Shown here: positions 1-64,000 of the stretch, in pieces
Layout: each line of letters opens with the position of its first letter
Position numbering within the stretch: the stretch's first letter is position 1
Origin: an uncultured Pelagibacteraceae bacterium
Lineage (GTDB): Bacteria; Pseudomonadota; Alphaproteobacteria; Pelagibacterales; Pelagibacteraceae
NCBI GenBank assembly: GCA_902627735.1
Contig: CACOKI010000001.1
Span: forward strand, 62,001-126,000
Reading direction: 5' to 3'
Length of the DNA: 64,000 nt
Notes under the pieces: model-generated
Databases searched by the model: none
Told to the model about the DNA's origin: nothing
Seen by the model: only the letters and a program-made list of their open reading frames with translations
Translations under genes and position numbers: made by a program

Positions 1-1
1 T

Positions 2-163
2 ATTGAAATGGTCAAAGATAAGCCCGTAACAGAAAAAGAATTAATAAGTTTTTGTAAGGAAACACTGGCAGGATTCAAGGTGCCAAAACAAGTAGTTTTT
101 TGTGATTTACCAAAAACTTCAACTGGTAAAATTCAGAAGTTTGAGCTTAGAAAAAAATTTTAG
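2..163 (+). CDS. C-terminal fragment of acyl-CoA synthetase / AMP-dependent ligase (possibly DmdB-like MMPA-CoA ligase), truncated by window edge
   Basis: Frame +2 translates to IEMVKDKPVTEKELISFCKETLAGFKVPKQVVFCDLPKTSTGKIQKFELRKKF*, the typical ANL-ligase C-terminal motif (LPKTSTGKIQK). Confidence 0.85.
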   Translation: MEMVKDKPVTEKELISFCKETLAGFKVPKQVVFCDLPKTSTGKIQKFELRKKF

Positions 164-171
164 GTAATTAA

Positions 172-948
172 TTGATATTTCAAATAGACAATAAAAGTAT
201 TTATGCATCTGATGCAGGACAAGGCATTGACTCTGATAAAGAAACTATTGTATTTTTACATGGCAGTGGTCTCACTCATATAGTTTGGTCCCTGACAGAA
301 CAGTTTTTTTCAAATAAAAATTTTAATGTATTATCTATTGATTTGCCTGGACATGGGAATTCAGATGGGCCTTGTTTAGATAGTATTGAAAAAATTGCTG
401 ATTGGTTAGAAAAAGTATTCAGTAAATTGAATTTGAATAATCTAGTTTTGGTTGGTCACTCTCAAGGTTGTTTAGAAGTACTTGAGTATGCTTATAAATA
501 TAAAAACAAGTTAAAAAAATTAGTTTTTATTGGGGGTTCAAATAAAATGCCTGTTCACTCTGATTTGATAGAGTTAGCTGAAAATGGTGATTCTGATGCT
601 GTAAAATTAATGATGAAATGGGGCTATGAAGGTTCTAAAAAATTTATAGGTGGAAATCCAATAGAAAAAATTATTCAATCACCAAGAGATATAAGTGAAA
701 TATTGGCTGTTGATTTAAAAGCGTGTAACAATTATTTGAATGGTTTTGAGGCTTCAAAAACAATAAATCTTCCATCTTTGTTTATTTTAGGTGAATTGGA
801 CAAAATGGTCAATTTAGAGGCAGGGAAAAAATTTTCAAATTTAATTAAAAATTCGACAACTCATGTGATAAGTGGATCAGGTCATATGATTATGATTGAA
901 AAAGCTTTTGAAATGAGAGAAAAGATTTTTGAATTTTTAAAATCATGA
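172..948 (+). CDS. alpha/beta hydrolase fold protein (TTG start)
   Basis: FLHGSG oxyanion region, VGHSQG nucleophile elbow, late D and H ([13 protein letters not shown]). Confidence 0.85.
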
Positions 949-2054
949 AAAATTATTCAATTGCAAAATCAAGAAGAGTAAGAAGTTCTCCATATACTTC
1001 AAGAATAGAAAAGCAAGGAGTTACAGCATATACTGTCTACAACCATATGTTATTACCTGCAGCTTTTGGCTCAATAGAAGAGTCTTGTAACCATCTTAAA
1101 AAAGATGTTCAAGTTTGGGATGTAGCTGCTGAAAGACAAGTTGAAATTATCGGGGAAGATGCAGCAAAACTTGTTCAATTAATGACTTGTAGAGATTTAT
1201 CAAAATCAAAAATAGGAAGGTGTTATTATTGTCCAATTATTGATGATGATGGAAATTTAGTTAATGATCCAGTGATTTTAAAATTATCTGAAGATAGATG
1301 GTGGATTTCAATCGCTGACTCAGATGTTATTTTTTTTGCAAAAGGTATTGCATCTGGAAATAATTTTAAAGTTAAAATTTTTGAGCCTAATGTTGATATT
1401 ATTGCGATACAAGGACCAAAATCATTTAGCTTAATGGAAAAAGTTTTTGGAAAAAAAATTGCAGAATTAAAATTTTTTGGTTTTGATTATTTTGATTTCA
1501 AAGGTGTTAAGCATTTGATTGCAAGATCTGGCTGGTCAAAACAAGGAGGTTTTGAAGTGTATGTAGAAAATACTCAATCTGGTTTGGATCTTTATGATCA
1601 TTTATTTGAAATAGGTAAAGAATTTAACTTAAAGCCTGGTTGTCCCAATCTTATAGAAAGAATTGAAAGTGGCCTTTTATCTTATGGGAATGATTTTGAT
1701 AATAACGATAATCCTTTCGAGTGTGGTTTTGAGAAGTATGTAAATTTAGACACCGATATATCTTTTTTAGGAAAAGAAAAATTAAAAAAAATTAAAAAAG
1801 AAGGCATAAAGCGAAAATTAATGGGTGTTTATATCGACACTGATAAAATTAATTTAACTAAATCTTTAAATATTAAGGATGATAGAGATAATTTTATTGG
1901 TGATCTTAGATCAGCTTGTTATTCGCCTCATTTTAAAAAAGTTATAGGTATAGCAATGATAAATGAGCCTTATTGTAAAGCATCTACATCAGGTTTGTTG
2001 GAAATTGAAGGAAATTCTTTTACTGTTAAAGTTTGCGATTTACCTTTCATCTAG
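945..2054 (+). CDS. dmdA: dimethylsulfoniopropionate demethylase DmdA (GcvT/aminomethyltransferase family)
   Basis: 369 aa; N-terminus [43 protein letters not shown] closely resembles Pelagibacter DmdA as I remember it; GcvT-family layout. Confidence 0.9.
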
Positions 2055-2069
2055 TATAAAACCTACATC

Positions 2070-3077
2070 ATGAATATTGCAATAGTTGGAGCAACTGGAA
2101 ATGTAGGAAGAAAAACGTTAGAAGTTCTTGAAAAAAAAGAACTGCCTTTCGATAATTTATATTTAGTTGCTTCATCAAAAAGTGAAGGCCAAAAAATTAT
2201 TTTTAAAGGTAAAGATCATGAGGTTTTAAATTTAGAAAATTTTGATTTTTCTAAAGTAAAAATTGCTTTTTTTGCTGCAGGAAAAAAAATCTCAGAAAAA
2301 TTTGCCGAAAAAGCTGCAAAGCATTGTTTAGTTATTGATAATTCAAGTTTTTTTAGAATGGATCCAGATGTGCCTTTAATTGTCCCCCAAGTTAATTCAA
2401 GTCATCTTGATCAAATAAAAAAAAATATTATTGCTAATCCAAATTGTTCAACAGCACAGTTAGTAATTGCTTGTAAACCTCTACATGATCTTTTTGTAAT
2501 AAAAAGAATAGTAGTCTCAACATACCAATCAGTTTCAGGTGGTGGTAAAGCACCTATGGATGAATTAATTGAACAAACTAAATTAGTTTTAGATGGTAAA
2601 AATGTAAAATCTAAAAATTTTACAAAACAAATAGCTTTTAACGCTATTCCTCATATAGATGTTTTTGCAGATGATGGTTATACAAAAGAAGAATTAAAAA
2701 TGAGCAAAGAAACAAAAAAAATTTTAGATGATAAAATTGATCTTACAGCAACATGTGTAAGATTGCCGATTTCTGTTTCACACTCAGAATCGGTTAATAT
2801 ACAATTTGAAAAATCATTTTCTCTTGAAAAAGTTAGAAGTGCATTAAATAATTTTGAAGGTTGTAAAGTTATTGATGAGAGAATTGACGGTGGGTATTCA
2901 ACACCATTGGAAGCTGAGGGAAAAGATGAAACATTTATCTCAAGAATAAGAGAAGATAAAACTATAAAAAATGGATTAAATTTATGGATAGTTTCAGATA
3001 ATCTCTTAAGAGGCGCGGCCTTGAATGCAGTAGAAATAGCTGAAACATTGATTAAAAATAATTTTTATGGAAAATAA
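2070..3077 (+). CDS. asd: aspartate-semialdehyde dehydrogenase
   Basis: GATGNVGRK NADP-binding motif, NPNCSTAQ active-site Cys, SVSGGGK. Confidence 0.93.
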   Translation: MNIAIVGATGNVGRKTLEVLEKKELPFDNLYLVASSKSEGQKIIFKGKDHEVLNLENFDFSKVKIAFFAAGKKISEKFAEKAAKHCLVIDNSSFFRMDPDVPLIVPQVNSSHLDQIKKNIIANPNCSTAQLVIACKPLHDLFVIKRIVVSTYQSVSGGGKAPMDELIEQTKLVLDGKNVKSKNFTKQIAFNAIPHIDVFADDGYTKEELKMSKETKKILDDKIDLTATCVRLPISVSHSESVNIQFEKSFSLEKVRSALNNFEGCKVIDERIDGGYSTPLEAEGKDETFISRIREDKTIKNGLNLWIVSDNLLRGAALNAVEIAETLIKNNFYGK

Positions 3078-3450
3078 AACACCATTATCTCCTCATATCC
3101 AAATTTATAAATGGCATATCTCATCATTGGTATCTATATCACATAGAATAACAGGAATAATAAATATAATTGCAGTTACATTTATCTGCCTACTAGCTTC
3201 AATTCTTATTCTTGGTGAAACTAATTACAAATTTTTTTATTCTTTTTTAAGTTCAACTATAGGCAAATTTTTGATTTTAGGACTTATTTGGTCTTTTTCT
3301 TTTCAAATTTTGAGTGAGATAAGACACGCAATAATGGATTTAGGTTATGGATTTGAACTTAAAACAACAAAAATAACAGGTCTAATGGTAATATTTGGAT
3401 CAATAGTTTTAACTATATTTTTTTATTTAGTTGGAAAAAATTTTTTTTGA
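3067..3450 (+). CDS. sdhC: succinate dehydrogenase cytochrome b556 subunit
   Basis: PLSPHIQIYKWHISSLVSISHRITG motif; upstream of sdhDAB. Confidence 0.93.
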   Translation: MENKTPLSPHIQIYKWHISSLVSISHRITGIINIIAVTFICLLASILILGETNYKFFYSFLSSTIGKFLILGLIWSFSFQILSEIRHAIMDLGYGFELKTTKITGLMVIFGSIVLTIFFYLVGKNFF

Positions 3451-3451
3451 A

Positions 3452-3775
3452 ATGATTAATGCAACCAAGAAATGGATTTTTTTAAAAATTAGTGGAATTA
3501 TATTAGTTCCTTTAATGATATGGTTTATTTTGAATTTTATAACAATTTATGATCAAGAATATTTCATTGTTGTAAATTTTTTTACAAATCCATTATCAAA
3601 GTTTTTATTTAGTTTATTTATTATAAATGCATATTTTTTTTCAGCCTTAAGTATTAGTGAGGTTTTTGAAGATTATATTAAAAATACTAAAATCAAAAAT
3701 GTCGCAAACAGAGTTTTATATGTATCAGCGGTGGTAATTCCACTAATTACAATTATATTAATATCTATATTATGA
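3452..3775 (+). CDS. sdhD: succinate dehydrogenase membrane anchor subunit
   Basis: Three predicted TM segments, between sdhC and sdhA; ATG at 3452 is preferred over the TTG at 3431 in the supplied ORF. Confidence 0.85.
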
Positions 3776-5547
3776 ATTCATATAAAATAATTGATCATGA
3801 ATACGATGTAGTGGTTCTAGGTGCTGGAGGCTCAGGCTTGAGAGCTGCAGTTGGTTTAAGTGAAGCTGGATTAAAAACTGCATGTATTTCAAAAGTTTTT
3901 CCTACTAGAAGTCATACCTCTGCCGCTCAAGGTGGTATATCTGCTGCTTTAGGTAATATGGGTGAAGATGATTGGCGTTGGCACATGTACGATACTGTTA
4001 AAGGTGCAGATTGGTTGGGTGATCAAGATAGTATCGAATATCTTTGCAAAGAGGCTCCGAAGGCTGTAATTGAATTAGAAAAATATGGCGTACCTTTTAG
4101 TAGAACAGATGACGGCAAGATTTATCAAAGACCATTTGGTGGGATGACAAAAAATTATGGAAATGGAATAGTGCAAAGAACTTGTGCTGCAGCTGACAGA
4201 ACTGGTCATGCAATTTTACATACATTATATGGGCAAGCGCTAAAACATAAAACTGAATTCTTTATAGAATATTTTGCATTAGATTTACTAATGAAAGATG
4301 GAGCTTGTAAGGGATTGATTGCTTGGAATTTAAATGACGGAACTATTCATAGATTTAGATCTCATACTGTGATTATTGCTACAGGTGGTTATGGTAAAGT
4401 TTATTATTCAGCTACTTCTGCACATACTTGTACTGGAGATGGTAATGCTATGGTTTTAAGAGCTGGTTTACCTTTACAAGATATGGAGTTTGTACAATTT
4501 CATCCAACAGGAATTTATGGACATGGAACTTTAATAACAGAAGGAGCTAGAGGAGAGGGAGGATACCTCACGAATTCTAAAGGTGAGAGATTTATGGAAA
4601 GATATGCACCCAAAGCAAAAGATTTAGCTTCAAGAGATGTTGTTAGCAGATCTATGTCTATTGAAATAAATGAAGGCAGAGGTGTTGGAAAGGAACAAGA
4701 CCATGTTCATTTAAACTTAAGCCATTTAGATAAGGATATAATTGAAAGTAGATTACCAGGTATTACTGATGCAGCAAGATTGTTTGCTAATGTAGATGTA
4801 ACTAAAGAGCCAATACCAGTTGTCCCAACGGTTCATTACAATATGGGAGGTATTCCAACAAATTACAAAGCTGAAGTGTTAACTGTAAATGGTTCAGAAA
4901 AAACAGTTCCAGGATTAATGGCAATAGGAGAAGCAGCATGTGTTTCAGTTCATGGTGCAAATAGACTTGGCTCAAACTCATTAATTGATTTAGTAGTTTT
5001 TGGAAGAGCAGCAGCAAAAAGAGCAGCAGAACTTATTAAACCTGGAATGCCTCATGAAGAAATAAGCGAAACTGAAACTCAAAAATGTTTAGATCGATTT
5101 GATAAAATAAGAAATGCTAATGGTAATGTTGGCACAGCAGAATTGAGACTTTCAATGCAAAAAACAATGCAATCTAAATGTGCAGTATTTAGAAGTGAAA
5201 AAACTCTTAAAGAGGGAGTAGATGAAATAAGAAAAACTTATGATGGTTTAGATAATTTGTCAGTAAAAGATAAATCATTAATATTTAATACTGATTTGGT
5301 CGAAACTTTAGAATTTGATAACTTGATCAGACAAGCAGTAGTGACAGTTAATTCTGCCTATAATAGAAAAGAAAGTCGTGGGGCACACGCAAGAGAAGAT
5401 TATCCAAGTAGAGATGATGAAAAATTTATGCAGCATACACTTGCTTGGTGTGATGGTAAAAATACAAAAATAAGTTATAGAGAAGTACATAAGTCTACTT
5501 TGACAAATGAAGTTCAATATTTTCCACCTCAAGAAAGAGTTTATTAA
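3772..5547 (+). CDS. sdhA: succinate dehydrogenase flavoprotein subunit
   Basis: [16 protein letters not shown] motif, [37 protein letters not shown]. Confidence 0.98.
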
Positions 5548-6326
5548 TGTTACAAATTAATTTACCTGAAAATTCTAAAGTAAAAAAAGGTAATTATTTC
5601 AAAGACAAAACAGGCTCAAAAAATTTACGAAAAGTAAATGTTTATAGATGGGATCCATCTACTGAAGAAGGTCCTAGAATTGATACATATGAGGTTGATA
5701 TGGACAACTGCCCTTCTAAAGTATTAGATATTTTAAATAAGATTAAAAATGAGATAGATTCAACCTTGGCATATAGAAGATCTTGCGCTCATGGAGTGTG
5801 TGGGTCTTGTGCTATGAATATTTCTGGTAAGAATGGTTTAGCTTGTACAACACCTCATGCAGAAATTAATGGTGACATTAATATCTACCCACTTCCTCAT
5901 CTAAAAGTTAAGAAGGATTTAATAGGTGATTTAGATGGTTTGTATAAACAATACAAATCAATTGAACCTTGGTTAAAATCAAATTCTAAATCAGAAACTA
6001 AAGAAATTATTCAATCAAAAGAAGATCGAGCAAAATTAGATGGTGCTTATGAGTGTATAATGTGTGCATGTTGTTCAACATCATGTCCTAGTTATTGGTG
6101 GAATGGAGATAAATATTTAGGGCCAGCAGTCTTGCTGCAAGCATATAGATGGATTATAGACAGTAGAGATGAAGAGAGACAAGCAAGATTAAAAAAAGTT
6201 GCTGATGAACTAAAATTATACCGTTGTCATACAATTCTTAACTGCACAAGTGCATGCCCAAAAGGTTTAAATCCCGCAAAAGCAATAGCAGAAATAAAAA
6301 AAATGTTAGCAACAGCTAATATTTAA
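5547..6326 (+). CDS. sdhB: succinate dehydrogenase iron-sulfur subunit
   Basis: [46 protein letters not shown] cysteine motifs. Confidence 0.98.
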
Positions 6327-6368
6327 TCAATAGACTATTAAGAATTTTTAATCTAAAAGATCGTATTC

Positions 6369-8832
<2,464 letters not shown>

Positions 8833-8833
<1 letters not shown>

Positions 8834-9993
8834 TGAATATCCACGAGCATCAAGCAAAACAAATTTTAAAAGAATTTGGAGCCGCAGTGCCTGAAGGAGT
8901 TGTTGGTTTTACGGTTGAGGAATTATTAGAGAAATGCAAGTCGTTAAAAACGGACAAATTTGTTTTAAAAGCTCAAATACATGCAGGAGGTAGAGGAAAA
9001 GCTGGTGGTGTAAAAATTTTAGATAATTTAGAAGAACTAAGAAAGTCAGCGAAAGAGCTTTTAGGAAAAAAGTTAGTTACGCATCAAACAGGACCAGAAG
9101 GTAGAGAAGTAAAAAGACTTTATGTTGAAGTTTCTTCAAAAATTGAAAAAGAATTTTATCTTTCATGCCTAGTAGATAGGGCTTCATCAAAAATTGTATT
9201 CATTTCTAGCGATCAGGGTGGAATGGATATTGAAGAGGTGGCTATAAAATCTCCTAATAAAATTTCAACGACAAAAGTTGAATTAAAAGATGAAATCTCA
9301 AACGAACAATGTGAAGAAATTATAAAGATATTTAATTTAGATGGTAGTTCAAAAATTGAAGCAATATCATTAATTAAATCATTATATAAGATGTTTATAA
9401 AAACTGATGCTAATATGGTCGAGGTAAATCCACTAATATTAACAAAAGAAAAAAAAATTGTATGTTTAGATGCTAAAGTTAATTTTGATAGTAATGCACT
9501 ATTTAGACATCCAGAAATTTTAAAGTTAAGAGATTTAAATGAGGAAGATCCTGCAGAAATTGAAGCAAGTAAATTTGATTTAGCTTATATAAAATTAGAT
9601 GGAAATATTGGGTGTATGGTTAATGGTGCTGGCTTAGCTATGGCGACAATGGATATAATTAAATTATATGGTCAAGAACCAGCAAATTTTTTAGATGTAG
9701 GTGGAGGTGCCTCTAAAGAAAAAGTTTCAGCTGCTTTTAAGATAATTCTATCAGATCAAAATGTTAAAGGAATATTAATAAATATTTTTGGAGGGATCAT
9801 GAGATGTGATGTACTTGCTCAAGGAGTTGTCGATGCAGCAAAAGAAATCAATATTAGTGTTCCACTTGTGGTTAGATTAGCGGGTACTAACTTCAAAGAG
9901 GGAAAAGAAATATTAGATAATTCAGGATTAAAATTGATCTCAGCTGAAAATCTTGATGATGCTGCAAAAAAAATAGTTGAGGCAATAAAATAG
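8833..9993 (+). CDS. sucC: succinyl-CoA synthetase beta subunit
   Basis: MNIHEHQAKQIL, HAGGRGKAGGVK, NIFGGIMRCDVLA. Confidence 0.97.
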
Positions 9994-10869
9994 ATGTCGG
10001 TTTTAGTAAATAAAGAAACTAGATTAATTTGTCAGGGTTTCACGGGTAAACATGGAACATTTCATTCTGAGCAGGCAATTAAATATGGAACAAAATTAGT
10101 TGGTGGAGTTACACCAAAAAAAGGTGGGGAAAAACACCTAGGTCTTCCTGTTTTTAATACTGTAAAAGAAGCCAAAGACTCTGAAGGTGTAAATGCTACA
10201 ATGATTTATGTTCCAGCAAAATTTGCTGCAGCAGCAATTATTGAAGCGATAGATGCTTCGATCGAACTTATCGTTTGTATAACGGAAGGTATACCAATTC
10301 AAGATATGTTAAAGGTAAAGCAAAAATTATCAAAATCAAAATCTAGACTAATAGGTCCAAACTGTCCTGGAATTATAACTCCTGATGAGTGTAAGATTGG
10401 AATTATGCCAGGCAATATTCATAAAAAAGGATCTGTAGGTATAGTTTCTAGATCGGGAACTTTAACTTACGAAGCTGTCGCTCAAACTACTGAAAATGGC
10501 CTTGGGCAATCAACATGTATTGGAATTGGAGGTGATCCTATAAATGGTACAAACTTTATAGATTGTTTAGATTTATTTTTAAATGATAATGAAACTAAAT
10601 CAATTTTAATGATAGGTGAAATTGGAGGTACTGCAGAAGAAGAAGCGGCAGAGTTTGTTAAAAATCATAAGATAAAAAAACCAATTGTTGGATTTATAGC
10701 AGGAGTTACAGCTCCTCCAGGAAGACGAATGGGTCATGCAGGGGCAATTATTTCTGGAGGTAAAGGTGGTGCACAAGATAAAATAAAAAAGATGGAAGAT
10801 TGTGGCATAACTATTGCAAGCTCACCTTCTAAAATTGGTGAAACTCTTTTTGATAAATTGTCTAATTGA
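9994..10869 (+). CDS. sucD: succinyl-CoA synthetase alpha subunit
   Basis: [39 protein letters not shown] with phosphohistidine site. Confidence 0.97.
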
Positions 10870-10901
10870 AAAATTATTTTCTAAGTTTATATTAAAAAAA
10901 A

Positions 10902-13775
10902 ATGTCTTCTTCTAAAAATTTAGAATTCGAAAAAACAGGTTTTTTAAGTAAATCTAATAGTGCCTTTATTGAACAAATGTACCTACAGTACATTAATAAA
11001 GATACAAATTTACCTCAAAGTTGGAAAAATTATTTTGATGAAATTGGTGATGAAATTGACATTGTTGTAAATGAAATTAATGGTCCATCATGGAGTCCTA
11101 AAAAAGATAAAATATTTGTAAAAGATATCAAAGAAAAAATTACTAAAAATGTTGAAATCAATGAATTAGAAATAATTAAATCTAATGCCAATTCAATTAA
11201 AGCAGTGGCAATGATTAGGTCTTATAGACAACGAGGGCATTTAATAGCTAAGCTTGACCCTTTGGGAATGATGAAATCAGACTATTTGGATGAACTACAC
11301 CCTGAGTCATATGGTTTTAAGAAAGAAGATTATAATAAAAAAATTTTCTTAGATGGAGTTACAAATAAACAACACTCAAACATAAGAGAGATTTTAGAAT
11401 TTTTAAGAGATAAATATTGCGGTTCAATAGGTTATGAATACATGCATATATCAAATCCAACTGAAAGAAAGTGGTTTAGGGATAGGGTTGAAAAGACTGA
11501 CGATTTTAAATTTACACAAAATGGAAAAGAAGCAATTTTAAATAAATTGATTCAAGCTGAAGGATTTGAAAAATTTTTGCATACCAAATATGTAGGAACT
11601 AAAAGATTTGGACTTGATGGTGGTGAAAGTTTAATTCCTGCATTGGAACAAATAATCAAGATTGGAGGTCAATCACAAATTAAAGAAGTTAAGATTGGAA
11701 TGTCTCATCGTGGAAGACTTAATGTTTTAGCAAATGTTTTGCAAAAATCTTATAAAAGAATTTTTAATGAGTTTGCCGGTGAGTTTAGTTCCTCTGAAGA
11801 TGGTGCTGGTGATGTAAAATATCATTTGGGCGCTTCTTCTGATAGAGAATTTGATGGAAATTCAGTTCACGTTAGTTTAACAGATAATCCATCTCATTTA
11901 GAAGCAGTTAATCCTGTTGTTCTAGGGCAAACAAGAGCTAAACAATTCTTTCATAAAGATAAAGAAAGAAAAAAAGTAATACCAATTTTAATTCATGGTG
12001 ATGCTGCCTTTGCTGGACAGGGAGTAGTTGCTGAATGTTTTGCAATGTCTGGATTACCAGGTCATAATACAGGTGGAACTATTCATATAATAATTAATAA
12101 TCAAATAGGTTTTACAACAAGTCCTAGATTTGCAAGGTCTTCACCCTACCCATCAGATATTGCAAAAATGGTTGAGGCCCCAATAATTCATGTTAATGGT
12201 GATGATCCAGAGGCAGTAGTTTATGCTGGAAGAATAGCTACAGACTTTAGGTTAAAATTTAATAGAGACGTAGTTATAGATTTAATTTGCTACAGAAGAT
12301 TTGGTCATAATGAGGGTGATGAGCCTTCATTTACTCAACCTTTAATGTATAAAAAAATAAGATCCCATCCATCTCCTGTTAACGTATATGGAGAAAGATT
12401 AATTAAAAATGGAACAATTTCAAAAGACTTTCTAAATAGCTCTATAAAAAAATTTAAAAGCTTGCTTGATGATCAATTTAAAACTGCAAAAGATTACAAA
12501 CCAAAAATAGAGTGGTTTGAGGGCACTTGGTCCAGATACAAGCCTGAGAGAGGGAAAGATAAAAGAGGTGTAACAGGAGCAGATACAAAAAAATTACTGG
12601 AAATATCTAATAAAATTAACTCAATACCGAGTGAAATTAATATTCATAAAACAATTTCTAAAATTTTAAATAATAGAAAGCTGTGTGTTAAAAATGGATC
12701 AGGAATAGATTGGTCTACTGCTGAAGCTTTAGCTTTTGGGTCTCTTCTTGATGAAGGCTATCCTGTCAGGTTAGTGGGCCAAGACTCGGGAAGGGGTACA
12801 TTTAGCCAAAGACACTCAGTTTTAAGAAATCAATTGGATAATTCAAGATATATACCTTTGAATAATATTTCAAAAAAACAGAAAAACTTTGAAGTTGTAG
12901 ATAGTTTTTTGTCTGAATTAGCAGTTTTAGGATTTGAATATGGTTATAGTTTAGTTGAACCAAACACCTTAACATTATGGGAAGCCCAATTTGGGGATTT
13001 TGCAAATGGTGCACAAGTTGTAATTGATCAATTTATAGCATCAGGTGAAAGAAAATGGTCAAGAGCTTCTGGTTTAGTGATGTTATTACCTCACGGATAT
13101 GAAGGGCAAGGTCCAGAACATTCTTCTGCAAGATTAGAAAGATTTTTGCAATTATGTTCTAATGACAATATGCAAGTAATGAATTGTACTACACCTGCTA
13201 ATTATTTTCATGCATTAAGAAGACAAATGCATAGAGATTTTAGAAAACCTCTCATAATAATGACCCCAAAATCTTTATTACGTCATAAATATTGTGTATC
13301 TAATTTAGACGATTTCAATAAAAAAAATTCTTTTCATAGAGTATTATGGGATCATGCTATAGATCCAAAATCAAAAGGTTTTATTAAGTTAAAAAAGACA
13401 ACAGAAATAAAAAAAGTAATTTTATGCTCTGGTAAAATTTATTTTGACTTGTTAGAGGCAAGAGAAAAACAAAAAAGGGATGATATTGTTTTTTATAGAG
13501 TCGAACAAATATATCCATTTCCAGCAAAAAGCCTTGTAAAAGAATTAAAACCTTATGCAAAAAATGCTAAATTTTATTGGTGTCAAGAGGAACCAAAGAA
13601 TATGGGAGCTTGGTTTTCAGTTAGAGACTATATCCAATGGACATTAGATAGTATAAAGGCTAATAATAAAGAAGTTTCTTATATAGGAAGAATGCCTGAT
13701 GCATCTCCGGCAACAGGATATGTGAAAAGGCACAATTCTCAACAACAAGAAATTTTAAAGAAAGTTTTTGATTAA
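10902..13775 (+). CDS. sucA: 2-oxoglutarate dehydrogenase E1 component
   Basis: 957 aa; SHRGRLNVLANV, HGDAAFAGQGVVAE, RRFGHNEGDEPSFTQP, PHGYEGQGPEHSSARLERFLQ. Confidence 0.97.
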   Translation: MSSSKNLEFEKTGFLSKSNSAFIEQMYLQYINKDTNLPQSWKNYFDEIGDEIDIVVNEINGPSWSPKKDKIFVKDIKEKITKNVEINELEIIKSNANSIKAVAMIRSYRQRGHLIAKLDPLGMMKSDYLDELHPESYGFKKEDYNKKIFLDGVTNKQHSNIREILEFLRDKYCGSIGYEYMHISNPTERKWFRDRVEKTDDFKFTQNGKEAILNKLIQAEGFEKFLHTKYVGTKRFGLDGGESLIPALEQIIKIGGQSQIKEVKIGMSHRGRLNVLANVLQKSYKRIFNEFAGEFSSSEDGAGDVKYHLGASSDREFDGNSVHVSLTDNPSHLEAVNPVVLGQTRAKQFFHKDKERKKVIPILIHGDAAFAGQGVVAECFAMSGLPGHNTGGTIHIIINNQIGFTTSPRFARSSPYPSDIAKMVEAPIIHVNGDDPEAVVYAGRIATDFRLKFNRDVVIDLICYRRFGHNEGDEPSFTQPLMYKKIRSHPSPVNVYGERLIKNGTISKDFLNSSIKKFKSLLDDQFKTAKDYKPKIEWFEGTWSRYKPERGKDKRGVTGADTKKLLEISNKINSIPSEINIHKTISKILNNRKLCVKNGSGIDWSTAEALAFGSLLDEGYPVRLVGQDSGRGTFSQRHSVLRNQLDNSRYIPLNNISKKQKNFEVVDSFLSELAVLGFEYGYSLVEPNTLTLWEAQFGDFANGAQVVIDQFIASGERKWSRASGLVMLLPHGYEGQGPEHSSARLERFLQLCSNDNMQVMNCTTPANYFHALRRQMHRDFRKPLIIMTPKSLLRHKYCVSNLDDFNKKNSFHRVLWDHAIDPKSKGFIKLKKTTEIKKVILCSGKIYFDLLEAREKQKRDDIVFYRVEQIYPFPAKSLVKELKPYAKNAKFYWCQEEPKNMGAWFSVRDYIQWTLDSIKANNKEVSYIGRMPDASPATGYVKRHNSQQQEILKKVFD

Positions 13776-13781
13776 TATATA

Positions 13782-15083
13782 ATGAGTGAAAAAATTTTAG
13801 TTCCTGTTCTGGGTGAGAGTATAACAGAGGCAACGGTATCAAAATGGCTTAAAAGTGAGGGAGATTCTGTTGAGGCTGATGAACCTATAGTTGAGTTAGA
13901 AACGGATAAGGTAAATTTAGAAGTTCCTTCTCCTATATCTGGAACATTAGCTGAAATTAATTCAAAAGATGGTTCAGTAGTAGAAGTTGGTGCACTTTTA
14001 GGATCTGTATTAGAAAATGGAATAAATTCTAATAAAGATAAAGAAATCCAAAAGATAAACCCTTTAATAAAAGAAAATGAAAATAATGTATTAAATCTTG
14101 AACCTCAAAAAAAAGAACCTGAAGTATTTGAAAATGAAGAAGAAGAAATAAATGAAGAAGATGACCAACCACTTGTTCTAACGAATGAAATTAAAGAAAA
14201 ATTTAAAATTAAAGAACAAAAGATTGATCAAAATCTTTCTCCGGCAGTAAGAAAAATTGTAGCAGAAAATAAAATTGACTTGGAAACAGTAAAAGGTTCT
14301 GGAAAAGATGGAAGAATATTAAAAGGTGATTTAATTAATCTTATGGGTGTAAACCCTCCACCATCTGAGAGAAAAATTAAATATGGTCAGGAAGAAAGAA
14401 TTAAAATGACCAGATTAAGACAAACTATTGCTAAAAGATTAAAACAGGCACAAGAAAATGCAGCTTTGCTTACTACATTTAATGAAGTCGATATGACCAA
14501 TATAATGGAAATGAGAAAAGAAAACCAAGAAGATTTTCAAAATCGATATGGAATTAAACTTGGTTTAATGTCATTTTTTGTCAAAGCATGTGTAGTAGCA
14601 TTAAAAAATTTTCCAGCAGTAAATGCTGAAATTGAAGGTGAGGAAATAATTTACAAAAATTATTACAACATTAGTTTTGCAGTTGGTACAGACAAAGGGC
14701 TTGTAGTTCCAGTTTTAAAAGATGCTGATGAATTGTCATTTGCGGATATTGAAAAAAATATTAAAGAAATTTCTGAAAAAGCTAAAAATGGAAAACTTAC
14801 TATTGAAGATTTACAAGGAGGGACCTTTACAATTAGCAATGGTGGAGTTTATGGCTCAATGCTTTCAACGCCAATACTGAATTTACCTCAATCAGGAGTG
14901 CTTGGAATGCATAATATTGTAGATCGACCAATAGTAGTTGATGGCGATATTAAAATCAGACCTGTAATGTATTTAGCTTTATCATATGATCACAGAATTA
15001 TTGATGGGAAGGAGTCAGTTTCGTTTTTAAAAATGATTAAGGAGAGTCTAGAAGATCCAAGAAGATTATTTTTAGATATTTAG
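13782..15083 (+). CDS. sucB: 2-oxoglutarate dehydrogenase E2, dihydrolipoyl succinyltransferase
   Basis: Lipoyl domain ([14 protein letters not shown]), E3-binding domain, catalytic [13 protein letters not shown]. Confidence 0.96.
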
Positions 15084-16484
15084 ATGTCAGAAAAATTTCA
15101 AGCTGTAGTAATTGGAGGAGGTCCAGGTGGGTACGTATGTGCTATAAGGTTAGCGCAATTGGGTTTAAAAACGGCTTGCATTGAATCTAGAGGATCACTA
15201 GGTGGGACTTGTTTAAATGTAGGCTGTATCCCATCAAAAAGTTTATTAAATTTATCCGAAGAGTTTCATAAAGTTAAAAATTTATCAAATAAAGGGATTG
15301 AAGTTGGTGAGGTAAAATTAAATCTCCCAAAAATGATGAAAAGTAAAGAAAAAGCAGTCACAATATTAACAAAAGGAGTAGAATTTTTACTAAAGAAAAA
15401 TAAAGTAACCTACTATAGAGGAACTGGAAGTTTTAAATCAAAAAAAGAAATTTTAATAAAAGACAAAAACAACAAAGAAACAATTATTCAAACAGAAAAA
15501 GTTATAATTGCAACAGGATCAGTTCCAGTCTCTTTACCAAATATTGAAATTGATGAGAAATTAATTGTTTCATCCACTGGAGCTTTGAATTTAGAAAAAG
15601 TACCCAAAAAAATGGTTGTTGTAGGCGGGGGTTATATTGGTTTAGAAATGGGATCTGTTTGGTCTCGACTTGGGTCAGAAGTGCACGTAGTTGAGTTTTT
15701 AGATCATATAACACCAGGTATGGATAAAGAAATTTCAAAAGAATTCATGAAAATTTTAAATAAACAAGGAATTAATTTCCATCTTCAACACAAAGTCGAA
15801 AATGTTACAAAAAGTAATTCAGGTGTTATTGTTTCCACATCTAATAAAGAGGGAAATAAAATAAATTTTGAATGTGAAGTTGTATTAATTTCTGTTGGCC
15901 GGAAACCAAATACAGATGGTTTGAATTTAGAAAAAATTGGTATTGAGTTAGATAATAAAAAAAGAATTAAAACCAATGAAAGTTTCAAGACAAATTTGGA
16001 TGATATTTATGCTATTGGAGATGTTATAGCTGGACCGATGCTTGCACATAAAGCTGAGGATGAAGGGATGGCTGTTGCAGAAAATATTGCAGGTCAATCA
16101 GGTCATGTGAATTATAATACCATTCCAGGAGTAATTTATACAACACCAGAGGTTGCCTCTATTGGTAAAACAGAGGAGCAATTGAAAGAAAAAAATATTA
16201 AATATAAAATTGGAAAATTTTCTTTCATGGCTAATTCAAGAGCTAAAGCGATCGATGAAGCTGAGGGTTTTGTAAAAATTTTGGCTGATGAAAAAACAGA
16301 TAAAGTATTAGGAGCTCATCTGATTGGCCCTCATGCAGGTGAACTAATCGCAGAAATAGGTATTGCTATGGAATTTGGTGCGAGTTCAGAAGATATTGCA
16401 AGAACTTGTCATGCACATCCTACATTTTCTGAAGCAGTTAAGGAGGCAGCATTATCCGTTGATAAAAGAGCAATACACTCCTAA
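15084..16484 (+). CDS. lpdA: dihydrolipoamide dehydrogenase (E3)
   Basis: GGGPGGYVCAIR, GGTCLNVGCIPSKSLL redox disulfide, HAHPTFSEAVKEAAL. Confidence 0.96.
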   Translation: MSEKFQAVVIGGGPGGYVCAIRLAQLGLKTACIESRGSLGGTCLNVGCIPSKSLLNLSEEFHKVKNLSNKGIEVGEVKLNLPKMMKSKEKAVTILTKGVEFLLKKNKVTYYRGTGSFKSKKEILIKDKNNKETIIQTEKVIIATGSVPVSLPNIEIDEKLIVSSTGALNLEKVPKKMVVVGGGYIGLEMGSVWSRLGSEVHVVEFLDHITPGMDKEISKEFMKILNKQGINFHLQHKVENVTKSNSGVIVSTSNKEGNKINFECEVVLISVGRKPNTDGLNLEKIGIELDNKKRIKTNESFKTNLDDIYAIGDVIAGPMLAHKAEDEGMAVAENIAGQSGHVNYNTIPGVIYTTPEVASIGKTEEQLKEKNIKYKIGKFSFMANSRAKAIDEAEGFVKILADEKTDKVLGAHLIGPHAGELIAEIGIAMEFGASSEDIARTCHAHPTFSEAVKEAALSVDKRAIHS

Positions 16485-16488
16485 TTAA

Positions 16489-16518
16489 ATTAATATTTAA
16501 TTTGATATTAATATTTAA
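16489..16518 (+). repeat. 12-bp tandem direct repeat ATTAATATTTAA with 6-nt spacer, between lpdA and the surface module
   Basis: Identical 12-mers at 16489-16500 and 16507-16518 separated by TTTGAT. Confidence 0.7.
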
Positions 16519-16580
16519 GAATAATTATATTTTTTTCTATTATGACCTATAGTATAAAATAGATAATTAAGTTAAAACAT

Positions 16581-16802
16581 ATGATAAATAAAATTAAAAT
16601 ATATGTAAGTTTGTTATTTTTATTTTTTGCATTATGCTCACCAGCCCATGCATATTTAGATCCTGGTTCAATTAGTATTGTTTTACAAAGTATTTTAGCT
16701 GCAATTGCAGGTGTTGCTGCAACTTATCGTCTTTGGTTATTTAAAGTTAAGAATTTTTTTGGTAAAATGAGAAAAAAAAAAAAAATTGAAGACCAGAAAT
16801 AG
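16581..16802 (+). CDS. small membrane/exported protein with AYLDPG motif (73 aa)
   Basis: N-terminal hydrophobic signal/TM, then AYLDPGSISIVLQSILAAIAGVAATYRLWLF; lysine-rich tail encoded by a 14-A tract; directly upstream of the sulfatase-family gene. Confidence 0.75.
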   Translation: MINKIKIYVSLLFLFFALCSPAHAYLDPGSISIVLQSILAAIAGVAATYRLWLFKVKNFFGKMRKKKKIEDQK

Positions 16803-16836
16803 ATTATTTTTAAGTTTAAGATTTTTATAAAAAATT

Positions 16837-18357
16837 GTGAATTTTACTAAAAGTACTTTTTTATTAATCATTACATTGGTTTTAACACCGTTTATAATTT
16901 TTTTAGGAAAAAATTCTTTACAAACTGAATTTTTCACAATTCAATATTTTTTATTTACATTTTTTTATTGTTTGCTTTTTTTATTTGCTTGCATAAGTCT
17001 ATTTTTAGTCTCAAAAAAAACTTTGATTTTCTCACTATTCATTGCTTACTTTAATTTTATACAATTTTATTTTTTTGATTTAAGAAAAATTTTATTTTTG
17101 GTAGAGGGAAACTATGGTTATTATATACTTATTTTAATAGTATTGATAAGTCTCATAGCAGTATTCTTTTCTCGTTTTATAGTTTTTAGAAATTTTATTT
17201 TGATATTATTATTCTTGAATATAGGAGTTTCAATGTTCAACTTAATACCATCTATTAGTAAATTTTTGAAACCTGGACTACAGAATACCACGAAATTTGA
17301 CCAATTATCAGGCATCACAACTTCTGGTAATATTAAATATCCAAATATTTTTTATATAATACCTGATGGTTTAAGTTCACCTCAAGTCTTAAAAAATTAC
17401 GCTGACATTGATTATAAAGATTCGATTAATAAGTTTGAAGAAAAAAATTTTTTTGTATCTAAACACATTTACTCTAGTTACAATTTAACTTACTTATCTC
17501 TAGCAGCACTTTTTTTAATGGATTATCCAATTACTAATAAATCAGAAATATATGAGGACAGATCAAATTTTTACCCTTCTTTAAGAGAATATGATCCAGA
17601 AATATTGAGGTATTTAAAAAAAAATAATTATCAATTTGTGATTATTCCACCAGCATGGGGTGGATGTCCCAAAAGTAAGGAGTATAGATGTTTGAAACCA
17701 TTTACTGACACTTTTTTTTCAAATTTTTTTCAAGACTATGCTGTTTCAAAAATGTTTCAACATTCACTGATTAAAACATTTTTTGATAGATACAATAATA
17801 AGTATAATATAACTAGAAGTGATATGAATGATGCGGGCAAAACAGCTCTTGATCATATGAAAGTTAACTCAGAACATTGGATAGATGGTGGTGTATTTAC
17901 TATGATTCACATGATGATACCCCATGCTCCTTACAGAGATAAGGATTGTAATATAATTGATGGATATGCCAATCAACCTAAAGAGGGATATAAATTATCT
18001 GTTTACTGTGCTTTTAAACGAATTCATGAGCTTTCAGATTTTATTATCAAAAATTATCCGAATGCTTCAATAATAGTCCAAGCAGACCATGGCATTTATC
18101 TTAACAAAGATGATGTTAATAAGGGTTATCAAGAATTATCTGAGTCATTTGTAGATAGTCGGATGGGTATTTTCACAGCAGTTAGAGGATGCAATTCTGA
18201 TGTAGCATCCAAACTTAATCAAGCAAATATTGTTAAAAATATTGTTCAGTGTTTAGTTAGGGGTAATACAGATGAAAACCTTTTAAATAAATCGTTTTTT
18301 GGTTTTTACGAGAAAAACCCAGAATTTGGAAAAGTATATCGTGTTAGAAAAAAATAG
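16837..18357 (+). CDS. membrane-anchored sulfatase/alkaline-phosphatase-superfamily protein (phosphoglycerol or phosphoethanolamine transferase-like; GTG start)
   Basis: Multiple N-terminal TM helices, then a periplasmic-type domain with NIFYIIPDG, HMMIPHAPYRD and IVQADHGI metal-ligand motifs. Confidence 0.75.
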   Translation: MNFTKSTFLLIITLVLTPFIIFLGKNSLQTEFFTIQYFLFTFFYCLLFLFACISLFLVSKKTLIFSLFIAYFNFIQFYFFDLRKILFLVEGNYGYYILILIVLISLIAVFFSRFIVFRNFILILLFLNIGVSMFNLIPSISKFLKPGLQNTTKFDQLSGITTSGNIKYPNIFYIIPDGLSSPQVLKNYADIDYKDSINKFEEKNFFVSKHIYSSYNLTYLSLAALFLMDYPITNKSEIYEDRSNFYPSLREYDPEILRYLKKNNYQFVIIPPAWGGCPKSKEYRCLKPFTDTFFSNFFQDYAVSKMFQHSLIKTFFDRYNNKYNITRSDMNDAGKTALDHMKVNSEHWIDGGVFTMIHMMIPHAPYRDKDCNIIDGYANQPKEGYKLSVYCAFKRIHELSDFIIKNYPNASIIVQADHGIYLNKDDVNKGYQELSESFVDSRMGIFTAVRGCNSDVASKLNQANIVKNIVQCLVRGNTDENLLNKSFFGFYEKNPEFGKVYRVRKK

Positions 18358-18359
18358 AA

Positions 18360-19376
18360 ATGTTGAGAGATTTATTTACATTAATTAATTTTTTTAGATA
18401 TCAAAAAAAAATAAAAAGAATTTTTTTTTTTGAAAACCGTTTTATCGAGTATCATTTATCACCATATATTACTAAAAATAAAAATATAAATGAAACAATT
18501 ATAATATCACTTTATAATATAGAAAATATTTATTTAAAAAAATTTACGATATTTCAATTTAAAAAAATGTTCTTTTTGAACTTATTTTTTTTACTTTTAA
18601 AAGCTAAATATTGTTATTCTTCTACGCCCGATATTGATAATTCAGCATTTCAAAGATCAGTTTTTAAAAAAACAAAATATATATACATTCAACATTCCCC
18701 ATTAGGTTTGACTAAAATATATAGAGATAATGCTTTTACTAATTTCGACCTAGTTCAAGTTATTAATAGTTTTCAAGAAAAGGATCTATTTAATATATCT
18801 AAAATTAAAAATAAAAAAATAAAACCATGGCGTGGAAGATATTTGTTTTTGGACAATAAACAATTAAAAATTAGTAAAAATAAAAAAGAAAAAATAAAAA
18901 TTTTAGTTGCTCCAACTTGGGGCACTAATTTTTATGATTTAAACATTCATTTAAAACTAAAAGAAAATTTAGACTCTAACAAATATTCTATATTTATACG
19001 ACCTCACATGATGAGTATTTTAAAAAAGAAAATATCAATTAATGATTTGATAAAAAATGATTTTAAAATATCCGAAGGGAAAATTGATTTTTCTTATTTT
19101 GATCTATTGATCACTGATTGGTCTGGTATTTATATTGAATTTGCAAAAGTAAATAAAGTGAAAAGCATATTAATTGAAAATCAAGAAAAAATACTTAATG
19201 ATAAATTTAAAGAACTAAGCCACGAAACAATCGATACTTATGCAAGAAAAAAACTTGGCAAAATATTAACTTTAGATAGGCTTGATCAAATAGAAAGTGA
19301 ATTAAGAGACATTTTGATTAATCAAGAGAGTTACGCTTATGAAATCGATGATTTTTTTAAAAAATATTTTTATTAA
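18360..19376 (+). CDS. CDP-glycerol:glycerophosphate glycerophosphotransferase-like protein (TagB/TagF family)
   Basis: ILVAPTWG, IFIRPHMM and DLLITDWSGIYIEFA resemble TagF C-terminal motifs (APTWR, RPH, DYSS..FDYA). Confidence 0.7.
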   Translation: MLRDLFTLINFFRYQKKIKRIFFFENRFIEYHLSPYITKNKNINETIIISLYNIENIYLKKFTIFQFKKMFFLNLFFLLLKAKYCYSSTPDIDNSAFQRSVFKKTKYIYIQHSPLGLTKIYRDNAFTNFDLVQVINSFQEKDLFNISKIKNKKIKPWRGRYLFLDNKQLKISKNKKEKIKILVAPTWGTNFYDLNIHLKLKENLDSNKYSIFIRPHMMSILKKKISINDLIKNDFKISEGKIDFSYFDLLITDWSGIYIEFAKVNKVKSILIENQEKILNDKFKELSHETIDTYARKKLGKILTLDRLDQIESELRDILINQESYAYEIDDFFKKYFY

Positions 19377-19381
19377 TTTAG

Positions 19382-21337
19382 ATGAAGTTTCCGATTCTTT
19401 TGCCAAATATATTTAATAATCCATTCACGTATGAGAGTGATATTAATTTGAAAATTGGAGATTTTGTTGAAGTACCTTTTGGTAAATCTAAAAATATAGG
19501 TATTGTATGGAATCATTTTGAAAAAAAAAGCAATAAAAGTTTTAAAATAAAAAAAATAATTAGAAAATTAAAGATTCCAAATTTAAAAAAAAACACATTA
19601 GAGTTTTTAAATTGGTTCTCAGAGTATAATCTTGTGCCAAAAGGAATGGCTTTAAAACTTGTATTGTTAAGTGGAAAACCAATCGAGAAATTAGAAAAAA
19701 AATTCAATAAAGATTTTAATAAAAAAATCAAAAAAAATTTATTTAAGTTGACAAATGAGCAAAAAAAATCCTTGAATGAAATCAATGTCTCAAATCGTAA
19801 ATTTAATGTTCATGTATTACAAGGCACAACAGGATCAGGAAAAACAATCGTTTATTTTGAGGCTCTTAAAAAAATCTTAGAAAAAGGTTTTCAAGGTTTA
19901 ATAATGTTACCAGAAATAGGTTTAACCAATCAATTTGAAAAAAAATTTATTGAATTTTTTGGTTTTAAACCTGCTGTATGGCATTCTGGTATAAGTAAAA
20001 AAAATAAAGAAATAATCTGGAGTGAAATAATAAATGGTAAAATAGATGTAGTCATTGGGGCAAGATCATCATTATTTTTGCCATTTAAAAAATTAGGATT
20101 AATTATTGTTGATGAAGAGCATGACCAATCATACAAGCAAGATGAAGGAGTAATATATAATGCGAGAGACATGGCAATATCAAGAGCATCATTTGAGAAT
20201 ATTCCTGTCAATTTAATAACTGCAGTTCCATCAATTGAAACTTACGAGAACATTAAAAAAAAGAAATATAGAGTTTCCAAACTCACACAACGATACAAAA
20301 ATGCCTCTTTACCAAATTATGAAATAATAAATTTAAATGATGTTAAATTAGAAAACCAATCATGGATTTCAAAAGAAGTAATTAAAAAAGTAAACTTTCA
20401 TTTAGAAAAAAAGGATCAAGTTTTATTTTTTTTAAATAGAAGAGGTTTTTCTCCAAATGTCTTATGTAAAAAATGTTATAATAGCTTCTCTTGTCCAAAT
20501 TGTTCAATAAATTTAGTTTATCATAAAGATAAAAGAAATTTATTATGTCATTATTGTGGTTTTAAATCTTATCTCAAAAGAAATTGTTCTAAGGAAGGAG
20601 TTTGTGACTTTATATTCAGTGGGCCAGGTGTAGAAAGAATTTCAGAAGAAGTAAAAAGAATTTTTCCATCAAAAAAAATTGAAATTTTTTCTAGTGATAC
20701 TATGAATAAAAAAAGTTCAAAGGATAAATTAGAAAAGATAATTAATAATGAAATTCAAATTTTAGTTGGAACACAATTAATATCTAAGGGTTTTCATTTT
20801 CCAAATTTAAATTGTATTGTTGTAGTGGATATCGATTTATCCTCTCATGGACATGATTTAAGAACTGCTGAAAAAAATTTACAATTATATCATCAGTTAT
20901 CTGGTAGAGCTGGTCGAACAGGTCAATCTTCGACAGTTTATTTTCAAACTTACAATTACAATACAAAAATGATTTCTGATATTACTGACAAAAATCCAGA
21001 AATTTTCTTAGATAAAGAAATAGAAATAAGAAAAAAAAACAATCTACCTCCTTTTGAAAGATTTATCTCTCTTATTTTAACAGGAGAAAATGAAAATAAA
21101 TTAGAAAAAGAAGCCATTAGATTTAAATCTCTTATACAAAATAAGATCCATGGAAAAATTTTAGGACCAGTGAGCGCACCTTTATTTAGATTAAAAAAAA
21201 AATATCGAGTAAGATTACTTGTAAGAGGTCCAAAAACTTTAAAATTACAGAATTCCCTAGCCCTAATAATTTCAAAATTTAAATTTTCATCAGGAATAAA
21301 ACTTTCAGTTGATGTTGATCCAATAAGCTTTAATTAA
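19382..21337 (+). CDS. priA: primosomal replication protein N' (PriA helicase)
   Basis: GTTGSGKTIVYFEAL Walker A, DEEHDQSYKQ, zinc-binding Cys pairs (CKKCYNSFSCPNC, CHYCG), GTQLISKGFHFPN. Confidence 0.95.
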   Translation: MKFPILLPNIFNNPFTYESDINLKIGDFVEVPFGKSKNIGIVWNHFEKKSNKSFKIKKIIRKLKIPNLKKNTLEFLNWFSEYNLVPKGMALKLVLLSGKPIEKLEKKFNKDFNKKIKKNLFKLTNEQKKSLNEINVSNRKFNVHVLQGTTGSGKTIVYFEALKKILEKGFQGLIMLPEIGLTNQFEKKFIEFFGFKPAVWHSGISKKNKEIIWSEIINGKIDVVIGARSSLFLPFKKLGLIIVDEEHDQSYKQDEGVIYNARDMAISRASFENIPVNLITAVPSIETYENIKKKKYRVSKLTQRYKNASLPNYEIINLNDVKLENQSWISKEVIKKVNFHLEKKDQVLFFLNRRGFSPNVLCKKCYNSFSCPNCSINLVYHKDKRNLLCHYCGFKSYLKRNCSKEGVCDFIFSGPGVERISEEVKRIFPSKKIEIFSSDTMNKKSSKDKLEKIINNEIQILVGTQLISKGFHFPNLNCIVVVDIDLSSHGHDLRTAEKNLQLYHQLSGRAGRTGQSSTVYFQTYNYNTKMISDITDKNPEIFLDKEIEIRKKNNLPPFERFISLILTGENENKLEKEAIRFKSLIQNKIHGKILGPVSAPLFRLKKKYRVRLLVRGPKTLKLQNSLALIISKFKFSSGIKLSVDVDPISFN

Positions 21338-21412
21338 GGCCCAAAAAAAACAGTTTTTAGTCAATGTGTTACTTGAAGACTATTATCGCATATGTTAATT
21401 AAATCTTGATTT

Positions 21413-21418
21413 TATAAT
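21413..21418 (+). promoter_or_regulatory. candidate -10 box (TATAAT) for the atp operon
   Basis: Perfect TATAAT 30 nt upstream of the atpH start in a 110-bp intergenic gap; no good -35 found. Confidence 0.35.
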
Positions 21419-21447
21419 TAATCACTTACATTTTAAGGAATAATAAG

Positions 21448-22005
21448 TTGAGTAAAAATAAAGTATTTTCTGACACTTCGGCTAATAGATACTCTTTGGC
21501 CTTATATGAACTAGCAAGTGAAACTAATTTACTTTTAAAGATTGAGGAAAATTCTCATGCTTTATTAAAATTGATTTCAGCTAGCAGAGATTTTAATAAT
21601 TTAATAAAAGATCCCACCGTAAGTCGTGATGTTTTAAACCAGGTTATAAAAAAAATATCTGATAGTTTTAATTTAGAAGTTTTATTTAGGAATTTTCTAA
21701 GTTTTTTAATTATAAAAAGAAGATTTTTTTATATTCAGCAGATTTTAAAAAGTTTTAATAGTATTTGTTCAGAAAAAAGAGGCGAGCTTAAAGCTGAAAT
21801 TAAATCAGCGAAAAATTTAACTCAAGATGAAATTAATAAGATTACACAAGAATTGTCAAAAAGTTTTAAGTCAGAAATAAAATTAAACTACACTCATGAT
21901 CAAAGTTTAATTGGAGGTTTAGTTGTTCAAATTGGCAGTACAATGATTGATACCTCTATCAAAAAAAAATTACAACAATTAGAAACTAGAATGATAGAGG
22001 CATAA
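21448..22005 (+). CDS. atpH: ATP synthase F1 delta subunit (TTG start)
   Basis: [13 protein letters not shown]-terminus and [24 protein letters not shown]-terminus; first gene of atpHAGDC. Confidence 0.95.
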
Positions 22006-22006
22006 T

Positions 22007-23542
22007 ATGGAAATTAATCCGTCAGAAGTTACAAAAATCTTAAAAGAACAAATCAAAAATTTTGGGGAAAAAGCTGAGGTTTCTGAGGTTGGTCAAGTTT
22101 TGTCTGTAGGAGATGGGATAGCAAGAATTTATGGTTTAGATAATGTGCAGGCTGGAGAAATGGTTGAATTTTCAGATGGATCTAAAGGAATGGCTTTAAA
22201 CTTGGAAAGTGAAAATGTCGGAGTAGTTATATTTGGTGATGATCGAAATATTAAAGAAGGAGATGTTGTAAAAAGAACTGGAAGTATTGTTGATACACCA
22301 GTTGGAAAAGAGTTATTAGGAAGAGTTGTGGATGGATTAGGAAATCCGATTGATGGAAAAGGTGCTCTAGATAAAGGTGTTAAAAAAAGTAGAGTTGAAG
22401 TTAAAGCCCCTGGAATTATTCCAAGACAATCAGTTAGTGAACCAATGCAAACAGGATTAAAATCAATTGATAGTCTTGTTCCAATTGGAAGAGGTCAAAG
22501 AGAATTAATTATTGGTGACAGACAAACTGGCAAAACAGCAGTGGCAATAGATGCAATAATAAACCAAAAAAAAATCAATGATTCTGGCGATGAGAAACAA
22601 AAACTATATTGTATTTATGTTGCTGTAGGACAAAAAAGATCAACAGTAAGACAAATTCAAAAAACTTTAGAAGAGGCTGGTGCAATGGAATATACAACTA
22701 TTGTTGCTGCAACAGCATCAGACTCTGCACCATTGCAATTTTTAGCTCCCTATACAGGTTGCGCTATGGGTGAATTTTTTAGAGATAATGGAATGCATGC
22801 ATTAATTATATATGATGATTTATCGAAACAAGCAGTGGCATATAGACAAATGTCACTAATATTAAGGAGACCTCCAGGGAGAGAAGCTTATCCGGGAGAT
22901 GTATTCTACTTACACAGTCGATTATTAGAAAGAGCAGCAAAATTAAGTGACGAACACGGTGGAGGATCTTTAACAGCTCTTCCAATAATTGAAACTCAAG
23001 GTGGTGATGTGTCTGCATATATTCCAACTAATGTAATTTCTATTACTGATGGACAAATATTTTTAGAAACAGAATTATTTAATCAAGGTATTAGACCTGC
23101 CATTAACGTTGGATTGTCAGTTTCTAGAGTTGGATCTGCAGCTCAAACAAAAGCTATGAAAAAAGTTTCAGGTTCAATGAAACTTGAGTTAGCTCAATAT
23201 AGAGAAATGGCTGCATTTGCACAATTTGGTTCTGACTTAGATGCTTCAACTCAACAGCTTTTAAATAGAGGCTCAAAATTAACTGAACTTTTAAAACAAA
23301 AACAATACTCACCAATGACAGTTGCAGAACAAGTAATTTCAGTCTTTTGTGGAGTTAAAGGCTTTCTAGACGATATAGATTTAAAAGATATTTCAGAATT
23401 TGAAAATAAGATAATCGATAGATGTAAATCTGATAAACCTGAGATTATTGACTCAATTTTAAGTTCAGGAAAATTAGAGGAAGGCTCTGAAAAAGATTTA
23501 ATTGAAATCATAACCAATTTAAAGAAAAATTTTAAATCTTAA
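22007..23542 (+). CDS. atpA: ATP synthase F1 alpha subunit
   Basis: [13 protein letters not shown] Walker [27 protein letters not shown]. Confidence 0.98.
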
Positions 23543-23550
23543 TAAATTTT

Positions 23551-25843
<2,293 letters not shown>

Positions 25844-25844
<1 letters not shown>

Positions 25845-26236
25845 TGAGTGAAGAGTTCAAAATAGACATTGTAAACCCTGAAAAATCCTTCTTGTCTAAG
25901 GAAGATATAATAGAGGCAGTAGTTCCTGCTTATGAGGGAGAAATGGGAATTTTAAAAGATCATATTCCAATCATTTCTTTTTTAAAACCTGGTATTATAA
26001 AGATAAAATCAAAATCTGGAGAGGATAGTTATTACGTAGAGGATGGGATTATAGAGTTTAAAGATAATAATCTAACAGTCCTTACAAGTTCTATTTTTAA
26101 TTTAAAGAACATGGAAAGAAATAAAATTCAAGAGCTTTTAAAAATTGCTGAAGAAGAAACAAATAACACAGAAATTAGTGATCAAGCTAAATATTTGACT
26201 GAACAAAAAATAAATGTTTTAAGATCAATCAATTAA
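25844..26236 (+). CDS. atpC: ATP synthase F1 epsilon subunit
   Basis: EFKIDIVNPEKSFLSK, VPAYEGEMGILKDHIPIIS; follows atpD. Confidence 0.95.
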
Positions 26237-26704
26237 GATTGCTCTAACTTTTTTTTGAATTTTTTTGTAAACTTCAAGTTTAAAATCAACAACTACATCA
26301 GTCATATGTTCTATATCAATCCATTTCCAATCTAAAAACTCAGGTTTTTTAGTATTTATATTAATTTCATTATCGTTACCAAAATATTTCATTAAAAACC
26401 ATTTTTGTTTTTGGCCTTTGTATTTGCCTTTCCAAATTACTCCTAAAAGATGTTTTGGAAGTAAGTATGTAGTTACTTCATCTATTTCTTTAATTAGCCT
26501 AACTTTTTTAATACTTGTTTCTTCCTCTAATTCTCTAAAGGCAGCATTTAGAAAATCTTCTCCATCATCAACTCCTCCTTGTGGCATTTGCCAAAAGTTT
26601 TTAGGATTATCAATTCTTTTAGCTACAAAAACTTTATTATCTTTATTTAAAACAATTATTCCCACACCATTTCTCAATGGTAGATTTTTAAATTTAGCTT
26701 CCAT
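26225..26704 (-). CDS. rppH: RNA pyrophosphohydrolase (Nudix)
   Basis: RNGVGIIVLNKDNKVFVAKR, Nudix box GGVDDGEDFLNAAFRELEEETSI. Confidence 0.93.
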   Translation of the reverse strand: MEAKFKNLPLRNGVGIIVLNKDNKVFVAKRIDNPKNFWQMPQGGVDDGEDFLNAAFRELEEETSIKKVRLIKEIDEVTTYLLPKHLLGVIWKGKYKGQKQKWFLMKYFGNDNEININTKKPEFLDWKWIDIEHMTDVVVDFKLEVYKKIQKKVRAILID

Positions 26705-26705
26705 T

Positions 26706-27848
26706 TTAACCGTTTAACAATTTGATAGCGTAATTTAATTGATTATCAGTTTCAGTTTTGATTTTGAAATCATCTGACTGTTCATCAACTTCTATATCAG
26801 GTGCAACTCCAACTTCAGAAATTGATTTTCCTGATGGAAGATAATACTTTGCAACAGTCAGTCTTATAGCACCTCTATTTTTTAAGGGGATAATTGATTG
26901 CACTGATCCCTTTCCGTAACTATTTTCACCTAATAAAACTGCTCTTTTATGGTCTTTAAGTGCACCAGCTACAATTTCTGATGCTGATGCAGAACCATAA
27001 TTGATTAGTACTATTAAAGTTTTACCATTTGTAAGATCTCCTTTTTTTGCAAACCACTTCCTATTTTCAATTTTTTTTCTACTTTTTGTAGATACTATTT
27101 CTCCATTATCTAAAAAAAAATCTGATATTTTTATGGCCTGAGAAAGTAATCCTCCAGGATTATTTCTCAAATCTAAAATATAGGCATTTAGATTATTATT
27201 TTTTTCTAACTTTTTTATTTCTTTTTCAATTTGATTAGCACTATTTTCATTAAATGAAGTTAATCTTAAATAGCCAATATTTTTTTCTAATAGATCAGCT
27301 TTGACAGATTTTATTTCAATTATTTCTCTGGTAATTTCAAAAATTAAAGCTTTTTTTTCCCCACTTCTTCTCACAGTTAACTCAATGCTTGATCCTACTG
27401 GCCCTCTCATTAAATCAACTGCTTCACTTAAGGATTTTCCTTGTACCTGAGTATCATTAATTTTCACAATATAATCACCAGCTTTTATTCCAGCTTTTGA
27501 AGCTGGAGTATCATCTATAGGAGATATTACTTTTACAACGCCTGACTCCATTGTTACTTCGATTCCCAATCCACCAAACTCACCACTTGTATCAGTCTGC
27601 ATCTCGTCAAATGTTTTTGGTGATAAGTAGCCCGAATAAGGATCTAGTGATTGTAAAAGACCATCTATAGCAGCATCCATACCCTCAGATTGGTTAATTT
27701 CATCTACGTATTCTTTTTGAATTTTTTCTAATACTTCTCCAAACAAATCTATTTTTTTATAGACATCATTTTCTGAAGAACAAACAGTATTAATTAAAAA
27801 AAGATTGATTAATAAAATATACAGACTAGAAAATATTTTTTTTATCAT
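26706..27848 (-). CDS. ctpA: carboxy-terminal processing protease (S41 family, PDZ domain)
   Basis: PDZ region GLGIEVTMESGVVKV, LRNNPGGLL, NYGSASASEIVAGALKDHKRAVLLGENSYGKGSVQ. Confidence 0.93.
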   Translation of the reverse strand: MIKKIFSSLYILLINLFLINTVCSSENDVYKKIDLFGEVLEKIQKEYVDEINQSEGMDAAIDGLLQSLDPYSGYLSPKTFDEMQTDTSGEFGGLGIEVTMESGVVKVISPIDDTPASKAGIKAGDYIVKINDTQVQGKSLSEAVDLMRGPVGSSIELTVRRSGEKKALIFEITREIIEIKSVKADLLEKNIGYLRLTSFNENSANQIEKEIKKLEKNNNLNAYILDLRNNPGGLLSQAIKISDFFLDNGEIVSTKSRKKIENRKWFAKKGDLTNGKTLIVLINYGSASASEIVAGALKDHKRAVLLGENSYGKGSVQSIIPLKNRGAIRLTVAKYYLPSGKSISEVGVAPDIEVDEQSDDFKIKTETDNQLNYAIKLLNG

Positions 27849-28216
27849 ATTATTAGCTTTTCCTTTGGAATAAGCTCAGACCAAATTTTTTCAAGTTCAT
27901 AGAACTTTCTCTTTTCTGGATGAAAAATATGTACAATAATATCAATGCCATCTACTAATTTCCACTCACTGCTATCTATTCCTTCTATTTTAGAATTTTT
28001 AATACCATTATTTTTTAGCATTTCCAAAACTTGTTCAGATAATGCTTGAATATGTCTTGATGAAGTTCCGCTCGCTATTATCATATAATCAGCCATGGAA
28101 CTTTTATCTTTCAAATCTATACTTACAATATTTTGAGCTTTATTATTGTCTAGGGTTTTAACTACTACTTGCTTTAAATCTGAAATTTTATTCATTGAAT
28201 GTTCAAACTTTATCAA
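27845..28216 (-). CDS. rsfS: ribosome silencing factor RsfS
   Basis: LKDKSSMADYMIIASGTSSRHIQALSE, WKLVDGIDIIVHIFHPEKRKFYELEKIW. Confidence 0.93.
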   Translation of the reverse strand: MIKFEHSMNKISDLKQVVVKTLDNNKAQNIVSIDLKDKSSMADYMIIASGTSSRHIQALSEQVLEMLKNNGIKNSKIEGIDSSEWKLVDGIDIIVHIFHPEKRKFYELEKIWSELIPKEKLII

Positions 28217-28752
28217 ATTTTTCTTAATTGAGAAGATGAAATATTGACTTTATTAAAGTTTACAAATTTCAAATTTTTACCATTTAATCTTTTAAAAGAT
28301 ATAGAATTTAATGATTTCTTTTTATATCCATGACGATCAAAAACTACAATATTACATTTTTGTGAAATTTTTCTCCATTCATGCCATCTATGAAAGTTGA
28401 TTAAATTATCTGCTCCCATTAAGAAATAAATTTGATATTTTTTATTTTTATTTAGATAATTAATTAAATTTATTGTTCTATTAGATTTTAGAATTTTTTC
28501 ATAAAATTTTACTTTAATTAAAGTATTTGATCCAATAATCTTTTTACATCCTTTAACTCTATCTCGAATACTTGTGTTACTTTTTTTTTTTAGGGGATTT
28601 TTTTTAGTTATCGCCCATATAATTTTTTTTAATTTATATAATTTTGCAGCTTTCTTAGATATAGCTAAATGTCCCTTGTGAGCTGGATTAAAAGAACCAC
28701 CAAGAATTCCTATTTTATTTTTATAGTTTAATTTATTTTCTTGTTTTCCCAT
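28213..28752 (-). CDS. nadD: nicotinate-nucleotide adenylyltransferase
   Basis: GILGGSFNPAHKGHLAIS, FLMGADNLINFHRWHEWR, ISSSQLRKI. Confidence 0.93.
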   Translation of the reverse strand: MGKQENKLNYKNKIGILGGSFNPAHKGHLAISKKAAKLYKLKKIIWAITKKNPLKKKSNTSIRDRVKGCKKIIGSNTLIKVKFYEKILKSNRTINLINYLNKNKKYQIYFLMGADNLINFHRWHEWRKISQKCNIVVFDRHGYKKKSLNSISFKRLNGKNLKFVNFNKVNISSSQLRKI

Positions 28753-29983
28753 TACTTATAACTTGATATTTGTACGAAACTAATTGATTTAATCCGACAG
28801 GACCTCTTGGTGGAAGTTTATTAGTTGATATACCAACTTCACCCCCAAATCCAAACTCTCCACCATCTGCAAATTGAGTTGAAGTATTATGCATTGCAAT
28901 AGAGCTATTCACTTTAATTAAAAATTTTTTTGCAGTTGCTTTATTATTAGTAATTATAGAGTCTGTATGCATAGTACCAAATTTATTAATATGATTAATA
29001 GCTTCTTCTAAGTCTTTGACAGATTTAACTGAAACTGTTGGTGACAAATACTCTTTTGACCAATCTTTATTATTAGCTTTAAATATTTTTCCTTTGTAGA
29101 ATTTTCTTATTTTTTGGTCACCAATAATTTTACAACCGTGATTCTCTAAGTTTTTCAAAATTGAAATACATGATTTTTTTAAGATTTTTTCATGAATTAA
29201 AATAGTTTCTGTTGCACCACAGATTGCAGTATTTCTTAATTTTGCATTAAGAACAATTTTTTGAGCAATTTTTATATTTGCATCTTTATCTACGAAAGTA
29301 TGACAAATTCCCTCTAAGTGCCCAATAGTTGGTAAATTAGATAATATTTGAACTTTTTTAACTAAACTTTTTCCTCCTCTTGGAATAATAACATCAATAT
29401 ATTTATTCATTTTTGTTAATAAAAAATTAACAACTTTCCTATTTTTACTAGAAATGAATTGAACAAAATTTTTATCAATTTTATTTTTTTTTAAAGAGTT
29501 TCTAAATAATTTTGATAATATTTTATTTGAATGAAATGCCTCTTTACCACCTTTTAAAATCACAGGATTACCAGACTTGAAACATAAAGAGGCAATATCA
29601 GATGTAACATTTGGCCTACTTTCATAGATAATACCAATTACTCCTATAGGAATTGTTACTTTTGAAATACTTAAACCATTTGGTCTTTTCCACTTTTCTA
29701 AAGTGACATTAGTTGGATCTTTGATTTTGATTATTGCTTTAATTGAATTAATAATATTAAAAATTTTTTTTTCATCTAAAATAAGACGATTGATTAAATT
29801 TTTTTTTAATTTTTCTTTTTGAGCTTTATAAACATCTTTCTTATTTTGATGAATAATTATTTTTTTATTTTTTTCAATGAGATTACAATAATCTTTTAAA
29901 ACTTTATTTTTTTTCTTTGAATTTAATTCAAAAGAAAAAGCTTTTTTTGATCTATTTCCAATTTTTATTAATTCATTTTTCAT
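28733..29983 (-). CDS. proA: glutamate-5-semialdehyde dehydrogenase
   Basis: IGVIGIIYESRPNVTSDIASLCFKSGNPVILKGGKEA, IIPRGGKSLVK. Confidence 0.95.
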   Translation of the reverse strand: MKNELIKIGNRSKKAFSFELNSKKKNKVLKDYCNLIEKNKKIIIHQNKKDVYKAQKEKLKKNLINRLILDEKKIFNIINSIKAIIKIKDPTNVTLEKWKRPNGLSISKVTIPIGVIGIIYESRPNVTSDIASLCFKSGNPVILKGGKEAFHSNKILSKLFRNSLKKNKIDKNFVQFISSKNRKVVNFLLTKMNKYIDVIIPRGGKSLVKKVQILSNLPTIGHLEGICHTFVDKDANIKIAQKIVLNAKLRNTAICGATETILIHEKILKKSCISILKNLENHGCKIIGDQKIRKFYKGKIFKANNKDWSKEYLSPTVSVKSVKDLEEAINHINKFGTMHTDSIITNNKATAKKFLIKVNSSIAMHNTSTQFADGGEFGFGGEVGISTNKLPPRGPVGLNQLVSYKYQVISNGKTRK

Positions 29984-31089
29984 TAAATTTTAACCATATC
30001 ATCTTTATGAACAACTTCAGATTTTGAAATATAACCAAGTATTTTTTTAATTTCATTAGAATGACACCCTAAAATTTTATTTATTTCGTAAGATGAAAAA
30101 GAACTTAATCCTCGAGCAAATTCTTTGCGTTTATTATCTAGAATTTTAATATGATCTCCTTTTTTAAAATTACCTGATACTTTTTTTATACCTGCAGCAA
30201 GTAAACTTTTGCCATTTACAAGAGCTTTTTTAGCACCATCGTCAATAATAAGTTCTCCTTTGGGAGAAACAGAGCTAATAATCCATTTTTTTCTAGCGTC
30301 TAATTTTGGTATTTTAGAAATAAACCAAGTACAATTATTTTTTTTTTCTATTTGGTTAATAGGATTTAGATATAATCCATTAGCTATTATCATATTACAA
30401 CCAGCCAAATTACAAATTTTTGCAGCTTCAATTTTTGTATCCATTCCGCCACTCCCAAATTTATTCACACCTTTTATACTGATGTTTTTTGTTTCTTTTT
30501 CAAGATTTGAAATTTTTTTAATTAATTTAGCATTTTTAAAAGCCTTTGGATTTTTTGTAAAAAGACCATCAACATCAGATAATAAAATTAATGTATCTGC
30601 ATTAGTAATTTGAGCTACACGAGAGGCAAGTCTATCATTATCACCATATTTAATTTCGGAAGTAGCTATTGTGTCATTCTCATTAACTATTGGAATGTAG
30701 TTAAGATGAAAAAGATTTTCAAAAGTTCTTTTTGCATTAATAGATCTTCTTCTTTCTTCAGTGTCATCTAAGGTTAAAAGAATTTGAGATATGTTTAGTT
30801 TATATTTAGAAAAGGTTTGTGAAAATAAATTCATCAACTCAATTTGTCCTATTGAAGCTATTGCTTGACTTTTATCAAGTTTCAGATTTGTCTTATTAAA
30901 TTTCATTTTCTTGCAACCCAGGGCAATAGCACCAGAACTAACAATTATAACTTTTTTATTGTTTGATTTAAGTTTTTTTATATCTTTCGCAAAACTTGAT
31001 AACCATTTAATTCTTTTTTTCCCATTTTTATCTACTAATAAGGATGATCCAATTTTAATTACAATAATTTTTGAATTTTTAAGATGCAT
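29983..31089 (-). CDS. proB: glutamate 5-kinase
   Basis: [44 protein letters not shown]-terminal PUA domain. Confidence 0.95.
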
Positions 31090-32062
31090 AATTAATTAGT
31101 TTAGCTTTAATTTTTGATACAGAGTTTTTTTCTAAAGTAGATAAAGTTAATACTTCACACTTTTTATCTTTTGAAAAGTCCGTCACTATATTTTTGACTA
31201 TATCTTTATCAATTAAATCTATTTTATTTAAAACAACTAACTCTTTTTTTTTGGTAAGTTCCGAACTATATTTTTGTAATTCATTTTTTACTTGATTATA
31301 TGATTGTACTAAATTTTCATTAGTAATATCTATTAAGTGAAGAAGTGATTTACACCTCTCGATATGTTTTAAAAATTGTATACCAAGGCCAGTCCCTTGG
31401 TGTGCTCCTTCAATCAAACCTGGAATATCAGCTATAGTAATTTCTTTATCATCATAACTAGCAACTCCTAAGTTTGGGTTTAAGGTAGTAAATTGATAAT
31501 TTGCTATTTTTGGATTTGCATTTGTTATAGCTGCTAATAAACTTGATTTTCCTGCATTAGGTAATCCAATAATTCCTATATCGGCAATTGTTTTTAATTG
31601 CAGCCAAATTGTAAATTCTTCACCAGTTGTGCCTTTTGTAAATTTTCTTGGTGCTCTATTTGTTGAACTTTTAAATCTAGTATTTCCTAACCCCCCTTTA
31701 CCCCCAGATGCTGCAACATATTTTTCACCAATTTTTGTAAAATCATAAATTAAAGTTTTATTATCCTCTTCAAAAACCTGGGTACCTAAAGGAACTTTTA
31801 GAATTAAATCTTCTCCACCTTTTCCAGTACGATTTTGACCAGAACCATTCTCTCCACGTTGTGCTTTATGATGTTGCTGATACCTGTAATCAATTAATGT
31901 ATTAAGATTTTGCTCTGCTTTTAAAATAATAGAACCACCTTTTCCACCATCACCACCGTCAGGGCCTCCAAACTCTATGAATTTTTCACGCCTAAAACTC
32001 GGTGAGCCATCTCCACCGTTACCAGCTTTTATATAAATCTTTACTTGATCAAGAAATTTCAT
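31079..32062 (-). CDS. obgE: Obg GTPase
   Basis: Glycine-rich Obg fold ([30 protein letters not shown]), [27 protein letters not shown]. Confidence 0.96.
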
Positions 32063-32090
32063 AATACAACGCTAATTTTAAGTTGTACTA

Positions 32091-32345
32091 TTAATTGGGC
32101 TTTACTGAAACTAAAGTTCTATCTGATTTAGTTTTTTTAAAAACAACTTTGCCTTTTATCACTGAAAATATTGAGTGATCTTTACCCATTCCAACATTTT
32201 TGCCTGGAAAGATTTTTGTTCCTCTTTGTCTTACTATAATATTTCCAGGAATTACGGATTCTCCACCGTATTTTTTAACACCAAGTCTTCGTCCAGCACT
32301 ATCTCTACCGTTTCTTGATGATCCACCTGCTTTTTTTGTTGCCAT
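32091..32345 (-). CDS. rpmA: 50S ribosomal protein L27
   Basis: [29 protein letters not shown]. Confidence 0.98.
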
Positions 32346-32357
32346 AATTTTTCCTAA

Positions 32358-32756
32358 TTACTTATTTGTCTTCTTTTCTGTCACTTCCTTTTTTGAAGGT
32401 TTAGAAATTTTTTCAGCTTCAGATAAAATTTTACCATCTTTTGAAAAAATTTTGTCTATTCTGATCATAGAATATTCTTGTCTATGTCCATTTTTTCTTC
32501 TTGAATTATGTCTTCTTCTTTTTTTAAAGATTAAAATAGTTCTATTTTTGCTATTCTTAATTAAGTTAGCCTCTACTTTTGCACCTTGTACAGTTGGTGC
32601 ACCAATTTCAATTATCTTATTATCACCGTATGCTAATATTTCCTTAAATTCAATTTTACTATCAGGCTTTGAATTAGGTAGTTTTTCTATCTTTAAGATT
32701 TCACCCGATCTAACTTTATATTGTTTTCCACCTGTTTGTATTACTGCGTATGACAT
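32358..32756 (-). CDS. rplU: 50S ribosomal protein L21
   Basis: MSYAVIQTGGKQYKVRSGE; KRRRHNSRRKNGHRQEYSMIRI. Confidence 0.97.
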   Translation of the reverse strand: MSYAVIQTGGKQYKVRSGEILKIEKLPNSKPDSKIEFKEILAYGDNKIIEIGAPTVQGAKVEANLIKNSKNRTILIFKKRRRHNSRRKNGHRQEYSMIRIDKIFSKDGKILSEAEKISKPSKKEVTEKKTNK

Positions 32757-32781
32757 ATTGTTGTGTAATTTTAATTAACGC

Positions 32782-32809
32782 AATATAGTCTCAGCTAACT
32801 CATAGTCAA
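32782..32809 (-). promoter_or_regulatory. putative sigma70 promoter for rplU-rpmA (-35 TTGACT, 16-nt spacer, -10 TATATT)
   Basis: Reverse strand TTGACT (32804-32809), 16 nt, TATATT (32782-32787), ~25 nt upstream of the rplU ATG. Confidence 0.6.
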
Positions 32810-32819
32810 GTTATATAAA

Positions 32820-33539
32820 CTAAAAATTATCCTTTAAATCTCTTAATTTTGAAAAGGTTTTTAAATCTTTAGCCTTAAGAAATATATTGCACTCCAGCTC
32901 TTCAGCTAGAGTTGTTGGAAGTGTAGGAAGATTATTGCTAATTTTGTCTTTAATCTTAATTATCTTTTCTTGGAGTCTAATATTTTCTGAGTCATTATTT
33001 AAACAAAAAATTGAATTTTGAAGTGTATATTCGTGCCCACAATAAATTTCAGTATCTCTAGAAAGTTCTTTTATTTTTTTTAAAGAATTAAACATTTGTT
33101 CATATGTTCCTTCAAATAATCTTCCACAACCAAGAGAAAATAATGTATCACCAGTAAAAATTTTTTTTTCTTTATAAAAATGAAAAGCAATATGTCCAGT
33201 TGTATGACCTGGTATATGATAAATTTTCGCTTCAAAATTATCCTTCTTCCATATTTGATTATTTTCTACAAGGATATCAATTTCAGGAATTCGATCTTTA
33301 TCATCTTTAAAACCAACTACTTTTGAATTGTATTTTTTTTTTAATTTTTTATTTCCACCTACATGATCATAATGATGATGAGTATTTAAAATATATTTTA
33401 AGTTTAATTTATTTTTTTCAATTATTTTTATAACTGGCTCAGACTCACTTGGATCTATAACACATGCATTTTTTTTATTTTTATCAAATATTAAATATGA
33501 GTAATTGTCATTTAAACATGGGATTATTTTTACTTCCAT
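32820..33539 (-). CDS. gloB: hydroxyacylglutathione hydrolase (glyoxalase II)
   Basis: THHHYDHVGG, HIPGHTTGHIAFHF, FTGDTLFSLGCGRLFEG, CGHEYTLQN. Confidence 0.94.
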   Translation of the reverse strand: MEVKIIPCLNDNYSYLIFDKNKKNACVIDPSESEPVIKIIEKNKLNLKYILNTHHHYDHVGGNKKLKKKYNSKVVGFKDDKDRIPEIDILVENNQIWKKDNFEAKIYHIPGHTTGHIAFHFYKEKKIFTGDTLFSLGCGRLFEGTYEQMFNSLKKIKELSRDTEIYCGHEYTLQNSIFCLNNDSENIRLQEKIIKIKDKISNNLPTLPTTLAEELECNIFLKAKDLKTFSKLRDLKDNF

Positions 33540-33540
33540 T

Positions 33541-34137
33541 TTAACTTTCTATTAAAAAAATACCAAGATTTGAACTCAAATTTTTTATATTTAGGTTAGA
33601 ATTTGTAATAATGGATGGTTGATCATTTTTCAGAGCTATAGATTTTGATAGTTTGAAACTCATTGTTTTACTAAAATTAACAAAATCTTTTATTGTACAA
33701 AGGTGAATGTTTGCAGTGTTGTACCATTCATCTGGTAAAGTTTTTGTTACAGGCATTGTGCCTTTTAATAAAAGATGTAACCTCACTTTCCAATAACCAA
33801 AATTTGGTATTGTGACTATGGCTTGTTTACCAATCCTTAATAGTTCATTTATTACTTTTTCAGGTTTAAGGAAAGCCTGCAGAGTTTGACCTAAAATCAC
33901 GTAGTCAAATGACTTATCTGGAAATTGTTTTAAATCATCTTCAGCATTACCTTCAATAATTGTTAATCCTTTGGCAATACAATTTTGAACTTTAGTTTTT
34001 GAAATTTCTATTCCTCTAATATTTGCTTTTTTTTCTTTAATAAGAAATTCCATCAAAATGCCATCGCCACAACCAACATCAAGTACATGAGAATTTTTAT
34101 CAATTAAATTTGATATTATTTTAAATTCTGATTTCAT
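33541..34137 (-). CDS. metW: MetW-family methionine biosynthesis methyltransferase-like protein
   Basis: VLDVGCGDGILMEFL; IPNFGYWKVRLHLLLKGTMPVTKTLPDEWYNTANIHLCTIKDF; next to metX. Confidence 0.93.
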   Translation of the reverse strand: MKSEFKIISNLIDKNSHVLDVGCGDGILMEFLIKEKKANIRGIEISKTKVQNCIAKGLTIIEGNAEDDLKQFPDKSFDYVILGQTLQAFLKPEKVINELLRIGKQAIVTIPNFGYWKVRLHLLLKGTMPVTKTLPDEWYNTANIHLCTIKDFVNFSKTMSFKLSKSIALKNDQPSIITNSNLNIKNLSSNLGIFLIES

Positions 34138-34139
34138 AT

Positions 34140-35258
34140 TTATTCCTCTAAGTATGATTTATCTAAAAAATTTTTAAGTGCTTTTAAAAAATCAGGCACA
34201 TCTAATAAAAAGGAATCATGCCCTTTATCTGATTTAATTTCCACAAATCCCACATTTGCTCCAATAGAATTTAATGCAATAACTATATCTTTATTTTCTT
34301 GAGTTGGATAAAGCCAATCTGATGTAAATGATATAACAAAAAATTTTGCTTTAGTATTTTTGAATGCATTTGATAAATTACCATTATTTTGCTTTACCAA
34401 ATCAAAATAATCCATTGCTCTGGTGATGTATAAATAGCTATTAGCATCAAATCGATCTACAAACACAGATCCTTGGTATCTTAAATAACTTTCAATTTGA
34501 AAGTCAGCATCAAATCCAAATTTTAGATCATCTCTTTCTTGAAGTTTTCTTCCAAATTTTTCTTGAAGCCCTTTTTTTGATAGATAAGTAATATGAGCAG
34601 CCATTCTGGCAACTGCTAAACCTTTATCTGGAATAGTATTTTTAGACGAATATTCTCCATCTTGCCATTTGTGGTCAGCTGCTATTGCTTGTCTACCAAG
34701 TTCATTGAAAGCAATATTTTGCGCTGAATGACTAGAGGTACAAGCTATAGGTACTGCAGTTTTAGTTTTATCAGGATAATTACTAACAAATTGTAAAACT
34801 TGCATTCCACCCATTGATCCTCCAACAACTGAAAAAAGTTTTTTAATACCAAAATGATCCAATAAATTTTTTTGTGCATTTACCATATCATTAATAGTAA
34901 TTACCGGAAAATCGGTGCCGTATATTTTTTTAGTTTCAGGATTTTGATGACCAGGTCCAAAAGAACCCATACAACCACCGATAACATTTGCACAAATTAC
35001 AAAATATTTTTTTGTATCAATAGATTTACCGGGCCCAACTGCATAACTCCACCAACCATCTTTATTTGTTACAGGATTAACCCCAGTAACAAACTGATCC
35101 CCTGTTAAGGCATGAAAAACTAAAATTGCATTATCTTTTTCTTTATTTAATGAACCATAGGTTTCATATGCTAGAGGAAAATTATTGATAGTTTTACCAC
35201 AATCTAATTTGAGTGGTTTATCAATAGTTATTGTTTTTATATTTTCTTTAAAATTCAT
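34140..35258 (-). CDS. metX: homoserine O-acyltransferase MetX
   Basis: [31 protein letters not shown] nucleophile elbow, late GHDSFLLD. Confidence 0.95.
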
Positions 35259-35289
35259 AATTTAAGCAGATTTTTGAATTGTGAGAAAA

Positions 35290-35346
35290 AAAACTTATTT
35301 AGCGGTTTTTTTAAAGCGCTCGCAATTCAGGTAAATCAGCGCAGAA
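35290..35346 (-). ncRNA. SAM-II riboswitch (S-adenosylmethionine) in the metX leader
   Basis: Reverse strand TTTCTGCGCTGATTTACCTGAATTGCGAGCGCTTTAAAAAAACCGCTAAATAAGT matches the SAM-II layout: GCGCTGATTTA...ATTGC.AGCGC stem P1 plus GCTAAA pseudoknot partner. Lies directly upstream of metX. Confidence 0.9.
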
Positions 35347-35348
35347 AT

Positions 35349-35377
35349 TTTGTACAAGATGTTATTTGTTATGTCAA
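35349..35377 (-). promoter_or_regulatory. putative sigma70 promoter for the SAM-II/metX/metW/gloB transcript
   Basis: Reverse strand TTGACA (35372-35377), 17-nt spacer, TACAAA (35349-35354); the transcription start would fall at the 5' edge of the riboswitch. Confidence 0.65.
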
Positions 35378-35449
35378 TTTTAAAATTTTATTTACTAATA
35401 CTATATAAAAAATTGTTATTTTAATTATAAAGGCCTAAAAATTAAAAAT

Positions 35450-36535
35450 ATGACTGCTATAAAATTTAAAAAATTCAATATAGATACTTACAAGCCCGGA
35501 AGGTCTGTTATTAAGAATATGAAGAAAGTTATAAAACTTTCTGCAAACGAATCTGCTTTGGGAGTGAGTTTAAAGGTTCAGAAAATTATATCAAAAAAGA
35601 ATTTAAGTTTTTTTAGATATCCAGATCCAAAATCAAAAAAATTAAGAATGGAAATATCCAAAAAATTCAAATGTGATATGGAAAGGATTATTTGTGGCTC
35701 TGGATCTGACGAAGTAATTCAAATGCTTTGTCAATTATTTCTTAAACCAAAAGATGAAGTAATTGTTCCTCAGTTTAGTTTTTTAATGTATAGAATTTAT
35801 GCAAAAATAGTTGGTGCAAATGTAGTATTTGCCAAAGAGAAAAAATTTAAGGTATCAGTTACAGAAATAATTAAAAAAGTAACAAAAAAAACTAAGATAG
35901 TTTTTATTGCAAATCCAAATAACCCAACTGGAACTTTTCTAAATAAAAATGAACTAATTAAATTAAGAAAAAGATTAAGAAAAAATGTCTTGTTAGTGGT
36001 CGATGATGCTTACTTCGAGTACATGAAAAATTCAGGTTATGTATCTGGTCTAGATTTATTTAAGAATAAAGAAAATGTTTTTATATTAAGAACGTTTTCA
36101 AAAATTTATGGCTTATCATCTTTGAGGGTTGGATGGGGATATGGCACAAAAAAAATTATTGACGCCTTAAATACAATTAAGCCGCCATTTAATGTTAATG
36201 AAGTTGCCCAAAAAGCTGCTGTAGAATCTCTAAAAGATGTAAAATTTATATCCCGTTCAGTTAAACATAATATTTTTTATGCAAAAAAATTAAAATTTTT
36301 TCTACAAAAATATGGTATTACTTCAAATGATGTTTCTGCTAATTTTTTGCTCTTAAATTTTGCGAAATGTAAATTTAAAGCAAAGAATTTTAATGAGAAA
36401 TTAAAAAATAAAGGTATCATTTTAAGATCCACTGAAGAAGGTTATAAAATAAAAAACATGTTGCGATTATCAATTGGATCAGTAAATGATAATTTAAGAT
36501 TTATGAGTGCAGTAAAAAGTATATTTAATAAATGA
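35450..36535 (+). CDS. hisC: histidinol-phosphate aminotransferase
   Basis: PLP aminotransferase; KLSANESALG, NPNNPTGTF, VDDAYFEY, RTFSKIYGLSSLRVGWG. Confidence 0.9.
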   Translation: MTAIKFKKFNIDTYKPGRSVIKNMKKVIKLSANESALGVSLKVQKIISKKNLSFFRYPDPKSKKLRMEISKKFKCDMERIICGSGSDEVIQMLCQLFLKPKDEVIVPQFSFLMYRIYAKIVGANVVFAKEKKFKVSVTEIIKKVTKKTKIVFIANPNNPTGTFLNKNELIKLRKRLRKNVLLVVDDAYFEYMKNSGYVSGLDLFKNKENVFILRTFSKIYGLSSLRVGWGYGTKKIIDALNTIKPPFNVNEVAQKAAVESLKDVKFISRSVKHNIFYAKKLKFFLQKYGITSNDVSANFLLLNFAKCKFKAKNFNEKLKNKGIILRSTEEGYKIKNMLRLSIGSVNDNLRFMSAVKSIFNK

Positions 36536-37428
36536 AAAATATATTATTGATTGGATGTGGTCTATTAGGATCATCTTTACTAAGAAGAATTCATAAAAAA
36601 AAAATTGCAAAAAAAATTTTTGTTTATGAAAAATCAAAAAAAAATATATCAAAAATAAAAAAATTAAGATTACCTGGAATTATAGTTAATAAGTTAAGTA
36701 ATGTAGTTTCAAAATCAGAATTAATTATTTTTTGTACTCCTATGAGTGAATACAAAAAATTAATTCTCAAAATAAATAAAGGTCTCACTACAAGTCATAT
36801 TATAACTGATATCGGTTCATCAAAATTAGAGACTATGTTAGTTTTAAAAAAGAGTTTAAAAAAAAATGTTTCTTGGACTTCAAGTCACCCAATTGCTGGT
36901 TCTGAAGTTAGCGGACCAGAAAATGGTAAACATAATTTATTTGAGAATAAGTGGTGTGTTTTAATTAAAGATAAAAAAACTAATTTGAGACATTTAAATT
37001 TTTTAAATTCTTTTTGGAAAAAAATGGGTTCTAAAGTTGTTATTATGAACTCTGAAAAACATGATAAAATTTTTTCTATCACAAGTCACTTACCTCATTT
37101 AATTGCATATAATTTAGTTAAATCCGCACAGGATTTTGAAAAAAAACAAAAATATAATTTAATTAAATATAGTGCGGGTGGTTTAAGAGATTTTTCTCGG
37201 ATCGCTGCTTCAAATGAGATTATGTGGAGAGATATTTTCTTTAATAATAAAAGAAATATCTCGAAAGCTATAGATTTATTTATAAAAAATTTGAATGAAT
37301 TTAAAAAGGATATTAACTTAAAGAACAATAAGTCAATAATAAAGAAGCTTATTCAAACTAAAAAAGTAAGATCAAAAATCATTAAGTTAAAGCAAGATAT
37401 TGATAAGCCTGATTTTGGAAGAAACTAA
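36532..37428 (+). CDS. tyrA: prephenate/arogenate dehydrogenase
   Basis: LIGCGLLGSSLLRRI, SHPIAGSEVSGPENG, ITSHLPHLIAYNL; overlaps the hisC stop. Confidence 0.92.
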   Translation: MKNILLIGCGLLGSSLLRRIHKKKIAKKIFVYEKSKKNISKIKKLRLPGIIVNKLSNVVSKSELIIFCTPMSEYKKLILKINKGLTTSHIITDIGSSKLETMLVLKKSLKKNVSWTSSHPIAGSEVSGPENGKHNLFENKWCVLIKDKKTNLRHLNFLNSFWKKMGSKVVIMNSEKHDKIFSITSHLPHLIAYNLVKSAQDFEKKQKYNLIKYSAGGLRDFSRIAASNEIMWRDIFFNNKRNISKAIDLFIKNLNEFKKDINLKNNKSIIKKLIQTKKVRSKIIKLKQDIDKPDFGRN

Positions 37429-38171
37429 TAATTTATTCTAGTAATTTTTTTTACTTTTAGAGAAGCTGTTTTTTTTATTCTATTAATTGTTTTAATTATT
37501 GGCATTATTATAACTTTTTTCTCAGGTCCATACGCATGAATAAGTTGTTTAGAATTTAAGCATATGGCAACATGACCTTTCCAAAATATGACATCTCCTT
37601 TTTTAAATTTTACTCTTTTTAAATTTTTTTTTGAGTACTTGATTTGATCTTTAGTATCTCTGGGATAAAATGAATTATTGTAAATAAAAAACATTTGTAC
37701 TAATGCTGAACAATCAATTCCTTTAAATGTTTTTCCACCCCAAACATATCTCACATTTAAAAATTTTTTAAATATTTTAATAAAATTCGACTCTTTATGA
37801 TTTATCCTTTGAATATTTTTTTTTTTAATCCATTTATCTTTTTCAATTTGAATATAATTTTTATTTTCTAATATAATTGATAATTTCGATCCAAGCGGAA
37901 GCCAATTATTTGTACCAATACCAGGTTTTTTGAAAATTCTTGCTTTAAGATCACTGATTTTATATTTTGGGTCAAATTTTTTGACGTATTTTGAATCTAT
38001 TATGTATCCAATATAGTTATCAAATAAAGTTTTAATTTTGATCCAATTTTTATTTTTTGACAAAATTTTAAATTTCTCACCATAAATAATTTGAGAAGTT
38101 ACCTCAGATAATTTTGAAGGTTTTTTATAGATATTAGAAAAACTATTTATAAAGTAAAAATTATTATTCAC
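37425..38171 (-). CDS. NlpC/P60 family peptidase with SH3-like domains
   Basis: YVWGGKTFKGIDCSALVQMFF catalytic Cys motif, KGDVIFWKGHVAICL His motif. Confidence 0.88.
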   Translation of the reverse strand: MNNNFYFINSFSNIYKKPSKLSEVTSQIIYGEKFKILSKNKNWIKIKTLFDNYIGYIIDSKYVKKFDPKYKISDLKARIFKKPGIGTNNWLPLGSKLSIILENKNYIQIEKDKWIKKKNIQRINHKESNFIKIFKKFLNVRYVWGGKTFKGIDCSALVQMFFIYNNSFYPRDTKDQIKYSKKNLKRVKFKKGDVIFWKGHVAICLNSKQLIHAYGPEKKVIIMPIIKTINRIKKTASLKVKKITRINY

Positions 38172-39552
38172 CGATCTTGATTTTATTTTTAATTATCCAT
38201 AAACAAATTAATGAAGGGATTACCATTAAAGTTGTTAATACAAAAAATGTTCCCCAATCCCCATTTAACCAGTCTACCAAAGCTCCGGAAGAGGACGCTA
38301 ATGTAGTTCTTCCTGCAGTACCAATTGAAGCAAGTAAAGCGTATTGTGTAGCTGTATAAGTTCTATCCACTAACAATGAAATGAATGCAACAAATGCTAC
38401 AGTTGCAAAAGCTGCAGTAATATCATCAGCTATTACTGCGATTGCGAATAAAATCTCAGACTTTCCTGTCCATGCTAAAATCGCAAATAAAAGATTTGTT
38501 AAGGCCATTAACCCTCCTGCAAAAAACATTGTCTTAATTGTTCCAGCTCTCATAGCCATTATTCCGCCCAATAAAGTAAATATAACAGTTGTTATCCAAC
38601 CTAGTCCCTTAGAATAGATAGCAATTTGACCTTTGGAAAAGCCAATTTCTTTGTAGAAAACAATAGACATTCTACCCATAAAAGCCTCACCTACTTTAAA
38701 TAAAAAAACAAATCCCAAAATTCCTATCGCGATAGCAAAACCATTTTTTCTAAAGAAACTTATAATTGGTCCACCTATAGTTCCTGTTATATAGGCAATG
38801 AAATTTGTAATTATATTTCTTGAGCCAAGTTTTTCTTCAATTAATCTATCTGTTTCTTTTTGATTTTTTTGTCTGTCAGTTTCAATTGGTTCATGAACAA
38901 AAAGTAATCCAATATTCATTAAGATAATTAGGATACCCAAAACTAAAAAGGTTAGCTGCCAATAATTTGCAATACCAAAATTTTCAAATAACTCAGCAGT
39001 AAATAGGGCAACAACTCCTCCCAATTTGTAACCTGTCCACCAACCAACAACAGCTATTGCAGCGCCTGCAGCCATTGATTTTCCCTCATTTTCTTTAATT
39101 TGTTCTATTCTTAAAGCATCGACAGTTATATCTTGAGTTGCTGAAGCTATCGCTATGACCAATCCAACTGATATTAATAAGGCTAAATTTTGAGTAGGGT
39201 TTATAAAACTCCAAACTAATAGACACATAACAATGATTATTTGCATAAGCACTATCCATCCTCTTCTATGTCCTAGTTTTTTTGTTAAAAATGGTATTTG
39301 AATTCTATCTACTAATGGTGCCCATAAATAATTAAAAGCATAAACAGCAAAAATTAAACCTGCCCATCCTATTGTTGATCTACTAAGCCCTTCCTCTTTA
39401 AGCCAGAGACTTAAACTACTAGCAATTAAAACCCAAGGAAAACCACTTATAGAACCTAAGAGTAAAATTCTTAGCATTCTTATATCTTTGTAAACTGAAA
39501 GGGACTCTAGCCATGAAGTTTTTTGAACTGATGACATAATTAATTTCTCCAA
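38164..39552 (-). CDS. MFS transporter, AmpG-like muropeptide permease family
   Basis: ~12 TM; GSISGFPWVLIASSLSLWLKEEGLSRSTIGW, FNYLWAPLVDR typical of AmpG/PAT-type MFS. Confidence 0.8.
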   Translation of the reverse strand: MEKLIMSSVQKTSWLESLSVYKDIRMLRILLLGSISGFPWVLIASSLSLWLKEEGLSRSTIGWAGLIFAVYAFNYLWAPLVDRIQIPFLTKKLGHRRGWIVLMQIIIVMCLLVWSFINPTQNLALLISVGLVIAIASATQDITVDALRIEQIKENEGKSMAAGAAIAVVGWWTGYKLGGVVALFTAELFENFGIANYWQLTFLVLGILIILMNIGLLFVHEPIETDRQKNQKETDRLIEEKLGSRNIITNFIAYITGTIGGPIISFFRKNGFAIAIGILGFVFLFKVGEAFMGRMSIVFYKEIGFSKGQIAIYSKGLGWITTVIFTLLGGIMAMRAGTIKTMFFAGGLMALTNLLFAILAWTGKSEILFAIAVIADDITAAFATVAFVAFISLLVDRTYTATQYALLASIGTAGRTTLASSSGALVDWLNGDWGTFFVLTTLMVIPSLICLWIIKNKIKIGE

Positions 39553-40979
39553 AATGATGGTAAAAATAATACTAGTATAGCGAATAATTCAAGTCTACCC
39601 AAAATCATACCAAGAGTGAGTATCCATTTCGAAATATCTGGTAAGGAAGAAAAATTTCCATTAGGACCTATAATTGATCCTAAACCAGGTCCAACATTAG
39701 ATATTGATGTTGCAGCACCAGATATTGAAGTAATAAAATCAAGACCAGTTAATGAAAGTAAAGCAGTAATTATAAAAAAAATGATTAAATACATATAAAT
39801 AAATGAAATTATTGAAGAAATAAATTTATTATCAACCGGGCTTTGATTATATTTTAAAACAAAAATACCCTTCGGATAAATTATTTTTTTAAGTTGATTG
39901 GAAATAAAATAATAAAGAATTTGTATTCTAAAAATTTTTATACCACAAGTAGTGGAACCTGCACATCCACCAATAAACATTAATAATAAAAATATAATTA
40001 TGGCAAAAGCTCCCCAATTATCAAATTGTGCATTGACATATCCAGTTCCAGTTAAAATTGAAATAACATTAAAAATTATAGATCTTAAATTTATTTGTGT
40101 AGAATTATTAATTGTTAAATATATTGATAATATAATAATGCTAATTACTATTATTTTTATAAAAGTTTGAATTTGTATGTCTGAGAAAAATATTTTTTTA
40201 TCACCACTTAAAAATTTAATGTAGGCAATAAAAGGTAAACTTCCTAAAATGATAAAAATTATTGCTGATATTTCAATATAGGGATTATCAAAAAAACCAA
40301 TTGACTCATTGTAATTTGAAAAACCACCAGTGGCTATTGTTGTCATTGAATGAGTTAAACTATCGAAAATATTCATTCCTAAAATCTTATAAGAAAATGC
40401 ACAAAGAAATGTTAAACTAGAGTAAATATAGATTAATCTAAGAGCAATTTCCTTAGATTTAGGAAGAATTTTTTCTGATGAGTCGTTATTTGAAATTTTA
40501 AATAATTGCATTCCACCAACATTCATTATTGGCATAAGTGTTATTGCCATTACAATAATACCTATTCCGCCAAGCCATTGTAATAATGCTCGCCATAACA
40601 ATATACCTTTTGGAGTATTTTCTAAATTTGGAATAATTGTTGATCCAGTGGTAGTAATCCCTGACATACTTTCAAAAAATGCGTTTGTGATTGAAAAATC
40701 AGCATCTGAAAATATAAAAGGTAAAGAACCAAAAACTGCAATACTTAACCAAGATAACGCAGTTAGAAGAAATGCCTGTTGTAAGTTCAATTTTTTATCG
40801 TGATCCAAATTGGATAAAAAAAATAAAATACCAAATATAATAGTAACTATAGAGGCACCCAAAAAAGATGAATCTACCTCATTATAAATAAACTGAATAA
40901 TTATTGGAATCATCATAAAAATTCCAAGAATTATTTGTAAAATTCCCAGAGTAAAAAAAACTGTTTTATAATTAGACAT
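39540..40979 (-). CDS. trkH: Trk-type potassium uptake protein, TrkH family
   Basis: ESMSGITTTGSTI, WLGGIGIIVMAI, MTTIATGGFSNYNES, GGCAGSTTCGIKIFR filter-like repeats. Confidence 0.92.
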   Translation of the reverse strand: MSNYKTVFFTLGILQIILGIFMMIPIIIQFIYNEVDSSFLGASIVTIIFGILFFLSNLDHDKKLNLQQAFLLTALSWLSIAVFGSLPFIFSDADFSITNAFFESMSGITTTGSTIIPNLENTPKGILLWRALLQWLGGIGIIVMAITLMPIMNVGGMQLFKISNNDSSEKILPKSKEIALRLIYIYSSLTFLCAFSYKILGMNIFDSLTHSMTTIATGGFSNYNESIGFFDNPYIEISAIIFIILGSLPFIAYIKFLSGDKKIFFSDIQIQTFIKIIVISIIILSIYLTINNSTQINLRSIIFNVISILTGTGYVNAQFDNWGAFAIIIFLLLMFIGGCAGSTTCGIKIFRIQILYYFISNQLKKIIYPKGIFVLKYNQSPVDNKFISSIISFIYMYLIIFFIITALLSLTGLDFITSISGAATSISNVGPGLGSIIGPNGNFSSLPDISKWILTLGMILGRLELFAILVLFLPSFWRN

Positions 40980-41066
40980 TTTGAAAGAACATTATTTTAT
41001 GGTAAATAAATTTCAACTCTATATGAATTAGCTTAATCATTATTTGAGATTTTAAAAGAAATATTC

Positions 41067-42629
41067 ATGATTAAAAAAGAAAATTTAGATAAAACTAGTG
41101 CTTGGCCATTTGTGGAGGCAAAAAAAATGCTTCGCGAAAGAAAAACATTTATAGAAAAAAAAGGAAAAATTATTCTTCAAACAGGATATGGTCCAAGCGG
41201 TCTTCCTCATATAGGTACCTTTGGTGAAGTTGCGAGAACTTCAATGATAGTAAATGCTTTAAAATATTTAACAGATCTTCCAACAGAAATTATAACTTTT
41301 TCTGATGATATGGATGGTCTTAGAAAAGTTCCTGATAATGTACCTAATAAAGAATTATTAGAAAAAAATTTACATAAACCTCTGACAAATGTTCCAGATC
41401 CTTTTGGAAAATTTAAAAGTTTTGGTGAACATAATAATCAAATGCTCAAAAATTTTTTAGATAATTTTAATTTTAATTATAAATTTAAAAGTTCCTCAGA
41501 GCTTTATAAATCAGGTTTTTTTAATACATCTCTTCAAGTTATTTTTGAAAACTATGATGATATAATGAATATAATATTACCTACGTTAGGAAAAGAACGT
41601 CAAAAAACATACAGCCCCTTTTTGCCTATATGTCCAGATACAGGTCATGTTTTGGAAATTCCTGTTAAAGAAATTAATAAAGAAAAATTCAAAATTATAT
41701 TTGATAACAATGGGAAAGATTTAGAGAAAAGTATATTTGATGGAAACTGTAAACTTCAATGGAAAGTTGATTGGGCAATGAGATGGTATGCTCTTGACGT
41801 AGATTTTGAAATGTATGGAAAAGATTTGATCGAAAGCGCAATTTTATCAACAAAAATAATTAAATTAATTGGAAAGATAAATCCTTCTGGTTTTGCTTAT
41901 GAGTTATTTTTAGATGAAAAAGGTGAAAAAATTTCTAAATCAAAAGGAAACGGTATTACAATAGACCAGTGGCTTGAATATGCTTCCCCTGAAAGTTTAT
42001 CTTTGTATATGTATCAAAATCCAAAAAGAGCAAAAAAATTATATAAGGAAATTGTTTCAAAAACAGTTGATGAATATTTAGAATTTTTAGAAAAGGCAAA
42101 AAATCAAGATGAATTACAAATCTTAATGAACCCTGTGTGGCATGTTCATAATAGCAATATACCTAGGGAAGAAATGATAATGTCTTTTTCTATGCTCCTT
42201 AATCTTGTTGAGACAAGTAATGCTGACAATAAAGATCTTCTTTGGAAATTTGTAAAGAAACATAAGAAAGATATCTCAGTAAAAGATTTTCCAATCTTTG
42301 ATAAACTTGTTGGATATGCAATTAAATATTTTGATGATGTGATAAAGATAAAAAAGAAATATAAAAAACCAAACGATAATGAAAAATTAGCTCTAGAAGC
42401 TTTAATTAATACACTTGATAAATGTAACGATGAAATGTCACCAGAAGATATTCAAACCTTAATTTATACAACTGGAAAAGAAAATGGATATTCAAAAAAT
42501 TTAAGAGATTGGTTTAAATTAATTTATGAGGTTGTATTTGGCGATGAAAATGGACCAAGAATGGGATTTTTTATAAGTTTTTTTGGTGTTAAAGAAACAA
42601 AAGATCTTATAAAAAATAAAATTAAATAA
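41067..42629 (+). CDS. lysK: class I lysyl-tRNA synthetase
   Basis: GPSGLPHIGTFGE (HIGH-like) and EKISKSKGNG (KMSKS-like); class I LysRS family rather than class II. Confidence 0.93.
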   Translation: MIKKENLDKTSAWPFVEAKKMLRERKTFIEKKGKIILQTGYGPSGLPHIGTFGEVARTSMIVNALKYLTDLPTEIITFSDDMDGLRKVPDNVPNKELLEKNLHKPLTNVPDPFGKFKSFGEHNNQMLKNFLDNFNFNYKFKSSSELYKSGFFNTSLQVIFENYDDIMNIILPTLGKERQKTYSPFLPICPDTGHVLEIPVKEINKEKFKIIFDNNGKDLEKSIFDGNCKLQWKVDWAMRWYALDVDFEMYGKDLIESAILSTKIIKLIGKINPSGFAYELFLDEKGEKISKSKGNGITIDQWLEYASPESLSLYMYQNPKRAKKLYKEIVSKTVDEYLEFLEKAKNQDELQILMNPVWHVHNSNIPREEMIMSFSMLLNLVETSNADNKDLLWKFVKKHKKDISVKDFPIFDKLVGYAIKYFDDVIKIKKKYKKPNDNEKLALEALINTLDKCNDEMSPEDIQTLIYTTGKENGYSKNLRDWFKLIYEVVFGDENGPRMGFFISFFGVKETKDLIKNKIK

Positions 42630-43681
42630 TGTTTTCAAATATAAGATCATTAATATTTAAGTTAGATCCCGAGACTGCCCATAATTTAGCAATTAAATCT
42701 TTAAAATTTAATTTTGTACCAAATATTTCAAATGAAAATAAAAGTGACTCTTTATTTAAAACCAAGTTATTTGGAAAGGATATTGATAATCCAATTGGTT
42801 TAGCAGCAGGATTTGATAAAAATGCAGAGGTATATAACTCATTATTTAAACTTGGTTTTGGATTTGTTGAGGTAGGGACAATTACACCTCTAAAACAATA
42901 TGGCAATCCAAAGCCTAGAGTGTTTAGATTAGTTGATGATGAAGCATTAATAAATAGACTTGGTTTTAATAATCTTGGTGCAGAGAACATTATCAAAAAG
43001 ATTAGATCAAATAGACCTTCAGGAATGCTTGGAATTAACATTGGACCTAATAAAGATGCTGAGGATAGAACATCAGATTATTTGAAATGCTTTAAAATTT
43101 TTAATGATGTAGCAGATTATATTACAATAAATATTTCATCACCAAATACAGAAAATTTAAGAAAGTTACATGATCAAGTAAAATTAGATAAATTATTAAA
43201 AAGTATTGAAAAAGAAAAAGAAAATTTAAATATAAGCACCCCTATCGTTGTGAAAGTTTCGCCAGATATTAGTGATAAAGAAATTGATGAAATATCACAA
43301 GTCCTTTTAATTAATAAAGTTGAGGGGGTGATTATTTCAAATACCTCAGATTCAACAAGAGAGAATTTGATTAATATCCAAAAACATCAAAAAGGGGGGC
43401 TGTCAGGCAAACCAATTCAAACAAAATCAACTCTTTTAATAAAAAAATTTTATAAATTACTTAAAGGTAAAATTAAGATTATAGGTGTTGGTGGAGTGGA
43501 TTCTGGTACAAGTGCTTATGAAAAATTTCTTGCGGGTGCAAGTTACGTTCAGCTTTACACTGGTATGGTTTATAGGGGCCCTAATATTGTAAGTATGATA
43601 AAAAAAGAGCTAAGAGAAATATTATTAAAAGATGGTGTTAAAAATTTTAGTGAAATTGTAGGAAAAAAAACAAATACCTAA
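42629..43681 (+). CDS. pyrD: dihydroorotate dehydrogenase (quinone, class 2)
   Basis: NPIGLAAGFDKNAEV, GFVEVGTITPLKQYGNPKPRVFRL, NISSPNTENLR. Confidence 0.96.
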   Translation: MFSNIRSLIFKLDPETAHNLAIKSLKFNFVPNISNENKSDSLFKTKLFGKDIDNPIGLAAGFDKNAEVYNSLFKLGFGFVEVGTITPLKQYGNPKPRVFRLVDDEALINRLGFNNLGAENIIKKIRSNRPSGMLGINIGPNKDAEDRTSDYLKCFKIFNDVADYITINISSPNTENLRKLHDQVKLDKLLKSIEKEKENLNISTPIVVKVSPDISDKEIDEISQVLLINKVEGVIISNTSDSTRENLINIQKHQKGGLSGKPIQTKSTLLIKKFYKLLKGKIKIIGVGGVDSGTSAYEKFLAGASYVQLYTGMVYRGPNIVSMIKKELREILLKDGVKNFSEIVGKKTNT

Positions 43682-43692
43682 TTGTATTAAAC

Positions 43693-43721
43693 TTGACGTT
43701 ATCAATATCACACTTTATATA
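43693..43721 (+). promoter_or_regulatory. putative sigma70 promoter for rpmB (-35 TTGACG, 17 nt, -10 TATATA)
   Basis: TTGACG at 43693-43698, TATATA at 43716-43721, 11 nt before the rpmB ATG (short or leaderless 5' UTR). Confidence 0.6.
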
Positions 43722-43732
43722 GACATGTCGTT

Positions 43733-44047
43733 ATGTCAAAAAAATGTGAGTTAACTGGAAAAATACCTATGAAAGGTCATAATGTTAGTCATGCTAATAA
43801 TAAGACGAAGAGAAGATTCTTACCTAATTTAAAGAAAATTAAATTTACAAGTGAATTATTAAAAAGAAGCCTAAAATTAACAGTAAGTAATGCAGGTGTG
43901 AGATCGGTTGATAAGAAAGGTAGTTTTGATGAATTTTTAAAAACAGTTAAAAATAAAAATTTATCTCCACGTTTAAAAAAATTGAAAAAAAACTTACTAA
44001 TTAAGTCCCCATATCAGAAAAAAACTGTTCAATCTAAAACTGCTTAA
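43733..44047 (+). CDS. rpmB: 50S ribosomal protein L28
   Basis: [31 protein letters not shown]. Confidence 0.97.
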
Positions 44048-44595
44048 TGAATAAATCCTTTATTCTTCTATCTTTTTTGATGGGAGTAGTTGTTTTATCC
44101 TCAAATTATCTTGTTCAATTTCCAATAAATTATTATGGATTAAATGAGATATTAACTTACGGTGCATTTAGCTATCCCATAGCTTTTTTAATTACCGATT
44201 TAGCTAATAGATCTTTTGGAAAATTAGTTGCTAGAAAATTAGTTTATTTTGGCTTTCTACTTGGTATTGGGTTTACAATTTTATTTTCTACAAATTTTTC
44301 AGATTTAATATCAATTAGGATTGCAATAGGATCTGGTGTTGCTTTTTTAACTGCTCAACTTCTAGATGTTCAAATATTTGATAATTTAAGAAAAAAAAAA
44401 TGGTTTGTTGCTCCACTGACTTCTTCATTGATTGGATCGACAGTTGATACTTTCATATTTTTTTTTATTTCTTTTTATGGAACGAACATACCATGGTTTA
44501 CTCTAGCTTTAGGTGATTTGAGTGTTAAATTATTTGTTGCGATGATAATGTTAATTCCATTTAGATTATTATTAAAAACATTTAAACCTATTTAG
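44047..44595 (+). CDS. VUT/YhhQ-family queuosine precursor transporter
   Basis: Multi-TM protein; NEILTYGAFSYPIAFLITDLANRSFGKLVARKLVYFGF, AQLLDVQIFDNLR, SSLIGSTVDTFIFF. Confidence 0.88.
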   Translation: MNKSFILLSFLMGVVVLSSNYLVQFPINYYGLNEILTYGAFSYPIAFLITDLANRSFGKLVARKLVYFGFLLGIGFTILFSTNFSDLISIRIAIGSGVAFLTAQLLDVQIFDNLRKKKWFVAPLTSSLIGSTVDTFIFFFISFYGTNIPWFTLALGDLSVKLFVAMIMLIPFRLLLKTFKPI

Positions 44596-44597
44596 AT

Positions 44598-45473
44598 TTA
44601 ATACAAATACTTATAAGCTAAAATTTTGTAAGCTAATTTTGCAACTAAAAAATTATATGAATTGAAACCTTTTATTGGAGCAAGTTCATTAATGTCTGCT
44701 CCAACAATATTAGAATTTTTTGCTGCAACTCTTATTATATCCAGAGTTTCATCCCAAAAAAGTCCTCCAGGCTCTGGAGTTCCTGTTGCTGGCATGATTG
44801 CTGAGTCAAGCCCATCTACATCAAAAGTTAAGTAAACAGTTTTATTTTTAATTAATTTTTTGAATTTATTCATATTCCATTTATGTTTATCCTTTGCCCA
44901 AAAAATATTTATTCTTGATTTATTTTTATTTAAAAAATGAATTTCACTTTTAGAAATATTTCTTATACCAAAGGAAATAATAGATACATTCTTATAATCT
45001 AAACATCTTCTGATAGCTGAGGCATGTGAAAATTTTTCCCCGTTGTAACTATTCCTTAAATCTGCATGAGCATCAAAATGTAATAGACAAATATTCTTAA
45101 ATTTTTTCACAAAAGGCGTGATACAGCCAGGAGTAATTGAGTGTTCACCTCCTAATGTCATAGGGAAAAGTTTTTTATCTAAAATTTCTTGATTAACATT
45201 TGATATTTTTTGTAGAGCTCTATTTATATCCTTATCAATTTTAAAAGGTTTCAATGTTTTTATACCAATTTCTTTGTACGGTTCACAATTTAATTCCTCA
45301 TCATAAAGTTCTACTTGATGAGAAGCTTTAATTATTTCTTTTGGGCCATTTTTTGTACCACCTCCATAACTTACAGTTTTTTCCAAACCAAACGGAACAA
45401 TGACAACCTTTTCCTTAAAATTAAATTTATTATCAATTCCAAGAAAACCATTTTTATTTGAAAGATATTTCAA
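44598..45473 (-). CDS. speB: arginase/agmatinase family (ureohydrolase)
   Basis: GGEHSITPG, HFDAHADLR, TFDVDGLDSAIMPATGTPEPGG metal-binding motifs. Confidence 0.88.
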   Translation of the reverse strand: MKYLSNKNGFLGIDNKFNFKEKVVIVPFGLEKTVSYGGGTKNGPKEIIKASHQVELYDEELNCEPYKEIGIKTLKPFKIDKDINRALQKISNVNQEILDKKLFPMTLGGEHSITPGCITPFVKKFKNICLLHFDAHADLRNSYNGEKFSHASAIRRCLDYKNVSIISFGIRNISKSEIHFLNKNKSRINIFWAKDKHKWNMNKFKKLIKNKTVYLTFDVDGLDSAIMPATGTPEPGGLFWDETLDIIRVAAKNSNIVGADINELAPIKGFNSYNFLVAKLAYKILAYKYLY

Positions 45474-45478
45474 TTTGT

Positions 45479-46519
45479 TTACCCAAATATTTGAGAGAAA
45501 TTTTTTTTATTTCTATTTTTCCATTCGCCTCTATGATAAGCATCGCTGGCAATCAAAGGTAAAACGCTAGTAGCTTCTGCAAATACCATTTGTTCTTTTG
45601 TAATATCTACTTTTCCCCATGAGCTTGCTTCTTTTAATGTAGAGCTGCTACACGCACCATCTCTTGAGTCTGCAACAGTGATTTGAACAGCATATTTATG
45701 CATATCAACTTCCTTTCCCAATAGTTCAGCACATATCACTGTATCTTGAATAAAATTTTTTGGAACTCCACCCCCAATCATAAAAAGACCTGATCCTTTA
45801 GATTGTATTTTTATTTCTGTTAATTCACGAAATTCTCTTATGGAGTCAATAGTTATGTGTCCTTTTGGATTTTTTTCTTGATGAATAACTAGTCCGAACC
45901 CAGCACTTGAGTCTGTAAAAGCTGGACAAAATATTGGGACATTATTATCATAAGCAGTTTCAATTAAAGAATCTTTTTTTACTGAATTTTTTTTCAAATA
46001 CTTTCCCATTTCATAAATAAACTCTCTAGAAGTATAACTTTTAGGTTTTAAATTATCAGCGATTTCACAAATTTTTTTATCACATATTTGAAGTTCGTCT
46101 TCATCGATATAAGTATCATAAATTCTATCAATGTAGTTTTTTCTTAATTCAGTATCATCTTGAAATTGTGAACCCTGATAATGTTTGAATCCAAGGGCTT
46201 CAAAAAAATCCATATCAATTATTGCAGCTCCAGTTGCTACAATTGCATCAACCATATTATATTTAACTAAATCTTTATAAATATTCATGCATCCAGCGGC
46301 AGAAGTTGAACCAGCTAATGTAAGAAATATTGTACAATCTTTATCCTTAAGCATTTCGTTAAAAATATTAGCAGCATTTGCCGTTTCTCTGGAAACAAAA
46401 GACATTTTTTCCATTGATGAGATTATCTTACGAGCGTCAAATGAAGTAATATCTATATGTTCTACAGGATTTTTAAGTAAATCTTTTTTAATATTGTGAC
46501 CTACTTTTTTTTTAGACAT
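45479..46519 (-). CDS. deoxyhypusine synthase-like protein
   Basis: FLTLAGSTSAAGCMNIYKDLV, VATGAAIIDMDFFEALG, DSSAGFG, ADSRDGACSSSTLKEASSWGK; eukaryotic-DHS-like family. Confidence 0.85.
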   Translation of the reverse strand: MSKKKVGHNIKKDLLKNPVEHIDITSFDARKIISSMEKMSFVSRETANAANIFNEMLKDKDCTIFLTLAGSTSAAGCMNIYKDLVKYNMVDAIVATGAAIIDMDFFEALGFKHYQGSQFQDDTELRKNYIDRIYDTYIDEDELQICDKKICEIADNLKPKSYTSREFIYEMGKYLKKNSVKKDSLIETAYDNNVPIFCPAFTDSSAGFGLVIHQEKNPKGHITIDSIREFRELTEIKIQSKGSGLFMIGGGVPKNFIQDTVICAELLGKEVDMHKYAVQITVADSRDGACSSSTLKEASSWGKVDITKEQMVFAEATSVLPLIASDAYHRGEWKNRNKKNFSQIFG

Positions 46520-47703
46520 TAAGCAACCAAAGTAGCCTTATTGACGTCTTTCTCATAAAGGCTCATTATTGGATTGTCTTCTACCTCATATATTTCATTT
46601 GAAAAGAAACCATTAAATTGAGTTCTAAACGTTAAACCGTATGCCCCCAGTTGACCTAGTTCAATATAATCATTTTCTTTTATGTTGTTTGGCAAAAGAA
46701 ATGGTCCTTTCATGTAATCCATACTATCGCAGGTTGGACCATAAAAATCAAAAGCAGTGAGTTTTTTTGATATAATTTTGTGAGTACTATCTTTTATCAT
46801 TTTAGAAGGATAAACAATGTTTGGGGTACCAGCATCAAAAAGTGTACCATAAGTTCCATCGTTAATATAAAGTTTTTGTCTTTTTCTTAAATTAACTCTT
46901 ACGATTGTCGAACCACTTTCAGCAACAAGGGCTCTTCCTGGCTCACAAATAATTTCTGGTAAATCATTTAGTTTTAAATTTTTTAAACTTTTTGTGATTT
47001 CAAGAAAATAATTATCTAAAGATTGCGGAATTAAATCTGGATATATAGTTGGAAATCCTCCACCAACATTTATATAATCAGGAACAATTTTTGTTTTTTT
47101 TATAATATTGCCTATCTCACTTATCCCTTTTGCATAAGAAATAGGATGCATACATTGTGAACCAACATGAAAGCTAAGACCAATTTTATTTGCACACTGT
47201 TTGACAAGTCTTAATAATCCTGCTGCTTCTGCATTCAACGCACCAAATTTTTTAGACAAATCAATTTCTGCGTGTTCATTTGAAACTGCTACTCTTACGA
47301 AAAGTTCTAAATCTTTAGCACCACTTGTACTTTCGATTATTTTAATTAGTTCATCTTTAGTATCTAATGCAAATGTTTTTACTCCATATTTAAAATAAGC
47401 ATCTTTAATACTTTCGTGACTTTTTACTGTATGCATGAAAGAACATTTTGCTGTTTGACTAAATTTTTTTATGGCTTTAATTTCTTCGATAGAGGCTATA
47501 TCAAACTGGTTAATTCCACTTTTAATAAGCGTTTTAATTACTTCAGGATGAGGATTTGTTTTTACAGCATATAAAATTTTTCCAGGGAATTTTTTTTGAA
47601 AAAATTTTGAGGTAGAAAGAATAGATTTCTTTCTAATACAATATACCGGTTTATCAGGTCTCAGTTGATTAATTAACTCTTCAACTGATTTAAATTTTTG
47701 CAT
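46519..47703 (-). CDS. ornithine/lysine decarboxylase (PLP alanine-racemase-fold family)
   Basis: GKILYAVKTNPHPEVIK PLP-Lys, HVGSQC, EPGRALV, FYGPTCDSMDYMKGPF. Confidence 0.88.
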   Translation of the reverse strand: MQKFKSVEELINQLRPDKPVYCIRKKSILSTSKFFQKKFPGKILYAVKTNPHPEVIKTLIKSGINQFDIASIEEIKAIKKFSQTAKCSFMHTVKSHESIKDAYFKYGVKTFALDTKDELIKIIESTSGAKDLELFVRVAVSNEHAEIDLSKKFGALNAEAAGLLRLVKQCANKIGLSFHVGSQCMHPISYAKGISEIGNIIKKTKIVPDYINVGGGFPTIYPDLIPQSLDNYFLEITKSLKNLKLNDLPEIICEPGRALVAESGSTIVRVNLRKRQKLYINDGTYGTLFDAGTPNIVYPSKMIKDSTHKIISKKLTAFDFYGPTCDSMDYMKGPFLLPNNIKENDYIELGQLGAYGLTFRTQFNGFFSNEIYEVEDNPIMSLYEKDVNKATLVA

Positions 47704-47824
47704 CTATTGTGCCCCCCAAAAAAAATTTAATAAAAAAAAAGCTTTTTATTTAAAAAAACTTTAATATTTCGAGCAATTAATTCAATAGTTATTCAATGTA
47801 AAGTAAATAATGAGGTCTTGAACT

Positions 47825-48415
47825 GTGGAAAAAAATAACCATATGATTCCTATGAAAAATGAGCAAACACTACAAAATTTGAGTAATTTTGAGAACAAAT
47901 CATTGTTAATTGTTGACGATGATAACCCTTTTAGAGAAAGATTAGCTAGAGCGATGGAAAAGAAGGGTTTTGAGGTTTTTCAAGCTGAAAGTGTACAAAA
48001 AGGTGTCGAATCAGTAAAAAATAAAAAACCTGGTTTTGCTGTTATTGATCTAAGATTAAACGACGGAAATGGTTTAGAGGTTGTTAAAGAAATTCAGTCA
48101 TCAAATTCATCAAGTAGAATAATTATGTTAACCGGATATGGAAATATTCCAACAGCTGTTGCAGCAATAAAAGAGGGAGCAATAGATTATCTGGCTAAAC
48201 CTGCAGATGCAGATGATGTAGAAAAAGCGTTATTGGCCGACCCATCAAAAAAAGCAGCCCCACCAGAAAATCCTATGTCTGCTGATAGGGTAAAATGGGA
48301 ACATATTCATAGAGTATTTGAATTATGCAATAGAAATGTTTCAGAGACAGCTAGAAGACTTAAAATGCATAGAAGAACTTTACAAAGAATTTTATCTAAA
48401 CGATCGCCTAAATAA
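47825..48415 (+). CDS. regA: two-component response regulator, RegA/PrrA/ActR family
   Basis: Receiver domain (LLIVDDDNPFRERLARAM, AVIDLRLNDGNGLEVV) and Fis-type HTH NVSETARRLKMHRRTLQRILSKRSPK. Confidence 0.9.
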   Translation: MEKNNHMIPMKNEQTLQNLSNFENKSLLIVDDDNPFRERLARAMEKKGFEVFQAESVQKGVESVKNKKPGFAVIDLRLNDGNGLEVVKEIQSSNSSSRIIMLTGYGNIPTAVAAIKEGAIDYLAKPADADDVEKALLADPSKKAAPPENPMSADRVKWEHIHRVFELCNRNVSETARRLKMHRRTLQRILSKRSPK

Positions 48416-48959
48416 ATTTTCTTAACTTAAAAAGTTTTTTTGTTAATAAAAACAACAGTGAAATTTTAAAAACTTCAGCCAGTAGAAATGGCATAACTCC
48501 TAGTTCCAAAATTGGTTTATCCCATCCTATGAGAGTTCCAAGCCACAAAACCCCAAAAAAATAAATTGTTGAGACAGATATTAATAGTTTTGTAATAATT
48601 ATTAATTTATTATCATCTTCTCTTATCAGAGAAGCAAGATAACTTGCTGAAAGAAATCCTATTAGATAACCCATTGTTGGTCCCATAAAATAAGTCAAAC
48701 CTATTCCTCTTTCTGGTGAATTAGAAAAAACTGGTAGACCCAGTATTCCTTCTAATAAATACAAACTTATTGTTGCAATAGCTATCTTACCTCCAAAACT
48801 TATTCCAAGTAGCATAACCACAAATGTTTGCATTGTCATTGGCACTGGATAGAAAGGTATTTTTATTTTTGCAGATATTGCAAGAAGTATCGATCCAAAA
48901 AAAATAACAATTAATGACTTAATTATCTTTGTTTGAGAATTTTGCTTTATTAGTTCCAT
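48408..48959 (-). CDS. bioY: BioY biotin transporter substrate-binding component
   Basis: IKIPFYPVPMTMQTFVVMLLGISFGGKIAIATISLYLLEGILGLPVF, GPTMGYLIGFL. Confidence 0.94.
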   Translation of the reverse strand: MELIKQNSQTKIIKSLIVIFFGSILLAISAKIKIPFYPVPMTMQTFVVMLLGISFGGKIAIATISLYLLEGILGLPVFSNSPERGIGLTYFMGPTMGYLIGFLSASYLASLIREDDNKLIIITKLLISVSTIYFFGVLWLGTLIGWDKPILELGVMPFLLAEVFKISLLFLLTKKLFKLRKFI

Positions 48960-49005
48960 AAAAAATAATACTCTTATTTTAACTGATAATCTATATTAAT
49001 TTATA

Positions 49006-51780
49006 ATGAGCAAAATTCAAAAAACTGATCATTTTTATTTAATTGATGGATCTGGATATATTTTTAGGGCTTACTATGCTTTACCTCCTTTAACTAGAAA
49101 AAGTGATGGATTACCAACGGGAGCTGTAAGTGGTTTTTGTAGCATGTTATTTAAACTTCTAGAGGATTCAAAGTCAGATAAAAATTTGCAAAAACCATCC
49201 CATTTCGCAGTCATTTTTGACTCAGCTAGAAAAACATTCAGAAATGAAATTTATAGCGATTACAAAGCTAATCGAGCTGAGGCGCCTGATGATTTAGCAC
49301 CACAATTTGAATATATCAGAAAATCTGTTTTGGCATTTAATTTACCATCAGTAGAATTAGTGAATTATGAAGCTGACGATTTAATAGCTACCTATGTAGA
49401 TAAAATTTTAAGAGCAGGAGGAAAGGCAACTATCGTATCTTCAGATAAAGATCTTATGCAATTATATAAAAAAGATGTTCGAATTTATGATCCTATGAAA
49501 AATAAGTTTATAAATGATGAAGATGTTCAGAAAAAATTTGGTGTAGGTGCAGACAAGGTAATTGATGTTCAAGCTTTAGCTGGTGATAGTAGTGATAATG
49601 TTCCAGGAGTACCAGGAATTGGCGTCAAGACAGCCGCAGAATTAATAAACAAATATGGAACACTCGAAAAGCTTCTAGAATGTGCAAATGAAATAAAACA
49701 AAACAAAAGAAGAGAAACTTTAATTGAAAATCAGGATAAAGCAATAATTAGTAAAAAATTGGTGACTTTGAAAAATGATGCCCCAATAGAAAGAGATTTA
49801 AATGAATTTAAACTTAAGGAGATTGATAAGGATAAACTTTATAAATTTTTAAGAGAAATGGAGTTTAATAGGCTATTAAGTTCTGCTATTTCTGTTTACG
49901 GCGAACCTAGCTTTTCTAGCAGTAAAGAAGAGGTTAAAACTGAAGAAAAACAAAACCCAATAAATAAAAATAAATATCATTTAATAACAAAACCCGAAGA
50001 GATTGATAATTGGATAAAGGAAGCAGAGGAGGTTGGCGAGGTTGCAGTTGATACAGAGACAAGCTCACTCGATCCTCATCAAGCTGATTTAATTGGAATC
50101 TCATTGAGCTCAAAGATTGGTAAAGCTTGTTATATTCCTCTAGGCCATAAATCAGACAAATGTATTGATAAAAATTTAGTTTTAGGAAAATTGAAACCTT
50201 TATTAGAAGACTCAAGTGTAAAAAAGATAGGACAGAATATTAAATTTGATTTTATTGTTTTATTTAATCAAGGAATAGAGCTTAACTCAATGGAGGATAC
50301 AATGCTTATGTCTTATGCCTTAGACGCGGGCAAAAATAGACATAATATGGATACTTTATCTGAAATACACTTGGATCATAAACCAATAGCTTTTAAAGAT
50401 TTAGTTGGTTCAGGAAAAAAAGAAATTAATTTTAGTGATGTTGATATTGATAAAGCAAAGGATTATGCTGCTGAGGACGCAGACATCACTTTTAGATTAT
50501 ATAAAAAATTTAAAAAAAATCTGAAAACAGAAAAAATGACTAATATTTATGAGGTTTTTGAAAAACCAATGATTAAAATTTTAGCGTTTATGGAAATTGA
50601 GGGGATTAAAATTGATAGTAAATTTCTTAAAGTTTTATCATTAAAATTTCAAAAAAAGATACAGAAAATTCAAAGTGATGTTTTCAAAATTTCAAAAAAA
50701 GAATTTAATATAGCATCACCCAAACAATTAGGAGAAATTATCTATAATGATCTGAAGATAGCTAATTTAAAAAAAACAAAAAAAGGAAGTTTTGCTACAA
50801 GTGCATCTGTTCTAGAAGATTTAGCTTTTAAAGGTCATAAATTTCCGCAATTAGTCTTAGATTGGAGACAGTTATCTAAATTAAAAAATACTTACTCTGA
50901 AACTTTACCAGAACATATTAATCCTAAAACTAAGAGAGTTCATACATCTTTTTTACTTGCTGCAACTTCTACAGGCAGACTGGCTTCAAGTGATCCAAAT
51001 TTACAAAATATCCCAATTAAATCCGAAGATGGAAAAGATATTAGAAAAGCTTTTATTGCTGAAAAAGATTATTCGTTAATTTCTGCAGATTATAATCAGA
51101 TAGAAATGAGAATTTTAGCTGATTTAGCAGATGTAAAAGAACTTAAAAAAGCTTTTAAAAATAATGAAGACATACATTCATTAACAGCTAGTCAGATATT
51201 TAACGTTGATATTAAAAAAGTAAATCAAGATCAAAGAAGAAAAGCAAAAGCAATTAATTTTGGAATTATTTATGGAATTTCTCAATATGGTTTGGCAAAA
51301 CAAATTAATGTAAGTAATTTTGAAGCAGAGGAATTTTTAAATTCATATTTTGCTAAATTTCCAGAAATTAAAGACTACATGGATAAAACAATAAAATTTT
51401 GTAGAAAAAGTGGTTATGTAAATAATATCTTTGGAAGAAGGTCTCATTTTATCAGTATTAATGATAAAAATTACAATATTCGAAATTTCCAAGAACGTGC
51501 TGCGATTAATGCACCTATCCAAGGATCTGCCTCAGAAATAATGCGATTAGCCATGATAAGATTATCAAAGAGATTATCTGAAAAAAAGTTTCAAAAAACT
51601 AAAATGTTATTACAAATTCACGATGAATTAATATTTGAAACACCTAAAGATGATGCAAAAAGAATCAGTAAAATTATTATCGAGGAAATGACAGGGGTAG
51701 CTAATAGTGATCAACATTCGTTTTCGATACCTTTAACAGTTGATATGAATATAGGTGATAATTGGGGCGCTCTACATTAA
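49006..51780 (+). CDS. polA: DNA polymerase I
   Basis: 5' nuclease domain (LIDGSGYIFRAYYALPPLTRKSDG), 3'-5' exo (AVDTETSSLDP), polymerase motifs (SADYNQIEMRILA, RRKAKAINFGIIYGIS, QIHDELIFE). Confidence 0.97.
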   Translation: MSKIQKTDHFYLIDGSGYIFRAYYALPPLTRKSDGLPTGAVSGFCSMLFKLLEDSKSDKNLQKPSHFAVIFDSARKTFRNEIYSDYKANRAEAPDDLAPQFEYIRKSVLAFNLPSVELVNYEADDLIATYVDKILRAGGKATIVSSDKDLMQLYKKDVRIYDPMKNKFINDEDVQKKFGVGADKVIDVQALAGDSSDNVPGVPGIGVKTAAELINKYGTLEKLLECANEIKQNKRRETLIENQDKAIISKKLVTLKNDAPIERDLNEFKLKEIDKDKLYKFLREMEFNRLLSSAISVYGEPSFSSSKEEVKTEEKQNPINKNKYHLITKPEEIDNWIKEAEEVGEVAVDTETSSLDPHQADLIGISLSSKIGKACYIPLGHKSDKCIDKNLVLGKLKPLLEDSSVKKIGQNIKFDFIVLFNQGIELNSMEDTMLMSYALDAGKNRHNMDTLSEIHLDHKPIAFKDLVGSGKKEINFSDVDIDKAKDYAAEDADITFRLYKKFKKNLKTEKMTNIYEVFEKPMIKILAFMEIEGIKIDSKFLKVLSLKFQKKIQKIQSDVFKISKKEFNIASPKQLGEIIYNDLKIANLKKTKKGSFATSASVLEDLAFKGHKFPQLVLDWRQLSKLKNTYSETLPEHINPKTKRVHTSFLLAATSTGRLASSDPNLQNIPIKSEDGKDIRKAFIAEKDYSLISADYNQIEMRILADLADVKELKKAFKNNEDIHSLTASQIFNVDIKKVNQDQRRKAKAINFGIIYGISQYGLAKQINVSNFEAEEFLNSYFAKFPEIKDYMDKTIKFCRKSGYVNNIFGRRSHFISINDKNYNIRNFQERAAINAPIQGSASEIMRLAMIRLSKRLSEKKFQKTKMLLQIHDELIFETPKDDAKRISKIIIEEMTGVANSDQHSFSIPLTVDMNIGDNWGALH

Positions 51781-51831
51781 TTTAAATTTCATTGCCCAAA
51801 TTAGAACAATTTAGTATTTTTATATTCACGT

Positions 51832-52539
51832 ATGCATAAACAAACAATAGCTTTAATTGATGATGATAGAAATATTTTAACTAGTTTGAGTATAGCGCTA
51901 GAAAAAGAAGGTTTTAAAGTTCAAACTTATATAGACGGAGAAAGTGCTTTAATTGGTTTAACCAGAACACCACCAGATTTAGCTATTGTTGATATTAAAA
52001 TGCCAAAAATGGATGGAGAAGAATTATTAAAGAAGTTAAGAAAAAAAACTTCATTACCAGTCATTTTTTTAACTTCAAAAGATGATGAAATTGATGAATT
52101 ACTAGGTTTAAAATTGGGTGCAGACGATTTTGTTAAAAAATCTGGAGGTTTTTCAATTAAAGTTTTAATTGAAAGAATAAGAGTTCAGTTAAGAAAGAAA
52201 GATTCAAAGGATATAATTGAGGAAAATAAAACTATAATTTCACATGGAAAATTAAAGTTAGATCCTTCCCAATTAGAATGCGAGTGGGATGGAAAACAAT
52301 TGCCTGATAAATTAACAACTACTGAATTTCTTTTGGTAAAAGAATTAGCTAAAAGACCAGGTATTATTAAAGAAAGGGCACAACTTATGGACATAGCATA
52401 TAGAGAAGATACTGATATTGAAGATCGTACTATTGATAGTCACGTAAAGAGAATTAGAAAAAAATTTAAAAGGGTTGATCCAAATTTTTCAGCTATTGAA
52501 ACTAGATATGGAAGTGGTTATAGATGGAATGTTAGCTAA
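51832..52539 (+). CDS. chvI: response regulator ChvI-like (OmpR family)
   Basis: TIALIDDDRNILTSLSIALEKEGFKVQTYIDGESAL, C-terminal winged helix DIEDRTIDSHVKRIRKKF. Confidence 0.92.
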   Translation: MHKQTIALIDDDRNILTSLSIALEKEGFKVQTYIDGESALIGLTRTPPDLAIVDIKMPKMDGEELLKKLRKKTSLPVIFLTSKDDEIDELLGLKLGADDFVKKSGGFSIKVLIERIRVQLRKKDSKDIIEENKTIISHGKLKLDPSQLECEWDGKQLPDKLTTTEFLLVKELAKRPGIIKERAQLMDIAYREDTDIEDRTIDSHVKRIRKKFKRVDPNFSAIETRYGSGYRWNVS

Positions 52540-54080
52540 TGTTTGGCGTTCTCCTTAAAAATTTATCTATTTTAAAAAAATTTTTATTAATAAATTTAAT
52601 TTTTTTTACAATCATTGGGTCATTTACATTTTTATATTTGAAAAATGTACAACCAAATTTAATAAAAAAAAAATCCTCTAACCATATAGAAATAATCAAT
52701 AACACTATTGATAATTTAAATAGATTAGATGTTAAATTTATTGAAGAAGATATTAGAAAATTTTTATTTTCAACAAGATTTCTTTTTCAGAACTTAGATA
52801 GAGTGATTTTTTTTGACAATGAACTTAATTTAATTGGTGATACTGATACACTTGATCTTGATCCTAGATCGTTTTCAAAAAGATTAGATTTAGTCGAATT
52901 AGAAGTATTAAGTGAGGAAAAAACAAAAGAAATAATTGAAACAAAAAATATAGATATCGGAAATGATAACACTGTTTCTTTGAAAGATATTTTATTTAAT
53001 TATGCTGGATCTAAGAATTATGGAATACCTTTTACTTTCACTCAAGATGAATTTAAAAAATTTAAATTAACGACAATAAAAAATGTAATGAAAGATGATA
53101 ATAATGTAGGATATATAGCAATAAGTGAAAATGCTAATGATGTAAAAGCAGCAATAAATGAAAGAAAAACTTTTATAATTAGAACAGCTATAGCAGTAGG
53201 AATAGTAATAATAATTTTTTCATTTGTTTTAAATAGATACTTTTTAAAACCTATTAAAAATTTAGTCAGTTATACAAGAACAATTAAAGATAAAAATTCA
53301 AAAGGTGCAAATATTGATAGTCTTAAATTACGAAATGATGAATTAGGATTATTATCAAATTCTTTAGATGATATGACTTTAGAATTACAAAAAAGAATTT
53401 CACATGCTGAAAATTTTTCTACAGATCTTGTTCATGAAATAAGAAATCCTTTAGCTTCTCTTAAAAGTGCATCTGAAATCTTACACGATACAAATGATAT
53501 TAATCAAAGGATAAAATTAATTAATATTTTAAGTCATGATGTTCAAAGAATTGAAAGATTAATTACAGATTATTCTCAAATGTTAAAAGATGAAGTTGCA
53601 TTAAGTAAGGAGAAAACCAAAAAACTTGATATAGAACCAATTATTAAATCAGTTGTTGATGACTTTAATAATATTTATAAAGTAAAAAGAGGAATTAATA
53701 TTTCTTATAAAAATGACGGTAAAAATAATTATTTTATTAATGGTATTGAAAACAGAATTGAACAAATAATTGCGAATTTATTGGATAATGCAATATCTTT
53801 TAGTGAGGACAATAAAGATATAGTTGTTAAAGTTTCAAAAAAAAATAATAAAGAGATTAATATCGATGTTTTAGATGAAGGACAAGGATTCAAAGAGAAA
53901 GATACTAATAAAATTTTTAAAAGATTTTATAGTAATAGACCAGATAAATTTGGTCAACATTCAGGCTTAGGATTGAATATAGTTAAAAATTTAGTTGATT
54001 TACATAATGGCTCAATAAAAGCAACAAATAGAATAGATAAGAAAGGTGCAAGAATGGAAGTCATACTTCCAACTGTATAA
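52539..54080 (+). CDS. chvG: sensor histidine kinase ChvG-like
   Basis: Two TMs, HAMP, DLVHEIRNPLASLKSASEIL H-box, NLLDNAISFS N-box, HSGLGLNIVKNLV. Confidence 0.92.
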   Translation: MFGVLLKNLSILKKFLLINLIFFTIIGSFTFLYLKNVQPNLIKKKSSNHIEIINNTIDNLNRLDVKFIEEDIRKFLFSTRFLFQNLDRVIFFDNELNLIGDTDTLDLDPRSFSKRLDLVELEVLSEEKTKEIIETKNIDIGNDNTVSLKDILFNYAGSKNYGIPFTFTQDEFKKFKLTTIKNVMKDDNNVGYIAISENANDVKAAINERKTFIIRTAIAVGIVIIIFSFVLNRYFLKPIKNLVSYTRTIKDKNSKGANIDSLKLRNDELGLLSNSLDDMTLELQKRISHAENFSTDLVHEIRNPLASLKSASEILHDTNDINQRIKLINILSHDVQRIERLITDYSQMLKDEVALSKEKTKKLDIEPIIKSVVDDFNNIYKVKRGINISYKNDGKNNYFINGIENRIEQIIANLLDNAISFSEDNKDIVVKVSKKNNKEINIDVLDEGQGFKEKDTNKIFKRFYSNRPDKFGQHSGLGLNIVKNLVDLHNGSIKATNRIDKKGARMEVILPTV

Positions 54081-54125
54081 AGTCCTATTGATTAATTAAT
54101 TCATTGTTGTTAGAAGATCTCCAAC

Positions 54126-55412
54126 ATGGAAGATTTTAAAGTAAAAGATATAAACCAAGCAGAATTTGGTCGGAAAGAAATTTCAATAGCAGAAAGTGAA
54201 ATGCCAGGGCTAATGGCATTGAGAGAAGAATATAAGGGGAAGTTACCTCTCAAAGGTGCAAAAATTATTGGATGTTTGCACATGACTATTCAAACAGCTG
54301 TTTTAATAGAAACATTAGTTAATTTAGGAGCAGATGTTAGATGGTCATCCTGTAACATATTTTCGACACAAGACCACGCCGCTGCAGCTATTGCTAAGTC
54401 AGGTATACCTGTGTATGCATGGAAGGGAGAAACTGAGGAAGAATATGTTTGGTGTATTAAACAAACTATAGAGGCGAAGAAAGATTGGAAACCAAATATG
54501 CTTTTAGATGATGGTGGAGATTTAACTGCTATAATGCATAAAGAATATAAAGATTTATTAAGAGATGTAAAAGGCGTTTCAGAGGAAACAACAACAGGTA
54601 TTAAGGCTCTTAATAAAATGGAAAAAAACAATTCACTTATGATACCAGCAATAAATGTGAATGACTCAGTTACAAAATCTAAATTTGATAATCTTTATGG
54701 TTGTAGAGAAAGCTTAGTTGATGGAATTAGAAGAGCTACAGATGTAATGATGTCTGGAAAAGTAGCAATAGTTGCAGGTTTTGGTGATGTCGGTAAAGGC
54801 AGTGCTGCATCTTTAAGACAAAGTGGTGCTAGAGTTTTAATTACCGAAGCAGACCCAATTTGTGCGTTACAAGCTGCAATGGAAGGATATGAAGTTGTTT
54901 TAATGGAAGAGGCTATAAGCAAAGCAGATGTAGTAGTAACTGCGACTGGAAATAAAGATATTGTGACTGCTGATCACATGAGAGAAATGAAAGATAGAGC
55001 GATTCTTTGTAATATTGGTCATTTTGATAATGAGATTCAAGTCGATGCTTTAAAAAATTATAAATGGACCGAGGTAAAACCACAAGTTCATGAAATTGAA
55101 CTTCCAAACGGTAAAAGGATAATTCTTTTGGCAGAAGGAAGATTAGTTAATCTGGGATGTGCAACAGGTCACCCAAGTTTTGTGATGAGTGCTTCATTCA
55201 CGAATCAAGTAATTGCACAAATAGAGCTTTGGAATAATTATAAAAAATACGAAAATAAGGTTTATGTATTGCCAAAACATCTTGATGAAAAAGTTGCAAC
55301 TTTACATCTTAAAAAAGTTGGAGCAAAGTTAACCAGATTAACTAAAGAACAAGCGGATTATATTAGTGTTGGCGTAGAGGGTCCATTTAAACCTGATGCA
55401 TATCGATACTAA
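54126..55412 (+). CDS. ahcY: S-adenosylhomocysteine hydrolase
   Basis: [41 protein letters not shown]-terminal PFKPDAYRY. Confidence 0.98.
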
Positions 55413-55851
55413 TAATGAAAAGATAGATATTTCCTCAGAAAAATTGTTGGAAGAACTAGCAGCAAAAGTTTTTAAGAATATAAAATTAGGGGATATAATT
55501 TTTTTAATTGGAGAGATGGGAGTTGGGAAGACTACCTTTGTAAAATATCTAGTAAATGAGTTTCAAAAACAAAATAAACTTAAATTAACAGAGGTCACAA
55601 GCCCTACTTTTAATTTACTCAATGAGTATGATATAAATAATGTAAGAATTAATCATTATGATTTGTATAGAATTAAGTCCTCAAAAGAGATTGATAATTT
55701 GGGTATTTTTGAAAATATTTATGACTCAATTACTTTAATCGAATGGCCACAGATGATTGAAAAAAAACCTAAAGAGATTATAGAATTTAAATTTAATTAC
55801 GAGAAGGATTACCAGAAAAGGTCAATTTGCATCAAGGGCCTTAGTATTTAA
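55396..55851 (+). CDS. tsaE: tRNA threonylcarbamoyladenosine biosynthesis ATPase TsaE
   Basis: [36 protein letters not shown]. Confidence 0.93.
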
Positions 55852-55859
55852 ACATTTAA

Positions 55860-56165
55860 ATGAAAAATAATTTAGTTTTAAAGAAAATTAAAGGTGATGC
55901 ATCATTTAGAAATTTTTATAGAAAAAGGAATAAAGACAAAACATCCATTATAGTATTTGCAAAAAAAGAAAAGCAAAAAAATTTAATTATCTATGATGCA
56001 ATTAACAAAATTTTAAATAAAAATCAAATTTTAGCACCAAAATTATATTCATATAAATACAATAAAAATTTTATTGAGATTCAAGATTTTGGTAATGAAA
56101 CAATTTTTGCACTAGTAAAAAAAGAGAGTAAAAAAAGTTTTTTTTACTTTAAAAAAAATAATTAA
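55860..56165 (+). CDS. AmgK-like sugar kinase (APH fold), N-terminal part; reading frame broken at an 8-T tract
   Basis: GDASFRNFYRKRN N-lobe, ends abruptly SFFYFKKNN* soon after the hinge; the remainder of the kinase is in the +1 frame from ~56146. Confidence 0.7.
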   Translation: MKNNLVLKKIKGDASFRNFYRKRNKDKTSIIVFAKKEKQKNLIIYDAINKILNKNQILAPKLYSYKYNKNFIEIQDFGNETIFALVKKESKKSFFYFKKNN

Positions 56166-56169
56166 AGAA

Positions 56170-56811
56170 TTGAATAAAATACAAGCTATAAAAGATAAAA
56201 AAATTAAAACATTTCAAAATAAGACATATACCATTCCAAAATATGAAAAAAAAATTTTAGTAAAAGAAGCCAATTTATTTTGTGATTGGTACGCTAAAAA
56301 AGTTCTTTCTAAAGAAAAAAAAACAAAATTTAATCTTAAGTTTAAGAAAATTGTTAAAAAGCTTTCACAGAAAATTAAATTGAAAAATCATATTTTTGTC
56401 CATAGAGATTTTCATATTTCTAATTTGATGTATCAAAACAATAAAATTGCCATTATAGATAGTCAGGATGCATTAATAGGAAATAAAGCTTATGATTTAG
56501 CATCATTAATCGATGATGTTAGATATAAAACATCAAAATCATTTAAACAAAATGTTTATAAATTTTATATCAAGACACAAAAAAGTCTTGATAAAAAAAA
56601 GTTTAAAAATGATTTTGAAATAATATCTGTCTTACGAAATTTAAAGGTTATAGGTGTTTTTACAAGGTTAGCGATTAGAGATAATAAAAAAAAATATTTA
56701 AAACTTATACCTTATACTTGGAGTTTAATTAAAATGAGAATAAAAGAAAATAAAAATTTTAAAGAGCTTAATGATTTATTAAAACAATCTTTCAAAGATA
56801 AAATGACATGA
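56170..56811 (+). CDS. AmgK-like sugar kinase (APH fold), C-terminal part in shifted frame
   Basis: HIFVHRDFHISNLMYQNNKIAIIDSQDALIGNKAYDLASLIDD catalytic loop; the frame is open upstream to the 8-T run (TLKKIIKELNK). Confidence 0.75.
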   Translation: MNKIQAIKDKKIKTFQNKTYTIPKYEKKILVKEANLFCDWYAKKVLSKEKKTKFNLKFKKIVKKLSQKIKLKNHIFVHRDFHISNLMYQNNKIAIIDSQDALIGNKAYDLASLIDDVRYKTSKSFKQNVYKFYIKTQKSLDKKKFKNDFEIISVLRNLKVIGVFTRLAIRDNKKKYLKLIPYTWSLIKMRIKENKNFKELNDLLKQSFKDKMT

Positions 56812-57494
56812 AAGTAAATACAGCTTTAATTCTTTGTGCCGGTTATGGAAAAAGACTTTTACCTTTGACATCAAAAAAACCAAAACCTCTTTTAGAGTTA
56901 AAACATAAGACACTTTTAGAAAAATGTATAAATTTAATTGCTAAATTAAATGTAAAAAAAATTATTATCAATACATTCTATATGGAAGAGCAAATTTTCG
57001 AATTTGTAAAAAAAAAAAATTTTTCAATAGATATCGAAATTATTAGAGATGGAAAAAAAATATTAAATACAGGTGGTGGAATTTTGAACATGATCCAAAA
57101 GTCGTCTGATAATGATTTTTTAGTTTTTAATCCAGATACAGTATGGAGTGAAAATTATTTGGATGAAATTTTGAAAATGGAGAATTTTTATTTTTCTAAT
57201 AAATTAAATAATATCCTTTTGCTAGTAAAAAAAGATTTAAGTTTTGATAAAAATTTGAAAGGTGATTTTGATTTAAAGATTAATCAAATAAATAGAGATA
57301 ATAAAGAATTTACTTTTATTGGATGTCAAATCCTAAATAAAAAGTTATTTAAAAATTATAAAGTTAATGATTTTCCAATATCAGAGATTTGGAATAAATT
57401 ATTATCAAGCAATCAATTAAATGGTTTTGAAAGTTTAAATAAATTTTACCACTTAACAAATTTTGAAGTTTTTAATAAACTAAAAGATCTTTAG
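56808..57494 (+). CDS. NDP-sugar / MurU-like nucleotidyltransferase
   Basis: ALILCAGYGKRLLPLTSKKPKPLLEL, LNTGGGI, VFNPDTVW; immediately follows the AmgK-like kinase. Confidence 0.85.
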   Translation: MKVNTALILCAGYGKRLLPLTSKKPKPLLELKHKTLLEKCINLIAKLNVKKIIINTFYMEEQIFEFVKKKNFSIDIEIIRDGKKILNTGGGILNMIQKSSDNDFLVFNPDTVWSENYLDEILKMENFYFSNKLNNILLLVKKDLSFDKNLKGDFDLKINQINRDNKEFTFIGCQILNKKLFKNYKVNDFPISEIWNKLLSSNQLNGFESLNKFYHLTNFEVFNKLKDL

Positions 57495-58185
57495 ATCTAT
57501 CTTTATCTAAGTATTCACAATCTATAATATCTAGCTCATCATTGAATTTTATTACTAAAGGATTTCCAGTAGGAATTTCTAAATTTAGAATTTGATAGTT
57601 ATCTAATTTAAATAAGTATTTACACAAAGCTCTTATCGAATTTCCATGAGCTGAAATTAAAACATTTTTTTTAAACAGTTTATTTTCAATTTCTTTTTTA
57701 TAAAATTTGATAACTCTTTCATATGTATCTTTTAAGGACTCAGTATCAGGAATAATAATTCCAGGTATATTTTTGTAAGTTTCAATATTATTTGGATGAT
57801 ATAAACTTTTTCTATCTAAAGGTTCTGGTTTAATATCCCAAGATCTTCTTAACTTATGGACTTTTTCTTCACCTAGTTTTTTAGCCATTTCAATTTTATT
57901 CAGTCCAGTAAGGGCACCATAATGTCTTTCATTTAGCTCCCAAGCTCTAACAAAATTATTTTGATCGTTTAAGATTTTTTGAATAATCTTTAATGTATCG
58001 TTTGCTCTTAGTTGTAGAGATGAATAGTAAAGGTTAATTGTAATATTTTTTTCTTTTATTAGATCTCCTGCTTTTTTTGCTTCTGATATTCCTTTCTCTG
58101 TTAAGTGAACATCCACCCATCCAGTAAATCTTTTTTCAAGATTCCAAGTACTTTGGCCATGTCGAATTAATATTAAATAATTCAT
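57472..58185 (-). CDS. gpmA: 2,3-bisphosphoglycerate-dependent phosphoglycerate mutase
   Basis: LILIRHGQSTWNLEKRFTGWVDVHLTEKG, WELNERHYGALTGLNK, VLISAHGNSIRAL. Confidence 0.96.
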   Translation of the reverse strand: MNYLILIRHGQSTWNLEKRFTGWVDVHLTEKGISEAKKAGDLIKEKNITINLYYSSLQLRANDTLKIIQKILNDQNNFVRAWELNERHYGALTGLNKIEMAKKLGEEKVHKLRRSWDIKPEPLDRKSLYHPNNIETYKNIPGIIIPDTESLKDTYERVIKFYKKEIENKLFKKNVLISAHGNSIRALCKYLFKLDNYQILNLEIPTGNPLVIKFNDELDIIDCEYLDKDRSKDLLVY

Positions 58186-58226
58186 TAGATTGATTATTAT
58201 TTTAATATAAATAAAAACTACAATAT

Positions 58227-58628
58227 ATGTTTAATAAATTTTTTTCATTTTTAAAAACAATTTTTTATATTGCAAATTTTGTATTAATTTTCCTTTATAT
58301 CTTTCCTGGAAGCATACTTGGATGGTTGTTTTATGGAAATGCTGGTTTACAGCCACAAATTACATCTGATTTCTTGGTATCCTCTAATCATGTTTATGCA
58401 TTTATTTTACTATCAATTTTAGGATACTTTTCATATGAAAAAACAAAATTAAGTTTTTTGTTCATTTATTTATTTTGTCTCGCGATTTGTTTAGAGATAT
58501 TACATTTAATAATTCCAAATAGAGGTTTTGAGTTTTCAGATTTATTTGGAAATTTATTAGGAGTTATATTAATTTATTTTTATTTCTTAATAAAAAAATA
58601 TTTATTCAAACGTATTGATGAAAAATAA
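58227..58628 (+). CDS. VanZ-like small membrane protein
   Basis: Four predicted TMs with SSNHVYAFILLSILGYFSY, CLEILHLIIPNRGFEFSDLFGNLLGV (VanZ-type E...P.R..E..D...N..G). Confidence 0.75.
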   Translation: MFNKFFSFLKTIFYIANFVLIFLYIFPGSILGWLFYGNAGLQPQITSDFLVSSNHVYAFILLSILGYFSYEKTKLSFLFIYLFCLAICLEILHLIIPNRGFEFSDLFGNLLGVILIYFYFLIKKYLFKRIDEK

Positions 58629-59220
58629 ATTTTATAACTATACTCTTATTTTTATATTAATTTCTCTTCTATCTTGTTCTTCTATACCTAAGAATACATC
58701 TGATAGTTGTTCAATTTTTGATGAAAAATACTTTTGGTATAAGCATACTAAAAAGGTAGAAAAAAAATGGGGTACTCCAATATATATTCAATTAGCTATA
58801 ATTAAAATGGAGTCAGACTTTGATTGGTTAGCTAAACCTGGTAGAACTAAAATTTTTAAGGTAATACCCTACAAGCGACTTTCAAGTTCATTTGGTTATT
58901 CACAAGCAATCAAAGGAACTTGGGAACAATATAAAAAAGAAACCGGAAATAAATTAGCGTCAAGAGTAAGATTTAAAGATAGTGTTGACTTTATTGGTTG
59001 GTATACAAATAAAACTGAGACAATTCTAAAAATTTCAAAAAAAGATGCCTTTAGACAATATCTTGCTTATCATGAAGGTTGGGGGAATTATAAATATTAT
59101 AAAAAGAATAAAAAAGTAATAAAACTAGCTAAAAAAGTAGAGAAGCAATCAAATATTTATAAAAACCAACTAAATAAATGCAAAAATATTTTAAGTAGAA
59201 AAAAGTTTATTATTTTCTAA
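58615..59220 (+). CDS. SLT-like lytic transglycosylase lipoprotein
   Basis: Lipobox-like LISLLSCSS; IQLAIIKMESDFDWLAKPGR; FGYSQAIKGTWEQYKKETG, YLAYHEGWGNY. Confidence 0.78.
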   Translation: MMKNKFYNYTLIFILISLLSCSSIPKNTSDSCSIFDEKYFWYKHTKKVEKKWGTPIYIQLAIIKMESDFDWLAKPGRTKIFKVIPYKRLSSSFGYSQAIKGTWEQYKKETGNKLASRVRFKDSVDFIGWYTNKTETILKISKKDAFRQYLAYHEGWGNYKYYKKNKKVIKLAKKVEKQSNIYKNQLNKCKNILSRKKFIIF

Positions 59221-62200
59221 TTAGTTCTTTCTTCAATTCCAAATCAACCGAGTCAATTCTTTTGGTATTTTTTGCAAGGGCTAAGTACATAGCTGGTGTT
59301 ATGTATAATGTAAAAAAAGTAGAGATAATCATACCACCCAAAATAGTTGCACCAACTGCTAACCTCGATCCTTCACCGGCACCTGGGCCAAAATTTCCAA
59401 TTACTAAAGGCAACATTGCTATCATGGTACTGAGAGATGTCATAATTATCGGTCTAAATCTTACACTGCAAGCTTCTTTAACTGATGACTCGATGTTTTT
59501 TCCTGTTGTTCTAATTTGATTAGCAAAATCAACAATAAGAATACTATTTTTAGTGGATATGCCTATTAGAATAATTAATGCAATTTGAGAAAAAATATTA
59601 ATCGAAGTATTTAAAAATAAAATAAAAACTAATCCTCCAAAAATAGCAAGAGGTACTGTTAAAATTATTATGAATGGATGTATAAAAGAATTGAATGTTG
59701 CTGCCATTACTAAATAAGCTGTCAGTAAAGCTAAGGCAAAAATGATTAACATTTCATTACTTGTTTCTTTAATTTCCTCTGATTTCCCTTTCCAAGTAAT
59801 TTGATTTTTTGGAGCGAGAATTGCCATCTCTTTTTCAAAAAATTTTATTGCTTCAGTTAATGTATAGTTTTCACTTATATTTGCAGAAATCGTTATTGCT
59901 CTTTGTCTATTATATCTAGCCAACTCCTTAGCTGAACCTTCTTCTTTAAAACTTATCAAATTAGCTAATGAAATGAGTTTACCATTAGTTTCTGATCGTA
60001 CAAAAATTTTTGAAATTCCTTCTTTATTTCTTCTATCTGACAGATATTGTTGAACAACTATTGGATATTCTTTACCCAACCTATTGAAGGTCGTAATTTT
60101 CTTACCACCATAGAGAGTTTCGATAGTTTCACCTATAGATTTAGTAGATATTCCAAGATCTTTAGCCTTATTTTTATTTATTATTAATTTAACCTCAGGT
60201 TTGTTTCGATTGTAATCTGATTCTACTCTCGAAAGATTTTTGTTTGATCTGATTCTTTGAATTACTTTTTTTTGAATTTCTTCAAGTTCCTCATATGTAT
60301 TTCCATAAATCACCATTTGAACTGGTTTATTGTAATTTGATACTCTTATTGATTGAGGAGATATTGGAAACGCTAAGGCTTGAGGCAAAGTAACAATTTT
60401 ACCTATAGCCTCTCTTAAAACAACTTGTTGCCCTTTACTTCTATTTTTCCAGTCATCTAAAAGGGCAATTATTATAAAACTATTGTAGGAATTAGCAGAA
60501 CTTCCAAAGCCAGGTACTCTCATTATAAATCTCGAATAAGGACTATCCTCTGCTTGTAAAAGAGGTATCAACCTTGCTTCAACTTTTTGAGCTTGTTCTT
60601 GCGTATATTCAAAAGAACTTCCTTCATCTGTCGCTCCAATAATTAAATATGCACCACGATCTTCTAAAGGTAATAATTCTTTTTTCGAAAAACTAAATAA
60701 AAATATAGATATGGCAATAATAAAAAAGATAAAAAAAATTACTGCCCTAGTTTTATGTATTACTATGGTTAACGTCTCTTTATAAAAATTAGCAAAAATT
60801 AAAAAAATTTTTTCGAATTTTTCTATTAAGCTTTTCTTAGATGATGTTTTGTTCAAAAATTTACTTGCTAGCATTGGCGACAGGGTAAGGGCAACAAATG
60901 AAGATACTACTATAGAAAATGATAATGCAATTGCTGTTTCTCTGAATAAAGTTCCTGAAATTCCTTCAATAAAAATTAATGGTAGAAAAACTGCAATCAA
61001 AATTAAGGTAGTTGCAATAATTGCAAATGAAATTTGTTTTGATCCCTTGTATGCAGCAACAAGAGGTTTTTCACCATTTTCTATCCTTCTGTATATTGCA
61101 TCGGTCATTATTACTGAGTCGTCTGTAATTATTCCAATAGCTAAAATAAAACTTAAAAGAACAAAAATATTTATTGATAGTCCAAATATATAAAGACCTA
61201 AAAATGATGCTATTAAACTTACAGGAAGAGCTATTGCTGGTACAATAACTGCTTTAAGATTCCCTAAAAATAAATAAATTATCAAAACAACCAATATAAA
61301 AGCAATTATTAAAGTTTTATAGACTTCTTCTATTGCAGCTTCAACATAGTTTGCCCTATTGAAAGAGACTCTTAAATCTAATTCTTCAGGTAAAGTTTTT
61401 TTGACTTCAATTAATCTTTTCTTGATATCATTTGAAAGCTCGACAGTTGAGGCGCCACTTTTTGCATAAATTCCAATTCCAACAGTTCTTAAATTTATTT
61501 GATCTTTTGTTTGTGCTTTAAAAAGAGTTTTTTCAGAGACTGGACCGAATTCAACATTTGCAACATCGGATAGTAATATAACTTTATTTTTAGTTTTTTT
61601 AATTGGTAGCTGTTTAATTGTTTCTATATCATTATACGATTTATCTAGATTAAGCGTTAGATCGATATTATCTGCTTCTAGTGTCCCTGCTGGAAGACTT
61701 ATATTTTCTCCAAGCATGGCAAGTTCTACTTCTTTGATAGTTAAATCATTAGCGGCAAGTTTAATTGGATCAATCCAAACTCTTATACTTAATTCTCTTA
61801 GTCCTCCAACTAATATACGACCAACATTTTTAATACTTGAAAATTGATCAATTAAATATCTTTCAGCATAATCACCTAACTCAAGGTCACTCCAAGTGGA
61901 AGAAGATAGAGATAACCACATAGTAGTTGTAAAACCAGCTGCTCTTTTTAATATTTGAGGAGGATCAGACTCAGATGGCAAATTATCTACTATCCTGGCG
62001 ACTCTTTCTCTTATGTCGTTGGCAGCATTATCTAAGTCAATACTAGTATCAAATTCAACATTAATTGTGCTTCTTCCATTTTCAGATTTGGAGTCGATAT
62101 TTTTTATGCCTTCAGCACCCCCAATAACATCTTCAACAACTTGAGTCACCTCTTGGTCTACTATTGATGCTGCAGCAGATTTATAGTTTACTTGAACCTG

Positions 62201-62338
62201 AACAACAGGTGGCTGTATTCCATCTGGTAGTTCTCTAACAGGTAATTTCCAAAACACAAATAAACCAAAAATTATTAAAATTAGAGACATTACCCAAGAG
62301 ACTGTTGGTCTTTTGATGCTTAATTCAGTAATAAACAT
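59210..62338 (-). CDS. RND efflux transporter inner-membrane subunit (AcrB/HAE1 family)
   Basis: 1042 aa; TELSIKRPTVSWVMSLILIIFGLFVFWKLPVRELP, GIITDDSVIMTDAIYRRIENG, NSFIHPFIIILTVPLAIFGG. Confidence 0.94.
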   Translation of the reverse strand: MFITELSIKRPTVSWVMSLILIIFGLFVFWKLPVRELPDGIQPPVVQVQVNYKSAAASIVDQEVTQVVEDVIGGAEGIKNIDSKSENGRSTINVEFDTSIDLDNAANDIRERVARIVDNLPSESDPPQILKRAAGFTTTMWLSLSSSTWSDLELGDYAERYLIDQFSSIKNVGRILVGGLRELSIRVWIDPIKLAANDLTIKEVELAMLGENISLPAGTLEADNIDLTLNLDKSYNDIETIKQLPIKKTKNKVILLSDVANVEFGPVSEKTLFKAQTKDQINLRTVGIGIYAKSGASTVELSNDIKKRLIEVKKTLPEELDLRVSFNRANYVEAAIEEVYKTLIIAFILVVLIIYLFLGNLKAVIVPAIALPVSLIASFLGLYIFGLSINIFVLLSFILAIGIITDDSVIMTDAIYRRIENGEKPLVAAYKGSKQISFAIIATTLILIAVFLPLIFIEGISGTLFRETAIALSFSIVVSSFVALTLSPMLASKFLNKTSSKKSLIEKFEKIFLIFANFYKETLTIVIHKTRAVIFFIFFIIAISIFLFSFSKKELLPLEDRGAYLIIGATDEGSSFEYTQEQAQKVEARLIPLLQAEDSPYSRFIMRVPGFGSSANSYNSFIIIALLDDWKNRSKGQQVVLREAIGKIVTLPQALAFPISPQSIRVSNYNKPVQMVIYGNTYEELEEIQKKVIQRIRSNKNLSRVESDYNRNKPEVKLIINKNKAKDLGISTKSIGETIETLYGGKKITTFNRLGKEYPIVVQQYLSDRRNKEGISKIFVRSETNGKLISLANLISFKEEGSAKELARYNRQRAITISANISENYTLTEAIKFFEKEMAILAPKNQITWKGKSEEIKETSNEMLIIFALALLTAYLVMAATFNSFIHPFIIILTVPLAIFGGLVFILFLNTSINIFSQIALIILIGISTKNSILIVDFANQIRTTGKNIESSVKEACSVRFRPIIMTSLSTMIAMLPLVIGNFGPGAGEGSRLAVGATILGGMIISTFFTLYITPAMYLALAKNTKRIDSVDLELKKELIRK

Positions 62339-63208
62339 TTATTTTTTAATTGGTTTTATTTTGCCATTAGGTCTCACTTTTTTTAAACCTTCAGCAACAA
62401 CAATATCTTGTAGGTTTAATCCAGAGATTATTTCAATATTTTTATCATCTCTAAGACCAGTTTTAACCTCAGTTTTTAAGGCAAGATTTTCATCATTTAT
62501 TTTATACACAAAGGATTTTTCACCTTCTATCATTACGCTTGTGTCAGGAACACTTAAAGAGTTTCTTAAATTGAATTTAACGCTTACCTCTAATAAAGAC
62601 CCTGAAATCATATCTTGTTGTTTATTTTCTACTTTTATTCTAGATAATAAACTTCTAGTATCAGCATTAATTCTACTTGAAACAAAATCCACCTCACCTT
62701 GAAAAAATTTATTTTTGTGGCTTGATACTTTAATTTCAACTGGGAGCCCTTTTTTTATAAACGCAGAGTAATTTTCAGGTATTTTTATGTCAGAATAAAT
62801 AACAGAGTTGTCGTCGAGTGTAATAATGAAAATATTATCAGATACTAAAATATCTTCTGTTATGCCTGTATAACCTAGAACACCTGAGAATGGGGCAATT
62901 ATATCTCCACTTTTTAACTTAATTAGAACTTCACCTTTTTTAATATTGTTTTTAAGTTTTAAATCCTCCAGAAGATCACTTTTTTTTATTTTAAAACTTT
63001 TAGATTTATTTGAAATGGCGGTACCAAAAGTTTCAATTTTATTTGAAAATTCTTTATTAACTACTTTGGTTACTATTATTCCTGGAGGCGGCTGTTTACT
63101 AAATTTTTTTTTGAAATGATTTCCAATCATTGTTCGACCAATAATCACTATTGCAATTATTAAAAAAAAGGTGGTAATTATGTAAATTGTTTTTGTTGAT
63201 CTTTTCAT
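62339..63208 (-). CDS. RND efflux periplasmic adaptor (membrane fusion protein)
   Basis: N-terminal TM, FSGVLGYTGITEDILVSDNIFIITLDDNSVIYSDIKIPE; upstream of the RND pump on the same strand. Confidence 0.88.
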   Translation of the reverse strand: MKRSTKTIYIITTFFLIIAIVIIGRTMIGNHFKKKFSKQPPPGIIVTKVVNKEFSNKIETFGTAISNKSKSFKIKKSDLLEDLKLKNNIKKGEVLIKLKSGDIIAPFSGVLGYTGITEDILVSDNIFIITLDDNSVIYSDIKIPENYSAFIKKGLPVEIKVSSHKNKFFQGEVDFVSSRINADTRSLLSRIKVENKQQDMISGSLLEVSVKFNLRNSLSVPDTSVMIEGEKSFVYKINDENLALKTEVKTGLRDDKNIEIISGLNLQDIVVAEGLKKVRPNGKIKPIKK

Positions 63209-63215
63209 TTTAAAT

Positions 63216-64000
63216 TCAAATTATGCCGTATTCAGCCCAGGAGCCATCATAAATACAGGGTTGATATTTATCATTTATTAAAGAATAAGCTAGTGCCAAA
63301 ACACACGCAGTAACTCCAGATCCACATGAAAAAACAATATCTTTTTCATTTAAATCTTTTATGAATGGTTTAAATACATTTTTAAGTTCATCTTTATTTT
63401 TAAAAGTTTTATCTTTGTTAAGACAATGATTAAAAGGAATACAAAAAGAATTTTTTATAGATCCACTTCTCAAACCTTTTCTGGGCTCAGGTACTTTCCC
63501 TTCAAATCTTTCTTTACTCCTACCATCAATAACTTTGAATTTTTGAGATTTAATATTTTCTTCAATTGAAATTTTGTTTTTAACTAGTTCTTTTTTTTCA
63601 TTACTTTTGTAATCTGAAATTTTAACTTTGGGAATATCATTAGTAACATTTCTATTTTCATTGATCCACTTCTTCAAACCTCCATTTAGTATATGAACTA
63701 AATTAGGATTATGTCCAAAATAAATAAAATTAAACCAACAACGACAGGAACTCACTACATCCGAGTTATCATAAATTATGATTTTATCTGATTGGTTAAT
63801 TCCCATTTGTGAAACTATTTTTTCCCAATTATTCTTATCTGTAAGCATATGAGGAAGGGCTGTATTTTTTTGGGAATTTTTATCTAGATCAAAAAATAAA
63901 GAACCAGAAATATGTTCCTTAATATATTCTTCATATCCATTTCTTTTCGTTTGAGGCATATGCCAGGAACAATCAATTATTTTTACATCATTGAAATTTT
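63216..64000 (-). CDS. thiosulfate/3-mercaptopyruvate sulfurtransferase (two rhodanese domains), 5' end outside window
   Basis: HISGSLFFDLD, VIDGRSKERFEGK, VFSCGSGVTACVLALA active-site loop. The frame is open through the window edge (..NFNDVKIIDCSWHMPQTKR), so the ORF-track start at 63959 is probably internal. Confidence 0.88.
   Translation of the reverse strand, partial: NFNDVKIIDCSWHMPQTKRNGYEEYIKEHISGSLFFDLDKNSQKNTALPHMLTDKNNWEKIVSQMGINQSDKIIIYDNSDVVSSCRCWFNFIYFGHNPNLVHILNGGLKKWINENRNVTNDIPKVKISDYKSNEKKELVKNKISIEENIKSQKFKVIDGRSKERFEGKVPEPRKGLRSGSIKNSFCIPFNHCLNKDKTFKNKDELKNVFKPFIKDLNEKDIVFSCGSGVTACVLALAYSLINDKYQPCIYDGSWAEYGII

Follow-up and report, generated by a model that had tools for sequence, protein, structure and literature searches.

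The window analysed here, a 64,000-nt stretch of the genome of an uncultured Pelagibacteraceae bacterium, carries on its minus strand metX and metW, followed by gloB and preceded by a promoter and a SAM-II riboswitch aptamer.

35372..35377, minus strand: −35 hexamer TTGACA, read from the sequence and kept in 114/114 distinct leaders of the genus
35349..35354, minus strand: −10 hexamer TACAAA, read from the sequence, 17 nt from the −35 hexamer
35294..35342, minus strand: SAM-II aptamer (sub-threshold match to Rfam RF00521, 30.3 bits, E 2.6e-5)
34140..35258, minus strand: metX, homoserine O-acyltransferase (NCBIfam PRK00175, 525.6 bits), without a Shine-Dalgarno (SD) sequence in front
33541..34137, minus strand: metW (TIGR02081, 230.4 bits), with its own SD-like AGAGGA
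32820..33539, minus strand: gloB, hydroxyacylglutathione hydrolase (glyoxalase II; TIGR03413, 278.6 bits)

The metX ATG occupies 35258-35256 on the minus strand, and the divergent hisC starts at 35450. An earlier note on this DNA had described TTGACA-N17-TACAAA followed by an aptamer string before metX; this arrangement is exact on the minus strand and lies far above chance. The exact N17-TACAAA recurs in 79 of the 114 distinct metX leaders sampled from the window's genus, most others having TAAAAA or TAAAAG. A sigma-70 scan that demanded T at the last −10 position omitted this promoter. Since the −10 hexamer ends at 35349, transcription probably starts at ~35342-35344, on the first aptamer base or slightly upstream of it, which refines the earlier placement near 35343-35346.

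NCBIfam matches bear out the gene identities given in the earlier note, and the intergenic gaps are 2 nt (metX/metW) and 1 nt (metW/gloB). The three genes are contiguous in 80/80 named loci of the genus, and the order is retained, with exceptions, in ten genomes drawn from other genera and from a sister family of the order (~0.8 kb between metW and gloB in two, metX away from metW in one). Gaps of 1–2 nt make co-transcription likely; with the gene order conserved as well, the shared control proposed earlier is plausible as shared transcription, and SAM-linked gloB expression would be possible. The gloB linkage itself is an inherited operon arrangement and does not in itself point to a special link. 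Between gloB and rplU, the minus strand has TTGACT-N16-TATATT (32782-32809), the best promoter-like site of the scanned region, from which the ribosomal genes downstream of gloB may be transcribed separately.

The aptamer comprises the following elements.

35342-35293, minus strand: aptamer string GCGCTGATTTACCTGAATTGCGAGCGCTTTAAAAAAACCGCTAAATAAGT, read from the sequence 3' of the promoter
35342-35338 with 35320-35316, minus strand: P1, GCGCU/AGCGC, formable, with covariation across genera
35325-35322 with 35303-35299, minus strand: P2 pseudoknot, UUGC/GC-U-AA, always paired in 17 diverse aptamers
Parts of 35294..35342, minus strand: L1 GAUUU and A-rich L3, read from the sequence
35330-35329 with 35295-35294, minus strand: short P2a, CU/AG, pairing read by eye

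The SAM-II identity claimed in the earlier note holds. In an Rfam scan of 35200-35460, RF00521 (SAM_alpha) was the best match and full length; its 30.3 bits (E 2.6e-5) fall short of the 36-bit gathering score. The long-loop SAM-II model came next (26.7 bits), and SAM-V (RF01826) was absent among matches at E up to 10. The metX aptamer is the best RF00521 match in the 1.03 Mb assembly (next, 16.5 bits), and at the gathering score zero Rfam families pass anywhere in the 64-kb window. Matches at E ≤ 0.01 occur in 106/147 Pelagibacteraceae genomes and in none of 14 control genomes; the gathering cut-off is reached in 0/147. Because even genome G094, which bears the exact 52-nt published SAM-II model RNA, falls below 36 (34.1 bits), this cut-off is too strict for Pelagibacteraceae and is a conservative curated value rather than a defining property of the class. 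Across the genera, 17 diverse aptamers show double changes at three P1 pairs (99.4% of cells paired) and an invariant, always formable P2. The binding-core letters GAUUU, UUGC, and GCUAA are all present in the window, invariant in the alignments, and the same as in the published model RNA, and the setting fits, with methionine genes metX-metW behind and a promoter just upstream. The class assignment is safe, and SAM binding is predicted. A SAM-II element before SAR11 metX is a known part, reported in 2009 in the main text of PMC2704228 for metX (SAR11_0217) of Ca. Pelagibacter ubique HTCC1062. What is new, and was missed by the earlier note, is the genus-specific expression platform that follows the aptamer at 35293-35266.

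35286..35293, minus strand: U8 run, directly 3' of the pseudoknot strand
35275..35285, minus strand: anti-aptamer arm CUCACAAUUCA, 10/11 complementary to aptamer UGAAUUGCGAG (35329-35319)
35266..35273, minus strand: post-arm segment AAAUCUGC, lengthening the hairpin through pairs with aptamer GAUUU (35337-35333) and GC (35340-35339)

Leaders of the genus share one layout: aptamer, a run of 5–9 U, the near-invariant arm CUCNCAAUUC(A), a variable spacer, and AUG. The arm is present in essentially all 114 distinct leaders, though the neighbouring spacer varies. It is at least 9/11 complementary to aptamer UGAAUUGCGAG in 107/114 leaders; shuffled spacers reach this level in 0.25% of cases, a contrast whose significance is overstated because the leaders are related and not independent. 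In a 28-sequence alignment, 98.6% of cells of the arm pairing are paired, compared with at most 53% when the arm is slid by 1–3 columns. The sole mismatch, opposite an invariant aptamer C, is filled by A, U, C, or G or is missing, and both of its flanks are constant. Four leaders with U5 and one with U6 carry CUCGC, the perfect partner of GCGAG, which suggests that hairpin strength is kept where the U-run is short.

Pairing potential continues beyond the arm. The post-arm spacer forms a mean duplex of −5.58 kcal/mol with aptamer GCGCUGAUUUA, versus −2.19 ± 0.36 kcal/mol for shuffled spacers (0/500) and with 4/1000 for shuffled targets. Complementarity to GCGCUGAUUUA is preserved over 22 non-redundant variable spacers, G-U forms included: [CU][AG]GC, which supplies Watson-Crick or G-U partners of GCUG, occurs in 13/22 (expected 5.6%). 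The nested minimum-energy fold of the window's leader is the anti-aptamer hairpin (−16.7 kcal/mol over 85 nt, z −2.6). As this hairpin draws on bases of P1, L1, and the 5' strand of P2, it excludes the pseudoknot, and we show that the leader has two mutually exclusive, conserved predicted folds, pseudoknot and anti-aptamer hairpin. RNAalifold on the genus alignment returned solely the nested P1-L1 fold with zero covariation because the aptamer is invariant within the genus; the hairpin likewise has no two-sided covariation there, its aptamer side being invariant. A wider search for two-sided covariation of the arm took in other genera and the sister family; none of the matches inspected there was an arm-type leader. 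A phage-database search gave a single irrelevant short match. One genome of the window's genus has a second SAM-II-like element, without terminator and without arm, before a bhmT-like gene (L105).

Most inspected SAM-II aptamers of other genera and the sister family have an intrinsic terminator behind them, such as GCCCAGUUUAGCUGGGC-U9 before metX. A script found terminators in 45 distinct leaders of other genera, and 41 of these 45 terminator segments carry a perfect complement of 6 nt or more to the pseudoknot 3' strand region (shuffled controls, 5.3%). By analogy, the relatives' layout would be a classical antiterminator/terminator switch in which SAM binding holds the 3' strand in the pseudoknot, leaving the terminator free to form. 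A covariance model built from the genus leader (R1) matches nearly all sampled genomes of the genus at E ~1e-15 to 1e-21. Beyond the genus it reaches 2e-9 at best, and the matches inspected there were aptamers with terminators and without the arm. Because the sister family and other genera both use terminators, the arm-type platform is apparently derived, having been exchanged under an unchanged aptamer, as judged from outgroups rather than from a formal tree. On balance we lean towards a genus-wide replacement of the ancestral SAM-II terminator platform by a downstream strand that captures the aptamer's 5' half, with neither terminator nor Shine-Dalgarno, a natural experiment in output change.

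SAM-II also occurs before other genes in the relatives. In genus g5, five loci have it immediately ahead of metW, together with a terminator-like hairpin rich in A/U, and metX is not adjacent to SAM-II-metW in the single g5 locus checked. Four loci of genera g12 and g9 place SAM-II and a terminator before metF-like genes, and one further locus (L096) has both before a gene start resembling metE (all named by eye).

We propose, with a probability of about 0.5, that the window holds a SAM-II aptamer at the very 5' end of a metX-metW-gloB transcript, acting as a SAM-OFF switch through a genus-specific platform with a post-initiation output. The OFF direction at high SAM is very likely, considering the role of metX and the precedent of the class. 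When SAM is scarce, the arm CUCNCAAUUC and the short, wobble-tolerant post-arm segment would capture the aptamer's 5' half, and expression would be on. When SAM is plentiful, the pseudoknot would be locked and the arm and U-run set free, and the freed segment would lower metX output after transcription has started. Translation, stability of the RNA, and termination at the U-run are all candidate outputs. The most likely route would be masking of the SD-less start codon (AUUCA with UGAAU) or exposure of the mRNA to decay. Start-codon masking pairs number 3.4 versus 1.1 expected, and the unpaired probability of the start-codon window is 0.53 with a free and 0.45 with an occupied aptamer (~0.51 occupied with shuffled arms). 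The case for masking is weak, since AUGAAU also starts metX in genera without the arm; this confounds the comparison, and the effect on accessibility is small. With only 5–11 nt between its end and AUG, the hairpin might itself hinder ribosomes.

The alternative that survives best is attenuation driven by the pseudoknot: the SAM-bound pseudoknot, abutting the U-run, would act as an intrinsic terminator stem, and the arm would form only after read-through, locking the aptamer open. We regard this as unlikely, though it deserves serious consideration. The 5–9 U of the genus begin right after the 3' pseudoknot strand, sister genera regulate by termination, and loss of the hairpin between two U-runs would give this layout. 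Four leaders, however, have just U5, P2a is weak, and a U5–U8 linker also follows the aptamer in several terminator-type leaders, where it would lie in the antiterminator loop. The arm, moreover, is downstream of the U-run and could have no effect on termination there.

That arm and partner are instead two halves of a repressor's DNA operator is very improbable. They do form an inverted repeat, as such an operator would, but the wobble-type changes after the arm are an RNA signature, and all six further CTCNCAATTC copies in the genome fall within open frames and have no partner close by. Having checked this reading against both observations, we disfavour it. A simple translational SAM-II, in which SAM binding hides a Shine-Dalgarno in the pseudoknot 3' strand, has been proposed for the Sargasso Sea metX RNA (PMC6061858, PMC9373788). 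Here the 3' strand GCUAAAUAAG lacks an SD and stops 35 nt short of AUG, and an SD-like motif within 20 nt of the metX start is found in 0/114 genus leaders; we give SD masking very little credence. Lack of an SD is common in this genome, 37/49 long ORFs of the window having a weak one or none.

Terminator/antiterminator control of the classical kind, as the 45 terminator-bearing leaders of other genera and their 41 antiterminator matches would lead one to expect, is contradicted by the sequence of the window's genus: a script search found a terminator hairpin in 0/114 leaders, the interval from aptamer to metX in the window is likewise predicted to have none, and we hold this reading to be barely credible. 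Equally hard to credit is a decayed aptamer without SAM response, which would suit a score below the Rfam cut-off but not a core invariant over 114 leaders, nor the fact that the published SAM-II model RNA, scored within a genome that bears it, also stays below that cut-off (34.1 bits).

SAR11 cells need reduced sulfur, which is scarce, and make heavy use of SAM riboswitches. If the arm of the platform proposed here is functional, neighbouring genera have coupled one SAM-II aptamer to two different output devices, and the evolution of expression platforms becomes directly testable with short, swappable leaders.

The survey also placed the SAM-II model RNA in its native context. A crystal structure of the Sargasso Sea metX SAM-II RNA was reportedly described by Gilbert in 2008, and we take the published 52-nt RNA to be the molecule that was crystallised. 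That 52-nt RNA is printed as the SAM-II wild type in PMC8494917. Its exact sequence occurs in two genomes of another Pelagibacteraceae genus (G094 and G527, at L256 and L263; L014 was also noted), where it is followed after 3 nt by a GCCCAGUUUAGCUGGGC-U9 terminator and then by the metX ATG. All 30 inspected near-identical copies (30/30) have the terminator. These copies also have an in-frame ATG directly behind GGGG; related leaders within that genus lack this ATG and retain the terminator. The model RNA has been described as translational (PMC6061858, PMC9373788). The terminator shared by the copies, together with the absence of GGGG-ATG from related terminator-bearing leaders, speaks for transcriptional control by the native switch. 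The comparison suggests that the SAM-II RNA studied most, and labelled translational in the literature, faces a terminator in its native gene, and re-examination is advisable.

Compared with known systems, the window's element resembles SAM-V in its pseudoknot and binding core. SAM-V, however, has the SD in the 3' strand, whereas the window has a lone SAM-II without SAM-V. Elsewhere in the same genome, a strong SAM-V (84 bits; contig C4, 72427-72492) precedes a metY-like gene, with AAGGAG immediately ahead of the gene's ATG. A 2016 paper called the pairing of SAM-II with SAM-V unique to Ca. P. ubique among sequenced organisms. At 14 loci from several genera, we observed SAM-II with a terminator and then a SAM-V-like sequence before methionine genes. 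The SAM-II elements of Sinorhizobium meliloti metA/metZ (PMC9373788) and Agrobacterium metA (PMC1273637) are, like that of the window, alphaproteobacterial, located at the start of methionine genes, and usually have a near-consensus promoter just upstream; terminators or SD masking are described for them, and the window has neither. The Sargasso Sea metX model RNA shares with the window the core GCGCUGAUUUA, AUUGC, AGCGC, and GCUAAA. It comes from another genus and has a terminator with U9 behind it, whereas the window has the anti-aptamer arm and no terminator. The HTCC1062 element is of the same class, gene, and clade, with an intergenic region of 191 nt in both and a GC content of 22.5% there and 22.0% here (PMC2704228). 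This comparison is one by description; the main text of that report gives the aptamer only, and we found no account there of the downstream arm. In a P. ubique single-cell genome (L174) the arm is present, as it is here.
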